DNA of 48,337 nt from Cytophagales bacterium. Its GTDB lineage: Bacteria > Bacteroidota > Bacteroidia > Cytophagales > Microscillaceae. Location: assembly GCA_013298075.1 (NCBI GenBank), contig JAAFJG010000031.1, positions 1 to 48,337 of the forward strand, read 5' to 3'. A program made the position numbers and the translations under genes. Positions 1-48,337 of this stretch are shown in pieces; the stretch's first letter is position 1, and every line of letters begins with the position of its first letter. The notes beneath the pieces were generated by a model, which ran no database searches, was not told where the DNA came from, and saw only the letters and a list, made by a program, of their open reading frames with translations.

Positions 1-122
1 ACTTTTAACGACTCAATTATTTTTAATAATTTACTACTACAAACCATAACTAATATAATATTTTTTTGCAAAGATAATAAATTTTTGTAAATTATTTCGC
101 TTTTCTTAAGTTAATAGCATTG

Positions 123-209
123 GGCTTTAGCCAACGATTAAATTTTTACTATCCTCCAGATAAATCTGGAGGCAGTTCAAAAAAAAACATTTATGCACAA
201 ATTTCCTAA
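123..209 (+). repeat. CCTCCAG palindrome repeat, copy 1
   Basis: Two palindromes in series: GGCTTTAGCC (123-132) and CCTCCAGATAAATCTGGAGG (153-172). They are followed by a conserved tail ending in GCACAAATTTCCTA. The same layout recurs at 4679, 18322, 19876 (inverted) and 31326, so this is a dispersed non-coding repeat family. Confidence 0.85.
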
Positions 210-242
210 GAACCAAATATTATATTGCACATCCGAGACATA

Positions 243-336
243 CTTGTAATCTTATGCAAATAAATTGACTTTATTTGTTAAAAAATTGTAATTATTTTAG
301 CAAAAAATAATTTTTCACACTTTTAATTATAGTAAC
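243..336 (-). repeat. Degenerate copy of the GTTACTGTAAT MITE
   Basis: Over about 95 bases this matches the reverse complement of the left part of the element at 22192-22328. The match includes an exact 21-base core (257-277) and a terminal ATTATAGTAAC (326-336) with one change from the other copy's end. The opposite end is not recognisable, so the copy looks truncated. Confidence 0.65.
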
Positions 337-482
337 AATTATTTAGAACAAGAAATATTACTTTTTTTAGGATAATTCATCATTTTTTATACTTTTTGAA
401 GGTAATTTTAAAAAAATATGAAAAAAAACAAACCTTTTCGTTTACTTAATGCTTTATTTTTATATTAAACAATATAAATTAT

Positions 483-1109
483 ATGTTAAATCAAAATATT
501 CATCAGGACGAGAAAGAAACTGGGTTTTTTAGACGTAGAGAAGATTTTCTGAGTTTTATGCTCGGATTGGCATTTGTAGGAACAGGAATTATTTTTTTTA
601 TAATAGTTTCTTCTTATATTTTTTTGACAGTAAAAAATGCAGATGTTTGGCAAACATTTTCTTTGCCAAAAGTTTTTTGGGCAAGTACAATAATTATCGC
701 TTTGAGCAGTTATACTTTATATATTGCCAAAAAATCTTTAGAAAAAGATGAATTTAAACAATATAGATATGCGTTGGCGGCTACTTTTTCGTTGGGAGTT
801 TTATTTTGTTTGTTGCAAATTTGGGGCTGGCAAATAATGGCAAGCACCAAAGTTTTTTTTCAAAATAGCATTCAAGGTTCGTTTTTATACGTAATTTCAG
901 GCTTACATTTATTGCATATTGTCGTTGGTTTGATTTTATTGGCAATGATTTTTAGAGATGCTATCAAATATAAATCGTATATTGATGCTTTTGTGTACAG
1001 CGTAAATCCACCTAATCAGTTGAAAATCAAGTTAATATGTAGATATTGGCATTTTGTAGATATTTTGTGGGTTGTTTTATTTTTATTTTTAGTATTTCAA
1101 CATTCTTAA
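483..1109 (+). CDS. Cytochrome c oxidase subunit III family protein
   Basis: A 208-residue integral membrane protein of the heme-copper oxidase subunit III family, expected in the inner membrane as part of an O2-reducing terminal oxidase. About five hydrophobic segments are visible, at roughly residues 28-50, 65-83, 96-115, 131-155 and 185-205. Two family signatures support the call: the GLHLLHIVVG block near residue 140 and the C-terminal RYWHFVDILWVVLF block. No other oxidase subunit is in the window, so the partner subunits must be encoded elsewhere or left of position 1. The length is typical for bacterial subunit III of the CyoC/CtaE type. Cytochrome versus quinol substrate cannot be decided from this subunit. 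The start is the ATG at 483. Confidence 0.85.
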   Translation: MLNQNIHQDEKETGFFRRREDFLSFMLGLAFVGTGIIFFIIVSSYIFLTVKNADVWQTFSLPKVFWASTIIIALSSYTLYIAKKSLEKDEFKQYRYALAATFSLGVLFCLLQIWGWQIMASTKVFFQNSIQGSFLYVISGLHLLHIVVGLILLAMIFRDAIKYKSYIDAFVYSVNPPNQLKIKLICRYWHFVDILWVVLFLFLVFQHS

Positions 1110-1174
1110 TTATAAACAAAAATATACTTTATAATTACTAATGTTTTTAGTTATCATTTTATTATCTTACGAAA

Positions 1175-2557
1175 ATGAAAAAAATTATATTGTATATTTT
1201 TGTGGTTTTTGCTTGCATACCTAATATGTACGCACAAAAATCTGTTTTTTTGAGTGTATCTTTGGCAGGTATAGAACAACCTATGGAAGTTTTTACTTCT
1301 TTTGATAAAGCATCTAAAATACCTGAAAGAGTTTTACATTTGGATTTAAGCCACCAAAGAGGTTTTATTTTTAAGCAAGGTGCATTAAGTAAAATGAAAA
1401 ATTTACGCATCTTAAAACTTCATAACATTGATTTGCGTGAAGTTCCCGAAGATATTTTATTGCTAAATTCATTACAAGAATTAGATTTGGGACAAAATCC
1501 ATCTTTAAATCTAAGTAATACTTTTTTAACTTTACAAAAAATACCTTCTTTACAAAAAATATCTTTGGCAAATAGTAATTTGAGTAATTTACCCGCAGAA
1601 ATTGGTAAAATTACACAATTAAACGAGTTAGATTTGCATCAAAATAATTTAGAAGAATTTCCCAATGAATTTGTATATTTACAAAATTTGAGAACATTAT
1701 ATTTGCAATCAAATCGATTTACAAATATTCCCAAACAAATTACGAAACTCAAAAAACTATCAACGTTAGATTTTTATTTTAATAAAATTCAAGAAATTGA
1801 TGTAGATATTCAAAATTTATCTCAACTAACTTATCTCAATTTAAGTAATAATGCCATTTCTACTTTGCCCGAAAATTTTGCAGATATGAAGCTTTTGAAA
1901 AGATTAGATTTAAGTAAAAATGCTTTGTTGAATGTGAGTAGTAATTTTGTGGTTTTGGCGCGTTTGCCGCATTTAAAACACTTAAATTTGGCAGATTGTG
2001 GACTTTCTCGCCTGCCTGATGAGATTGGATTGTTTCAAAATTTAGAAGAATTATCTTTGGCAAATAATGGAATTGCACAATTAAATCCAAAAATTTCAGC
2101 ATTAACTTCTTTGAAAACTTTAATTTTAGATAAAAATAGATTTGTCAATTTGCCACCAAGTTTGGATAAATTGATACATTTAGAAAACTTTCATTTGGCT
2201 TCTAATCCTGATTTGAATTGGGAAAAAGTATCAAAAATTCTCGAAAAAATGACAAATTTAGTGTTTTTAAATATCAGTGATAGTGGAACTCATGTTTTTC
2301 CTGATGCTATCTCAAAACTAACTTTACTACAAATTTTACACGCAGATAACAATAAAATCACAACAATTCCTGACAATTTTATAAATTTATTTTATCTTCG
2401 TAAACTAAGTTTGAATAATAATCATATAAAATCTCTGCCTGATATTTTGAGTGAAATGCCACATTTACAAGAATTAAATATCAAAAATAATGAAATTGTT
2501 GTAGAAAAATTGGAAAAATATAAACAACAATTTTCAAATATAAGAATTCAAAATTAG
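1175..2557 (+). CDS. Secreted leucine-rich-repeat protein
   Basis: A 460-residue protein with an N-terminal signal peptide (hydrophobic core about residues 3-20, likely cut after MYA/Q). About sixteen leucine-rich repeats follow, of the form L..L.L..N.L..LP..I..L, and run almost to the C-terminus. Such repeats form a curved solenoid used for protein binding. No enzymatic domain, membrane anchor or sorting domain is visible, so the protein is probably periplasmic or exported. It lies 65 bases after the oxidase gene on the same strand and could be read through from it, but no functional link is evident. The binding partner cannot be inferred. Similar ROCO-type LRRs occur in Cytophagales, but no ROC GTPase is present here. 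Confidence 0.8.
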   Translation: MKKIILYIFVVFACIPNMYAQKSVFLSVSLAGIEQPMEVFTSFDKASKIPERVLHLDLSHQRGFIFKQGALSKMKNLRILKLHNIDLREVPEDILLLNSLQELDLGQNPSLNLSNTFLTLQKIPSLQKISLANSNLSNLPAEIGKITQLNELDLHQNNLEEFPNEFVYLQNLRTLYLQSNRFTNIPKQITKLKKLSTLDFYFNKIQEIDVDIQNLSQLTYLNLSNNAISTLPENFADMKLLKRLDLSKNALLNVSSNFVVLARLPHLKHLNLADCGLSRLPDEIGLFQNLEELSLANNGIAQLNPKISALTSLKTLILDKNRFVNLPPSLDKLIHLENFHLASNPDLNWEKVSKILEKMTNLVFLNISDSGTHVFPDAISKLTLLQILHADNNKITTIPDNFINLFYLRKLSLNNNHIKSLPDILSEMPHLQELNIKNNEIVVEKLEKYKQQFSNIRIQN

Positions 2558-2585
2558 TATTGAAAATATGATTTTTTTAAGTATA

Positions 2586-2717
2586 TTTTGATAATGACTT
2601 TTTAATTTTGTAAAAAAATATTTATTTTATTATCCCTTTCTCCTTGGTCTGTGTGCCACAGACCGAAATAGCTAGTAACTTTTATTTCGGTCTGTGTGCC
2701 ACAGACCAAGGATTAAA
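2586..2717 (+). repeat. Dumbbell hairpin repeat, copy A
   Basis: A 56-base A/T-rich leader beginning TTTTGATAATGAC and containing TAATTTTG precedes a long palindrome at 2642-2711 (CCTTGG...CCAAGG), then GATTAA. Each arm of the palindrome is itself a small hairpin (GGTCTGTGTGCCACAGACC), so the element can fold as a dumbbell. Here the two arms read the same way, whereas in copies C and D they are reverse complements. The downstream metallophosphoesterase starts 90 bases after the palindrome. Confidence 0.9.
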
Positions 2718-2801
2718 ATTAAAATCTCTCAAAAAAAAAACAAACCTTTTTCAGATACCGACACCACGACAAAACAAAAAGACAAAAAATAGAATTAAAA
2801 T

Positions 2802-3371
2802 ATGGACGCAAATAATATATGGTTTACTTCTGACCACCACTTTGGACACAAGAATATAATTGAATTTTCTAGAAGACCTTTTGCCAATGCTGACGAAATG
2901 AATGTAGAATTGGTAAAGCGTTGGAATGAGAAAGTTGGACAAGACGACTTAGTTTATCACTTGGGAGACTTTGCATTAATGTCAGCAGGAAAAGTTAGAC
3001 AATTAAGAAGTCAACTTAACGGAAGAATTTGTTTGATTACGGGAAATCACGAAAGTTCTGCTTTAGAATGTTCTGACATTTTTGAATGGATAAAAGATTA
3101 TTATGAATTGACAGTTTCGGACAGTGAAGCACATAAAGGACAAAGATTTATTGTATTGTTTCATTATGCAATGAGAGTTTGGAACGCAAGTCATTATGGA
3201 ACTTGGCATTTATATGGACATTCACACGGAGATTTACCAGACGATGAAACTTCGCTTTCATTTGACGTTGGTGTTGACAGCCACGAATTTTATCCTCTTT
3301 CATATCAAGATGTGAAAAACATAATGTCGAAGAAAAAATGGACACCACCTTTTGAACCAAGAAACAGATAG
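2802..3371 (+). CDS. Metallophosphoesterase family protein
   Basis: A 189-residue calcineurin-like phosphoesterase, probably a cytoplasmic dinuclear-metal phosphohydrolase. The metal-ligand motifs appear in order: D11-x-H13 in TSDHHFGH, G-D56, GNHE (81-84), H121 in LFHYAM and GHSH (139-142). There is no signal peptide. The protein belongs to the small single-domain branch found in mobile or phage contexts, and its substrate cannot be told from sequence. Codon choice (many GAC and GGA codons) looks less AT-biased than in neighbouring genes, hinting at transfer. It sits in an island flanked by the repeat at 2586 and its direct copy at 4584. The start is the ATG at 2802; an ORF crossing the hairpin upstream is not a gene. 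Confidence 0.85.
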   Translation: MDANNIWFTSDHHFGHKNIIEFSRRPFANADEMNVELVKRWNEKVGQDDLVYHLGDFALMSAGKVRQLRSQLNGRICLITGNHESSALECSDIFEWIKDYYELTVSDSEAHKGQRFIVLFHYAMRVWNASHYGTWHLYGHSHGDLPDDETSLSFDVGVDSHEFYPLSYQDVKNIMSKKKWTPPFEPRNR

Positions 3372-3760
3372 TATAAAAAGCCCAGCCACTAACAGAAGTT
3401 TTGCAAAAATGGGGCATTTGTACTAAATTTGGGCATTGGAATTCTATTGAACATTTGTACTTCGATTTCCTCCCACTGGTTTAAGTATAAAAAATAAAAA
3501 TAAACTGGTTTAAGTAACATTTCGTTTAATACTTAAAATAGTTGGGAGAAAATAAATAAAAAATAAATACAATTTTTTTAGATAAATAACGTTATAGGCA
3601 TAATATTTGATATTTTTCAGGCAGTAACTCAAAAAATTTGAAAGGTTTGAGTTTTTAATTGGAAAATCATATTAAAATAAATAAATTGAACTTTTTATTT
3701 GTGATTTTCGTTGTTACATTAGCCTTGATATACTAAAAAATTTTTAAAAGAGAAAATATT
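3372..3760. other. Island intergenic region with inverted motif
   Basis: No gene is seen. The first part (3380-3470) is comparatively G/C-rich. It is followed by ACTGGTTTAAGT twice (3475-3486, 3504-3515) and then an inverted, degenerate version ending GTTGGGAGAAA (about 3530-3551). The same TTTCC..CCCA(A)CTGGTTTAAGT string recurs at 4564-4585. The rest is A/T-rich spacer ahead of the toxin-antitoxin-like pair. Confidence 0.6.
3467..3551. repeat. ACTGGTTTAAGT boundary repeat, left
   Basis: ACTGGTTTAAGT occurs at 3475-3486 and 3504-3515, the first preceded by TTTCCTCCC. An imperfect inverted copy closes the block near 3530-3551. A related string (TTTCCCGCCCA-ACTGGTTTAAGT) ends the next gene pair at 4564-4585. 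Each accessory unit of the island is therefore followed by the same element. Confidence 0.65.
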
Positions 3761-4171
3761 ATGATGAATCAACATAAAAACAATTTTTTTGACACATTTT
3801 CAAAATTATCAGACTTTATGAACGATGAAGATAGAAAGAAAAAAACAAGAATGATAATAAATGAATTGGAAGTATTGAAATATACAGACATAAAAAAAGA
3901 AGATTTTATTTTTTATTATGGACAATATCAAACTTCAGTATTTCTAAGAGAAATGGCAGAAAATAACCTTATGTTTAAAAAATTCATACCTGAAGAAATA
4001 ATTTTGGTATGCAACAAAATGTTAGATTTTTTAGAGCCTATTGCTGATTTACTACCTTTTTATGCAAATGGAACAGCCACAGAAGAAGACTGGGAAGATT
4101 TGAAATGGGAGCAGAGTTTTAAAGAAAGTCCCGAAAAATTGAATAAAAATTTCGAGGCTTGGAGAGAATAG
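3761..4171 (+). CDS. Unknown protein, possible partner of downstream toxin
   Basis: A 136-residue soluble, acidic protein with no recognisable domain. It looks largely alpha-helical. The N-terminal 30 residues are charged (NDEDRKKKTR) and the C-terminal part is rich in Glu and Trp (EEDWEDLKWEQ). There is no signal peptide, membrane segment or obvious DNA-binding motif. It ends 21 bases before the RelE/ParE-like gene on the same strand, the spacing expected of a toxin-antitoxin operon. It is therefore a candidate non-classical antitoxin, larger than the usual 70-90 residues. That role is inferred from position only. The two tandem ATG codons at 3761 and 3764 make the exact start uncertain by one residue. 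Confidence 0.6.
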   Translation: MMNQHKNNFFDTFSKLSDFMNDEDRKKKTRMIINELEVLKYTDIKKEDFIFYYGQYQTSVFLREMAENNLMFKKFIPEEIILVCNKMLDFLEPIADLLPFYANGTATEEDWEDLKWEQSFKESPEKLNKNFEAWRE

Positions 4172-4192
4172 TATAACAAAATAAAGTAATGA

Positions 4193-4462
4193 ATGAAATC
4201 TAGGACAACAAAAAAATTCAGAGAATGTTTCTCTTTAATTCCAAAAGAAGTAAAGGAATTAGCCAAAAAAAATTATAAATTATGGCTACAAAATCATTAC
4301 TCAAACGGGCTTCGTTTTAAGAGTATAGACAAAAAAGACCCCAGAAAATACTCAATAAGAATAGGAAGCGGATATAGAGCATTAGGTGATTATAGCAGAA
4401 AAGAAGATGTTATTAGTTGGTATTGGATAGGAACTCACGAAGATTATAATAATTTATTGTAA
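4193..4462 (+). CDS. RelE/ParE-like toxin-fold protein
   Basis: An 89-residue basic protein with the layout of the RelE/ParE toxin superfamily. It has an N-terminal basic helical hairpin (residues 1-40), then beta strands containing RKYSIRIGSGYRALGDY (about 52-68) and a terminal WYWIGTHEDYNNLL. The IGSGYRALG and WIGTHEDY blocks are typical of a RelE/ParE branch that cleaves mRNA or poisons gyrase; which of these applies here is unknown. The upstream 136-residue gene is the only possible antitoxin in the operon and is not of a known antitoxin family that I recognise. A strong terminator follows at 4466-4503. The island context supports mobile origin. Confidence 0.7.
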   Translation: MKSRTTKKFRECFSLIPKEVKELAKKNYKLWLQNHYSNGLRFKSIDKKDPRKYSIRIGSGYRALGDYSRKEDVISWYWIGTHEDYNNLL

Positions 4463-4465
4463 AAA

Positions 4466-4503
4466 TAAAAAACACATCTATTAAATTTTAGATGTGTTTT
4501 TTG
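4466..4503 (+). terminator. Rho-independent terminator after the toxin-like gene
   Basis: AAAACACATCTA (to 4480) pairs with TAGATGTGTTTT (4489-4500) around a short A/T loop, followed by a T run. It lies 4 bases after the stop codon. Confidence 0.85.
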
Positions 4504-4583
4504 TTATTTAATGAATTGATTGAGTAATCATTACTAAAATAAAACCAAAATTTTTGATGACGTTTCCCGCCCAACTGGTTTAA

Positions 4584-4671
4584 GTTTGATAACGACTTTT
4601 TAATTTTGTAAATAAATATTTGGTTTATTATTCCTTTCCCCTTGGTCTGTGTGTCACAAACCAAGTATTAA
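4584..4671 (+). repeat. Dumbbell hairpin repeat, copy B (single arm)
   Basis: The leader TTTGATAACGACTTTTTAAT onward matches copies A and C closely. It is followed by a single small hairpin, CCTTGG...CCAAG (4640-4665), and TATTAA. The second arm is missing. The copy starts directly at the end of ACTGGTTTAAGT (4574-4585), so island boundary and repeat abut. Confidence 0.85.
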
Positions 4672-4678
4672 AAATTTC

Positions 4679-4770
4679 GGCTAAAGCCAACTATTAAATT
4701 TTATATTATCCTCCAGATAAATCTGGAGGCAATTCAAAAAATACATTTCAAAAAAAAATCATTTTCCTAA
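4679..4770 (+). repeat. CCTCCAG palindrome repeat, copy 2
   Basis: GGCTAAAGCC (4679-4688) is followed by CCTCCAGATAAATCTGGAGG (4710-4729) and the A-rich tail ending TTTTCCTAA. It is in the same orientation as copy 1. Confidence 0.85.
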
Positions 4771-4789
4771 AAAATGACCTCACTTATTA

Positions 4790-4835
4790 CACGTATATAA
4801 AGCGTAGGCGTTAACGACTAGGCTTTATATATGTG
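4790..4835. repeat. 46-base near-perfect palindrome
   Basis: The outer arms CACGTATATAAAGC and GCTTTATATATGTG pair with one mismatch. The centre is CGTTAACG (4809-4816), and two further symmetric mismatches lie at GTAGG/ACTAG. There is no loop. It does not belong to the other repeat families here and lies 38 bases beyond the stop codon of the DUF5686 gene, so it may act as that gene's terminator or as a protein-binding site. Confidence 0.7.
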
Positions 4836-4872
4836 AATATATTTCCAAAAAATAAAAGACAAATTTCCTACT

Positions 4873-7305
4873 CTAAAAAATAAATCCTAACTTAACTCCT
4901 TGATTTTGAGGCGAATAAGTTTCCCAACTTCTAAAATAATAAACACTTACAAAAGTAGTTTCTAAACCAATTCCACCTTCAAAATAGTTTTGTCTATTGG
5001 GAGTCCAAAGATAATTACCATTCAACACTAAATTTGGTTTCACTTTTTTGAGTAAAGGAATAGAATTAGTAATAAATCCACCAAAATTTTGCTCAAAATG
5101 TGCTTTGATATATTCTTGATTCGTGCTGTGCGAATAATAATCTAACAACTGAAAACTTCCCGCATCTTTTCTAAAAAAAATAGTTTCATTCCCCAAAAAA
5201 TGACGATAATCAATAAAACTCATTTGATTATTAGTCAAAAATTTTCCCGCTTCGACCTCAATATTTAGTTTTCCAAATACGCCCAAATTATAATCATCTG
5301 TCATATTCAAACTCATAAAATCATAATCTACTTCACTTCCTGCTGTTTTGATTCCTTTTCTATAAGACAAACGAAAAGTAGGATATTTTGAATCTATGGT
5401 AAATTTTCTATCAGGATAAATGGCATATTTTGCACCAAAATTAAAAGTCATTGTCCCACCCAAAGTCCAAGAAGTGCTGTTAGTAGATAAATTGGGTGCA
5501 TCTGCCAAAGTTTGCGGAATATTCGACGTAAATTCTCGCCCATCTACATTTCTCCATGTATAATCTAAGGCTGTATTTTGTAATTCACGCCTTTGTGCAT
5601 ATTCACTCACGCCTGCAAAGCGAATACCGGGCGTAATATCGTGAGCAAAAACAAATCTTCCGTAGGCTTTTTCATACATTTTTAGAAAATTTTGCTCGTC
5701 AAATAATGTATAAACAGAATTTAAAAATGGCGTAATCGAAGTTTGTCTGCTAAATTGTTCTACAAATTGTCCGCCTTCTGCTGTCAAAAAACCATTTTTT
5801 TGTGGTGCAAAATAAAACGAAGTACCTAATTTTCCTTGCCATTTTTCATTCGAAAATCCATAACGAATGGTTGGTTCGATAGAAAAAAAACGTCTATTTT
5901 CATACGTTTTTCTAAATGTAGGTGCAAAATTAAGCACCAAACCTTCAATCGTATTGTATTGAACCACATTAAATAAACCCGGAATTGAAAAACGAGTTTT
6001 TGAAAAACCATGACTATAATTATATCCAAACAAAATTTGCAAAGGTCTAAATTTATTTCTATGCCTATCTACTGAATCTTGATAAGGTTTCGTTTCTTTG
6101 ATAACCTGCAAACTATCTCTTCGTTTATAATCTTTTTTTTCCTCCGCACTCAAAGGCAAAGGTCTTAATTCTTCCCAATATTTATCATCACGTTTGTTGG
6201 CATCTTTTTCGACTGTAAAAGCAATCGATTTAAAATGTTTTTTTTGAAAATTAGGTTGTAAATTATAATTTGAAAAAAAATGATTAAAATAACCACTTCC
6301 TTCAAAACCTAATACTTTGAAATGAAAAGAAATTTTTTGAGAAGATGGAATCCAAACTTCAGTCGAATCATTGATTTTATATGGGACATAATTTTGTTGC
6401 ACAGACGCAGAATCAATAAACTCCATTACTTCTTTTCGCAAACTCAATTCTGCACTATAAATCCGCCAACTTCCTTCCATAATATACACAAAACCGCTAT
6501 ACGCAGGTGCATTTAGTCGTTTTGGAATAAGTTGAATTTTATGAATAATTTGATTATTTTCTCTCGAAGTTCCGATGAGTTTATAGTCATAATAACCCAT
6601 TGCATTTGATGCAATCGGCGAAACTACACCTCTTGGCGACATTTCTTGTCCGTTGATATTTTCGTACAAATTTACCCACGCATCAGACGCTTGATTGAAA
6701 CTAAAACCGCGATTATTTCCGCTCACACGCGAAGAAATCATCTTTTCAGAATATTGTTTTACCTGTTTAAAATCAACTTCTGCAATACTTTCGGATAAAT
6801 AAACAATGCCCGTATCTAAAGTTATATTTTGCCCAAACATCGATTTTGGTCTTTTATTTATCCTTTGCAAACCCTTGGTATAAATTCGGCATTGCGAACT
6901 TTTAATTTCTTCTTTGAGATAATATTTTCTTTTTTCTTGTGCTTTTTCGATGATATAATAGGCTCTATCTTTGGTGGACGCAGAAATAGTAACCGCTTCC
7001 AACATATATAATTCGGTTTCTAATTTGACGTTTAACACAATATCATTGTCAGTGATATCGATATTTTTTTCGAAATTTTTATAGCCAATCGATTGAAAAA
7101 CAATCGTATAATTTCCTGCTTTATTGATAGTAAATTCGTATTGACCTTTTTCGTTTGAAGTACTCGAACTATTTAAACCTTTGACATAAATGCTTGCAAA
7201 TTCGATGGGTTCACCTTTTTCGCTGGTAATTTTTCCTGTAATTTTTGCCGCTTCGGCAAAATAAGGTGATAAAATAATAATTAAAAATAAAAAAAGAATA
7301 CGCAT
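4873..7305 (-). CDS. DUF5686 / carboxypeptidase-regulatory-like outer membrane protein
   Basis: An 810-residue exported protein. A signal peptide (residues 1-19, MRILFLFLIIILSPYFAEA) precedes a carboxypeptidase-regulatory-like beta-sandwich (about 20-105, with GKITSEKGEPIEFASIYVKG and QSIGYKNFEKNI). The rest (about 110-810) matches the long DUF5686 layout. Its C-terminal half alternates polar and hydrophobic residues and ends in an aromatic residue (KLGFIF), as in outer-membrane beta-barrels. The family is widespread in Bacteroidota and of unknown function. The beta-sandwich plus barrel resembles TonB-dependent receptors, but there is no plug domain. The gene appears monocistronic, since a yajC terminator lies upstream. 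The start is the ATG at 7305. Confidence 0.85.
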   Translation of the reverse strand: MRILFLFLIIILSPYFAEAAKITGKITSEKGEPIEFASIYVKGLNSSSTSNEKGQYEFTINKAGNYTIVFQSIGYKNFEKNIDITDNDIVLNVKLETELYMLEAVTISASTKDRAYYIIEKAQEKRKYYLKEEIKSSQCRIYTKGLQRINKRPKSMFGQNITLDTGIVYLSESIAEVDFKQVKQYSEKMISSRVSGNNRGFSFNQASDAWVNLYENINGQEMSPRGVVSPIASNAMGYYDYKLIGTSRENNQIIHKIQLIPKRLNAPAYSGFVYIMEGSWRIYSAELSLRKEVMEFIDSASVQQNYVPYKINDSTEVWIPSSQKISFHFKVLGFEGSGYFNHFFSNYNLQPNFQKKHFKSIAFTVEKDANKRDDKYWEELRPLPLSAEEKKDYKRRDSLQVIKETKPYQDSVDRHRNKFRPLQILFGYNYSHGFSKTRFSIPGLFNVVQYNTIEGLVLNFAPTFRKTYENRRFFSIEPTIRYGFSNEKWQGKLGTSFYFAPQKNGFLTAEGGQFVEQFSRQTSITPFLNSVYTLFDEQNFLKMYEKAYGRFVFAHDITPGIRFAGVSEYAQRRELQNTALDYTWRNVDGREFTSNIPQTLADAPNLSTNSTSWTLGGTMTFNFGAKYAIYPDRKFTIDSKYPTFRLSYRKGIKTAGSEVDYDFMSLNMTDDYNLGVFGKLNIEVEAGKFLTNNQMSFIDYRHFLGNETIFFRKDAGSFQLLDYYSHSTNQEYIKAHFEQNFGGFITNSIPLLKKVKPNLVLNGNYLWTPNRQNYFEGGIGLETTFVSVYYFRSWETYSPQNQGVKLGFIF

Positions 7306-7478
7306 AATAATTTTGTAAAAGTGTTTTTGAAGTATTAAGTTTTTGATAAAATAAAATATTTTCTACTCCATCTATAAGAGTATATTTTTAATGAATAGGT
7401 TGCATAAAAGTAAAAAAAATTACACTTTTATTTTTTTTGTTTTGAGATGATAATTAAAAAACACGCTTTAAATACAAA

Positions 7479-7511
7479 AATCCGTAAAATTTTTGAAAAA
7501 TTTTACGGATT
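7479..7511 (-). terminator. Terminator downstream of yajC
   Basis: AATCCGTAAAATTTTT and its complement AAAAATTTTACGGATT pair around a single G. On the minus strand the stem is followed by a T run. It sits 37 bases after the yajC stop codon. Confidence 0.85.
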
Positions 7512-7547
7512 GATGTTTTTTTTAAAAGAAATGATTTTGAGAGAAGT

Positions 7548-7925
7548 TTATTTAATTGCTTCTTCCATTTCTTCTTTATTACTATTTTTTTCTTCGGTTT
7601 GAGATTTTCCTTGTTGTTTTCTTCGAGTGGCTTCGATAGAAATAGCGGCTCTTTCAAACGTTAATTTTATATTTTTATCTGCTTGAATAACCACAGTTGT
7701 ATCCGTTAAACTAATAATTTTTCCGTGCAAACCGCCAATCGTAACAATATCATCATTGACTTTGATACTTGCTCTAAATTTTTGTACATCTTTTTGTTTG
7801 CGTTGTTGTGGCAAAATCATAAAAAGATAAAAAACAATCATAATACCACCAATCAATAACAGTTGTGGTAAAAGTCCGCCACCATTATTAGCGCCTGCTA
7901 ATAAAATTAAATTAAGATTAAACAT
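7548..7925 (-). CDS. yajC: Preprotein translocase subunit YajC
   Basis: A 125-residue small membrane protein, the accessory subunit of the SecDF-YajC complex that assists Sec-dependent export. It has one transmembrane helix (about residues 18-39, LLPQLLLIGGIMIVFYLFM). The family signature PQQRKQKDVQKFRASIKVNDDIVTIGGLHGKI follows in pieces (residues 41-71: PQQRKQK, then GDxVTTGG-like NDDIVTIGG). The C-terminal 25 residues are charged and low-complexity (RKQQGKSQTEEKN), a common extension. A -7 type box (TAAATTTG on the minus strand, 7957-7964) lies upstream. secDF is not in the window. Confidence 0.93.
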   Translation of the reverse strand: MFNLNLILLAGANNGGGLLPQLLLIGGIMIVFYLFMILPQQRKQKDVQKFRASIKVNDDIVTIGGLHGKIISLTDTTVVIQADKNIKLTFERAAISIEATRRKQQGKSQTEEKNSNKEEMEEAIK

Positions 7926-7956
7926 ATTTTTTTTATTATAAATATAAAACTGAGTG

Positions 7957-7964
7957 CAAATTTA
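7957..7964 (-). promoter_or_regulatory. Putative -7 box of yajC
   Basis: TAAATTTG on the minus strand matches the Bacteroidota TAnnTTTG box, 32 bases before the yajC ATG. No convincing -33 TTG partner is seen. Confidence 0.45.
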
Positions 7965-7981
7965 AAGTATTTTTTATTGAA

Positions 7982-9001
7982 TTACAAATTTTTTTCCTCT
8001 TGATATAAAAATTGTAAAAGACTTTGTCCGACTGCTTTCAAAGTTTCTTTGTCAATAATTTTCATATTATCATCAGAAGTGTGATGATAAGGAGCAAAAA
8101 ATGACTCTTGATTATTTTCATCAAATTGAATAATATCAAGCATCGGAATTTTTGCAATTTCATTCACATAACTATGGTCGTCTGTGATAGCAGGACTATT
8201 TTTTTGTATAAAATATTTTTGAAAACCAGCTTTATTGGCAACTTTCCAAAACTTTTCGGTTAAGTCTCCCGCATATTTCAAAGAAGTTCCTTCTTTAAAA
8301 AATTTGGCATTTTTTGCCCCAACCATATCTAATAAAATACCATAATAAGCATTATAATCGGCTTTATGTTTGTTTTTTGCCCAATATTGTGAGCCTAAAC
8401 ACCACGTATCTTGTTTGCCATTTTTGCTTCCTTCGGGTTGTCCTTGGTCTTCACTATCAAAGAAAATAATATCAACACCAATATCCAATTTTTTGTCTGT
8501 ATTTTTTAATACTCTTGCTATTTCTAATAAAATTCCTACGCCACTTCCACCGTCATTTGCACCATCGATGGCTTTGTATTTGGTCGTATCTTTTTGTTCT
8601 TTGTCGTTGAATGCTCTTGCGTCCCAGTGGGCTGCTAATAAAATTCTTTTGGCTGCTTTTGGATTAAAACTTCCTATAATATTGCTCGATTTTAATACTA
8701 AACCATCATATCTTTTGGCATCAAATTTTTGAATTTCTGTTTCGAAACCATATTTTTCTAAAGTTTTGGCTAGATATTCGGCACATTTTTGATGTGGAAT
8801 AGAGTTAGGAGTTCTTGCGCCAAAATCTACTTGTTTTTGAATAAATAGATAAGAAGAATCTGCATTAAATTCGGGAGCAGGTTTTAAAACTATTTTTTCT
8901 TCTTCTGTATTGAGGCTACTTTCTTTGGGTGCGTCTGTGCAAGAAGATAAATAAAAAGCAAATAAATAGAAACAATAATAAATAAATATACGATTTTTCA
9001 T
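7982..9001 (-). CDS. M28 family metallopeptidase lipoprotein
   Basis: A 339-residue lipoprotein from the ATG at 9001. The signal peptide ends in the lipobox LSSC (C21), so the protein should be anchored in the cell envelope. The catalytic domain is M28 aminopeptidase / glutaminyl-cyclase-like. The zinc and catalytic residues appear in order: H in AAHWDAR, D in IDGANDGGSGVG, E-D in FFDSEDQGQ, D in LLDMVGAKN and H in ITDDHSYVN. The FFDSEDQG and WCLGSQYWA blocks resemble bacterial relatives of glutaminyl-peptide cyclotransferases, so the enzyme could be a peptidase or a cyclase. A longer reading to 9109 adds 36 residues without a signal peptide and overlaps the -7 box at 9015-9022, so I reject it. 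Confidence 0.85.
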   Translation of the reverse strand: MKNRIFIYYCFYLFAFYLSSCTDAPKESSLNTEEEKIVLKPAPEFNADSSYLFIQKQVDFGARTPNSIPHQKCAEYLAKTLEKYGFETEIQKFDAKRYDGLVLKSSNIIGSFNPKAAKRILLAAHWDARAFNDKEQKDTTKYKAIDGANDGGSGVGILLEIARVLKNTDKKLDIGVDIIFFDSEDQGQPEGSKNGKQDTWCLGSQYWAKNKHKADYNAYYGILLDMVGAKNAKFFKEGTSLKYAGDLTEKFWKVANKAGFQKYFIQKNSPAITDDHSYVNEIAKIPMLDIIQFDENNQESFFAPYHHTSDDNMKIIDKETLKAVGQSLLQFLYQEEKNL

Positions 9002-9014
9002 GACTTTTTTTCTG

Positions 9015-9022
9015 CAAATATA
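9015..9022 (-). promoter_or_regulatory. Putative -7 box of the M28 peptidase gene
   Basis: TATATTTG on the minus strand, 14 bases before the ATG at 9001, matches TAnnTTTG. It argues for the shorter gene start. No -33 TTG is evident. Confidence 0.5.
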
Positions 9023-9246
9023 AAGCATAATTGATAAAAAATAATATTTTTTGGTATTTTTAACGATAAGAAATACAAAACAAAATTTGAATGTTAAAAA
9101 ATCATTCATTTAATTCGATAAAAATCTTTATTTTTGAAACTCCACGAAAAAGTTATGCTAAATTTTTACAGGGTTTTCGTTAGTTTTTAAAAATAATTTT
9201 ATAATAATTTGTAAATAATTATAAAAATTTAACCAAAAAAATATTA

Positions 9247-9547
9247 AGGGACTAAGTAGAAAATATTATACCCAAAAAAACTCCCTCACCTTTGGGCTGG
9301 GCTGGGGTCAGTGTTGTTAAATTCTTTTTTTTTAACAAGTAAAATAGAAATTAACTTGTATAATATTCTGTAAAAAATCTATAATTTTTTGAAAATCTTA
9401 TAGATTTGGCAAATTATATTTTGATTTGTAAAATAATTTACCTGACAAATATTAGAACTTAACAACACTGCCCTAACCCTCCCCAGCGGTGAGAGAACTA
9501 AAAATAGGTTTTTTTGAGTAGGTAGTTTATTTTTTAGATGCTCCTTA
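9247..9547 (+). mobile_element. ~300-bp hairpin MITE, copy 1
   Basis: The element recurs in inverted orientation at 21873-22176 with high similarity. It is internally palindromic. The left arm carries CTCCCTCACC and CAGTGTTGTTAA; the right arm carries the matching TTAACAACACTG and GGTGAGAGA. The centre is a TCTATAA...TTATAGA apex near 9394, so the whole element can fold into one long stem. There is no coding capacity. It is inferred to be a non-autonomous element moved by an unknown transposase. Confidence 0.8.
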
Positions 9548-9731
9548 ACCAAATAGTTATGCAAAATTAATTCTCATTTTTTAGCATAGTTCTATTGTTC
9601 ATCTTCAAATATTTTATATATCTTCAAAAAATAAATATCTGTGATTTTAAAAATAAAAACAATTTTTTTATCTTTTACATATTTTTATATTTTTTTTGCT
9701 CATTTTATTTTAAAAAGTAATATTTTTTTGT

Positions 9732-9739
9732 TATTTTTG
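9732..9739 (+). promoter_or_regulatory. Putative -7 box, type IIG gene 1
   Basis: TATTTTTG lies 31 bases before the ATG. The identical box and leader precede the second copy (13132-13139). No clear -33 TTG is visible at the expected distance. Confidence 0.45.
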
Positions 9740-9770
9740 CCAAAAATAAATCATCAAAAAAATAGTTCAA

Positions 9771-12700
9771 ATGTTTGCACAAAATAATATTTTTTCTTCT
9801 AAATTTTTACAAGAAAATAGAATCGAAATTAAACAATTTTTTTCTAAAATACAAAATTTAGAAAATAAAGTAAAAATATTACTCGATTGGTACAACGAAC
9901 TAAAAAGCGGAAAAGTAGCACAACGCACAGAAGAACAACAAAAAAGCGAATTTTTAGAAAAAATATTTGTACAAGTGCTTGATTATCAAGGCAATGCAAA
10001 CGATTGGAAATTAGAAAAAGAATATAAATTACCTGATGGCTCAATCGCAGATAGTTTATTGGGTTTTTTTGGAGTGCAAAAAAAACCTTTGATAAAAGTT
10101 GCTATCGAAATAAAAAGATTACACATCGATTTGGATAAAGCACAAAATCAAAGATTCGATAAATTTACGCCTGTCCAACAAGGTTTTCATTACGCACAAC
10201 AAGCACCTGCGAGTTGTGATTGGGTAATTGTGAGTAATCTGGACGAAATTCGGTTGTATTATGCCAAAGATTATAATCGATATGAAAGTTTTTTGTTCCA
10301 CGAATTGTTGTTAGATATGGATAGTCAAGAAAAAAATATAGGCAAAAGATTTCCCAATCTATCTAAATTTTTCTTCTTATTATCTTACGGAAATCTATAT
10401 AATGTTACGAGCAATACAGATTTAGAATCGATGCCAATTACCAAAAAATTGTATCAATATCGAATCAAAAGACTCGAAGATATTTCTACCGCTTTTTATA
10501 ATGAATACAAACAATATAGGCAAAAACTATATTTACATATCAAAAAACAAAATAAAACACTTAATTTAGACGAAGAAAATTGTTTTTATTTGGCGTATAA
10601 AATTTTTGATAGATTGATTTTTATGCAATTTGCACAAGAAACTGAAATTGTCAATCGCAAAGTTTTAAAAGATTTTGTTTTATTAGTCAAAAATTTACCT
10701 TCTAATTTGCCTATGTTTTGGACAAATATAAAGGCAATTTTTAAGTCTTTTGATGAAGGATACAAAAATGATATTCCACCTTTTAATGGCGAACTTTTTA
10801 AACCTATTGACATTTTAGAACAAATAGAAGTTCAAAATGATATTTTAACAGAAATTACAGATTTTTTAGAAAAGTATGACTTTAAAGACGAACTAAAAGT
10901 CGATATTTTGGGACATATTTTTGAACAATCTATTGCTGATGTAGCGCATTTTGAAAATATATCTACCCAAAATCTAAGAACAAAAGATGGCGTATTTTAT
11001 ACTCCCGAACACATTACGGATTTTATTATTCAAGAAACATTAGTTAAATATTTGCAAGAAGAAAAAGAAAAAATTTATCAAGATTTATGCATAGATTTTT
11101 TGAGTGAAATCGAGCAGGATTTTGATAGATGGAAAGAAGAAAATTTTAATTTTACGCACACACAAGCGATAGAAATATACGCCGATTTTTTTCAAAAATA
11201 TAAAAATGTATTGCAAAATATAAAAATTTTAGACCCTGCTTGTGGTTCAGGTGCTTTTTTGACTAAAATTTTTGATTATTTATTAAAAGAAAATTTAATC
11301 ATAGAAAAAGAATTAAACAAATTTGAAAATAAAATGTATGAACAATTTTTTGAGCATAAAAATAGCAATACAACTATCAAAAAACCAAAAATAAAACTCA
11401 ATAAATCACAAGCAAATGCTTTATTTTTTGAAGAAGAAATAAAAATCAACACAGAAAAGAAAAAAATGGCAAATATAGGTCGCCAAATTTTGCTCAATAA
11501 TATTTTTGGAACAGACATCAATAGAGAAAGTATCGAAATTACTAAACTTTCGCTTTGGCTCAAAACCGCCAATAGATACGGAGTTACGTTGGCAAATTTG
11601 CAAAATAATATTCAACAAGGAAATTCATTAATCGAAGATAAAAATATAGATAAAAGGGCTTTTGACTGGAAAAATCAACAATTTGACGTGATTATTGGCA
11701 ATCCACCTTATTTTTCGATTTCTATTCAAGATGATTATTTTTTGAATTATTATCAAAAAAACTTTAAAGTTTTTGAAAGAACGACAGATATTTATTGCTT
11801 ATTTTTTGAGAAAGCATTACAATTATTAAAACCAAACGGCGTTTTGGGTTATATCACCTCGAAACAATGGACGAATACAAATTATGGCAAAAAACTAAGA
11901 AATTTTTTAGTAGAAAATGCCAATCCAACGCTTTTTATTGATTTTAATGGCATCAAAATTTTTAAAGATGCGACTGTTGATTCTTCGATTTTGATTATCA
12001 AACAAGAAAAATGTACTTTTCAAATGCGCGCGTGTTCGTTGCCCAATGATTTTAATCTCAAAGAAAATAATATCAAAGAATATGCAGACGCAAATTTGAT
12101 ATGGTTGAAAGATTTGAAAGCAGAAAAATGGACTATCGCCCAAGAAAATGTATTAAATCTACAACAAAAAATAAAAAATATTGGCTCTTTTTTCAAAGAT
12201 TGGGATGCAAAAATTAATTATGGTATAAAAACAGGTCTGAACGAGGCTTTTATTATTGATGAAAATAAAAAAAATGAATTGATAAAAAAAGACAAAAAAA
12301 GTGCAGAATTACTGATGCCACTTTTGCGTGGGCGTGATGTGCATCAATACGAAAAAAAATGTGCAAATTTATGGGTAATTTGTACTTTTCCAGCAAAAAA
12401 AATCAATATAGATGATTATAAAGCGATTAAACAGCATTTTATAGATTTTGGGAAACATAAATTAGAACAAACAGGTGAAGAAGGAAGTAGAAAAAAAACT
12501 ACTAATAAATGGTTTGAAACTCAAGACGCAACAGGTTATTGGGTACATTTTTCATCGCCAAAAATTATTTATCCCGAAACCACGAGTCGAGGTTTTGATT
12601 TTTATTTGGATAAAGAAGGAATTTATATCGATAAAACTTGTTTTATGATCACAGGCGAACATTTAACTTTTTTAAACGGCATTTTAACTTCTTCTTTGAT

Positions 12701-12986
12701 GGATTGGTATTTGAAAAAAGAAATACGAACTTTGGGAAAAACAGGTTTTCAATATTCAAAACAATATATGGAAAATATTCCTTTGCCAATTTTATCTGAT
12801 TTGAATCAACATTTATATCAAAAAATGACAGAAATAACAGAAAAATTAATCGAACTCACCAACCAAAAACAAAAAAATACTCCACCATTTTATCAACTCA
12901 AAAATGAATTAGATGCGTTGGTTTTTAAAATGTATGATGTAAATGAACAAGAAAAAGAAATAATTTTAGCGAGTTTGAAAGTGTAA
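9771..12986 (+). CDS. Type IIG restriction-modification enzyme, copy 1
   Basis: A 1071-residue single-chain restriction endonuclease and adenine methyltransferase of the Eco57I-like class. An N-terminal PD-(D/E)xK-like nuclease region is visible (about 55-165), with candidate residues D94, E113 and K115 (AIEIKR). A helical linker follows. The N6-adenine methylase core has DPACGSGAF (motif I, 488-496) and NPPY (motif IV, 644-647). A C-terminal target-recognition region with a TaqI-like specificity layout covers about 800-1071. The protein should cut and methylate its own DNA target without separate subunits. It is followed 184 bases later by a near-identical copy. The main difference is residues 864-930, inside the recognition region. 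The nuclease residues appear intact, so the enzyme is probably active. The target sequence cannot be read off. Confidence 0.88.
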   Translation: MFAQNNIFSSKFLQENRIEIKQFFSKIQNLENKVKILLDWYNELKSGKVAQRTEEQQKSEFLEKIFVQVLDYQGNANDWKLEKEYKLPDGSIADSLLGFFGVQKKPLIKVAIEIKRLHIDLDKAQNQRFDKFTPVQQGFHYAQQAPASCDWVIVSNLDEIRLYYAKDYNRYESFLFHELLLDMDSQEKNIGKRFPNLSKFFFLLSYGNLYNVTSNTDLESMPITKKLYQYRIKRLEDISTAFYNEYKQYRQKLYLHIKKQNKTLNLDEENCFYLAYKIFDRLIFMQFAQETEIVNRKVLKDFVLLVKNLPSNLPMFWTNIKAIFKSFDEGYKNDIPPFNGELFKPIDILEQIEVQNDILTEITDFLEKYDFKDELKVDILGHIFEQSIADVAHFENISTQNLRTKDGVFYTPEHITDFIIQETLVKYLQEEKEKIYQDLCIDFLSEIEQDFDRWKEENFNFTHTQAIEIYADFFQKYKNVLQNIKILDPACGSGAFLTKIFDYLLKENLIIEKELNKFENKMYEQFFEHKNSNTTIKKPKIKLNKSQANALFFEEEIKINTEKKKMANIGRQILLNNIFGTDINRESIEITKLSLWLKTANRYGVTLANLQNNIQQGNSLIEDKNIDKRAFDWKNQQFDVIIGNPPYFSISIQDDYFLNYYQKNFKVFERTTDIYCLFFEKALQLLKPNGVLGYITSKQWTNTNYGKKLRNFLVENANPTLFIDFNGIKIFKDATVDSSILIIKQEKCTFQMRACSLPNDFNLKENNIKEYADANLIWLKDLKAEKWTIAQENVLNLQQKIKNIGSFFKDWDAKINYGIKTGLNEAFIIDENKKNELIKKDKKSAELLMPLLRGRDVHQYEKKCANLWVICTFPAKKINIDDYKAIKQHFIDFGKHKLEQTGEEGSRKKTTNKWFETQDATGYWVHFSSPKIIYPETTSRGFDFYLDKEGIYIDKTCFMITGEHLTFLNGILTSSLMDWYLKKEIRTLGKTGFQYSKQYMENIPLPILSDLNQHLYQKMTEITEKLIELTNQKQKNTPPFYQLKNELDALVFKMYDVNEQEKEIILASLKV

Positions 12987-13073
12987 AATAGTAATCGTAC
13001 AAAATAAAAGTATAAAAATATTTTATGATAAATAAAGTTGTAACGAGTTTGGAACAGCATCATAATTTTTCGC

Positions 13074-13170
13074 CTTTTACATATTTTTCAAATTTTTACT
13101 CATTTTATTTTAAAAAGTAATGTTTTTTTGTTATTTTTGCCAAAAATAAATCATCAAAAAAATAGTTCAA
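13074..13170 (+). repeat. Duplicated upstream leader of the type IIG genes
   Basis: From CTTTTACATATTTTT to the ATG this segment repeats 9671-9770 with few changes. The last 50 bases, including the TATTTTTG box (13132-13139), are nearly identical. This places the left edge of the tandem duplication about 100 bases before each start codon. The repeat period is 3400 bases. Confidence 0.8.
13132..13139 (+). promoter_or_regulatory. Putative -7 box, type IIG gene 2
   Basis: TATTTTTG, duplicated with the leader, lies 31 bases before the ATG. If functional, both copies carry their own promoter. Confidence 0.45.
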
Positions 13171-16100
13171 ATGTTTGCACAAAATAATATTTTTTCTTCT
13201 AAATTTTTACAAGAAAATAGAATCGAAATTAAACAATTTTTTTCTAAAATACAAAACTTAGAAAATAAAGTAAAAATATTACTCGATTGGTACAACGAAC
13301 TAAAAAGCGGAAAAGTAGCACAACGGACAGAAGAACAACAAAAAAGCGAATTTTTAGAAAAAATATTTGTACAAGTGCTTGATTATCAAGGCAATGCAAA
13401 CGATTGGAAATTAGAAAAAGAATATAAATTACCTGATGGCTCAATAGCAGATAGTTTATTAGGATTTTTTGGAGTGCAAAAAAAACCTTTGATAAAAGTT
13501 GCTATCGAAATAAAAAGATTACACATCGATTTGGATAAAGCACAAAATCAAAGATTCGATAAATTTACGCCCGTCCAACAAGGTTTTCATTACGCACAAC
13601 AAACACCCGCGACTTGTGATTGGGTAATTGTGAGTAATCTGGACGAAATTCGATTGTATTATGCCAAAGATTATAATCGATATGAAAGTTTTTTATTTCA
13701 CGAATTGTTGTTAGATATGGATAGTCAAGAAAAAAATATAGGCAAAAGATTTCCCAATCTATCTAAATTTTTCTTCTTATTATCCTACGGAAATCTATAC
13801 AATGTTACGAGCAATACAGATTTAGAATCGATGCCAATTACCAAAAAATTGTATCAATATCGAATCAAAAGACTCGAAGATATTTCTACCGCTTTTTATA
13901 ATGAATACAAACAATATAGGCAAAAACTATATTTACATATCAAAAAACAAAATAAAACACTTAATTTAGACGAAGAAAATTGTTTTTATTTGGCGTATAA
14001 AATTTTTGATAGATTGATTTTTATGCAATTTGCACAAGAAACTGAAATTGTCAATCGCAAAGTTTTAAAAGATTTTGTTTTATTAGTCAAAAATTTACCT
14101 TCTAATTTGCCTATGTTTTGGACAAATATAAAGGCAATTTTTAAGTCTTTTGATGAAGGATACAAAAATGATATTCCACCTTTTAATGGCGAACTTTTTA
14201 AACCTATTGACATTTTAGAACAAATAGAAGTTCAAAATGATATTTTAACAGAAATTACAGATTTTTTAGAAAAGTATGACTTTAAAGACGAACTAAAAGT
14301 CGATATTTTGGGACATATTTTTGAACAATCTATTGCTGATGTAGCGCATTTTGAAAATATATCTACCCAAAATCTAAGAACAAAAGATGGCGTATTTTAT
14401 ACTCCCGAACACATTACGGATTTTATTATTCAAGAAACATTAGTTAAATATTTGCAAGAAGAAAAAGAAAAAATTTATCAAGATTTATGCATAGATTTTT
14501 TGAGTGAAATCGAGCAGGATTTTGATAGATGGAAAGAAGAAAATTTTAATTTTACGCACACACAAGCGATAGAAATATACGCCGATTTTTTTCAAAAATA
14601 TAAAAATGTATTGCAAAATATAAAAATTTTAGACCCTGCTTGTGGTTCAGGTGCTTTTTTGACTAAAATTTTTGATTATTTATTAAAAGAAAATTTAATC
14701 ATAGAAAAAGAATTAAACAAATTTGAAAATAAAATGTATGAACAATTTTTTGAGCATAAAAATAGCAATACAACTATCAAAAAACCAAAAATAAAACTCA
14801 ATAAATCACAAGCAAATGCTTTATTTTTTGAAGAAGAAATAAAAATCAACACAGAAAAGAAAAAAATGGCAAATATAGGTCGCCAAATTTTGCTCAATAA
14901 TATTTTTGGAACAGACATCAATAGAGAAAGTATCGAAATTACTAAACTTTCGCTTTGGCTCAAAACCGCCAATAGATACGGAGTTACGTTGGCAAATTTG
15001 CAAAATAATATTCAACAAGGAAATTCATTAATCGAAGATAAAAATATAGATAAAAGGGCTTTTGACTGGAAAAATCAACAATTTGACGTGATTATTGGCA
15101 ATCCACCTTATTTTTCGATTTCTATTCAAGATGATTATTTTTTGAATTATTATCAAAAAAACTTTAAAGTTTTTGAAAGAACGACAGATATTTATTGCTT
15201 ATTTTTTGAGAAAGCATTACAATTATTAAAACCAAACGGCGTTTTGGGTTATATCACCTCGAAACAATGGACGAATACAAATTATGGCAAAAAACTAAGA
15301 AATTTTTTAGTAGAAAATGCCAATCCAACGCTTTTTATTGATTTTAATGGCATCAAAATTTTTAAAGATGCGACTGTTGATTCTTCGATTTTGATTATCA
15401 AACAAGAAAAATGTACTTTTCAAATGCGCGCGTGTTCGTTGCCCAATGATTTTAATCTCAAAGAAAATAATATCAAAGAATATGCAGACGCAAATTTGAT
15501 ATGGTTGAAAGATTTGAAAGCAGAAAAATGGACTATCGCCCAAGAAAATGTATTAAATCTACAACAAAAAATAAAAAATATTGGCTCTTTTTTCAAAGAT
15601 TGGGATATAAAAATTAATTATGGTATAAAAACAGGTTTAAACGAGGCTTTTATTATTGATGAAAATAAAAAAAATGAATTGATAAAAAAAGACAAAAAAA
15701 GTGCAGAACTACTTATGCCACTTTTGCGTGGGCGTGATGTGCATCAATACGAAAAAAAATGGGCAAATTTATATTTAATTCTCACCAAAAATGGAGTGAA
15801 TATTCAAAATTATAAAGCAATTTTTGAACATTTAAAAACATTTGGAGAAAGTATTAAAAATCGTTCAGACCAAGGCGAAAATTGGTGGAATTTGCGGGCT
15901 TGTAGTTATTATGATAAATTTTTGGAAGAAAAAATTATTTATCCCGAAACTACGAGTCGAGGTTTTGATTTTTATTTGGATAAAGAAGGAATTTATATTG
16001 ATAAAACTTGTTTTATGATGACAGGCGAACATTTAACTTTTTTAAACGGCATTTTAACTTCTTCTTTGATGGATTGGTATTTGAAAAAAGAAATACGAAC

Positions 16101-16356
16101 TTTGGGAAAAACAGGTTTTCAATATTCAAAACAATATATGGAAAATATTCCTTTGCCAATTTTATCTGATTTAAATCAACATTTATATCAAAAAATGACA
16201 GAAATAACAGAAAAACTAATCGAACTCACCAACCAAAAACAAAAAAATACTCCACCATTTTATCAACTCAAAAACGAATTAGATGCGTTGGTTTTTAAAA
16301 TGTATGATGTAAATGAACAAGAAAAAGATATAATTTTGGCTACTTTGAAAGTGTAA
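13171..16356 (+). CDS. Type IIG restriction-modification enzyme, copy 2
   Basis: A 1061-residue tandem paralogue of the preceding gene with the same nuclease residues (D94, E113, K115), methylase motifs (DPACGSGAF 488-496, NPPY 644-647) and C-terminal end. Outside the recognition segment I find only about six amino-acid changes (A145T, S148T and A818I-type, plus I-to-M and two at the extreme C-terminus). Residues 864-920 are unrelated in detail to 864-930 of copy 1 and ten residues shorter; both copies rejoin at KIIYPETTSRGF. The copy should therefore recognise a different DNA target. No frameshift or stop is present, so both genes are intact. It ends 113 bases before the RNase Z gene. Confidence 0.88.
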   Translation: MFAQNNIFSSKFLQENRIEIKQFFSKIQNLENKVKILLDWYNELKSGKVAQRTEEQQKSEFLEKIFVQVLDYQGNANDWKLEKEYKLPDGSIADSLLGFFGVQKKPLIKVAIEIKRLHIDLDKAQNQRFDKFTPVQQGFHYAQQTPATCDWVIVSNLDEIRLYYAKDYNRYESFLFHELLLDMDSQEKNIGKRFPNLSKFFFLLSYGNLYNVTSNTDLESMPITKKLYQYRIKRLEDISTAFYNEYKQYRQKLYLHIKKQNKTLNLDEENCFYLAYKIFDRLIFMQFAQETEIVNRKVLKDFVLLVKNLPSNLPMFWTNIKAIFKSFDEGYKNDIPPFNGELFKPIDILEQIEVQNDILTEITDFLEKYDFKDELKVDILGHIFEQSIADVAHFENISTQNLRTKDGVFYTPEHITDFIIQETLVKYLQEEKEKIYQDLCIDFLSEIEQDFDRWKEENFNFTHTQAIEIYADFFQKYKNVLQNIKILDPACGSGAFLTKIFDYLLKENLIIEKELNKFENKMYEQFFEHKNSNTTIKKPKIKLNKSQANALFFEEEIKINTEKKKMANIGRQILLNNIFGTDINRESIEITKLSLWLKTANRYGVTLANLQNNIQQGNSLIEDKNIDKRAFDWKNQQFDVIIGNPPYFSISIQDDYFLNYYQKNFKVFERTTDIYCLFFEKALQLLKPNGVLGYITSKQWTNTNYGKKLRNFLVENANPTLFIDFNGIKIFKDATVDSSILIIKQEKCTFQMRACSLPNDFNLKENNIKEYADANLIWLKDLKAEKWTIAQENVLNLQQKIKNIGSFFKDWDIKINYGIKTGLNEAFIIDENKKNELIKKDKKSAELLMPLLRGRDVHQYEKKWANLYLILTKNGVNIQNYKAIFEHLKTFGESIKNRSDQGENWWNLRACSYYDKFLEEKIIYPETTSRGFDFYLDKEGIYIDKTCFMMTGEHLTFLNGILTSSLMDWYLKKEIRTLGKTGFQYSKQYMENIPLPILSDLNQHLYQKMTEITEKLIELTNQKQKNTPPFYQLKNELDALVFKMYDVNEQEKDIILATLKV

Positions 16357-16401
16357 ATAAATTAAATAAACACCACAAAATATTTTTTATTCCTTCAAAA
16401 A

Positions 16402-16433
16402 ATTGTTTTATTTCAATAAATTTATTACTTTTG
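16402..16433 (+). promoter_or_regulatory. Promoter of rnz
   Basis: ATTG (16402-16405), a 20-base spacer and TACTTTTG (16426-16433) match the Bacteroidota -33/-7 consensus. The box ends 36 bases before the ATG at 16470. Confidence 0.7.
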
Positions 16434-16469
16434 TAGTCTGAATACATAGATTTTTTAAACATTTTTTAT

Positions 16470-17381
16470 ATGCCGACATTAAAAATATTAGGGACAGGCT
16501 CATCTACTCCTACTTTAAATCGTTCTCCCTCTGCGATTTCAGTAGTATTTCCACACAAACAAATTTTGGTAGATTGTGGAGAAAATACACAAATTCAGAT
16601 GTTAAAATATGGCGTAAAAGCCTCAAAATTAGATATGATTTTGATTTCTCATCTTCACCCTGACCATTATTTAGGTATTTTTAGTTTGATTAATTCTATG
16701 AATTCGAACCAAAGAACTAAAACTTTAGAATTATTTGCGCCCGCTGATTTATTAGATTTATTGAGATTAAATTTGAAAGTAAGTCAAACAGAATTAAATT
16801 ATTATATTGATTTTAAGGCTTTGCCCGATGAAAACGAAGAAATTTTTTATGAAGATGATTGGATTACGATTGAAAATATGCAAATGCAACACAGAATAAA
16901 GCCCTGTAATGGTTTTTTGATACAAGAAAAACAAAACAGACGCAATATTTATGAACAGAAATTGCCACCGAACACACCGCCACAAACATATATCGATTTA
17001 AAAAATGGATTAGACGTAAAAGATGAACAAGGAAATATTTTGTATGAATTTGAAAAATATACGTATCTTTCTAAAAAAGTAAAAATCGCTTTGTGTGCGG
17101 ATACGAGATATTTACCACATTTGGCTGAAAAAATAAAAGACGCAGATATTTTATATCACGAAACGACTTTTGAAGATGCTTTGGCAGAAAAAGCCGAAAA
17201 AACTTTTCATTCTACTACCAAACAAGCGGGAATGTTGGCAAAAAATGGACAAGTAAAAAAATTGGTAATTAGTCATTTTTCATCTCGATATAGCAATCAT
17301 TTAGATTTTTTATTAGAAGAAACAAAAACCATTTTTGAAAATAGTTTTTTGGCTATCGAAGGAGAAGAAATTTGTTTATAA
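16470..17381 (+). CDS. rnz: Ribonuclease Z (tRNA 3'-end processing)
   Basis: A 303-residue metallo-beta-lactamase-fold endonuclease that removes the 3' trailer of precursor tRNAs in the cytoplasm. The zinc motif is SHLHPDH (H61, H63, D65, H66), and the N-terminal KILGTGSSTPTLNRSPSA block is typical of the family. Other expected ligands are in ALCADTRY (Asp) and ISHFSSRY (His). The length matches the usual bacterial form. It has its own promoter (16402-16433), and rlmB follows 80 bases later with its own promoter. Position 64 is Pro where many homologues have Gly, a mild variation. The nearby repeat content does not affect the gene. Confidence 0.9.
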   Translation: MPTLKILGTGSSTPTLNRSPSAISVVFPHKQILVDCGENTQIQMLKYGVKASKLDMILISHLHPDHYLGIFSLINSMNSNQRTKTLELFAPADLLDLLRLNLKVSQTELNYYIDFKALPDENEEIFYEDDWITIENMQMQHRIKPCNGFLIQEKQNRRNIYEQKLPPNTPPQTYIDLKNGLDVKDEQGNILYEFEKYTYLSKKVKIALCADTRYLPHLAEKIKDADILYHETTFEDALAEKAEKTFHSTTKQAGMLAKNGQVKKLVISHFSSRYSNHLDFLLEETKTIFENSFLAIEGEEICL

Positions 17382-17391
17382 TTCGAAAAAA

Positions 17392-17423
17392 ATTGTTTTT
17401 CTGTGATAATTTACCTAATTTTG
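17392..17423 (+). promoter_or_regulatory. Promoter of rlmB
   Basis: ATTG (17392-17395), a 20-base spacer and TAATTTTG (17416-17423) lie 38 bases before the ATG. The architecture is the same as for rnz, gldC and the SurA-like gene. Confidence 0.7.
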
Positions 17424-17461
17424 CGAAAAAATTATATACATAATTCTCCCCTTTACTTTTT

Positions 17462-18205
17462 ATGATGAGTGAAAAAGAAATGGTTTTTGGAATTCAGTCT
17501 GTTACTGAAGCCCTTAAATCAGGTAAAAATATTGAAAAAATATTTTTGAATAAAGACATAGCCAACGGACAACAATTTCAAGAAATTATTACATTAGCCC
17601 ACAAAAGTAACGTACTTTTTCAAAAAGTTCCTATTCAAAAAATAGATTATTATACCAGAAAAAATCATCAAGGCGTGTTGGCTTTGTTGTCTTCTGTTAC
17701 TTATTTAGATACTTCAAACGTAATACAAAGTCTATTCGAAAACGGAAAAAATCCTTTGATTTTGGTTTTAGATAGAATTACTGATGTTAGAAATTTTGGG
17801 GCGATTGCTCGTACAGCCGAATGTGCAGGCGTAGATGCGATTATTTTACCTTTGCGAGGTGGCTCACAAGTTACGAGTGATGCGATGAAAACGTCATCGG
17901 GAGCGTTACATTATATGCAAATTTGTCGAGAATTTAATTTGACAGCCACCGTAGAATATTTAAAAAACTGTGGTTTGCAAATTGTGGCTTGTACCGAAAA
18001 AACAAAAAATTCTATTTTTACTGCTGATTTTTCTGTGCCGACTGCGTTGGTTTTGGGTTCGGAAGAAGACGGAATTTCTCAAGAGATTTTAAATTTAGCA
18101 GATTTTAAAGGAGCAATTCCTTTATTGGGCAATATCGAATCTTTGAATGTGTCGGTTTCGGCGGGCATTGCTTTGTTTGAAGCAGTAAGACAAAGAGGAG
18201 AATAA
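17462..18205 (+). CDS. rlmB: 23S rRNA (guanosine-2'-O)-methyltransferase RlmB
   Basis: A 247-residue SpoU/TrmH-family SPOUT methyltransferase. RlmB methylates the 2'-O of a conserved guanosine (G2251 in E. coli) in the peptidyl-transferase region of 23S rRNA. An N-terminal substrate-binding domain (about 1-80, starting VFGIQSVTEALKSG) precedes the knotted SAM-binding domain. That domain carries motif 1 (NFGAIARTAECAG, N111 and R117), motif 2 (LVLGSEEDGIS, about 195-206) and motif 3 (SLNVSVSAGIALFEA, about 227-241). The start could be either Met1 or Met2. A small hairpin after the gene (18258-18277) may terminate it. Other TrmH-family members are possible, but the N-terminal domain favours RlmB. 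Confidence 0.88.
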   Translation: MMSEKEMVFGIQSVTEALKSGKNIEKIFLNKDIANGQQFQEIITLAHKSNVLFQKVPIQKIDYYTRKNHQGVLALLSSVTYLDTSNVIQSLFENGKNPLILVLDRITDVRNFGAIARTAECAGVDAIILPLRGGSQVTSDAMKTSSGALHYMQICREFNLTATVEYLKNCGLQIVACTEKTKNSIFTADFSVPTALVLGSEEDGISQEILNLADFKGAIPLLGNIESLNVSVSAGIALFEAVRQRGE

Positions 18206-18257
18206 ATTTTAGGTTCATGGGAAATATTGCGGATATAATTTTATTTTGTATGAATAG

Positions 18258-18280
18258 AAATGGCATTTATGCCATTTATT
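18258..18280 (+). terminator. Putative terminator of rlmB
   Basis: AAATGGCAT and ATGCCATTT pair around TT, followed by an A/T tail. The stem is short, so this is tentative. Confidence 0.45.
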
Positions 18281-18321
18281 TAAAAATATAAAAATATCAA
18301 TTTGAAAAATGCAGAGATTTT

Positions 18322-18428
18322 GGCTAAAGCCAATGATTGAATTTTTTATTATCCTCCAGATAAATCTGGAGGCAATTCAAAAAACATATTTCAAAAAAAA
18401 TATTTTTATTTTCCGCACAAATTTTCTA
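18322..18428 (+). repeat. CCTCCAG palindrome repeat, copy 3
   Basis: GGCTAAAGCC (18322-18331), CCTCCAGATAAATCTGGAGG (18353-18372) and the tail with GCACAAATTTTCTA are all present. This is the most complete copy along with copy 1. Confidence 0.85.
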
Positions 18429-18443
18429 AAAAGTAAATCTTAT

Positions 18444-18485
18444 AAAAAAATCCTCTAAATTATTTTTTTAGAGGATTTTTTTTCA
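18444..18485 (-). terminator. Terminator of hemB
   Basis: AAAAAATCCTCTAAA pairs with the matching TTTAGAGGATTTTTT around an A/T loop. T runs are present on both strands, so it may work in both directions. It overlaps the end of hemB. Confidence 0.85.
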
Positions 18486-19460
18486 CTAATATTGTGTTAA
18501 TTTAGCAAATTCTTTCGCAAAATAAGTCAAAGTAACATCTGCTCCTGCTCTTTTGATGCTCATCAAAGTTTCTAACATTGCTTTTTCGCCATCAATCCAA
18601 CGACGTTGAGCAGCCGCTTTTATCATCGCATATTCTCCACTTACATTATAAGCGGCAATTGGCACATTAAAATTATGTTTCAAAGTTTGAATTACATCTA
18701 AATAAGGCAAGGCAGGTTTTACCATCATAAAATCAGCCCCTTCTTGAAAGTCTAATTCGGCTTCTATCAATGCCTCACGTATATTCGCAGGATTCATTTG
18801 ATAGGTTTTTTTATCGCCAAATTTAGGAGCAGATTCTAACGCATCTCTAAACGGACCATAAAAAGCACTCGCATATTTAGCCGTATAAGCCATAATCGAC
18901 ACATCAGTAAAACCTGCTTGATCGAGTTCTGAACGAATATAACCAATTCTTCCGTCCATCATATCTGAGGGAGCGACTATATCTGCACCCGCTTCTGCTT
19001 GTGCGACAGCCATTTTTCCTAAAATTTCGAGTGTTTCATCATTCAAAATTTTTCCATTTTCTACCAAACCATCATGCCCCGCAGAGCTATATGGATCCAT
19101 TGCCACATCAGTTACCAAACAAACATCAGTAAATTGTCTTTTGATTTCTCTGATTGCTTCCAAATAAAAACTATTTTCATTATAAGATTCAGACGCATAT
19201 TCATCTTTCAAATCTTCTTTGACAGAAGGAAAAGGAGCGAAAGTTTGGATACCCAATTCTACACATTCAGCGATTTCTTCTAATAAAAAATCTAAAGAAT
19301 ATCTATAAATATTTGGCATACTACTTACTTCTATTCTTTTCGAATCTCCTTCAATCAAAAATAAAGGAAAAATAAGTTGTTCTTTTTGGATATAATTTTC
19401 TTGGGCTAATTCACGAATGATAGCCGATTTACGATTTCTACGAGGTCGACGAGTAAGCAT
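18486..19460 (-). CDS. hemB: Porphobilinogen synthase (delta-aminolevulinic acid dehydratase)
   Basis: A 324-residue cytoplasmic enzyme that condenses two 5-aminolevulinates to porphobilinogen in tetrapyrrole synthesis. Both active-site lysines are visible: K in MAYTAKYASAFYGPFRDA and the Schiff-base K in FMMVKPALPYLD. The metal loop reads DVAMDPYSSAGHDG, with Asp where zinc-type enzymes have three Cys, so this is the Asp-rich, zinc-independent class. The frame is open to 19583, but the extra 41 residues have no family similarity. Homologues begin at (ML)xRRPRRxR, so I chose the ATG at 19460. No other heme gene is adjacent. A terminator follows directly. Confidence 0.92.
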   Translation of the reverse strand: MLTRRPRRNRKSAIIRELAQENYIQKEQLIFPLFLIEGDSKRIEVSSMPNIYRYSLDFLLEEIAECVELGIQTFAPFPSVKEDLKDEYASESYNENSFYLEAIREIKRQFTDVCLVTDVAMDPYSSAGHDGLVENGKILNDETLEILGKMAVAQAEAGADIVAPSDMMDGRIGYIRSELDQAGFTDVSIMAYTAKYASAFYGPFRDALESAPKFGDKKTYQMNPANIREALIEAELDFQEGADFMMVKPALPYLDVIQTLKHNFNVPIAAYNVSGEYAMIKAAAQRRWIDGEKAMLETLMSIKRAGADVTLTYFAKEFAKLTQY

Positions 19461-19751
19461 ATTTTCAAATAAAGTAGGACGTATAAGTGTTGAAACTTCA
19501 AAAAGTGGTCTATTCACAATTTTTATAAAGTATTTTAAAATTTGATAATTTTTTGACGGTGTTCTTTTTATTGTGCGTATCAATTTTTTTTAGTACAAAA
19601 AATATCACTATTTTTGATTATATAAATTACGAAATATGTGCCAATTTTTATAAAATGGTTAAAAAAAATATTTTTTTTTGAATTTGATAATTTATTTGTT
19701 TTTTAGTGCAATAAATTTGCTTTTTATTCGAGTGTATTTATTAGACTTTTT

Positions 19752-19868
19752 AAAATGACAAAGATTTTAGCACGCGGATAATGCGGATTTAATGGATTAA
19801 AACGGATTTTTTTCTTTTTTTTTTAAATTTTTAGTGTTTTTTATCAATTTTTGTTTCCCATTTTAAAA
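19752..19868 (+). repeat. CGCGGATAA-type dispersed repeat, copy 1
   Basis: AAAGATTTTAGCACGCGGAT and the downstream GCGGATT..GGATTAAAACGGATTT match the inverted copy at 42388-42475. The similarity resumes further on at TTTTTTATCAATTTTTGTTT. The start of a third copy is cut by the window end. Confidence 0.8.
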
Positions 19869-19875
19869 GGTATAT

Positions 19876-19941
19876 TATTTTTTTGAATTGTCTCCAGATT
19901 TATCTGGAGGGTAATAGATAATTGAATAGTTGGCTTTAGCC
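19876..19941 (-). repeat. CCTCCAG palindrome repeat, copy 4 (inverted)
   Basis: In reverse order relative to the other copies: TTGAATTG, then CTCCAGATTTATCTGGAGG (19892-19910), then GGCTTTAGCC (19932-19941). The A-rich tail is shortened. Confidence 0.8.
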
Positions 19942-20067
19942 AAAATTTTCATCTTTTTTGGATTTATGTTTTTAATATTTCAAAATAAATGCAATAAATT
20001 CTATTTCTTTTCAAAACTTGGACAAGAACAATACTTTAAAAAAAGATGTTTTAAACTTGTTAATTTT

Positions 20068-20098
20068 TTTGTTTTTATCTTAGAAATATATATATTTG
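20068..20098 (+). promoter_or_regulatory. Promoter of the CAMC protein / DUF983 operon
   Basis: TTTG (20068-20071), a 19-base spacer and TATATTTG (20091-20098) match the Bacteroidota consensus exactly. The predicted transcript starts about 20 bases before the ATG at 20123, which excludes an earlier TTG start at 20096. Confidence 0.8.
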
Positions 20099-20122
20099 CA
20101 AAAATCAACAAAAGTATTTAAC

Positions 20123-20401
20123 ATGAAATTTCAAAAATATTTTCTTTTCTTTGTAGGATTGTTTTTTGTAGGTAATAATCTTTCGGCTCAATGTGCGATG
20201 TGTCGTGCAAGCCTTGAAAACTCGATGAGCAATGGAGATAATTTAATTCGAGGAATTAACTATGGCATTATTTATTTGGCATCTGCTCCATATTTAGCCA
20301 TTGTAGTTGTTATTTATTTTTGGTACAAAAACAGCAAAAAAAATTATGCCCAACGTATCAAAGAAACAAGCAATCATGCAGGGAAAATGCCCTCGATGTA
20401 G
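20123..20401 (+). CDS. Small exported membrane protein with CAMC motif
   Basis: A 92-residue protein. The N-terminal signal peptide or anchor (residues 3-20) is followed by SAQCAMCRASLENS with a CxxC pair, a short loop, one transmembrane helix (about 50-70, GIIYLASAPYLAIVVVIYFWY) and a basic tail. Small CAMCRA-type proteins are conserved in Cytophagales-like genomes and have no known role. The CxxC placed just outside the membrane suggests metal or heme handling or a redox role, but this is inference. Its end overlaps the DUF983 start by 56 bases, so the two are translated from one message. The start was chosen from the promoter at 20068-20098. Confidence 0.75.
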   Translation: MKFQKYFLFFVGLFFVGNNLSAQCAMCRASLENSMSNGDNLIRGINYGIIYLASAPYLAIVVVIYFWYKNSKKNYAQRIKETSNHAGKMPSM

Positions 20402-20732
20402 AGAAGGCAAAGTTTTCAAATATCCTGCAGTTCATTCTAAATTTATGATTATGAATGAATATTGCGAAACTTGTCATCAAAAATTTGATATAGAACCCGG
20501 TTTTTATTTTGGCGCAATGTATATTAGTTATGCGTTTCAAACAGCCATTTTCGTAGCCGTTTCGCTTAGTATTTTTATTTTTTTAGGCGAAAAAACGCCA
20601 CTTTGGTATTATATTGTTGCCATTGTTATCCTTACTTTATTTACTTTGCCTTTTGCATTTAGATATTCTCGACTATTGATGTTGCATTGGTTTGGAGGAG
20701 TTTCGTATAGAGGAGATAATAAAAAAATATAA
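20346..20732 (+). CDS. DUF983 family membrane protein
   Basis: A 128-residue protein of the DUF983 family, function unknown. The N-terminal zinc-ribbon-like region carries two CxxC pairs (CPRCREGKVF near residue 15 and CETCHQKFDIEPGFYFGAMY near 42). The DIEPGFYFGAMY block is the family hallmark. Two transmembrane helices follow (about 61-80 and 87-107), then a short tail with HWFGGVSYRG. It overlaps the preceding CAMC gene by 56 bases in another frame, indicating translational coupling. The start could also be the ATG at 20376, directly before GKCPRC. A terminator hairpin follows at 20757. Confidence 0.85.
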   Translation: MPNVSKKQAIMQGKCPRCREGKVFKYPAVHSKFMIMNEYCETCHQKFDIEPGFYFGAMYISYAFQTAIFVAVSLSIFIFLGEKTPLWYYIVAIVILTLFTLPFAFRYSRLLMLHWFGGVSYRGDNKKI

Positions 20733-20756
20733 TTTATTTTTTATTTTTATGATTAT

Positions 20757-20790
20757 TCAATACATTGATAATCAATGTATTGAATTTTTC
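20757..20790 (+). terminator. Terminator after DUF983 gene
   Basis: TTCAATACATTGAT and ATCAATGTATTGAA form a perfect 14-bp stem with almost no loop, followed by TTTTTC. Confidence 0.8.
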
Positions 20791-21121
20791 AAAATGAGTT
20801 TCCATTGGGATTATGTCCCACTTTATCGATGATAAATAATTGTGTTGATGGATTTTCTTTGATAAAATTTTGTCCATTTTTAAGGGGAACCCAAGTATCT
20901 TTTTCTCCCCCAATCATCGTAATTGGCACTTGAATTTTCGTTTTTTTTGTATTTTGATTTGGATTGCGTGCATACCTAAACGACCTCAAAATTGCTTGCG
21001 TTGTTCCTTCAATTTTAAAAGGCAATAAATAACCATTTGCATCTTCTAAAGTAGGTGGAGTTTGATAAGGCGAAGCTAAAATTTGTTGAAAATAAGCAGG
21101 CGCTACATAAAACTTACACAA
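20789..21121 (-). pseudogene. Truncated alpha/beta hydrolase remnant
   Basis: A 110-residue frame with the C-terminal part of an alpha/beta hydrolase. It has the strand and catalytic Asp region PITMIGGEKDTWVPLKNGQ and the catalytic His in IDKVGHNP. The N-terminal half with the nucleophile elbow (GxSxG) is absent, and a stop lies directly upstream in the same frame. The frame stops only four residues after GHNP, so the C-terminus also looks cut. I see no remaining fragment in the 200 bases upstream. It is most likely a decaying gene, and it lies next to a transposase remnant. Confidence 0.7.
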
Positions 21122-21314
21122 ACTTTAACAGTTGCTGTACACTACCCAATGTTTTTTTTAATTTATTGATAATCAATCGTTTACGTCTTATTTTTTGTTA
21201 AACGTATTGATAAAAATCGTGCCAAAAATTTATTGGTAAAAAAGGCAATTATTTAAAAAGAAAATCGTTAAAAAAGTAAAAATTTATTTTACTAAGACAA
21301 AAACTACTTTTTTT

Positions 21315-21611
21315 ATGAACGATTTTCATACTGCAAAGATACAGAAAATATTGACAAATTTTATTATATTCAAACATTTATCTCGACAAAAATGTGCTAT
21401 GTCTATGATTTTAGCCATGATAGAAAGAAAAAGAGTTCAATTAAACGAATTAGTCCTTAAACTCAATGATAATGCTTTGAGTTCTTCTAACGAAAGACGT
21501 TTACCAGCTTTTTTAAAAGATGCTGTTTTAGATGAAGAGCAGGTTATTTTTCTTCTGTCCATTTTTTGTGCATTTGGTAGCGTGGATACGACTTTCCGCA
21601 TTCTATTTTAA
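21315..21611 (+). pseudogene. IS4-family-like transposase N-terminal remnant
   Basis: A 98-residue frame resembling the N-terminal DNA-binding part of IS4-family transposases. A helical region VQLNELVLKLNDNALSSSNERRL and AFLKDAVLDEEQVIFLLSIF match the family layout V.L..L.......S...RRL..F.....D. The DDE catalytic part is missing. After about residue 88 the reading runs into unrelated sequence (VDTTFRILF), where a 12-base inverted repeat begins (21589-21600). It is probably a dead insertion-sequence fragment. A small standalone protein is possible but less likely. Confidence 0.6.
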
Positions 21612-21808
21612 AAATCAGTATTACCGTTAAAATTCGAGAATTTATTAGCAAAATTATCTAATAAATTTTATTTTAACAATAATCTGAATAAAAATTAATA
21701 AATCGAGTAAATTTTCAGATAAATTAAATATATTTTATATGTAAATTTTTAAATATTTATATTTTTTTGAGTAAATGCTCTAAACTAAAACAGGGGTGCG
21801 GAAAGTCG
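21589..21808. repeat. 12-base inverted repeats bounding 220 bases
   Basis: CGACTTTCCGCA (21589-21600) is the exact reverse complement of TGCGGAAAGTCG (21797-21808). The enclosed DNA is A/T-rich and non-coding. The pair could be ends of a deleted insertion sequence or of a small element inserted in the transposase remnant. Confidence 0.6.
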
Positions 21809-21872
21809 GTTATATCCTTTGAAAAGATTTACTGCACTTTTAATTGGAAATAAGCTTCATTAAAAACGCAGT

Positions 21873-22176
21873 AAGGGGAGCATATAAAAAATAAACTACC
21901 CACTCAAAAAAACCTATTTTTAGTTCCCTCACCGCTGGGGAGGGTTAGGGTCAGTGTTGTTAAGTTCTAATATTTGTCAGGTAAATTATTTTACAAATCA
22001 AAATATAATTTGCCAAATCTATAACATTTTCAAAAAATTATAGATTTTTTACAGAATATTATACAAGTTAATTTCTATTTTATTTGTTAAAAAAAAAGAA
22101 TTTAACAACACTGCCCCCAGCCCTCCCCAAAGGTGAGGGAGTTTTTTTGGGTATAATATTTTCTACTTAGTCCCTA
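21873..22176 (-). mobile_element. ~300-bp hairpin MITE, copy 2 (inverted)
   Basis: This is the reverse complement of the element at 9247-9547, aligned along its whole length with small differences such as GTGAGG versus GTGAGA and one or two indels. The outermost shared bases are TAAGGGGAGCAT at the left and TTAGTCCCT at the right. I see no obvious longer target-site duplication. Confidence 0.8.
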
Positions 22177-22191
22177 AACGTAAATTTTTTT

Positions 22192-22328
22192 GTTACTGTA
22201 ATAAAAGTATGGAAAATTATTTTATGCTAAAATAATCACAAATTTTATACAAATAAAGTCAATTTATTTGTATAAAATTACAGGTAAATTTCCTATTATT
22301 TGTTTACCACACGAAAAATTACAGTAAC
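22192..22328. mobile_element. 137-bp MITE with GTTACTGTAAT inverted ends
   Basis: The left end GTTACTGTAAT (22192-22202) and right end ATTACAGTAAC (22318-22328) are exact inverted repeats. The centre holds a second palindrome around CAAATAAA...TTTATTTG (22250-22270). It has no coding capacity. A truncated relative lies at 243-336. Confidence 0.7.
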
Positions 22329-22349
22329 ATTTTTTTTGAGAATATTTTT

Positions 22350-23129
22350 TTATTTTATTTTCTCAATTTCATTTTCTAATGTTTGATAATTTCCTTTTGC
22401 GTTCAAGTTTTTTGCTTTTTTGATGTCTTCTGAGGCTTTTTTTGGCTCAAATGCTTCTATATAGGTTTCGGCTCTCAACACATAATAATTTTCCTTGTTC
22501 GGATTATTTTCGATCAATTTAGAATAATCTTCAACAGCATTAATGGGGTTTAAATAATTTTCGCGGTATATTTTTGCTCTTAAAAGTCTTGCTTCTTCAG
22601 AATAAGGTTTGAATTTGATAGCAGAATTAACTTGTATCAAAGCATTTTTTATTTCTCCATTTTGATAAAATTTTAAGGCAGATTTATATTGTTCGTAGGC
22701 TTTCGAACTCTCTACTCGATACGCAAAAACCAACGCAATAATAATAAAAATGCTCAAAACAATTACCGTTCCTAACAAAATTCTCTTTTGTCCTCTGCGT
22801 GTGATGTGATTGACAGGATCATATCCATTTTCATAAGGTTGGTAAGAAATAGGCGGTTGATAATACGGATTTGTATAAGTTTGCGTTTGACTATTAGTGT
22901 TATTTGTATATATTTGCGTTGTATTTTGTTGATAATCGTATTGTCTGCGTGTGTTTTCATTGCCCAAAATTTGATACGCTTGCAAAATCACTTTAAAATA
23001 TTCCTCTGAAGCCTTATTGTTTGGATTTCGGTCAGGGTGATATTTTAGGGCTAGTTTTTTGTAAGATGTTTTGATTTGTGAAGACGTAGCAGTCAATGGA
23101 ACTTCTAAAATCTCGTATAAATTTGCCAT
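22350..23129 (-). CDS. DnaJ-domain protein with TPR repeats
   Basis: A 259-residue membrane-anchored J-domain protein. The J domain (residues 2-66) has the HPD motif at 31-33 (KYHPDRNP), which stimulates Hsp70 (DnaK) ATPase. A Gln/Tyr/Asn-rich linker (67-105) and one transmembrane helix (about 117-138) follow, then tetratricopeptide-like helices (about 141-259) for protein binding. It lacks the Gly/Phe and zinc-finger regions of true DnaJ, so it is a specialised co-chaperone. It is last in the minus-strand operon uppP - esterase - small membrane protein - this gene, only 2 bases after the preceding stop. The start at 23129 begins at the canonical MANLYEILEV. A longer frame to 23207 overlaps the neighbour. 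Confidence 0.85.
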   Translation of the reverse strand: MANLYEILEVPLTATSSQIKTSYKKLALKYHPDRNPNNKASEEYFKVILQAYQILGNENTRRQYDYQQNTTQIYTNNTNSQTQTYTNPYYQPPISYQPYENGYDPVNHITRRGQKRILLGTVIVLSIFIIIALVFAYRVESSKAYEQYKSALKFYQNGEIKNALIQVNSAIKFKPYSEEARLLRAKIYRENYLNPINAVEDYSKLIENNPNKENYYVLRAETYIEAFEPKKASEDIKKAKNLNAKGNYQTLENEIEKIK

Positions 23130-23131
23130 TT

Positions 23132-23413
23132 TTATTTCTTTATTTTTAATGTAATTTGGTGCAATATTTTTACCAAAAAATAATTCAAAGGCGTAATCAA
23201 CAAACAAAAACTTATCAATAGTAAAAATCGATTGAGTTCTGAAATATTTTTAAAATATGTCAATATCAAATAATTTCCCAAAAATAAAACAGGCAAAGCC
23301 AACATCAATAATTGATACCGTTTTTGGCGTAATGATAAATCTTTTACATTTTTACGCCATAAAATCATTATCCAAATACTCGAAATGAGCCAAATAATTA
23401 GTAATGTTATCAT
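23132..23413 (-). CDS. Small membrane protein of unknown function
   Basis: A 93-residue protein with three predicted membrane segments (about residues 2-18, 33-52 and 60-84) separated by short basic loops (WRKNVKDLSLRQKRYQ). I do not recognise a family. Its ATG overlaps the TGA of the upstream esterase gene (ATGA, 23410-23413), and its stop is 2 bases before the J-domain gene, so it is translationally coupled within the operon. It may help place the J-domain protein at the membrane, which is inference from position alone. Confidence 0.65.
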   Translation of the reverse strand: MITLLIIWLISSIWIMILWRKNVKDLSLRQKRYQLLMLALPVLFLGNYLILTYFKNISELNRFLLLISFCLLITPLNYFLVKILHQITLKIKK

Positions 23414-24090
23414 TTTTTTATGCTGATTTTTTTGGTAACAATATTTTCTACTTCTTTCAAAATTTCTTGATTTAATTCGTGTTTTCCCTCAAAAGTAATC
23501 ACGTCAGACAATAAAAAATCCATTGCTTTTAGTTTTTGTTCCAATACTTCAAACGTTTGCCATTCTGCCAACACCTCATCTTGCAAACCATACACATATA
23601 AAATTTTCATCAAAGGAAATCGGATAGGAATTTGTGAATAATCTATTTCGTGAGCAAAATCTCCCGCCCATAAAATCAAATTATCGGCTTTTGTATTGCC
23701 CGCATTTACCCAACGCCAAGCCGTAGAACAACCTTGCGAAAATGCCAAGATATGCAAGCGATATGGGTGCGTATGCGAAGATAAAAGCGTATTTTGTAAA
23801 GTTTCTAAATAATTGACATAATCTTTTACTTCGTTTTCTCTGTCTTCTTTGGTCATCCAAACTGCTCCAACTTTATTATTTTTTTCGGGTAAATAATGCC
23901 TTGACAACGCTTCAGGTGCGACTACAAAATTAGTTTCAGGATTTAAAAAAGTAAATTTTTTCATAAAAAATTCCACTAATTGTCCATATCCATGAATGAC
24001 AAACCAAACATCAGTCGTGTTTTCATCTAAATTGCCATACGTAGCATATCTTGCCGTTTTTTTGACTTCTATATTTTTAAGTTCTATCAT
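23410..24090 (-). CDS. Alpha/beta hydrolase, carboxylesterase/phospholipase type
   Basis: A 226-residue single-domain alpha/beta hydrolase resembling the small carboxylesterase/phospholipase family. The oxyanion region is VIHGYGQ (31-37), the nucleophile elbow is AFSQGCS (S118), the acid is D171 in YGLQDEV and the histidine is H204 in GKHEL. Ala replaces the first Gly of GxSxG (A-F-S-Q-G), a tolerated variation. There is no signal peptide, so it is cytoplasmic. It is second in an operon after uppP (47-base gap) and overlaps the next gene by 4 bases. The substrate is unknown. Confidence 0.82.
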   Translation of the reverse strand: MIELKNIEVKKTARYATYGNLDENTTDVWFVIHGYGQLVEFFMKKFTFLNPETNFVVAPEALSRHYLPEKNNKVGAVWMTKEDRENEVKDYVNYLETLQNTLLSSHTHPYRLHILAFSQGCSTAWRWVNAGNTKADNLILWAGDFAHEIDYSQIPIRFPLMKILYVYGLQDEVLAEWQTFEVLEQKLKAMDFLLSDVITFEGKHELNQEILKEVENIVTKKISIKK

Positions 24091-24137
24091 TATTTTTTTG
24101 TGTTATTAATTATTTTTTTCTAATTGTTTTTTTATTT

Positions 24138-24953
24138 TTATAATTTGATATTTACGCCCATTGCTAACAAAATTAATATGGTCATTCCCAAAATAATTCG
24201 GTAATATCCAAACCATTTAAAACCATATTTTGCTAAAAATCCAATGAAAAATTTAATCGCAATCATCGCCACAATAAACGCCACTACATTGCCCAAAGCC
24301 AATATTTTCCATTGCTCAGTGGTGATAGTTTTATACGATTTTAATAATTGGTAACTCGAAGCCAAAAACATAGTCGGAACAGCCAAAAAGAATGAAAATT
24401 CAGCCGCATTCAAACGAGAAAGTTTTTGGGTCAATCCACCAATAATCGTAGAGGCAGAGCGAGAAAGCCCCGGAAAAATCATTGCTAAACATTGAAAAAG
24501 TCCGATAATAAACGAAGTTTTATAAGAAATTTCTTTATTTTCTGTAGTGTTTTTTTCGTTACTTTTTTCGTTATCTTGTTCATTTTTTTGAAACCATTTG
24601 TCAATAAACAATAAAATAATGCCACCTAATAACAAATTTAAAGCAATTACCCACACTCTTTCTAAGGCTGCCTCTATGAAATCATTTAACAAAAGACCAA
24701 AAAAAACGGCTGGAATAACTGCCACAATCAATTTAAAATAAAAATCAACACTTTGAAAAAAACGTTTCCAATACAAAACAACCACAGACAAAATCGCCCC
24801 CAATTGAATATTTACTTCGAATATTTTTGTAAAATTTTCTTGATTGATGCCCATCAAAGCAGAGGCAATAATCATGTGACCTGTAGAAGAAATAGGTAAA
24901 AATTCGGTTAAACCTTCTATAATTGCTAAAATAATAGCCTCAATCCAAGACAT
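24138..24953 (-). CDS. uppP: Undecaprenyl-diphosphatase UppP/BacA
   Basis: A 271-residue integral membrane phosphatase that recycles undecaprenyl diphosphate to the monophosphate carrier for peptidoglycan and surface polysaccharide synthesis. Its overexpression gives bacitracin tolerance in other bacteria. The signature [14 protein letters not shown] (13-26) and the second active-site block [10 protein letters not shown] (160-169, with S164-R165) are intact. About seven to eight hydrophobic helices are visible. A hydrophilic insertion (about 122-143, rich in Asn, Glu and Lys) sits between two of them and is longer than in many homologues. It is the first gene of a four-gene operon. A TAGTTTTG box lies upstream (24994-25001). 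Confidence 0.93.
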
Positions 24954-24993
24954 ATTTTTGAGTTAAGAAATAATGTTTTTAATAATTTATTTG

Positions 24994-25001
24994 CAAAACT
25001 A
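24994..25001 (-). promoter_or_regulatory. Putative -7 box of the uppP operon
   Basis: TAGTTTTG on the minus strand, 41 bases before the uppP ATG, fits TAnnTTTG. No -33 TTG is at the expected distance. Confidence 0.4.
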
Positions 25002-25171
25002 ATACAAATATTTTGAAACTAAAAATAACCTACCTCTAAATAAAAATTTATCAATATAATTTTGAATAAAATGAACTAAAAATTGCTTTTTTTGGAGATA
25101 AAAAATATTCCAAATCTATATTATTTTTCAAAAAAAAGTCGTATTTATTTTAATTTCTAATATTTTTAGCT

Positions 25172-25179
25172 TAATTTTG
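25172..25179 (+). promoter_or_regulatory. Putative -7 box of the DUF4837 gene
   Basis: TAATTTTG, 24 bases before the ATG at 25203, fits TAnnTTTG. The -33 element is not clear. Confidence 0.45.
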
Positions 25180-25202
25180 CCTAAAAATTTAGTTAATTTT
25201 AT

Positions 25203-26303
25203 ATGAAAAAAAATATTTTTATAATTTGTGCGATTTTTTTTAGCACCTTGTTAATAAACTGCACAGGGAATCTAGAAAATTCAAATACAGGAGATGGAAC
25301 TAATCCTAATCAACTGATAGGAAGCAAGGGCGCACCACTCGAAATGGTCGTTGTGATGAATCCTAAATATTTGAATGATACACTTGGTTTAGCCGTAAAA
25401 AATGCTTTGGGCGCTCCCACTGCCGTTTTACCACAAGATGAACCTTATTTTAATGTTATCAAAACGCACCCAGAAGGTTTAGGTAAATTTTTAAAAGGAC
25501 ATAATAATTTGATGTTTTTGGTGGATATGTCCGATAAAACTGTGATAGGAGATTTATTAACCAAAATGTTTACCAAAGAAACGTTAGAAAAAGCATTGAA
25601 AGATAGACCGATTGTTTCGCTTACTCAAAAAGATAAATTTGCGAATGGACAGCATATCTTGTATTTAATTGCTCGAAATTATGACGATTTATTGGTGCAT
25701 TTAGATAAAGAAATGCCAAGAGTAATTGAGTTTTTTAGGCAAGCAGAAAGGGAGAGATTATTGGCACAACTTTTACAAAGAGGTGAAAAACAACAAAAAA
25801 AATTAGAAAAACTCATCAAAGAAAAAACAAATATTTCTATTCCTGTTCCGTCTGGATATCAATTAGTGAAACAAAAAGAGAATTTTTTGTGGTTGAGGTC
25901 GCCCGGTGAAGTAGATAAAAATATTACTATTTCTTATGGCGAATACAAAGATAAAAATATGTTCGAAATCAATAATATTATCAAATGGAGAAATGATTTT
26001 GGGTTTCGATTGATGAATGACACAACTATCAAAGATTCTTATATGGACACACAAATCACGCCTGAAGCACCTATTCAAAATAAAGTAATGACTTTGAATA
26101 AAAAATATACAAACGAATATCGTGGTTTGTGGTGTTTTCACAACAAAAATGGTGGTGGCGGATTTGTGAGTTATGCTTTTGTTGATGAAAAAAATAAACG
26201 TTTTTATTATGTAGAAGGTTTTGTATATGCGCCCGGAAAAGCAAAACGTGGAGGATATTTGGAGTTAGAATCTTTGATAAGATTAGCAAAAATAGAGGAA
26301 TAA
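25203..26303 (+). CDS. DUF4837 family lipoprotein
   Basis: A 366-residue envelope lipoprotein. The signal peptide ends in LINC (C20), followed by a short polar linker. The body matches the DUF4837 family of Bacteroidota. An N-terminal GAPLEMVVVMNPKYLNDTLG block starts near residue 48, and a long charged helix (about 170-215, RQAERERLLAQLLQRGEKQQ) separates two alpha/beta halves. The second half has GYQLVKQKENFLWLRSPG and ends with FVYAPGKAKRGGYLELESL. The function of the family is unknown. It stands alone on the plus strand between divergent neighbours. No metal-binding or catalytic motif is apparent. Confidence 0.82.
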   Translation: MKKNIFIICAIFFSTLLINCTGNLENSNTGDGTNPNQLIGSKGAPLEMVVVMNPKYLNDTLGLAVKNALGAPTAVLPQDEPYFNVIKTHPEGLGKFLKGHNNLMFLVDMSDKTVIGDLLTKMFTKETLEKALKDRPIVSLTQKDKFANGQHILYLIARNYDDLLVHLDKEMPRVIEFFRQAERERLLAQLLQRGEKQQKKLEKLIKEKTNISIPVPSGYQLVKQKENFLWLRSPGEVDKNITISYGEYKDKNMFEINNIIKWRNDFGFRLMNDTTIKDSYMDTQITPEAPIQNKVMTLNKKYTNEYRGLWCFHNKNGGGGFVSYAFVDEKNKRFYYVEGFVYAPGKAKRGGYLELESLIRLAKIEE

Positions 26304-26733
26304 AGTAAAAAAAGTCATCAATTTATCATACAATACAAACGAAATTTAATGTTTCTTTTTTATGATAAACTGGTGACGATTTAGAGTGCAGCATTTATAT
26401 TTTTTCTCAAATATATTTTTTGCTTTTGTAGATTCAACTAAGAACGATAATTCATTTTTTATTTTTGTAGCTATAATTTAAAACTGACGATTTGTTTTTT
26501 TGATTTATTTTTTTAATTCTTTTGAGAAAAATTATAAAGCAAAAGTAAAAATATTTCTCATTTTTTCCAAAAAACATACCCCTACAAATACCCTACATCG
26601 TTATATTTCTTAAAATAATGATATAAAATATGAAAATAATTATATTTTTTTTGTTATAAATAAAAAAATCTCAAAAAATAAAAATATTTTTTGAGATTTT
26701 TTATAAAGACTTTTTATGTAATTTTTTTATTGA
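26304..26733. other. Intergenic region, no gene seen
   Basis: A/T-rich spacer. It contains an imperfect stem after the DUF4837 gene (26314-26330 with 26362-26376, GTCA.CA.TTTATCAT) that lacks a T run. It also holds two ATTTTTGTAG strings (around 26423 and 26463) and the bacilliredoxin terminator at the right edge. I see no coding or RNA gene. Confidence 0.5.
26662..26702 (-). terminator. Terminator of the bacilliredoxin gene
   Basis: AAAAAATCTCAAAAAATA and its complement TATTTTTTGAGATTTTTT form a stem with T runs on both strands. It lies 32 bases after the stop codon on the minus strand. Confidence 0.85.
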
Positions 26734-27153
26734 CTACGCACAAAATTCTTCAAAAACCATTTTCAAATGTTCTGCAATCATATTGGCATTTCTACCTTCG
26801 ATATGATGTCTTTCTACAAAATGCACCAATTCACCATCTTTAAATAAAGCAATAGAAGGAGAAGAAGGAGGATAAGGCATCAAATATTCTCTTGTTTTGG
26901 CGGTCGCATCTGTATCAACGCCTGCAAAAACAGTAACTAAATTAGTAGGTTTGTGTGTAGAATTTTGCAACGCTAACTTCACACCCGGGCGAGCAGCCCC
27001 TGCCGCGCAACCACAAACAGAATTTACAACTACTAAAGCAGTACCTTTTTGACTGTTCATAAAACTATCTACTTCCGTATTTGTTTTCAATTCTTGAAAA
27101 CCTGCCGAAGTTAAATCTGCACGCATAGGTGCAACTAAATGTTCTGGATACAT
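26734..27153 (-). CDS. BrxA/BrxB family bacilliredoxin
   Basis: A 139-residue thioredoxin-fold protein of the YphP/YqiW (DUF1094) family. In Firmicutes these proteins remove bacillithiol from oxidised protein cysteines. The active site CGC (C47-G48-C49) lies in VVVNSVCGCAAGAARPGV and is unchanged from the family. The N-terminal MYPEHLVAPMRADL and C-terminal PSIALFKDGELVHFVERHHIEGR blocks are also typical. Many Bacteroidota encode it and are thought to use bacillithiol. It is a cytoplasmic single gene with its own terminator. Partner genes for bacillithiol synthesis are not in this window. Confidence 0.92.
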   Translation of the reverse strand: MYPEHLVAPMRADLTSAGFQELKTNTEVDSFMNSQKGTALVVVNSVCGCAAGAARPGVKLALQNSTHKPTNLVTVFAGVDTDATAKTREYLMPYPPSSPSIALFKDGELVHFVERHHIEGRNANMIAEHLKMVFEEFCA

Positions 27154-27376
27154 ATAATTAGAATCTCGATTAATAACACTAAAAAAAATATTTTTTAATG
27201 CAAATTCCTTTAGAGTTAAATAGGAATTTTTCTTTCTTTAATAACAAAACAAAAAACATTTTGATTTTGTTCTATTTTTAAAAAATAAAATATTTTTTTT
27301 GAAAAATCATCAAAATATAAAAAAAGTGCAATTATATCTTTGAAATAAACAAGTCAATATTAATAAATCATTAAAA

Positions 27377-27408
27377 ATTGCAATTTTATTTTTTATTTTG
27401 TAACTTTG
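27377..27408 (+). promoter_or_regulatory. Promoter of gldC
   Basis: ATTG (27377-27380), a 20-base spacer and TAACTTTG (27401-27408). The box ends 21 bases before the ATG at 27430 and overlaps an alternative start at 27406, which is therefore excluded. Confidence 0.75.
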
Positions 27409-27429
27409 CATCAAAAAAAACGTACTTTT

Positions 27430-27774
27430 ATGAAGAAATCAAATATTCACCTCGAAGTAGGCTTGGATAACCAAGAAATTCCCGATACAATTCATTGGAC
27501 AGCAGACGATGCTCCCTCTGAAGGAAAACAAGAAGCGAAAGCATTTTCGTTATCAATTTGGGATAGTTCAGAACAAGGCACTTTGAAAATAGATTTGTGG
27601 ACAAAAGATATGGAAGTTTTTGAAATGAAAAGATTTTTCATTGAAATTCTCTCTGGAATGTCGGATACTATTCGCAACTCAACGCAAGATGAAATAATGG
27701 CAATGGATATTGATAATCTTGCCAAAGATTTCACAAAAAGATTGGAAAAAGAAATGCAAATGGCAAAAGGCTAA
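27430..27774 (+). CDS. gldC: Gliding motility protein GldC
   Basis: A 114-residue cytoplasmic protein matching GldC. It opens with KKSNIHLEVGLDNQEIPDTI and continues IHWTADDAP, EAKAFSLSIWD, LKIDLWTKDMEVFEMKRFF and a charged C-terminal helix. GldC is one of the Gld proteins of Bacteroidota and aids gliding on surfaces; in Flavobacterium it is not strictly essential for motility. It usually follows gldB, which is absent here. A 76-residue gene follows 42 bases later in the same transcript. Its presence is a strong lineage marker. The start at 27430 is fixed by the promoter at 27377-27408. Confidence 0.92.
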   Translation: MKKSNIHLEVGLDNQEIPDTIHWTADDAPSEGKQEAKAFSLSIWDSSEQGTLKIDLWTKDMEVFEMKRFFIEILSGMSDTIRNSTQDEIMAMDIDNLAKDFTKRLEKEMQMAKG

Positions 27775-27816
27775 ACTTAGGTTTACTAAATCTATCAAAA
27801 ATAAAAAGTAAAAATT

Positions 27817-28047
27817 ATGAGTACAATGAACATTGCTTATATACAAAATTTGGTAGAATCTATCAAAGCCGATAAAATAGGAGAATTAAATTCTTCTTCT
27901 AATTTGATAGTGGGAGAAAATGGTCAAGATAAATTAGCCCATTTAGCGGCTGCTATTTGGATTGCTGATAAAATGCAAATCACTCGATGGGACTTTACAA
28001 CCACTTGGAGTGCTTATGTAGAAAAAACAAAACAAGCATTAAGATAA
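27817..28047 (+). CDS. Small protein of unknown function after gldC
   Basis: A 76-residue soluble protein with an N-terminal helix (MNIAYIQNLVESIKADKIGE), a loop with NLIVGENGQDKLAHLAA, and a C-terminal part rich in aromatic residues (RWDFTTTWSAYVEKTKQAL). No signal peptide, membrane segment or known motif is visible. It shares the gldC transcript and ends before a strong hairpin terminator, so it is a real gene. A role linked to GldC is only a guess. Alternative starts are the ATG at 27817 and the one at 27826. Confidence 0.6.
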   Translation: MSTMNIAYIQNLVESIKADKIGELNSSSNLIVGENGQDKLAHLAAAIWIADKMQITRWDFTTTWSAYVEKTKQALR

Positions 28048-28059
28048 TTTCTCTTAAAA

Positions 28060-28125
28060 AAATATTATCAACATAAATAAAATCAAAAAAAAATGATGTA
28101 AATTTATGTTGATATTTTTATTTTT
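28060..28125 (+). terminator. Terminator of the gldC operon
   Basis: AAATATTATCAACATAAAT (about 28060-28078) pairs with ATTTATGTTGATATTT (28101-28117), followed by TTTATTTTTT. The loop is A-rich and about 20 bases long. Confidence 0.7.
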
Positions 28126-28205
28126 TATAAATTTTAAATTAAAAACATATCTAATTACTTATTTTGATGTAACTTTGCGTAAGTTTTTTTGAAAAAATAA
28201 TTATA

Positions 28206-28333
28206 TTTTGATAACGACTTTTTAATTTTGTCAATAAATATTTATTTTATTATTTCTTTCTCCTCGGTCTGTGGCACACAGACCGAAATAAAAGTTACTA
28301 TTTCGGTCTGTGTGCCACAAACCGAGGATTAAC
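28206..28333 (+). repeat. Dumbbell hairpin repeat, copy C
   Basis: It has the same leader as copies A and B (TTTTGATAACGAC, TAATTTTG) and the palindrome at 28262-28327, then GATTAA. The stem base here is CCTCGG...CCGAGG instead of CCTTGG...CCAAGG, two changes that keep pairing. The left arm apex GTGGCACAC is the reverse complement of the right arm apex GTGTGCCAC, and the loop is inverted relative to copy A. Confidence 0.9.
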
Positions 28334-28380
28334 ATAAAAGAAATGTCATTATCAAATTTAAACCCTAATTTAATAATAAA

Positions 28381-29367
28381 ATGTCTAATATAACATTTAT
28401 AAATCCATACAATAAACAAAAACTAACTCAAATCACAAGAAATGAACAAGAAATTTTAGAAGACAAAGAAGGGAAACGTTTTTTGAAAATCAAAGGTGCC
28501 TTTAGATTTGTTGCTGACGATAATTATACCGAAAATTTTGGATTTCAATGGAATAAATTTACAAAAACACAAATTGATAAGTTTTCTGAAAGTAATCAAA
28601 GTACAGAACGATTTTTAGCGGTTACTCAATGGGATAAAGAGGACTTAAAAAATAAAAATATATTAGAAGTTGGCTCAGGTGCAGGACGCTTTTCAGAAGT
28701 AGTATTGGCAAATACAAATGGAAATTTATATAGTGTAGATTATTCTAATGCGGTGGAAGCCAATTTTAAAAATAATGAACATTATGGAGAAAGACTACAA
28801 TTATTTCAAGCAAGTATTTATGAAATGCCTTTTGAAAATAATAGTTTTGATAAAGTTTTTTGTTTTGGCGTTCTACAACATACACCTGACTTTAAAAAAT
28901 CTGTGCAAGCCTTGATAGATATGGCAAAGCCAAATGCAGAAGTGATTGTAGATTTTTATCCTATTAAAGGTTGGTGGACAAAAATTCATGCAAAATATAT
29001 TTTTAGACCATTTACAAAAAAAATGAGCCACGAAAAATTATTGAAAAAAATTGAAAAAAATGCTAATTTTATGATAAAACTTTCACGCTTTTTTGATAAA
29101 ATTGGGGTAGGAAAAATTACAAATCGATTTATTCCTATTTGTGATATAAAAAATACATTACCTTATCAACAATTATCGCCACAAGAATTAAGAGAATGGG
29201 TAATTTTGGATACATTTGATATGTTTTCGCCTGAATATGATCAACCACAAAAACTTTCTACTGTCAAAAAATGGTTCGAGGAAATGAATATGAAAGAGGT
29301 AGAAGCAAAGTTTATTTCGTATGGTAACGGAAATAGTATTGCAGTCGTAAAAGGTATTAAAAAATAA
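28381..29367 (+). CDS. Class I SAM-dependent methyltransferase
   Basis: A 328-residue cytoplasmic methyltransferase. An N-terminal Trm112-like segment (about 1-45, INPYNKQKLTQI...FRFVADD) is followed by NFGFQWNKF and the Rossmann SAM-binding domain. Motif I is LEVGSGAGRFSEV (95-107), with an acidic residue at the end of strand 2 (YSVDYSNA) and the post-motif FDKVFCFGVLQHTPD. The N-terminal segment plus QWNKF is typical of methyltransferases in sugar or lipid surface pathways, but the substrate is unknown. It stands alone, 54 bases after the palindrome of repeat copy C. The C-terminal 100 residues look like a lid. Confidence 0.85.
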   Translation: MSNITFINPYNKQKLTQITRNEQEILEDKEGKRFLKIKGAFRFVADDNYTENFGFQWNKFTKTQIDKFSESNQSTERFLAVTQWDKEDLKNKNILEVGSGAGRFSEVVLANTNGNLYSVDYSNAVEANFKNNEHYGERLQLFQASIYEMPFENNSFDKVFCFGVLQHTPDFKKSVQALIDMAKPNAEVIVDFYPIKGWWTKIHAKYIFRPFTKKMSHEKLLKKIEKNANFMIKLSRFFDKIGVGKITNRFIPICDIKNTLPYQQLSPQELREWVILDTFDMFSPEYDQPQKLSTVKKWFEEMNMKEVEAKFISYGNGNSIAVVKGIKK

Positions 29368-29456
29368 TTTTTTTTAATTCAAACTTGTTACCTATCACAA
29401 ATTGCACGCAAGTGTGAAACATAAAAAATAAATAAATTTAGTAGAAATTTTTATAC

Positions 29457-29499
29457 AAAAAAACCCTCATTTTTAAACAAAAATGAGGGTTTTTTAATT
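29457..29499. terminator. Bidirectional terminator
   Basis: AAAAAAACCCTCATTTTT and AAAAATGAGGGTTTTTT form a strong stem around AAAC. It separates the methyltransferase (plus) and the DNA methylase (minus), with T runs both ways. Confidence 0.9.
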
Positions 29500-29538
29500 A
29501 ATTCGTGGATTAAAAAGCTGTAATTAACAATATTATTT

Positions 29539-31275
29539 TTAGTTTCTTGTTGATGCTTCTCTGATTACTTTTTCCAAATTATCACTTGTTAATTCATATT
29601 GATTTAATTGTGCAATGTTACTTTGTTTGATGTGTGTTTTTGTTATTTGTAAATAATCAAGATAATTATTTTCTGAAAAATCCGAATACTCAGAAAAATA
29701 ATCTGTATGAATAGGCAATAATTCTAAATCACTTCTCAATACTTTATGTGTGGAAAATAATCTATTAAAAAGCCAATTAATAATTTCACTATTGAGCAAA
29801 TCAGTAAGTTGTTTATTTGTAATATTGATATTTATAGGAATACATACATTTGCACTATTCAAAATAAACCGTTGTGCAGTATCACAAAAAAAGCATAAAT
29901 TAGAAGAAATAAACTTATAAATAAGTTTTTCTTTGGCTTGGTACATTTTTAATGGGGCAACTTGCTGAAAATTTGAAAAATCATTTAATATAAAAGTTTT
30001 AGGCTCTTTTAAGCCATTTTTTGTAATATCAGAACCTTTATAAATTGGAACATAATTTTCTTTTTCTGTATCACTACAAAATCTTTCGTTATTTCCTGTT
30101 ACAATACCCAACGCCCATGTAGCCTTTTGTTTTAATGTAATATGTTTTGTTGCGTATAATTTTTCTATTACTTTTGTTTCATTTTCATTTGCCCAAAAAT
30201 TAAAAATCATTTTTGGATTTTGTTTAAAAGAATCCAAACTTCTTTTAAAAGTTACATCACCCAAACAACATTCTATTTCATTTGATATTGAATTTGTATT
30301 TTCAATAATAATGGTTTGTGCTTTCGTTACCAAACCTTTAAATGCTTTGTCATAATCTATAAAACGCAAGATTTTTTTTGTGCTTATTTTCTTTCTTATA
30401 TCTTCAAAAGTTGTGATATTAAAAAATGCTTCTTGCACCAAAAAACCCAAAATACCGACTTGTTTGAGTATATGTAGGCTTGCACCCATAAACAAAGATG
30501 TAGTATCCAAACTATTACCACAACCATATTTTAGCGCAAATTTTTCTTTATTTTCTTTGTCAATTTTTTTGCCCCAAGGCGGATTTGTAAGTATTAAATC
30601 AAAAAATAATCCTTTTTCATTCAATTTAAAAGCCTCTTGTAAAAAATCACCTACTTTTATATGTGGTGTTTCAAAGCCAAATTCTTGTTTTATACGTTCT
30701 TTTGTGATAAAAACTGCATTTTCGTCTATATCAAAACCATATACATTTTCAGGAGAAATGCCCGATTTTATGGCTTCAATAATAAAATTGCCTGAACCAC
30801 AACAAGGGTCTAAAAATTTAAAGTGATTATCAATATTATTGTCAATTATTATATTTTTAAACATATCTTTCACCACCCAAGAAGGCGTGTAATAAATGCC
30901 TTCTTTGTTGCGATAGGCATTTGACAAAGTGTTTTCGTATTCAATACCAAGTTTTTCACCATCAATATTTTTACGATTAAAATTTTCAATAAATGAATTT
31001 ATTTTATTGGAGATTTTTTCATTATTAAGGTTATCTTTTGGTAATTTATCTTCTTTCAATGATTTATTTGCTCTTAAATTTAACTTTTCTTTGCCTGCAA
31101 TATTTGTCATAAAATTATCAAAAGAATCTTTGGTAATCACGCCTTTGCTTAACATTTCTAAATAACCTGTTTTTATCCAATTACGAATAGTTGCAGTAGA
31201 AACATTTGCTTTTTTAGAGGCAATTTCAATCGTAAAACCCAATATTTCTACTTCTTTAAATAAATTTGATTGCAT
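29539..31275 (-). CDS. Solitary N6-adenine DNA methylase with N-terminal HTH
   Basis: A 578-residue protein. The N-terminal helix-turn-helix of MerR/excisionase type (about 10-58, TIEIASKKANVSTATIRNWIKTGYLEM) is unusual for a methylase. The catalytic core has GIYYTPSWVV (127-135), motif I DPCCGSGNF (156-164) and motif IV NPPW (231-234), so it is an N6-adenine methyltransferase of the Eco57I/TaqI-like gamma class. The C-terminal half (about 350-560) is a specificity-type domain with KEPKTFILNDF and ICIPININITN-like segments. No restriction endonuclease is adjacent and no nuclease motif is visible in the protein, so it looks like an orphan methylase. Possible roles are regulation or protection against a restriction enzyme encoded elsewhere. 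Confidence 0.85.
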   Translation of the reverse strand: MQSNLFKEVEILGFTIEIASKKANVSTATIRNWIKTGYLEMLSKGVITKDSFDNFMTNIAGKEKLNLRANKSLKEDKLPKDNLNNEKISNKINSFIENFNRKNIDGEKLGIEYENTLSNAYRNKEGIYYTPSWVVKDMFKNIIIDNNIDNHFKFLDPCCGSGNFIIEAIKSGISPENVYGFDIDENAVFITKERIKQEFGFETPHIKVGDFLQEAFKLNEKGLFFDLILTNPPWGKKIDKENKEKFALKYGCGNSLDTTSLFMGASLHILKQVGILGFLVQEAFFNITTFEDIRKKISTKKILRFIDYDKAFKGLVTKAQTIIIENTNSISNEIECCLGDVTFKRSLDSFKQNPKMIFNFWANENETKVIEKLYATKHITLKQKATWALGIVTGNNERFCSDTEKENYVPIYKGSDITKNGLKEPKTFILNDFSNFQQVAPLKMYQAKEKLIYKFISSNLCFFCDTAQRFILNSANVCIPININITNKQLTDLLNSEIINWLFNRLFSTHKVLRSDLELLPIHTDYFSEYSDFSENNYLDYLQITKTHIKQSNIAQLNQYELTSDNLEKVIREASTRN

Positions 31276-31325
31276 AGTTTAAAAATTATTGATAAGATAA
31301 AAATATAATTATTAGTTTTTGATAC

Positions 31326-31398
31326 CCTCCAAATAAATCTGGAGGATATTCAAAAAATACTTTTCAAAAAAATATTTTCATTTTTTGCACAAATTTCC
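31326..31398 (+). repeat. CCTCCAG palindrome repeat, copy 5
   Basis: CCTCCAAATAAATCTGGAGG (31326-31345, one change that unpairs one base) and the tail ending GCACAAATTTCCTA (to 31398). The GGCTAAAGCC part is missing. It lies just upstream of the methylase start, on the opposite strand. Confidence 0.8.
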
Positions 31399-31430
31399 TA
31401 AAAAACTATGCTTTTATTCTGTACGATTAA

Positions 31431-32396
31431 TTACATTAGTTTTTTGATAATATCTTCTGCCGAAATTCCTTCTGCTTCTGCTCTAAAATTTCTTACAATT
31501 CTATGTCTTAAAATAGGAAAAGCAACAGATTTTATGTCTTCTATATCAGGAGAATATTTTCCTCTTAATAAAGTTTGACACTTTGCCGCCAAAATTAAAT
31601 TTTGAGACGCTCTCGGTCCCGCACCCCATTCTAAAAAATCATTCGTTTCTTTGGTAGCAAATTCTGAATTTGGGCGAGTTTTATGAACTAATCTTACAGC
31701 ATAATCAATCACATTATCCGCCACAGGCACACGCCTTACTAATTGCTGAAAATATAAAATTTCTTCGCCTGAAATAACCGTATTGACTTGTGGTTTATAA
31801 TCAGAAGTTGTATTTTTGATGACTTGTTTTTCTTGTTCAAAGCTTGGATAATCTAAACTAATATTGAACATAAAACGGTCTAATTGTGCTTCTGGCAACG
31901 GATATGTACCTTCCTGCTCGATTGGATTTTGGGTTGCCAATACAAAAAATGGTCTTCCTAAATCGTATCTTTTTCCTGCAATCGTAACCGCATATTCTTG
32001 CATAGCTTCCAACAAAGCCGACTGCGTTTTGGGTGGAGTACGGTTAATTTCATCAGCTAAAATAATATTAGCAAAAATTGCTCCTTTGATAAATTTAAAA
32101 TTTCTTTCTTGGTCTAATGTTTCTGCTCCCAAAATATCAGAAGGCATCAAATCAGGCGTAAATTGAATACGATTAAAACTCAAATCTAAAGCAGAAGCAA
32201 TGGTTTGAATAGTTAATGTTTTGGCTAAACCCGGCACCCCTACCAACAAACAATGTCCTTGACAAAAAACAGCGGTTAATAATTGATGAATTACTTCATC
32301 TTGCCCAACGATTACTTTTGCAATTTCTTGTTTTAAGGCTTTATAAGTAGAAGCCAAAGCATCTGCTGCCTCTACATCAGAACGAAATTCTGTCAT
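31431..32396 (-). CDS. MoxR family AAA+ ATPase
   Basis: A 321-residue AAA+ ATPase of the MoxR family. Walker A is GVPGLAKT (53-60), Walker B is IILADEIN (111-118), sensor 1 lies in FFVLATQNPIEQEGTYPLPEAQ (about 146-167) and the arginine region is in LDRFMFN. MoxR proteins act as chaperones for maturation of metal-containing enzymes or surface proteins, usually with VWA-domain and DUF58 partners. Here the usual partners are not downstream, since the following gene is a DNA methylase. Upstream, 24 bases away, is the SurA-like isomerase, so the two form an operon and may act together in envelope stress. It is cytoplasmic. Confidence 0.92.
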   Translation of the reverse strand: MTEFRSDVEAADALASTYKALKQEIAKVIVGQDEVIHQLLTAVFCQGHCLLVGVPGLAKTLTIQTIASALDLSFNRIQFTPDLMPSDILGAETLDQERNFKFIKGAIFANIILADEINRTPPKTQSALLEAMQEYAVTIAGKRYDLGRPFFVLATQNPIEQEGTYPLPEAQLDRFMFNISLDYPSFEQEKQVIKNTTSDYKPQVNTVISGEEILYFQQLVRRVPVADNVIDYAVRLVHKTRPNSEFATKETNDFLEWGAGPRASQNLILAAKCQTLLRGKYSPDIEDIKSVAFPILRHRIVRNFRAEAEGISAEDIIKKLM

Positions 32397-32420
32397 TTTA
32401 TTTATATTAAATTTCTTTTT

Positions 32421-33761
32421 TTATTTATTTAGAATAGGACAATCTTTAAATTCATCGTCAACTTTGATGAATAATTGGTCTTTCGTTTTTTTAAACCATT
32501 CTTCTATGGCTTTTTGTTTTTTATTATTCAAAGCAAATGTATATACTTTATCATAATCACTTTCAAAAGTACAAGTATGCCCTGCAGTACGTTTTTTATA
32601 GAATAAAATTCTAACGGCTGATTTTCCATCGTCAGTTCGATAAGGAATAGGTCGAGAGATTTTTCCTACTTCCATTGTATCAATTACTCCAAAAATAAAA
32701 GGGTCAATTTCATCAATAAAAATTTTAGAACTTCCACTTTGACTGGTTATATCTCCACCTGAATAAGATGTTTGTTTGTCGTGAGAATATTCTTTGGCAA
32801 ATTTGGCAAATGATGCACTATCTTTGATTACTTTCAATCGCAAACTATCTAAAAATTTTGATTCTGCTTGTAAATCTACGGCTTCAAAATTAGGTCTAAT
32901 CAATATATGTGATGAATTTTGCTCGTTTCCACGTCTTTCATATAGTTTTATCAAATGAAATCCAAATTGAGATTCGACAATCGGTGATAATTCGTTCGGT
33001 TTCAATTTGAAAACGGCTGCTTCATATTCAGGAACTAATTTTCCTCTTGACATCCAGCCCAATTTTCCGCCTTCTTTAGCACTCATAATATCTTCCGAAT
33101 TTTCGTTAGCTACTTTTTCGAAACTTTCACCGCTTTCGATCACTTTTTTCAAACTATCCAAACGTTTGCGAGCTTCATTTTTTTGTTCTTTACTTACCTC
33201 AGGAATACGCACCAAATGCGCCACTTGCACTTCTGACTTAAATTCAGGAATACTATCTTTGGGGATATTATTATAAAATTTTCTTACTTCTTTGGGCGTA
33301 ATTTTAATGTCTTTGATGATTTCGTTTTCCATTTTTTGCCCAACCATTTGTTCTTTTACTAAGTCATGAACTTCTCTTTTGAGGTCAGACATAGTTTTGT
33401 TGTATAGTTTTTCTAATTTGGTGGCATCACCCGCACAACAGCTTTGCAAAAGATATTGAACTCTTCTTTCTACTTGCGATTCGACTACTTTTTCTTCTAC
33501 ATTTACAGAGTCAATTTCTGCTTTTGCTAACATCATTTTTTGAATAATTAGCTCTTGTAACACTTGACAACGGGCTTGAGCATCGTCTGTGGTGATAGAT
33601 TTTCGAGCCAATAAATCCATAATTCTTGCGTCTAATTCAGATTTTAGAATGATATGATTATCTACTGAAGCGATAATTTTATCGCCCATAAAGTCTTGAC
33701 CAAAAAGATGTATGATTGAAAATAAACTAACAATCAATAGGCTTATAATATACTTTTTCAT
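32421..33761 (-). CDS. SurA-like periplasmic peptidylprolyl isomerase
   Basis: A 446-residue periplasmic chaperone/isomerase. The signal peptide (1-21, ending HLFGQ) precedes a SurA-type N-terminal chaperone region (about 25-165, with DKIIASVDNHIILKSELDAR). Two parvulin domains follow, one at about 175-280 (VAHLVRIPE...GGKLGWMSRGKLVPEYEAAVF...FGFHLIKLYERRG) and one at about 285-400 (SSHILIRPN...YSGGDI). The C-terminal helix then closes the fold (ALNNKKQKAIEEWFKKTK). It should assist outer membrane protein folding. The first parvulin domain is well conserved; the second is divergent. It has its own promoter (33786-33816) and is co-transcribed with moxR. Confidence 0.88.
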   Translation of the reverse strand: MKKYIISLLIVSLFSIIHLFGQDFMGDKIIASVDNHIILKSELDARIMDLLARKSITTDDAQARCQVLQELIIQKMMLAKAEIDSVNVEEKVVESQVERRVQYLLQSCCAGDATKLEKLYNKTMSDLKREVHDLVKEQMVGQKMENEIIKDIKITPKEVRKFYNNIPKDSIPEFKSEVQVAHLVRIPEVSKEQKNEARKRLDSLKKVIESGESFEKVANENSEDIMSAKEGGKLGWMSRGKLVPEYEAAVFKLKPNELSPIVESQFGFHLIKLYERRGNEQNSSHILIRPNFEAVDLQAESKFLDSLRLKVIKDSASFAKFAKEYSHDKQTSYSGGDITSQSGSSKIFIDEIDPFIFGVIDTMEVGKISRPIPYRTDDGKSAVRILFYKKRTAGHTCTFESDYDKVYTFALNNKKQKAIEEWFKKTKDQLFIKVDDEFKDCPILNK

Positions 33762-33785
33762 TACTTATGTTATGATTTTAACGTG

Positions 33786-33817
33786 CAAAAATAGATTTTT
33801 TATTTTAAAAAAACAAT
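33786..33817 (-). promoter_or_regulatory. Promoter of the SurA-like / moxR operon
   Basis: On the minus strand: ATTG (33814-33817), a 20-base spacer and TATTTTTG (33786-33793), with the box 24 bases before the ATG. Confidence 0.72.
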
Positions 33818-34083
33818 AAATGAATGTTAAAACATTGTTTTTTTAACTGATTTTTTATAAGAATGTATATAAATAAATACAAAAAGGCATTTTTATTCCT
33901 TAAAAATAAAAAATAGAGGCTAAAAATTAATGTTCTTAACGATGATAAAACCAAATTTATTTGTAGGATATTCTATATATTTTTTATTTTGATATTTTTA
34001 TTTTAAAGAATCATTATTTTATTTTTATTTCTAAATTATCAATATCAAATCATAAGTTTTAAATAAGAAAGATAAAAATTGCT

Positions 34084-34091
34084 TATATTTG
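34084..34091 (+). promoter_or_regulatory. Putative -7 box of the GH53 gene
   Basis: TATATTTG matches the consensus, 46 bases before the ATG at 34137. A -33 TTG is not obvious. Confidence 0.45.
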
Positions 34092-34136
34092 TCAAATTTT
34101 GTTATTTTAATACTTTATTTTAATACTCAACAATAA

Positions 34137-35219
34137 ATGAAAAAGAACGTTTATATAATATTTTTACTTATTTTATTTGCTTTTTTGGATTGTAAACGTC
34201 ATAATTCAGAAGAAAATTTGCAAATTATACAACAAAATAATGATAGTTTTATTAAAGGTGTAGATATTTCGTATCTTCCAGAGATAGAAACTTATCCAAT
34301 TACTTTTTATAATCTCCAAAATCAACCTGAAGATATGCTAACAACTCTCAAAAATGCAGGCGTAAATACTATTCGAGTTCGTCTTTGGAAAAATCCAAGC
34401 AATGCACATTCAGGTTTTGAGGAAGTAAAAGCCTTTGCACAACGCATTAAAGCCAAAAATATGAAAGTTTGGTTGACAGTACATTATTCGGATACTTGGG
34501 CAGACCCAGCACATCAAATCATACCGCAAATATGGCAAAATACGCCTTTAAACGCTTTAAAAGATAGTATTTATGCTTATACACGAAAAATAATGACCGA
34601 AATAAAGCCAGAAATTATACAAATTGGGAATGAAATTAACAGCGGATTTGTGCATCCTTTGGGGAGTATTAGCAACCTTAATAACTTTAAATCTTTACTT
34701 TTGAGTGGCATACAAGCAGTGAGAAACACCGAACCAAGTACTAAAATTATGTTGCATTTTGCAGGTTTAGGCAATGACGCAGATTGGTTTTTTGAACAAA
34801 TAGCCACCTTAGATTATGATTATATAGGACTTTCTTATTATCCACTTTGGCATGGAAAAGATTTAATGGCGCTTTCTAATACGCTTGTTATGCTTAAAAA
34901 TAAATATCAAAAGGAAGTTTTGATAGCCGAAACTTCTTATCCTTTTACGTTTTTATGGAATGATTGGACAAACAATGTAATTGGACTTGATAATCAGATT
35001 ATTGATACTTATTCGGCAACTCCTACAGGTCAAAAATCTTATCTTTTGCGTATAAAAGAGATTTGTAAGACAGGACAAGCGAGCGGTTTTTGTTATTGGG
35101 GTGGTGAATGGGTTGCTTTTAAGGGCAATCAATCACAAGTGGGTTCTTCCTGGGAAAATCAAGCTTTATACAATTTTGAAAATAAGGCTTTGCCTGTTTT
35201 GGAAGTATTTAAAAATTAA
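34137..35219 (+). CDS. Glycoside hydrolase family 53 endo-beta-1,4-galactanase
   Basis: A 360-residue exported enzyme predicted to cut beta-1,4-galactan (pectin side chains or arabinogalactan). The N-terminus looks like a lipoprotein signal with C19, although the residues before it (FLD) are a loose lipobox. The GH53 barrel starts at FIKGVDISYLPEIE (38-51) and NTIRVRLWKNP (77-87). The catalytic acid/base is E166 in IQIGNEINSG and the nucleophile is E265 in VLIAETSYPF, both in the expected places. Length and order match the family. No SusC/SusD genes or other glycosidases are adjacent, so it is not part of a visible polysaccharide-utilisation locus. It is followed by a strong terminator. Confidence 0.9.
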   Translation: MKKNVYIIFLLILFAFLDCKRHNSEENLQIIQQNNDSFIKGVDISYLPEIETYPITFYNLQNQPEDMLTTLKNAGVNTIRVRLWKNPSNAHSGFEEVKAFAQRIKAKNMKVWLTVHYSDTWADPAHQIIPQIWQNTPLNALKDSIYAYTRKIMTEIKPEIIQIGNEINSGFVHPLGSISNLNNFKSLLLSGIQAVRNTEPSTKIMLHFAGLGNDADWFFEQIATLDYDYIGLSYYPLWHGKDLMALSNTLVMLKNKYQKEVLIAETSYPFTFLWNDWTNNVIGLDNQIIDTYSATPTGQKSYLLRIKEICKTGQASGFCYWGGEWVAFKGNQSQVGSSWENQALYNFENKALPVLEVFKN

Positions 35220-35269
35220 AAGAATAAAAAGAGATAATCTATCAAAATAAATTCAAAAAAAATCTCATA

Positions 35270-35320
35270 AAAATATTTTTAATTGCTCATAATATTAGCA
35301 ATTAAAAATATTTTTAAAAA
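35270..35320 (+). terminator. Terminator of the GH53 gene
   Basis: AAATATTTTTAATTGC (35271-35286) pairs with GCAATTAAAAATATTT (35298-35313), followed by TTAAAAA. The stem is 16 bp. Confidence 0.75.
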
Positions 35321-35347
35321 AAATTATGAAAAATATTTTTTTTTCTC

Positions 35348-35355
35348 TAACTTTG
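35348..35355 (+). promoter_or_regulatory. Putative -7 box of dnaN
   Basis: TAACTTTG, 48 bases before the ATG at 35404. A weak upstream match (TATG) lies 19 bases away. Confidence 0.5.
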
Positions 35356-35403
35356 TATTCTTATATGTGATAAAATATTTAATTGTTTAATTTTCAATAT
35401 ATT

Positions 35404-36615
35404 ATGAAATTTATTATATCATCGGGGGTATTGCAAAAGAGTTTATCTTCAATTAGCGGGGTGTTAATTAGTAACCCTGTAGTACCTATTTTAGAAAATT
35501 TTTTATTAGAACTTGATAAAGGTAAATTGGTAGCAAGTGCTTCAGATTTACAAATTTCAATGACTACCTCAATCAGTGTAGATACAGATGTGCCGGGAAA
35601 AATTGCTATTCCTGCTAAAATTTTGTTGGACACACTCAAAAACTTACCCGAACAACCTGTTTCTTTTTCTGTCAATACAGAAGATTCGATGACAGAAATT
35701 ACCTCTTATAAAGGTACTTACAAATTGGGTGGCGAATTGGCAACGGATTTTCCAAATATTCCTTCGCCTACAGGTGATAATAAAATCACTGTTTCGTCTG
35801 ATTTATTGTTAGATGCTATTGGTAATACATTATTTTCGGTAGGAAAAGATGAAATGCGTCCTGCTATGACAGGAGTTTATCTAAAATTAGAAAAAGATAA
35901 ATTGACTTTTGTCGCCACTGATGCCAATCGTTTGGTAAGATACATTCGTAATGACGTGAATAATGACGTAGAAGCAACTATGATTATTCCTAAAAAAGCA
36001 ATGCAACTATTGAAAGCAAGTTTGCCATCTAATCCGACTGAAGTAGAAATTCAATTTAGCGAATCAAATGCGTTTTTCTCATTTAATCATACCGTAATGG
36101 CTTGTCGTTTGATTGATGAAAAATACCCAGATTATGACAGTGCAATTCCTTTGAACAATGATAAACGCCTTTGTGTGAATAGAAGCGAATTATTGAGTTC
36201 ATTGAAACGTTTGATTATTTATGCTAACAGAAGTAACTATCAAATCCGTTACACAATGCAACAAGATGTGCTAACAATCTCGGCAGAAGATACTGATTTT
36301 GCTAATGAAGCGCAAGAACAAATCATTGCAGAATACGAAGGTAGAGATATGGAAGTTGGTTTTAATGCTACTTTTATGATTGATGCCTTGACAAATATCG
36401 TTGGCGATGAAATAGAATTGAATTTTTCTAATCCAAATCGTGCTTGTATTCTTGTTCCGAGAGAAAAAACTCCTGAAGAAAATACCATTATGCTGGTAAT
36501 GCCTGTGATGATCAACAGCACAATCAACGATAGCTATGATGATTCTGGTGAAGAAGATGAAGATGAAGATGCAGACGAGGAGGAACAAGAAGTTGAGACT
36601 GAAGACGAAGAATAA
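35404..36615 (+). CDS. dnaN: DNA polymerase III sliding clamp (beta subunit)
   Basis: A 403-residue replication clamp that rings DNA and tethers polymerase III. The fold covers residues 1-371 in three repeated domains, starting MKFIISSGVLQKSLSSISGV and closing with the usual clamp end MLVMPVMIN. Typical segments include FPNIPSPTGDNKITVSS and EKYPDYDSAIP. After MIN comes a 32-residue acidic, low-complexity tail (DSGEEDEDEDADEEEQEVET and on) that clamps normally lack. The usual C-terminus lies next to the protein-binding cleft, so the tail could influence partner binding. dnaA and recF are not adjacent. The start is the ATG at 35404; a 7-residue longer frame has no family match. Confidence 0.93.
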   Translation: MKFIISSGVLQKSLSSISGVLISNPVVPILENFLLELDKGKLVASASDLQISMTTSISVDTDVPGKIAIPAKILLDTLKNLPEQPVSFSVNTEDSMTEITSYKGTYKLGGELATDFPNIPSPTGDNKITVSSDLLLDAIGNTLFSVGKDEMRPAMTGVYLKLEKDKLTFVATDANRLVRYIRNDVNNDVEATMIIPKKAMQLLKASLPSNPTEVEIQFSESNAFFSFNHTVMACRLIDEKYPDYDSAIPLNNDKRLCVNRSELLSSLKRLIIYANRSNYQIRYTMQQDVLTISAEDTDFANEAQEQIIAEYEGRDMEVGFNATFMIDALTNIVGDEIELNFSNPNRACILVPREKTPEENTIMLVMPVMINSTINDSYDDSGEEDEDEDADEEEQEVETEDEE

Positions 36616-36668
36616 AATATAATTTTCTTTTTTTATGAAAGAAAAATTATATTTTGATACAAATAAAA

Positions 36669-36708
36669 TAAATATTCCAAATTTTAATCGATTTGGAATA
36701 TTTTTTTA
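36669..36708 (+). terminator. Terminator of dnaN
   Basis: AAATATTCCAAAT and ATTTGGAATATTT pair around TTTAATCG, followed by TTTTT. Confidence 0.85.
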
Positions 36709-36761
36709 AATATAAAAAAAATAATTAGGGAGTATATAAAAATAAGTTACACAAGTGTTTT

Positions 36762-36834
36762 CCTTGGTCTGTGGCACACAGACCGAAACAGCTTAGTAAC
36801 TATTTCGGTCTGTGTGCCACAGACCAAGGATTAA
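36762..36834 (+). repeat. Dumbbell hairpin repeat, copy D
   Basis: The palindrome (36762-36829, CCTTGG...CCAAGG) is followed by ATTAAA as in the other copies. The A/T-rich leader of copies A-C is absent. The arms are exact reverse complements, and the loop carries GCTTAGTAACT. It ends 58 bases before the rseP ATG. Confidence 0.9.
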
Positions 36835-36887
36835 ATAACAGACTTAAAATAAATAATAATAAAAAGTAAATACATAAAAAAATATAA

Positions 36888-38195
36888 ATGGGTAATTTTA
36901 TAATGATAACTCAACTTATTTTGGGTTTATCTTTGATAGTTGGTTTACACGAATTGGGGCATTTATTGGCTGCTAAATGGTTTGGCATCAGAGTAGAAAA
37001 GTTTTCTATTGGTTTTCCACCGAAAATTTTTGGCGTAAAATGGGGCGATACAGAATATTCTTTTGGACTAATTCCTTTGGGTGGATTTGTAAAAATTGCA
37101 GGAATGATGGACGAGTCATTCGATAAAGAACAACTCGAACAACCTATTCAACCTGATGAATTTCGCTCAAAACCTGCTTGGCAACGTCTAATCGTAATGA
37201 TTGGGGGAGTTACTGTCAATATTGTTACAGGAATTATGATGTTTATTGGTTTGTCTTATTTTGTAGGCGAAAGTTATTTACCTACCAAAGAAGTAAAACA
37301 TGGCATTGTTGCTCACGAATCTGCCCAAAGAATTGGCTTAGAAACAGGCGATAAAATTATTAAAATCAATGGAAAATCTTTTGATAGATTTGATGATATA
37401 TTAAGTCCCGAAGTTTTATTGGCTTCCAAAGGAAATTATACCATAGATAGAAATGGCAAAGAAATTACGATTGAATTGCCTACAAATTTGGTAGAAAAAT
37501 TATCTTCTAAAAATCCACAGCCATTTATTGAGCCTCAAATGCCTTTTACAATCGGTATGGTTTTGCCCAAAAGTGGGGCAGAAAAAGGAGGTTTGAAAGA
37601 AGGTGATGAAATTATAGAAGCAAATGGTCAAAAAATACAATATTTTCATCAATTTCAAAAGGCAAAAGAAAATCTAAAAGAAAAACAAATCAATATCAAA
37701 ATAAAAAGAGAAAATAAAGAAATTGATTTGAAAATTATCACAGATAAAGATGGAAATGTAGGATTTAGACCTAAATTTAATTTGGATTATAAACAAAATT
37801 ATTTTAGCGTTACCGAATCTATTAGCAAAGGAACAGAACAAGCCTTTGGTTCGGTTTGGTATAATATTCAAGGAATGGGCAAATTATTTAGAGGAGAAGT
37901 TTCGACCAGAGCAGTAAGCGGACCGATAGGAATTGCACAAGTTTTTGGAACAAAATGGGATTGGGTTCGTTTTTGGCGTATTTTAGGTATTTTATCGATG
38001 TGGATTGCTTTTATGAATATGTTGCCAATTCCGATTTTAGATGGCGGGCATGTCGTGTTTTTGTTATATGAAATTATATCAGGACGTAAACCTTCTGACA
38101 AATTTATGGAAGTTGCTTTGACTGTGGGCTTTGTTTTGATTATGGGTCTGATGGTTTTTGCGATTGGGAATGATTTATTTAATTTATTTTTCTAA
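36888..38195 (+). CDS. rseP: RseP family site-2 metalloprotease
   Basis: A 435-residue inner-membrane zinc protease. In E. coli RseP cleaves anti-sigma factor RseA and signal-peptide remnants. The zinc site HELGH is at residues 21-25 in the first helix, and the third ligand lies in MLPIPILDGGHVVFL near residue 385. Two PDZ-like domains lie between (about 135-215 with ESAQRIGLETGDKIIKINGK, and about 225-310 with KSGAEKGGLKEGDEIIEANG). About four transmembrane helices are visible. The protein may cleave an anti-sigma factor of an extracytoplasmic sigma, but none is nearby. A nearby downstream start (ATG at 36903) is possible. It is preceded by dumbbell repeat copy D. Confidence 0.92.
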   Translation: MGNFIMITQLILGLSLIVGLHELGHLLAAKWFGIRVEKFSIGFPPKIFGVKWGDTEYSFGLIPLGGFVKIAGMMDESFDKEQLEQPIQPDEFRSKPAWQRLIVMIGGVTVNIVTGIMMFIGLSYFVGESYLPTKEVKHGIVAHESAQRIGLETGDKIIKINGKSFDRFDDILSPEVLLASKGNYTIDRNGKEITIELPTNLVEKLSSKNPQPFIEPQMPFTIGMVLPKSGAEKGGLKEGDEIIEANGQKIQYFHQFQKAKENLKEKQINIKIKRENKEIDLKIITDKDGNVGFRPKFNLDYKQNYFSVTESISKGTEQAFGSVWYNIQGMGKLFRGEVSTRAVSGPIGIAQVFGTKWDWVRFWRILGILSMWIAFMNMLPIPILDGGHVVFLLYEIISGRKPSDKFMEVALTVGFVLIMGLMVFAIGNDLFNLFF

Positions 38196-38203
38196 TTGAT
38201 ACA

Positions 38204-38729
38204 ATGGCTGAAAAAAATGTATTTCCTTTTTGGAATTTTATCACAAGACAAAGTTTGATATATGGTTTGGTGATGATTGTCGTGTTTACTGTTTTTGATT
38301 TATTAGATTTATCACAAACAAATTTTAGTTGGTTTTCTATGCTTATACCTGTTTTGGTTTTATATTTTGCTTTGCAAGAACGAAAAAAAACGGAAGATGG
38401 ATTTTTAAGTATGCAAGAAGGTTTTTTAACGAGTTTTTTGGTAGGGAGTTTTTGGAAGTTTTATTTCTAATACTTTTGCTATTATTTATTTTAATGTATT
38501 GATGCCTGAAAGGAAACAACATATATTCAATAATGCTCGAAAACAAATCGAAGAAAGGTATCCTAATATGCCTGAAAATCAAATTGATCAAGCAGTATCT
38601 TATTCGGAATATATTTTTCAACCTCATATTTTCTTTATTTTTGGCTTGGTTATGTCTTTGATAATCTCAAGTATTATTGGTTTTATTTTAGCATCTATTC
38701 TAAAAAAAGAAAGAAATCCTTTTGAATAA
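38204..38729 (+). pseudogene. DUF4199 family membrane protein, frameshifted
   Basis: Two adjacent frames together give one DUF4199 protein of about 170 residues. The first (38204-38470, 88 residues) begins MAEKNVFPFWNFITRQSLIY, has two membrane helices and reads ...SMQEGFLTSFLVG before ending in unrelated SFWKFYF. In the next frame the sequence continues GSFISNTFAIIYFNVLMPER and then runs to 38729 (NQIDQAVSYSEY..., helix, KKERNPFE). This is the expected third helix, linker and fourth helix. One extra base near 38440-38450, beside runs of G and T, would explain it. It follows rseP by 8 bases. It is either a real disabling mutation or a sequencing error. Confidence 0.78.
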
Positions 38730-38762
38730 AAAAATGTTTTTAGTATTTATCAATACAAAAAA

Positions 38763-39686
38763 ATGAAAAAAAACTTAGGCACATACATCAATCCTTTTAC
38801 GGATTTTGGTTTCAAAAAATTGTTTGGTCAAGAAGCAAGTAAAGACTTGTTGATTGATTTTTTGGATACGCTTTTATTAGAAAAAGAAGATAAAATTGCA
38901 GATATTACTTATCTTAAAAATGACCATGCAGGTAGAACAGAATTGGATAGAAAAGCAGTTTTTGATATACATTGTAAAACTATCAATGGTGAATTTTTTA
39001 TTGTGGAAATGCAAAACGCCAAGCAAGAATTTTTCAAAGATAGAACTATTTATTACGCTACTTTTCCTATTCAAAATCAAGCCATAAGAGACTCGAAAAA
39101 AGATGGTGTTGTTTGGACTTATGAATTGAAAAATGTCTATTCTATAGCCATTATGAATTTTAGATTTGATGAATTTAGTCCAATTACAAAAGTAAAACAT
39201 CATATTATGTTAAAAGATATTGAAGATAACACAATATTTTATGACAAATTGCAGTTTATTTATTTAGAGATGCCCAATTTTAATAAGGGTATTAACGAAT
39301 TGACAACTCATTATGAAAAATGGTTATATATCTTAAAAAATATACCAAAATTACAAAGTCTTCCTCCAACATTACAAGATGAAATTTTTATGAAAGTATT
39401 TGCAAAATTACAAGTATCGAGTTATACAAGTGAAGAATTAAATGAATATGAAAGCAGTTTAAAAAATTTAACTGATTTTGTTAATAGCGTGAATACTGCC
39501 GAAAAAACAGGAATAATCAAAGGGAAAATTGAAGGTGAAAAAACAGGAATAGTCAAAGGTGAGCAAAATAAAGCCAAACAAATTGCTTTAAATGCTATTA
39601 AAAAAGGTTTTGATAATCAAACTATTCAAGATTTAACAGGTTTATCTGCTAAAGAAATAGTAAAAATAAGAAAGGAAAATATCTAA
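38763..39686 (+). CDS. Rpn family PD-(D/E)xK nuclease (recombination-promoting)
   Basis: A 307-residue protein of the Rpn/PDDEXK_2 family, formerly labelled putative transposase. The start MKKNLGTYINPFTDFGFKKLFGQE is the family hallmark. The nuclease core has D68 in KAVFDIHC and E82-M-Q84 in FFIVEMQNAKQ. The helical middle follows, and then a C-terminal tail with short repeated units (EKTGIIKGKIEGEKTGIVKGEQ, about 247-268) and a helix-turn-helix-like end (IQDLTGLSAKEIVKIRKENI). E. coli RpnA promotes RecA-independent recombination and is a DNA endonuclease. The repeated tail is prone to slippage. It is a single gene with a terminator behind it. Confidence 0.88.
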   Translation: MKKNLGTYINPFTDFGFKKLFGQEASKDLLIDFLDTLLLEKEDKIADITYLKNDHAGRTELDRKAVFDIHCKTINGEFFIVEMQNAKQEFFKDRTIYYATFPIQNQAIRDSKKDGVVWTYELKNVYSIAIMNFRFDEFSPITKVKHHIMLKDIEDNTIFYDKLQFIYLEMPNFNKGINELTTHYEKWLYILKNIPKLQSLPPTLQDEIFMKVFAKLQVSSYTSEELNEYESSLKNLTDFVNSVNTAEKTGIIKGKIEGEKTGIVKGEQNKAKQIALNAIKKGFDNQTIQDLTGLSAKEIVKIRKENI

Positions 39687-39710
39687 ATTTTTATAGCATT
39701 TATCAACATA

Positions 39711-39750
39711 AAAAAAACTGCAAAATAAAATAAATTTTGCAGTTTTTTAT
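39711..39750. terminator. Bidirectional terminator
   Basis: AAAAAAACTGCAAAAT pairs with ATTTTGCAGTTTTTT around AAAATAA. It serves the converging Rpn (plus) and YfhO (minus) genes. Confidence 0.9.
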
Positions 39751-39759
39751 TTTTTTACT

Positions 39760-42279
39760 TTATTTTGTTTTCAAAATCCCCGTTTCACTCACCACTGCAA
39801 ATCCCACAAAAAGAAACAAAACTAAAGAAGCAATTAAATTGATAGTTTCGCCTGTTCTATATATTGGTACATCAAACTTAAATTCTACTTTGTGTTTGCC
39901 CGCAGGAATTACCAATCCACGCAAAATATAATTTGTTCTTAAATGTGGCACTTCTTTGCCATCAATAAAGGCTTTCCATTCTATTTTATTTTTATCTACA
40001 TAATAAATCTCAGAAAAAATGGCTAATTGTGTGTGTTTTGATTGACTTTCATATTCCATTTTATCAGGAAAATATCTCACCAAACGAATAGAAGCACTCG
40101 AATCAAATTCAGTTTTTAAATCTTTGACTTGATTCTCAAATTTTTTGTCAATAAAAGCAATATTTTTCGCTTCAATTTTATCTAATTTTTTTAGTTCTTC
40201 ATCAGCATTTTTGACTAATTCATATTTGGGAACAAACCAAGCATTGCCACAAGCATTTGGATTTTTTTGTGCCAATAATTCTCCTTTTTCGTTGCCTTGC
40301 ATAATATATTTTGTATTCAACATATTTATCACACCTATATTTCCTTGTCCTAAATGATTTTCGATGACATCTTGATAACGGCGTAATTTGGCTGCGTGAT
40401 AGCCACCAATATGTTTATGATTATAAGAAGTAATTCCATCATTAAAAGGGCTATTAGTTACATTATAAATTCGATAATGTAAATCTTTATCCGCTTTGAT
40501 TTGTTTATCTATATCGTTCATTTCGAATACATTTTCAAAATCTGTATTAGGTTTGAAAGATTCTGCGTTTAAATAACGTTGATCTACTGCCCATAAATCT
40601 ACCAAAACCAAAAATGCTATGCCTGCGACCGCATATTGCATATCAAATTTTTGCCAAAATGCCAACCAAATTACTCCAGCACTCAACAAAATAAAAATCA
40701 AAGAACGAAAAGCATCGTTACTTTGTAAAACTACTCTATCTTTTCTGACGGCGTTCAAAAGACTATTCGATACTTCTTTTGCTTGTTCATTGCCGCCCAT
40801 TTGTTTGATTAGATTTTGTCTAAATTCATCATCGGCACTTACTTTTATTTCTTGTCCATCATTGGTTTTAACTTTCATAGCAGTTGGTTTGAAATCCATA
40901 AAACTTCCGCCCAACATCAATATCAATAAACAAAAACCTGCCACACTTCCCGCACTTACTTTTAAAGAAAATAATATTTTTTGAGTATCAATTTCACCTT
41001 TTAATAATTCTTGTAAACCTAACACAGCCAACCAAACCGCAAAAATTTGTACCAACGAAAGAATCATTGTATGCGCCCTAAATTTGCTATACATAGGCAT
41101 AAAATCGAACATCAAATAATTAAAAGATGAAAAATTTTTGCCCCAAGACAACATCAAACAAAAAATAATAATGCCCAATAACCACCATTTCAAATTATCT
41201 TTACTAATCAATAAACCAAAAATCATCAGAAAAATAATCACCGCACCCATATAAGCGGGACCGGACGTGAAAGGCATATCACCCCAATAAGTTGGCATCG
41301 AATCTTTAAAATCAGCACGAATTTGATATTCATTCAAAACATTGACCGTATTCGATTTATCCGATAATTCTTTGCCTACGCCCGTTCCTCCCCCTACAAA
41401 ATTAGGCATCAAAAGTGTAAAAGTTTCCCCAATTCCATAACTCCATTGAAACGCATATTCTTTATCAGCGTCATCTTTGCCTGTTTTTTTGGGTTCAGTT
41501 AATTCTGATTTTCCACGATTTGTATATTTCGTATATTCGTAAGTTGTCCAAAGTCTTGAAGCGTGTGAGCCAGCCGCCAAACCGCCTGCAAATATCAACG
41601 CAAAAGTAGCCATAAAAAATGGTTTTAAATTTTGTTTTTTAACAATGGTTTCAACGAATACAAAAACAGCATAAATAAATAAAATTAAAGCTACATAATA
41701 TGTGATTTGTACGTGATTGGCGTATAATTGCAAACCTGCAAAAAGCCCAGCCAACGCACTTCCTAACAACCATTTTCCTTTATATGCCATCACAACCGCA
41801 CCAATCAAAGGCGGAGTCAGACCCAAAGCCCACACTTTTGACACGTGTCCTGCTTCTATATTGATAATATTGTATGAACCCAACGCAAAACCTATCGCAC
41901 CCAAAGTACTCGGCAATAGTTTATAACCCAACATCGTAAACATTGTATATGCACCCAAAAAATAAATCAACAAAAGATTGGCGGGAGTTGGCAATAAATT
42001 AACAACTATACGCCCTAATTGCGTGGTAAGGCTTAAAGGATAATCCATACTGACCAAAAAAGCGGGCATACCACTAAAAAGTGAATTTGTCCAAAGTGGT
42101 CTTTCGCCTGTTTTTTCTATTTCTTTGATAGTTTCTTGGGCAACTCCTTTGGATTGTATTACGTCATTTTGTATCAATCTTTTGCCTTCGAACATTGGAT
42201 AACAATAGATAATGCTCAAAATAGCAAAAAGAAAAATAATACTTATATGTAGTGATATTTTTATAAAATCAAGTTTCAT
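39760..42279 (-). CDS. YfhO family multispanning membrane protein
   Basis: An 839-residue inner-membrane protein of the YfhO family, which is related to GT-C type glycosyltransferases and in Firmicutes acts on lipoteichoic acid glycosylation. About twelve hydrophobic helices are visible across residues 10-590, plus one at the C-terminus (about 815-835). A large extracytoplasmic domain (about 600-810) contains YHAAKLRRYQDVIENHLGQG and NMLNTKYIM, blocks typical of Bacteroidota YfhO proteins. The N-terminal loop with KGVAQETIKEIEKTGERPLWTNSLFSGMPAF is also characteristic. The substrate in Bacteroidota is unknown. It is monocistronic. Confidence 0.88.
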   Translation of the reverse strand: MKLDFIKISLHISIIFLFAILSIIYCYPMFEGKRLIQNDVIQSKGVAQETIKEIEKTGERPLWTNSLFSGMPAFLVSMDYPLSLTTQLGRIVVNLLPTPANLLLIYFLGAYTMFTMLGYKLLPSTLGAIGFALGSYNIINIEAGHVSKVWALGLTPPLIGAVVMAYKGKWLLGSALAGLFAGLQLYANHVQITYYVALILFIYAVFVFVETIVKKQNLKPFFMATFALIFAGGLAAGSHASRLWTTYEYTKYTNRGKSELTEPKKTGKDDADKEYAFQWSYGIGETFTLLMPNFVGGGTGVGKELSDKSNTVNVLNEYQIRADFKDSMPTYWGDMPFTSGPAYMGAVIIFLMIFGLLISKDNLKWWLLGIIIFCLMLSWGKNFSSFNYLMFDFMPMYSKFRAHTMILSLVQIFAVWLAVLGLQELLKGEIDTQKILFSLKVSAGSVAGFCLLILMLGGSFMDFKPTAMKVKTNDGQEIKVSADDEFRQNLIKQMGGNEQAKEVSNSLLNAVRKDRVVLQSNDAFRSLIFILLSAGVIWLAFWQKFDMQYAVAGIAFLVLVDLWAVDQRYLNAESFKPNTDFENVFEMNDIDKQIKADKDLHYRIYNVTNSPFNDGITSYNHKHIGGYHAAKLRRYQDVIENHLGQGNIGVINMLNTKYIMQGNEKGELLAQKNPNACGNAWFVPKYELVKNADEELKKLDKIEAKNIAFIDKKFENQVKDLKTEFDSSASIRLVRYFPDKMEYESQSKHTQLAIFSEIYYVDKNKIEWKAFIDGKEVPHLRTNYILRGLVIPAGKHKVEFKFDVPIYRTGETINLIASLVLFLFVGFAVVSETGILKTK

Positions 42280-42387
42280 TCGAAAAAGTTTTTAAGATTT
42301 TTTGTGCAAAGGTAATAAAAAAAATATAAATTGAATAATTTTTATAGTCAAAATTAAAACTTTGTTTAATTTATTAGATGAGAGTTT

Positions 42388-42475
42388 TAAAAATGGAAAA
42401 CAAAAATTGATAAAAAATCTGTTTTAATCTGCTCAATCCGCGTTATCCGCGTGCCAAAATCTTTATCATTTCAAA
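42388..42475 (-). repeat. CGCGGATAA-type dispersed repeat, copy 2 (inverted)
   Basis: The reverse complement reads AAAGATTTTGGCACGCGGAT, then GCGGATTGAGCAGATTAAAA, then TTTTTTATCAATTTTTGTTT, matching copy 1 at 19752-19868. Copy 1 has about 30 extra bases in the middle. Confidence 0.8.
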
Positions 42476-42532
42476 AGTACTATCTGATGAAAGATAAAAG
42501 GTATTTTTTTTAGAAAAATATTTTTATATTTA

Positions 42533-42564
42533 TTTGGAATAATTATAAATAAAAATTATCTTTG
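42533..42564 (+). promoter_or_regulatory. Promoter of the 119-residue protein gene
   Basis: TTTG (42533-42536), a 20-base spacer and TATCTTTG (42557-42564), 18 bases before the ATG at 42583. Confidence 0.75.
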
Positions 42565-42582
42565 TAAAAAATTAAAAAAAAT

Positions 42583-42942
42583 ATGTCAATAATGATAGAA
42601 AAAGCGATGTGTTGGGAAGAAATTTTTGTCAATGAACAAGGCAAAATATATCAATGTATGAGCAAACGTAAAATTGTTTTTGTGTTTCAAAACAAAATAG
42701 AATATTTACGCATCAATGATTTTTTTACTTTACAAAAATTAGTCAATAATATTGATGTCGAATTGATGTTATTAGATAATGCTTTGGCTGATATAGAAAT
42801 TATTTCTCCTATTTTTTTCGAGAATGTTTTTATTGTATCTATTCCCGAAATTATGGCTTTAAAAGATTTACTAGAAGGAGCGAGCATAATGTTAGAATTG
42901 CAAAGTATTATTTACGAAAGATTATATTCTGTGATTGTTTAA
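42583..42942 (+). CDS. Unknown small protein
   Basis: A 119-residue soluble protein with no family that I recognise. Visible features are a Cys at residue 9 in MCWEEIF, another at 25 in YQCMSKRK, a central part with alternating hydrophobic residues (VFVFQNKIEYLRINDFFTLQKLVNNIDVELMLLD in pieces) and a helical C-terminus (MALKDLLEGASIMLELQSII). There is no signal peptide or membrane helix. It is preceded by a full consensus promoter (42533-42564), which supports a real, expressed gene. Met1 or Met4 (42592) could be the start. It converges with the OmpA-like gene downstream and shares no operon. Confidence 0.65.
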   Translation: MSIMIEKAMCWEEIFVNEQGKIYQCMSKRKIVFVFQNKIEYLRINDFFTLQKLVNNIDVELMLLDNALADIEIISPIFFENVFIVSIPEIMALKDLLEGASIMLELQSIIYERLYSVIV

Positions 42943-43034
42943 TTTTATTTTTTGTATAAATGATAAAACAAGTCTTTCAAAACATATCAAATACATTTCA
43001 AAAAACTTGTTATATTTTTTATTTTAGATGCAAA

Positions 43035-45152
43035 TTATTTGCTTTGAATCGTAAATTCTACACGTCTATTGCGTTGTTTTCCTATGTCTGTTGCGTTTGT
43101 TTCTGTTGGTTTTGTATCACCAAATCCTTCAGAAGACAATCTATTGGCAGCAATTCCTTTTGAAACTAAATAATCTTGAACAGATTTTGCTCTATTTTGA
43201 GATAAAGATAAATTTTGTACCTTCGCACCTACGTTATCTGTGTGTCCTGAGACCACAATTTTTAACGTTGGATTATCATTCAATACTTTTACCAATCGAT
43301 TCAAATCGCCAAAGGATTCATTTCTTAATTTGAACATTCCTGAGTCAAAAAAGATATTATTCAACCGAATTACTTGCCCAACTTCTATTGGAGACAAATA
43401 TAAATCTCTTACAATTTCTTTATATTCTGTGATTTTTGACGCATCAACATTTTCACTGACCGCGATAAAATTATTTTTACTTGCCAAAAAACCATAACTA
43501 TTGCCTGCAGGCAATACCATTTTATAACTTCCATCTTTGGGATTCGAAATAGCAATACCTAATTCTTTGTCATTTTTGATGTCATTATAACTAATATTAG
43601 CCGACAAAGGTTCTTTTGTTTTCGAGTTATATACTTTTCCTGATACTAAAATAAGAGGTTTTGGTTTGGCTATATTCGGTAATTTGATACGAACAATATC
43701 CGACGAACCACTTTTTCCATCGTTAGTCATATACGCATATTTTCCAGAGGCAGGAATACTATAATATGCGTCCCAGCCTTTTCCATTGATACTACTTCCC
43801 AAATTTTTTGGTGCTGACCATTTTGTCCAGCTATCATCAAGTCTTTGTGTTACAAATATATCTGAACTACCATAACCCGGAAAACCATTAGAAGAAAAAT
43901 ACAAAGTTACACCATCAGCCGCCAAAAATGGAGTTATTTCGTTGTGAATTGTATTTATATCTTTTCCTAAATTGATTGGTTTTGACCATTTGTTATCTTT
44001 GATAAGCATACTTACCCACAAATCTCCTTGCCCTATACTTTCTTCTCTTGTTACACTCATCAACAAAAATTTCTTATCTGCAGAAAGACAAAAAGAAGTG
44101 TTACTTGTAGTGTAGTAATCCTCCATATCAAGATCTTGTGGTATTTCCCAACCATTATCTGTTCTATGCGAGATAGAAAATCCAGCCGCACCTTGTTCTC
44201 CAGTAGAAGTATATTTGTGCATCAATAAAAGCGTATTATTATCAGGCGAACAAGAAATAACGGCATTGACTCCGTTATTATTCAAAGGTTTTTCCATTCT
44301 TTTTTTTGGCTCCCAAGTTTCGCCTCCATCTTTTGATTCGCTATACCAAATATCCTCTTTGTCTTCTTTTCCACCTGTATTTTCAGGATGTCCTCCGATA
44401 CAATAATACAAAGTAAGTCCGTCAGGTGAGATAAAAGGCATTAATTCCGGATATTCTGTATTTATTTTATCGCCTAAATTTTCTTTAACCAAATTTAATG
44501 TTTCCATTCCTTTTAAAACTTCTATTTTATTGTCTTGTTTCAAAACAAAATTATCTATAAAACATTTTAAATTGGTAGAAGTAGAAAAACCAAATCTCCC
44601 GCTTAAATCTGCAAACATAGGATTTTGGGCAGATTTATATACTTGTTTATTGTTAATATTGATAAATAATTCTTTATTTTTCACGCCCAAAGTCATTTTA
44701 TTGGTAACATTTAGCCCTTTTTTAATGGCAGATTCTTCTTTGGCAGCAATTACATCTTTAATTCCCTCTGCTTTGATATGACTTACCAAAGAAAATTTTC
44801 CTTGTTTGGGATTAATATTCGCAAAAAATACTTTTCCATTACTCAACACAAAGACAAGCGCAGCACCATACTGGTCATCATAACAATCTTCAAAAGTAAA
44901 ATCTACATCCAGAGTAAAATCCTTGTCTTTGTCTAAATAAATATATTCCCTTACCGAACGATATTTTCCAACTGTATCTCGATTTTCTATCACATATTTT
45001 TGATTTTGGTAATAGTATTTTACCTTTGAATCTTTATCAATTTTTCGTGTTTCTTTTGAAAAATCATCTTGATACCAAATAGTGGTTTGTGCTTTTGTAC
45101 TAAAAAAAATAATACAGCATAAAAGAGAAAGTAACGTTTGTTTTAATTTCAT
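43035..45152 (-). CDS. PD40 beta-propeller / OmpA-like cell envelope protein
   Basis: A 705-residue exported protein. A signal peptide (1-21, ending STKAQT) precedes a lectin-like jelly-roll (about 25-205, DDFSKETRKIDKDS...FSTSTNLKCFIDNF). A PD40/WD40-like beta-propeller covers about 220-490, with repeats such as PFISPDGLTLYYCIGG, SCSPDNNTLLLM, FCLSADKKFLLMS, PFLAADGVTLYFSSNG and YSIPASGKYAYM. A carboxypeptidase-regulatory-like fold (about 495-575) and an OmpA domain (about 590-705) follow. The OmpA domain has peptidoglycan-binding residues in VVSGHTDNVGAKVQNLSLSQNRA and NRRVEF. The combination resembles PorE-type proteins linked to the type IX secretion system, but PorE has a TPR instead of the jelly-roll, so the link is tentative. 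Confidence 0.88.
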   Translation of the reverse strand: MKLKQTLLSLLCCIIFFSTKAQTTIWYQDDFSKETRKIDKDSKVKYYYQNQKYVIENRDTVGKYRSVREYIYLDKDKDFTLDVDFTFEDCYDDQYGAALVFVLSNGKVFFANINPKQGKFSLVSHIKAEGIKDVIAAKEESAIKKGLNVTNKMTLGVKNKELFININNKQVYKSAQNPMFADLSGRFGFSTSTNLKCFIDNFVLKQDNKIEVLKGMETLNLVKENLGDKINTEYPELMPFISPDGLTLYYCIGGHPENTGGKEDKEDIWYSESKDGGETWEPKKRMEKPLNNNGVNAVISCSPDNNTLLLMHKYTSTGEQGAAGFSISHRTDNGWEIPQDLDMEDYYTTSNTSFCLSADKKFLLMSVTREESIGQGDLWVSMLIKDNKWSKPINLGKDINTIHNEITPFLAADGVTLYFSSNGFPGYGSSDIFVTQRLDDSWTKWSAPKNLGSSINGKGWDAYYSIPASGKYAYMTNDGKSGSSDIVRIKLPNIAKPKPLILVSGKVYNSKTKEPLSANISYNDIKNDKELGIAISNPKDGSYKMVLPAGNSYGFLASKNNFIAVSENVDASKITEYKEIVRDLYLSPIEVGQVIRLNNIFFDSGMFKLRNESFGDLNRLVKVLNDNPTLKIVVSGHTDNVGAKVQNLSLSQNRAKSVQDYLVSKGIAANRLSSEGFGDTKPTETNATDIGKQRNRRVEFTIQSK

Positions 45153-45221
45153 TTTTTAAATTTTTTAGAGATAAATATTTTTTATTACTATGTAGATGAT
45201 AACATTTTTTTTATCAAAGCA

Positions 45222-45229
45222 CAAAATTA
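45222..45229 (-). promoter_or_regulatory. Putative -7 box of the PD40-OmpA gene
   Basis: TAATTTTG on the minus strand, 69 bases before the ATG at 45152. It would give a leader of about 64 bases. Confidence 0.4.
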
Positions 45230-45281
45230 GTAAAAAAATTTTAATTATTGCATAAAATAAAGAAAAAAATAATTAAAAAAA

Positions 45282-45731
45282 TCATAATTCATTCAATAAT
45301 TCTATAATTGTTTTTTGTAGTTTGATATGTAAAAAATCAGGAGCAATTTCAGCCCAAGGAATTATCGTAAAATCTCGTATATGTGCGTGTGGATGCGGTA
45401 AAGTAAGTTTTTCATCTGTGATTATTTCATCACCAAAAGCCAAAATATCAATATCAATAATTCTTTCGCCCCAAGTTCTTAATTTGATACGCCCCATTTT
45501 TTGCTCGATGCTTTGTGTAAAATCTAACAACTCAAAAGGTGAAAAATGAGTATCAATTTCTAATACTTGATTCAAAAAATCAGGCTGGTCTAAAACTCCC
45601 CAAGGTTTAGTTTGATATTCTTTGGATTGTTTGATGATAGATAAATTTTTTTGGGTCAATAAATGGCGTGCAGTTGCCAAATTTTCGGATAAATTTCCAA
45701 TATTTGTGCCTAATAACAAATAAATATTCAT
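45282..45731 (-). CDS. folK: Hydroxymethyldihydropterin pyrophosphokinase FolK
   Basis: A 149-residue cytoplasmic enzyme of folate synthesis that transfers pyrophosphate from ATP to 6-hydroxymethyl-dihydropterin. It starts MNIYLLLGTNIGNLSENL (the GxNxG block). It carries YQTKPWGVLDQPDFLNQVLE, the signature region WGERIIDIDILAFGD (usually RTIDIDIL) and LTLPHPHAHIRDFTIIPW. All pterin and Mg-ATP contacts seem present. A frame opening 6 residues earlier (45749) adds MQKNKS, without family support. It diverges from nuoL with about 98 bases between the start codons. folB or folP is not visible nearby. Confidence 0.92.
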   Translation of the reverse strand: MNIYLLLGTNIGNLSENLATARHLLTQKNLSIIKQSKEYQTKPWGVLDQPDFLNQVLEIDTHFSPFELLDFTQSIEQKMGRIKLRTWGERIIDIDILAFGDEIITDEKLTLPHPHAHIRDFTIIPWAEIAPDFLHIKLQKTIIELLNEL

Positions 45732-45815
45732 AGATTTATTTTTTTGCAAATATAAATATTTTATACGTTTTTTTCAAAATCAGCCTCAAAATTATTTTTT
45801 TTTATTTTTAATTAC

Positions 45816-45823
45816 TAATTTTG
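45816..45823 (+). promoter_or_regulatory. Putative -7 box of nuoL
   Basis: TAATTTTG ends 5 bases before the ATG at 45829, so transcription would start at or next to the start codon. No -33 TTG is clear. Confidence 0.4.
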
Positions 45824-45828
45824 CAAAT

Positions 45829-47733
45829 ATGGAACAAATTATTATCCTATTATTATTGCCTTTGTGCAGTTTTTTATTGATTTTATGCTTACAATCTTTC
45901 AAAAAAGTAGTTTTAAATATCGCCATTGGCACTATTTTGATTCTAAGTGTTGTAAGCATTAGTTTATATTTTAGACAAAATCCTTCTGCTATATATCATT
46001 TTTTATCTTTCAAAATAGAAAAAAGTGAAGTAAATTTTTCTTTTTTTGTGGATAATTTTAATGTTTTTTTTCTGATAATTATCAATCTTATTTCGAGTTG
46101 TGTATTTATTTTTTCATTAGAATATATGAAAAATGATAAAAATATAGCTCGATATTTTGCTTATTTATGCTTATTTATTGGCACAATGACCGCCTTAATT
46201 TTATCTTCTAATTTACTTCAAATCTATATTTTTTGGGAATTAGTGGGTTTGGTTTCTTATTTATTGATTGGTTTTTGGAGAGAAAAAAAAGCTGCTACCA
46301 ATGCCGCAAAATTAGCATTTTTAACCAATAGAATTGGTGATATAGGTTTTTTAATCGGTATTTTAGGTGTTTGGCAATTTGCCAATACAACGAATTTAGA
46401 TATTTTACAGAGCCAAAAATTGATTTTTCCTTTTTGGATTGGCTTTGCTTTATTTTGTGGAGTGATAGGAAAATCAGCCCAATTTCCTTTACATTTTTGG
46501 TTGCCAAAAGCAATGCAAGGTCCTACGCCTGTGTCCGCTTTGTTGCACGCCGCCACAATGGTTGCCGCAGGAATTTATTTATTGCTTCGAATTAGTCCTT
46601 TTTTATCGCCTGAATTATTGACAATCATTGCTTATTTTGGTGGAATAACAGCCTTTTTTGGTGGATTTTTGGCTATCAATCAATGGGATATAAAAAAAAT
46701 ATTAGCTTATTCTACCATTTCGCAATTAGGTTTTATGGTGATAGGAGTGGGGGTGGGGGCAAGTTGGGGCGCAATGTTTCATTTATTTACACACGCTTTT
46801 TTTAAAGCAGGTTTATTTTTATGTGCGGGAAGTTTTATTCATTATTTGCATCAAAATCCACCTCACACGCACACAAACGCACATATACACACAAACGAAC
46901 ACGCACAAGACTTACGTAATATGCGAAATTTATCTACTCGTTTGCCTTTTGTGTTTATGTTTTTTAGTATTTTTAGTGCGTGTTTAATTGGACTTCCTTT
47001 TACGAGTGGCTTTTTTTCCAAAGAAGAAATTTTACAAAATGTATTTCATTCCAATTATATTTTTTTGTTAGGAATGAATATTGTGAGCGTTTTTTTTACT
47101 TCTTTGTATGTGAGTAGAATGTGGTTTTTAATCTATTTTTCAAATACTCAATCCGAAGAAAAAAAGGAAGAAAAACAGCCAGAAAATAAATATAAATTAT
47201 CTTTTTCAGAACAATTTTCGATAGGTTTTTTGGGCATATTGGCTTTGTTATCAGGGTATATATTTTTTCCTACAACTTTTGGATATACGATTGTTGCTCA
47301 TCATTCTTACTTTTTATTATTACTTATTTTAGTCATCAATTTTTTGGGAATATTATTTGGATATTATATTGTAAAATACAAAGAAGGCGTTTTTGCGAAT
47401 AATTTTGTGATGAATTTATCCAAAAAAGAATTTTTTATTGATGATTTTTTATATTTTTTCGAAAAAATATTTATCTGGAAAATAAATTTTATTCATCAAA
47501 TTGAAAAAAAATTAGACCTTTTTTTATTGAGAATAGGGCAAACTCCAGTCGTTTTGGCGCATATTTTGGCTTGGTTCGATAGACATATTATTGATGGAAT
47601 AATTCATTTATTTACTTGGATTGCCAAAAAATTAGGTTCACAATTTAATCAACTTCAAAATGGGCAACTCCAACATTATTTAACTTACGTAATTTTAATT
47701 GTGATAGGAATTGTTTGGTGGTTATGGAAATAA
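45829..47733 (+). CDS. nuoL: NADH-quinone oxidoreductase subunit L
   Basis: A 634-residue inner-membrane antiporter-like subunit of respiratory complex I. The core has the conserved proton-channel helices. IYIFWELVGLVSYLLIGFW carries the key Glu, and LAFLTNRIGDIGF and QFPLHFWLPKAMQGPTPVSALLHAATMVAAG follow, along with TISQLGFMVIGVGVG with key Lys and His residues nearby. The C-terminal long amphipathic helix and last transmembrane segment are present (about 540-634). A His-rich insertion (residues 341-358) replaces the usual short loop. nuoK/M/N are not adjacent here, and the downstream gene is a NUDIX hydrolase 21 bases away. An NdhF/MnhA-like antiporter is a less likely reading. Confidence 0.88.
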   Translation: MEQIIILLLLPLCSFLLILCLQSFKKVVLNIAIGTILILSVVSISLYFRQNPSAIYHFLSFKIEKSEVNFSFFVDNFNVFFLIIINLISSCVFIFSLEYMKNDKNIARYFAYLCLFIGTMTALILSSNLLQIYIFWELVGLVSYLLIGFWREKKAATNAAKLAFLTNRIGDIGFLIGILGVWQFANTTNLDILQSQKLIFPFWIGFALFCGVIGKSAQFPLHFWLPKAMQGPTPVSALLHAATMVAAGIYLLLRISPFLSPELLTIIAYFGGITAFFGGFLAINQWDIKKILAYSTISQLGFMVIGVGVGASWGAMFHLFTHAFFKAGLFLCAGSFIHYLHQNPPHTHTNAHIHTNEHAQDLRNMRNLSTRLPFVFMFFSIFSACLIGLPFTSGFFSKEEILQNVFHSNYIFLLGMNIVSVFFTSLYVSRMWFLIYFSNTQSEEKKEEKQPENKYKLSFSEQFSIGFLGILALLSGYIFFPTTFGYTIVAHHSYFLLLLILVINFLGILFGYYIVKYKEGVFANNFVMNLSKKEFFIDDFLYFFEKIFIWKINFIHQIEKKLDLFLLRIGQTPVVLAHILAWFDRHIIDGIIHLFTWIAKKLGSQFNQLQNGQLQHYLTYVILIVIGIVWWLWK

Positions 47734-47754
47734 AAAATAAATAATTCAACAAAA

Positions 47755-48300
47755 ATGAAACAAAAAAAACTTTGGCAAATATTATCTTCGAATACCATTT
47801 ACGACAATAATTGGATAAGAGTAAGAGAAGATAAAGTATTAAATCCCGCAGAAAAAGAAGGAATTTATACCACCGTACATTTCAAAAATAAAGCCATTGG
47901 TATTATTCCAATCGATAGTAATGGTTTTACTTATTTAGTAGGACAATATCGTTATCCACTCAACGAATATTCTTGGGAAATTCCGATGGGCGGTGGAAAA
48001 ATTGGTGATGATATTTTGGCATCAGCAAAAAGAGAATTAGAAGAAGAAACAGGTTTGGTCGCAGAAAAATGGACAAATATAATGCGTATTCATACTTCTA
48101 ACTCGGTTACAGACGAAGAAGGTTGTATTTTTTTAGCAGAAAATTTAATACAAAAACAAGCACAACCCGAAGACTCTGAAGATTTAATTGTTAAAAAAAT
48201 ATCTCTCGAAGAAGCATATCAAATGGCGATGAGAAACGAAATTACAGATTCTTTGAGTGTAGCAGGAATTTTAAAAGTGTATATTTTGAGAAAAATATAA
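47755..48300 (+). CDS. NUDIX hydrolase, ADP-ribose pyrophosphatase-like
   Basis: A 181-residue cytoplasmic pyrophosphatase, probably acting on ADP-ribose or related nucleoside diphosphate sugars. The layout is typical of the ADPRase branch: an N-terminal strand pair (LSSNTIYDNNWIRVREDKVL), VGQYRYPLNEYSWEIPMGGG and the NUDIX box GGKIGDDILASAKRELEEET with intact REL-EEETGL. The first Glu of the box is Asp (D in GDD), a small deviation. It follows nuoL by 21 bases, so they are probably co-transcribed. A housekeeping role in removing toxic ADP-ribose is likely. The substrate is not proven. Confidence 0.88.
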   Translation: MKQKKLWQILSSNTIYDNNWIRVREDKVLNPAEKEGIYTTVHFKNKAIGIIPIDSNGFTYLVGQYRYPLNEYSWEIPMGGGKIGDDILASAKRELEEETGLVAEKWTNIMRIHTSNSVTDEEGCIFLAENLIQKQAQPEDSEDLIVKKISLEEAYQMAMRNEITDSLSVAGILKVYILRKI

Positions 48301-48308
48301 TTTTTTTG

Positions 48309-48337
48309 AATGATGAAGATTTTTAGCACACGGATAA
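48309..48337 (+). repeat. CGCGGATAA-type dispersed repeat, truncated by the window end
   Basis: The last bases, AATGATGAAGATTTTTAGCA followed by CACGGATAA, match the start of copies 1 and 2 with a few changes. The rest lies beyond the window. Confidence 0.65.

What the first reader, a model, noticed from the sequence alone, without database searches (positions are those of the whole stretch)
9771..16356. Tandem type IIG restriction-modification genes differing in their target-recognition segment
Seen: two intact genes with the same nuclease and methylase parts, 3400 bases apart. Residues 864-930 of copy 1 are replaced by a dissimilar 864-920 in copy 2, and the sequence rejoins at KIIYPETTSRGF. 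Known: in type IIG enzymes the C-terminal recognition region sets both cutting and methylation specificity. Inference: the cell makes two isospecies with different targets, or stores an alternative specificity that recombination through the long flanking identity could switch. Two full-length active copies side by side, sharing leader and promoter box, is an unusual arrangement.
Basis: partly seen in the sequence, partly recalled or inferred. Interest (0 to 1): 0.78.

Follow-up and report, generated by a model that had tools for sequence, protein, structure and literature searches.

The report
Twin restriction enzymes with swapped target readers
A bacterium carries two side-by-side, intact copies of one DNA-cutting defence gene that differ almost only in a short part that reads the DNA target, and its genome holds further families of the same build, which looks like a way of keeping several target choices on one shared enzyme body.

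Summary
In detail: two intact type IIG genes (9771-12986, 13171-16356, offset 3400) differ mainly in one block, residues 864-930 versus 864-920. The blocks are homologous (19 of 57 aligned residues identical), not unrelated. Outside them are 30 substitutions in 2970 coding sites, mostly synonymous, so both copies were kept functional; none falls in a central 1806-bp stretch, which suggests recent gene conversion. Copy 2's block is shared with related species; copy 1's belongs to a class found in enzymes whose nuclease-methylase part is only 27-31% identical. By sequence homology to DNA-bound CamA, the swap covers residues that read the outer two to three base pairs and spares those nearest the methylated adenine, so the targets should be related rather than unrelated. 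The same genome holds further IIG families with near-identical catalytic halves and different specificity halves, some with nuclease-less methylase-specificity genes, and a sister-species comparison shows concerted evolution in one family. Best reading: a multi-specificity gene family diversified by homologous recombination. Neither an invertible element, nor a simple-sequence switch, nor (in the 20 neighbours scanned) a recombinase was found. Activity, motifs and switching are untested; the assembly is a 153-contig draft.

The parts
9771..12986 (+). Copy 1: type IIG restriction-modification gene, 1071 aa, specificity block class A
   Evidence: ORF; Pfam Eco57I, TaqI_C, MmeI_Mtase; PADLOC REase_MTase_IIG 1.5e-96
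13171..16356 (+). Copy 2: type IIG restriction-modification gene, 1061 aa, specificity block class B
   Evidence: ORF; Pfam; PADLOC REase_MTase_IIG 1.3e-101
12360..12560 (+). Swapped specificity block of copy 1 (residues 864-930)
   Evidence: boundaries; 55-62% identical to blocks of enzymes whose first 800 residues are 27-31% identical
15760..15930 (+). Swapped specificity block of copy 2 (residues 864-920), the form shared with relatives
   Evidence: boundaries; 83% to G001, 74% to L082, 64% to G012/L079
10401..12206 (+). Stretch of copy 1 identical to 13801-15606 of copy 2 (1806 bp, no substitution): probable gene-conversion tract
13801..15606 (+). The same identical stretch in copy 2
9699..9770 (+). 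Shared leader of copy 1, with TATTTTTG at 9732
13099..13170 (+). Shared leader of copy 2, with TATTTTTG at 13132
10035..10115 (+). PD-(D/E)XK-type nuclease motif region of copy 1 (D94, E113, K115; EIK)
   Evidence: positions; D94, E113 and K115 nearly invariant in 32 sequences
11232..11711 (+). Methylase motif I (DPACGSG, 488-494) to motif IV (NPPY, 644-647) of copy 1
   Evidence: invariant

Best explanation
A tandem pair of type IIG enzymes that share nuclease and methylase but carry different forms of the outer-base-reading part of the specificity domain. Both are made, so the cell restricts and protects two related targets at once (inferred). The pair arose by tandem duplication, and a block of another class was built into copy 1 by recombination in conserved flanking sequence (inferred from class distribution). 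Gene conversion later homogenised the middle (shown as a clean tract; the draft assembly is a caveat). It is one member of a wider set in this genome: IIG families whose catalytic halves are kept alike while the specificity halves differ.
For: Intact frames. Purifying selection on both since divergence: dN 0.0039/dS 0.111 (9771-10403), 0.0187/0.192 (12183-12315), 0.0088/0.093 (12561-12983). Clean 1806-bp tract, 0 of 100,000 shuffles. Block classes: copy 2 like its relatives (83, 74, 64% with 80, 57, 54% in the first 800 residues), copy 1 like distant enzymes (55-62% against 27-31%). Swap aligned to CamA positions about 387-450, holding Arg425, Gln438, Trp439 and Arg441, which read base pairs 1-2 and touch T3; CamA is the best structural match, Z 30.7 over 540 residues. 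Further families: DNA profiles, dN 0-0.012 against dS 0.19-0.24 in older pairs (one pair dS 0.0096). Concerted evolution: C84 and C28b catalytic parts 98.0% identical to each other over 1662 bp but 84.6% to the G001 copy, while the C28b specificity half has an 82.1% counterpart in G001.
Against: No expression, methylation or cleavage data. The model is weak exactly in the block (pLDDT under 50 at 904-912 and 917-920), so residue placement rests on sequence alignment; copy 2 was not modelled. The identical tract could be a collapsed repeat in a draft assembly. Other paralogs in the same assembly keep 2-7% differences, which speaks against that, but one other pair (C104_1 and C104_3) also shows about 500 bp without differences. 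The C2 copy is single, C104_4 is only 63-74% like C104_1, and the C1 pair differs in a different part of the C-terminus, so the pattern is not uniform.
Confidence: 0.7

Rival explanations
1. A specificity reservoir: one copy is the working gene at a time, and conversion or unequal crossing-over between direct repeats changes specificity often enough to act as a population-level switch.
For: Long direct repeats, a conversion tract that stops near the specificity block, several such families in the genome, and a change in array make-up between two species: in G001 the C104_1 counterpart is followed by only a remnant of the next gene's start.
Against: Both copies have intact frames, their own leader and purifying selection. 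No tandem repeat, no long inverted repeat among the 25 of 47 shown, and no recombinase among 20 neighbour proteins scanned. The traces show evolution, not a rate.
Confidence: 0.2
2. Redundant duplicate: the swap does not change the target, and the pair is passing through.
For: The last half of the specificity domain and all catalytic parts are nearly identical; the blocks are homologous.
Against: 19 of 57 identity in the block against more than 99% in the rest of the protein; the block aligns with base-reading positions of CamA; each class persists in distant enzymes.
Confidence: 0.1
3. Assembly artefact: one gene with two alleles from a mixed population, laid end to end, or a collapsed repeat.
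For: Draft of 153 contigs; several other IIG families are cut at contig ends; the identical tract lies in the part furthest from unique sequence.
Against: The copies have different upstream DNA and a unique intergenic stretch; the only walk through such a two-copy repeat is the one given (reasoning); other paralogs keep their differences; completeness 97.88, contamination 1.1.
Confidence: 0.07

Closest known systems
Type IIG / IIL enzymes (Eco57I, MmeI, BpuSI, DrdV)
   Same: One chain with nuclease, gamma-class N6-adenine methylase and C-terminal specificity domain; profile and fold matches
   Different: Two near-identical copies in tandem with different forms of one part of the specificity domain; in MmeI, too, TRD-N reads the first two base pairs and TRD-C the rest (PMC4833311, passages)
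CamA, orphan adenine methylase with DNA-bound structures
   Same: Same methylase and specificity fold (Z 30.7), used to place base-reading residues (PMC8187626, passages)
   Different: CamA has no nuclease and is not part of a tandem pair
Specificity change in Helicobacter pylori IIG enzymes by an added partial recognition domain
   Same: Part of the specificity domain is substituted and only some base pairs of the target change (PMC3936762, passages)
   Different: There by frameshift repair in one gene; here by two complete genes
Movement of recognition domains (DOMO) in type I and IIG S genes of H. pylori; type IIG backbones sharing several TRDs
   Same: Recombination at conserved flanks moves recognition domains between genes (PMC3077401 passages; PMC10423294 passages)
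   Different: Alleles between strains and S subunits mainly; here paralogs side by side in one genome
Eco57I-type pairs of a IIG enzyme and a separate methylase (recalled)
   Same: Nuclease-less methylase-specificity genes next to a full gene, as in the C104 array
   Different: Here the methylase-only genes carry different specificity halves and share the methylase part with the neighbour

Membership tests
Type IIG restriction-modification enzyme | Nuclease, methylase and specificity domain in one chain | tested here: met
   1071 and 1061 aa frames; PADLOC IIG models, Pfam Eco57I and TaqI_C; MmeI_N scores below its cut-off
Type IIG restriction-modification enzyme | PD-(D/E)XK-type nuclease residues near the N terminus | tested here: met
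   D94, E113 and K115 nearly invariant across 32 relatives; activity untested
Type IIG restriction-modification enzyme | Gamma-class motif order: SAM motif I, then NPPY, then specificity domain | tested here: met
   DPACGSG 488, NPPY 644, TaqI_C 850-1005
Type IIG restriction-modification enzyme | Cleavage outside the site, dependence on or stimulation by SAM | not testable with these tools
   needs biochemistry
Type IIL (lone-strand modification) | Methylation of one strand suffices for protection | not testable with these tools
   no companion methylase gene directly beside the pair; methylome needed
Phase-variable (switching) restriction system | Repeat tract, invertible element or recombinase at the locus | tested here: not met
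   0 tandem repeats; 25 of 47 inverted-repeat pairs seen, longest arm 39 nt at 72%; no recombinase among 20 of the window's ORFs scanned
Phase-variable (switching) restriction system | Alternative arrangements within one population | not testable with these tools
   no reads held
Family under concerted evolution | Shared parts more alike within a genome than between species, while variable parts keep cross-species counterparts | tested here: met
   C84/C28 family: 98.0% within, 84.6% to G001; specificity half of C28b 82.1% to G001 C265
Family under concerted evolution | The same, for the window pair | tested here: inconclusive
   within-pair identity is high and copy 2's block has counterparts, but copy 1's block was not seen in G001, so duplication after the species split is not excluded

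The most novel reading that the evidence does not exclude
These loci form a dedicated specificity-diversifying gene system: full IIG genes and nuclease-less methylase-specificity genes share homogenised catalytic parts, so that recombination can pass whole or partial recognition modules between neighbours and build new defence specificities, with the nuclease-less members serving as donors and as protective methylases.
Probability: 0.27. Interest if true: 0.75.

Novelty: new variant of a known kind. Interest (0 to 1): 0.55.

Why it matters
In IIG enzymes one recognition domain directs both cutting and protection, so a new specificity can be gained in one step. A tandem pair that differs mainly in the outer-base reader gives a natural test of whether the recognition domain is made of separable parts, one for the outer bases and one for the bases next to the methylated adenine. 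The wider set in the same genome, with homogenised catalytic halves and diverse specificity halves, would be a natural collection of interchangeable recognition modules on a common enzyme body, useful for learning which residues read which bases.

Tried and rejected
Invertible or repeat-tract switch at the locus: looked for and not found (the inverted-repeat list shows 25 of 47 pairs, all short and AT-rich as far as shown). RNA feature in the window: 0 Rfam matches at gathering threshold. Broad frequency of arrays: the order-wide search (34 of 291 genomes matched) scored only two candidates per genome and so cannot tell arrays from single genes; I do not use it for that. Frequency: 121 loci searched (80 from genome contigs, 40 from whole genomes, and the window), 121 with a hit, 7 with more than one matching frame; of the 80, three (L080, L102, L127), of which L102 and L127 are two pieces without similarity to each other (split genes) and L080 has a second, contig-cut frame. 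Many of the 80 are short contigs, so 1 of 80 is a lower bound. Joining C84, C28 and C103 into one array: plausible from the gene starts at C84:2-223 and C28:4648-4818 but not shown. The break of the G001 counterpart between two contigs (residues 152 and 158) as a sign of a second copy: inconclusive. Promoter claim: left weak because the box is common in this AT-rich DNA.

Literature: ten searches (one search was for the CamA paper). In the listings of the other nine I saw no report of tandem arrays of IIG genes with shared catalytic and different specificity halves; I read passages, not whole texts, of eleven papers, and the library lacks most subscription journals, so this is not proof of absence.
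Full report
1. What is there. The window is a whole contig (C80, 48,337 bp) of a 4.71-Mb, 153-contig genome. Two intact genes lie in tandem, 9771-12986 and 13171-16356. Both match type IIG models of PADLOC and Pfam Eco57I and TaqI_C. Residues D94, E113 and K115, expected of a PD-(D/E)XK nuclease, are nearly invariant in 32 relatives, and the methylase motifs are invariant. Neighbours are housekeeping-type genes: an M28 peptidase upstream, a metallo-beta-lactamase-fold protein and a SpoU methylase downstream.

2. The difference. Residues 864-930 of copy 1 stand against 864-920 of copy 2. They align with 19 of 57 identities, so they are two forms of one part of the specificity domain. Copy 2's form is that of its relatives: 83% in G001, 74% in L082 and 64% in G012, where the first 800 residues are 80, 57 and 54% identical. 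Copy 1's form is 55-62% identical to that of eight enzymes (L084, L092, L095, L096, L098, L103, L109, L131) whose first 800 residues are only 27-31% identical. The simplest account is that copy 2 keeps the inherited form and copy 1 received another class; loss of an old second form in relatives is not excluded.

3. What the block does. A profile of 32 relatives matches CamA, a DNA-adenine methylase with DNA-bound structures, at E 1.3e-68; the AlphaFold model of copy 1 (mean pLDDT 83) matches CamA at Z 30.7 over 540 residues, rmsd 3.7, and MmeI at Z 25.6 over 662. In the alignment the block falls on CamA 387-450 or so. The CamA paper (PMC8187626, passages) assigns Arg425 to base pair 1, Trp439 to pairs 1 and 2, Arg441 to pair 2 and Gln438 to pairs 2 and 3; these lie in the block. 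Gln346 and Ile349 (pair 3), His171 (pairs 3 and 4), Ser472, Ala473 and Tyr521 (pair 4) and Ser514 and Ile517 (rearranged pair next to the target) lie outside it, in parts where the two copies are identical or nearly so. In MmeI, too, the first half of the specificity domain reads the first two pairs (PMC4833311, passages), and in H. pylori a partial-domain change alters only some positions (PMC3936762, passages). Hence the prediction: related motifs that differ at the outer two to three pairs. This is inference by homology. The model is poor just here (pLDDT under 50 at 904-912 and 917-920), and copy 2 was not modelled.

4. Both copies are kept, and they have exchanged DNA. Outside the block, 30 substitutions in 2970 sites affect 28 codons, of which 6 change the residue; dN/dS is 0.0039/0.111, 0.0187/0.192 and 0.0088/0.093 in three parts. 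No substitution lies in 10401-12206; no random placement in 100,000 left so long a gap. The null is uniform placement and ignores rate variation along the gene, but neighbouring synonymous divergence of about 10% makes an unaided gap of 1806 bp hard to explain. Collapse of a repeat during assembly is the main alternative; other paralogs of the same assembly keep 2-7% differences, though the C104_1/C104_3 pair is also identical over about 500 bp.

5. The wider set in this genome. C104 holds four consecutive genes of 928, 620, 568 and 942 aa and the start of a fifth. The 620- and 568-aa genes lack the nuclease part but have the methylase and TaqI_C domains. The first three share a methylase part at 85-100% DNA identity per 100 bp, then diverge to about 43-70%, then share the last 100 bp at 97-100%. 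The fourth is more distant (63-74% to the first along most of the shared catalytic part, tail 87%). A second family, on C84, C28 and C103, has four members, two of them cut by contig ends, plus two more gene starts: C84 and C28b are 98.0% identical over 1662 bp and about 15-50% identical in protein thereafter. C129 has a full gene followed by the cut start of a short, nuclease-less one. C1 has two 1340-aa relatives separated by an ATPase-like gene, with divergence only near the C-terminus. C2 carries a single gene. In the constant parts dN is 0-0.012 and dS 0.19-0.24 for the C104 and C84 families, except dS 0.0096 for C104_1 against C104_3; for the C1 pair dN is 0.0525 and dS 0.166. C104_4 was not tested this way.

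6. Concerted evolution. The C84/C28b catalytic parts are 98.0% identical to each other and 84.6% to the G001 copy, while C28b's specificity half has an 82.1% counterpart in G001 that C84 lacks except for its tail. Specificity halves are therefore older than the species split, and catalytic parts have been evened out since. In G001 the left flank of the C104 array is conserved, its first gene has a counterpart (86% and 83% for the two ends), and behind it stands only a remnant of the next gene's start: array make-up has changed between species. For the window pair itself this test is inconclusive.

7. How unusual. Of 80 relatives fetched from genome contigs, one (L080) has a second adjacent homologous frame, cut by its contig end; short contigs make this a lower bound. 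In same-family genomes several relatives end at contig edges, as repeats would cause, but that is indirect.

8. Verdict. A real and well-preserved tandem pair with a partial exchange of the specificity domain, one of several IIG families of this kind in one genome. Type IIG enzymes and domain movement are known; side-by-side paralogs with homogenised catalytic halves, partial exchange of the outer-base reader and nuclease-less members appear to be a new variant. A regulated switch is not supported. Nine literature searches listed no such report.

Noticed in passing
L218 (G022:C13:53000-66000), arms 4961-5261 and 6913-7213: In another family of the same order a IIG gene (2308-5646) faces an inverted partial specificity frame (6735-7430) through a 301-nt inverted repeat, 98% complementary, next to a resolvase-family recombinase and an IS4/5-type transposase: a candidate invertible specificity switch for a IIG enzyme.
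   Followed up: partly
window 29542-31275 (-): A further methylase with Eco57I and TaqI_C domains and no nuclease part (578 aa), apparently an orphan methylase.
   Followed up: no
L067 6894-10465: Two nuclease-less methylase-specificity genes begin 2 bp after the preceding stop codon with the same short leader; a similar 628-aa frame stands in another genus (G009 C230).
   Followed up: partly
L223 585-646 (G001:C125): Remnant of the start of a nuclease-less gene directly behind a IIG gene end, followed by unrelated DNA.
   Followed up: partly
L070 15522-17827 and L073 424-1709: Tandem, partly truncated copies of another gene family (no family search was made), again with near-identical stretches; tandem duplication may be common in this genome.
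   Followed up: no
L070 3379-15157: Two 1340-aa IIG-like genes, each followed by a different SMC/AAA-type ATPase gene.
   Followed up: no
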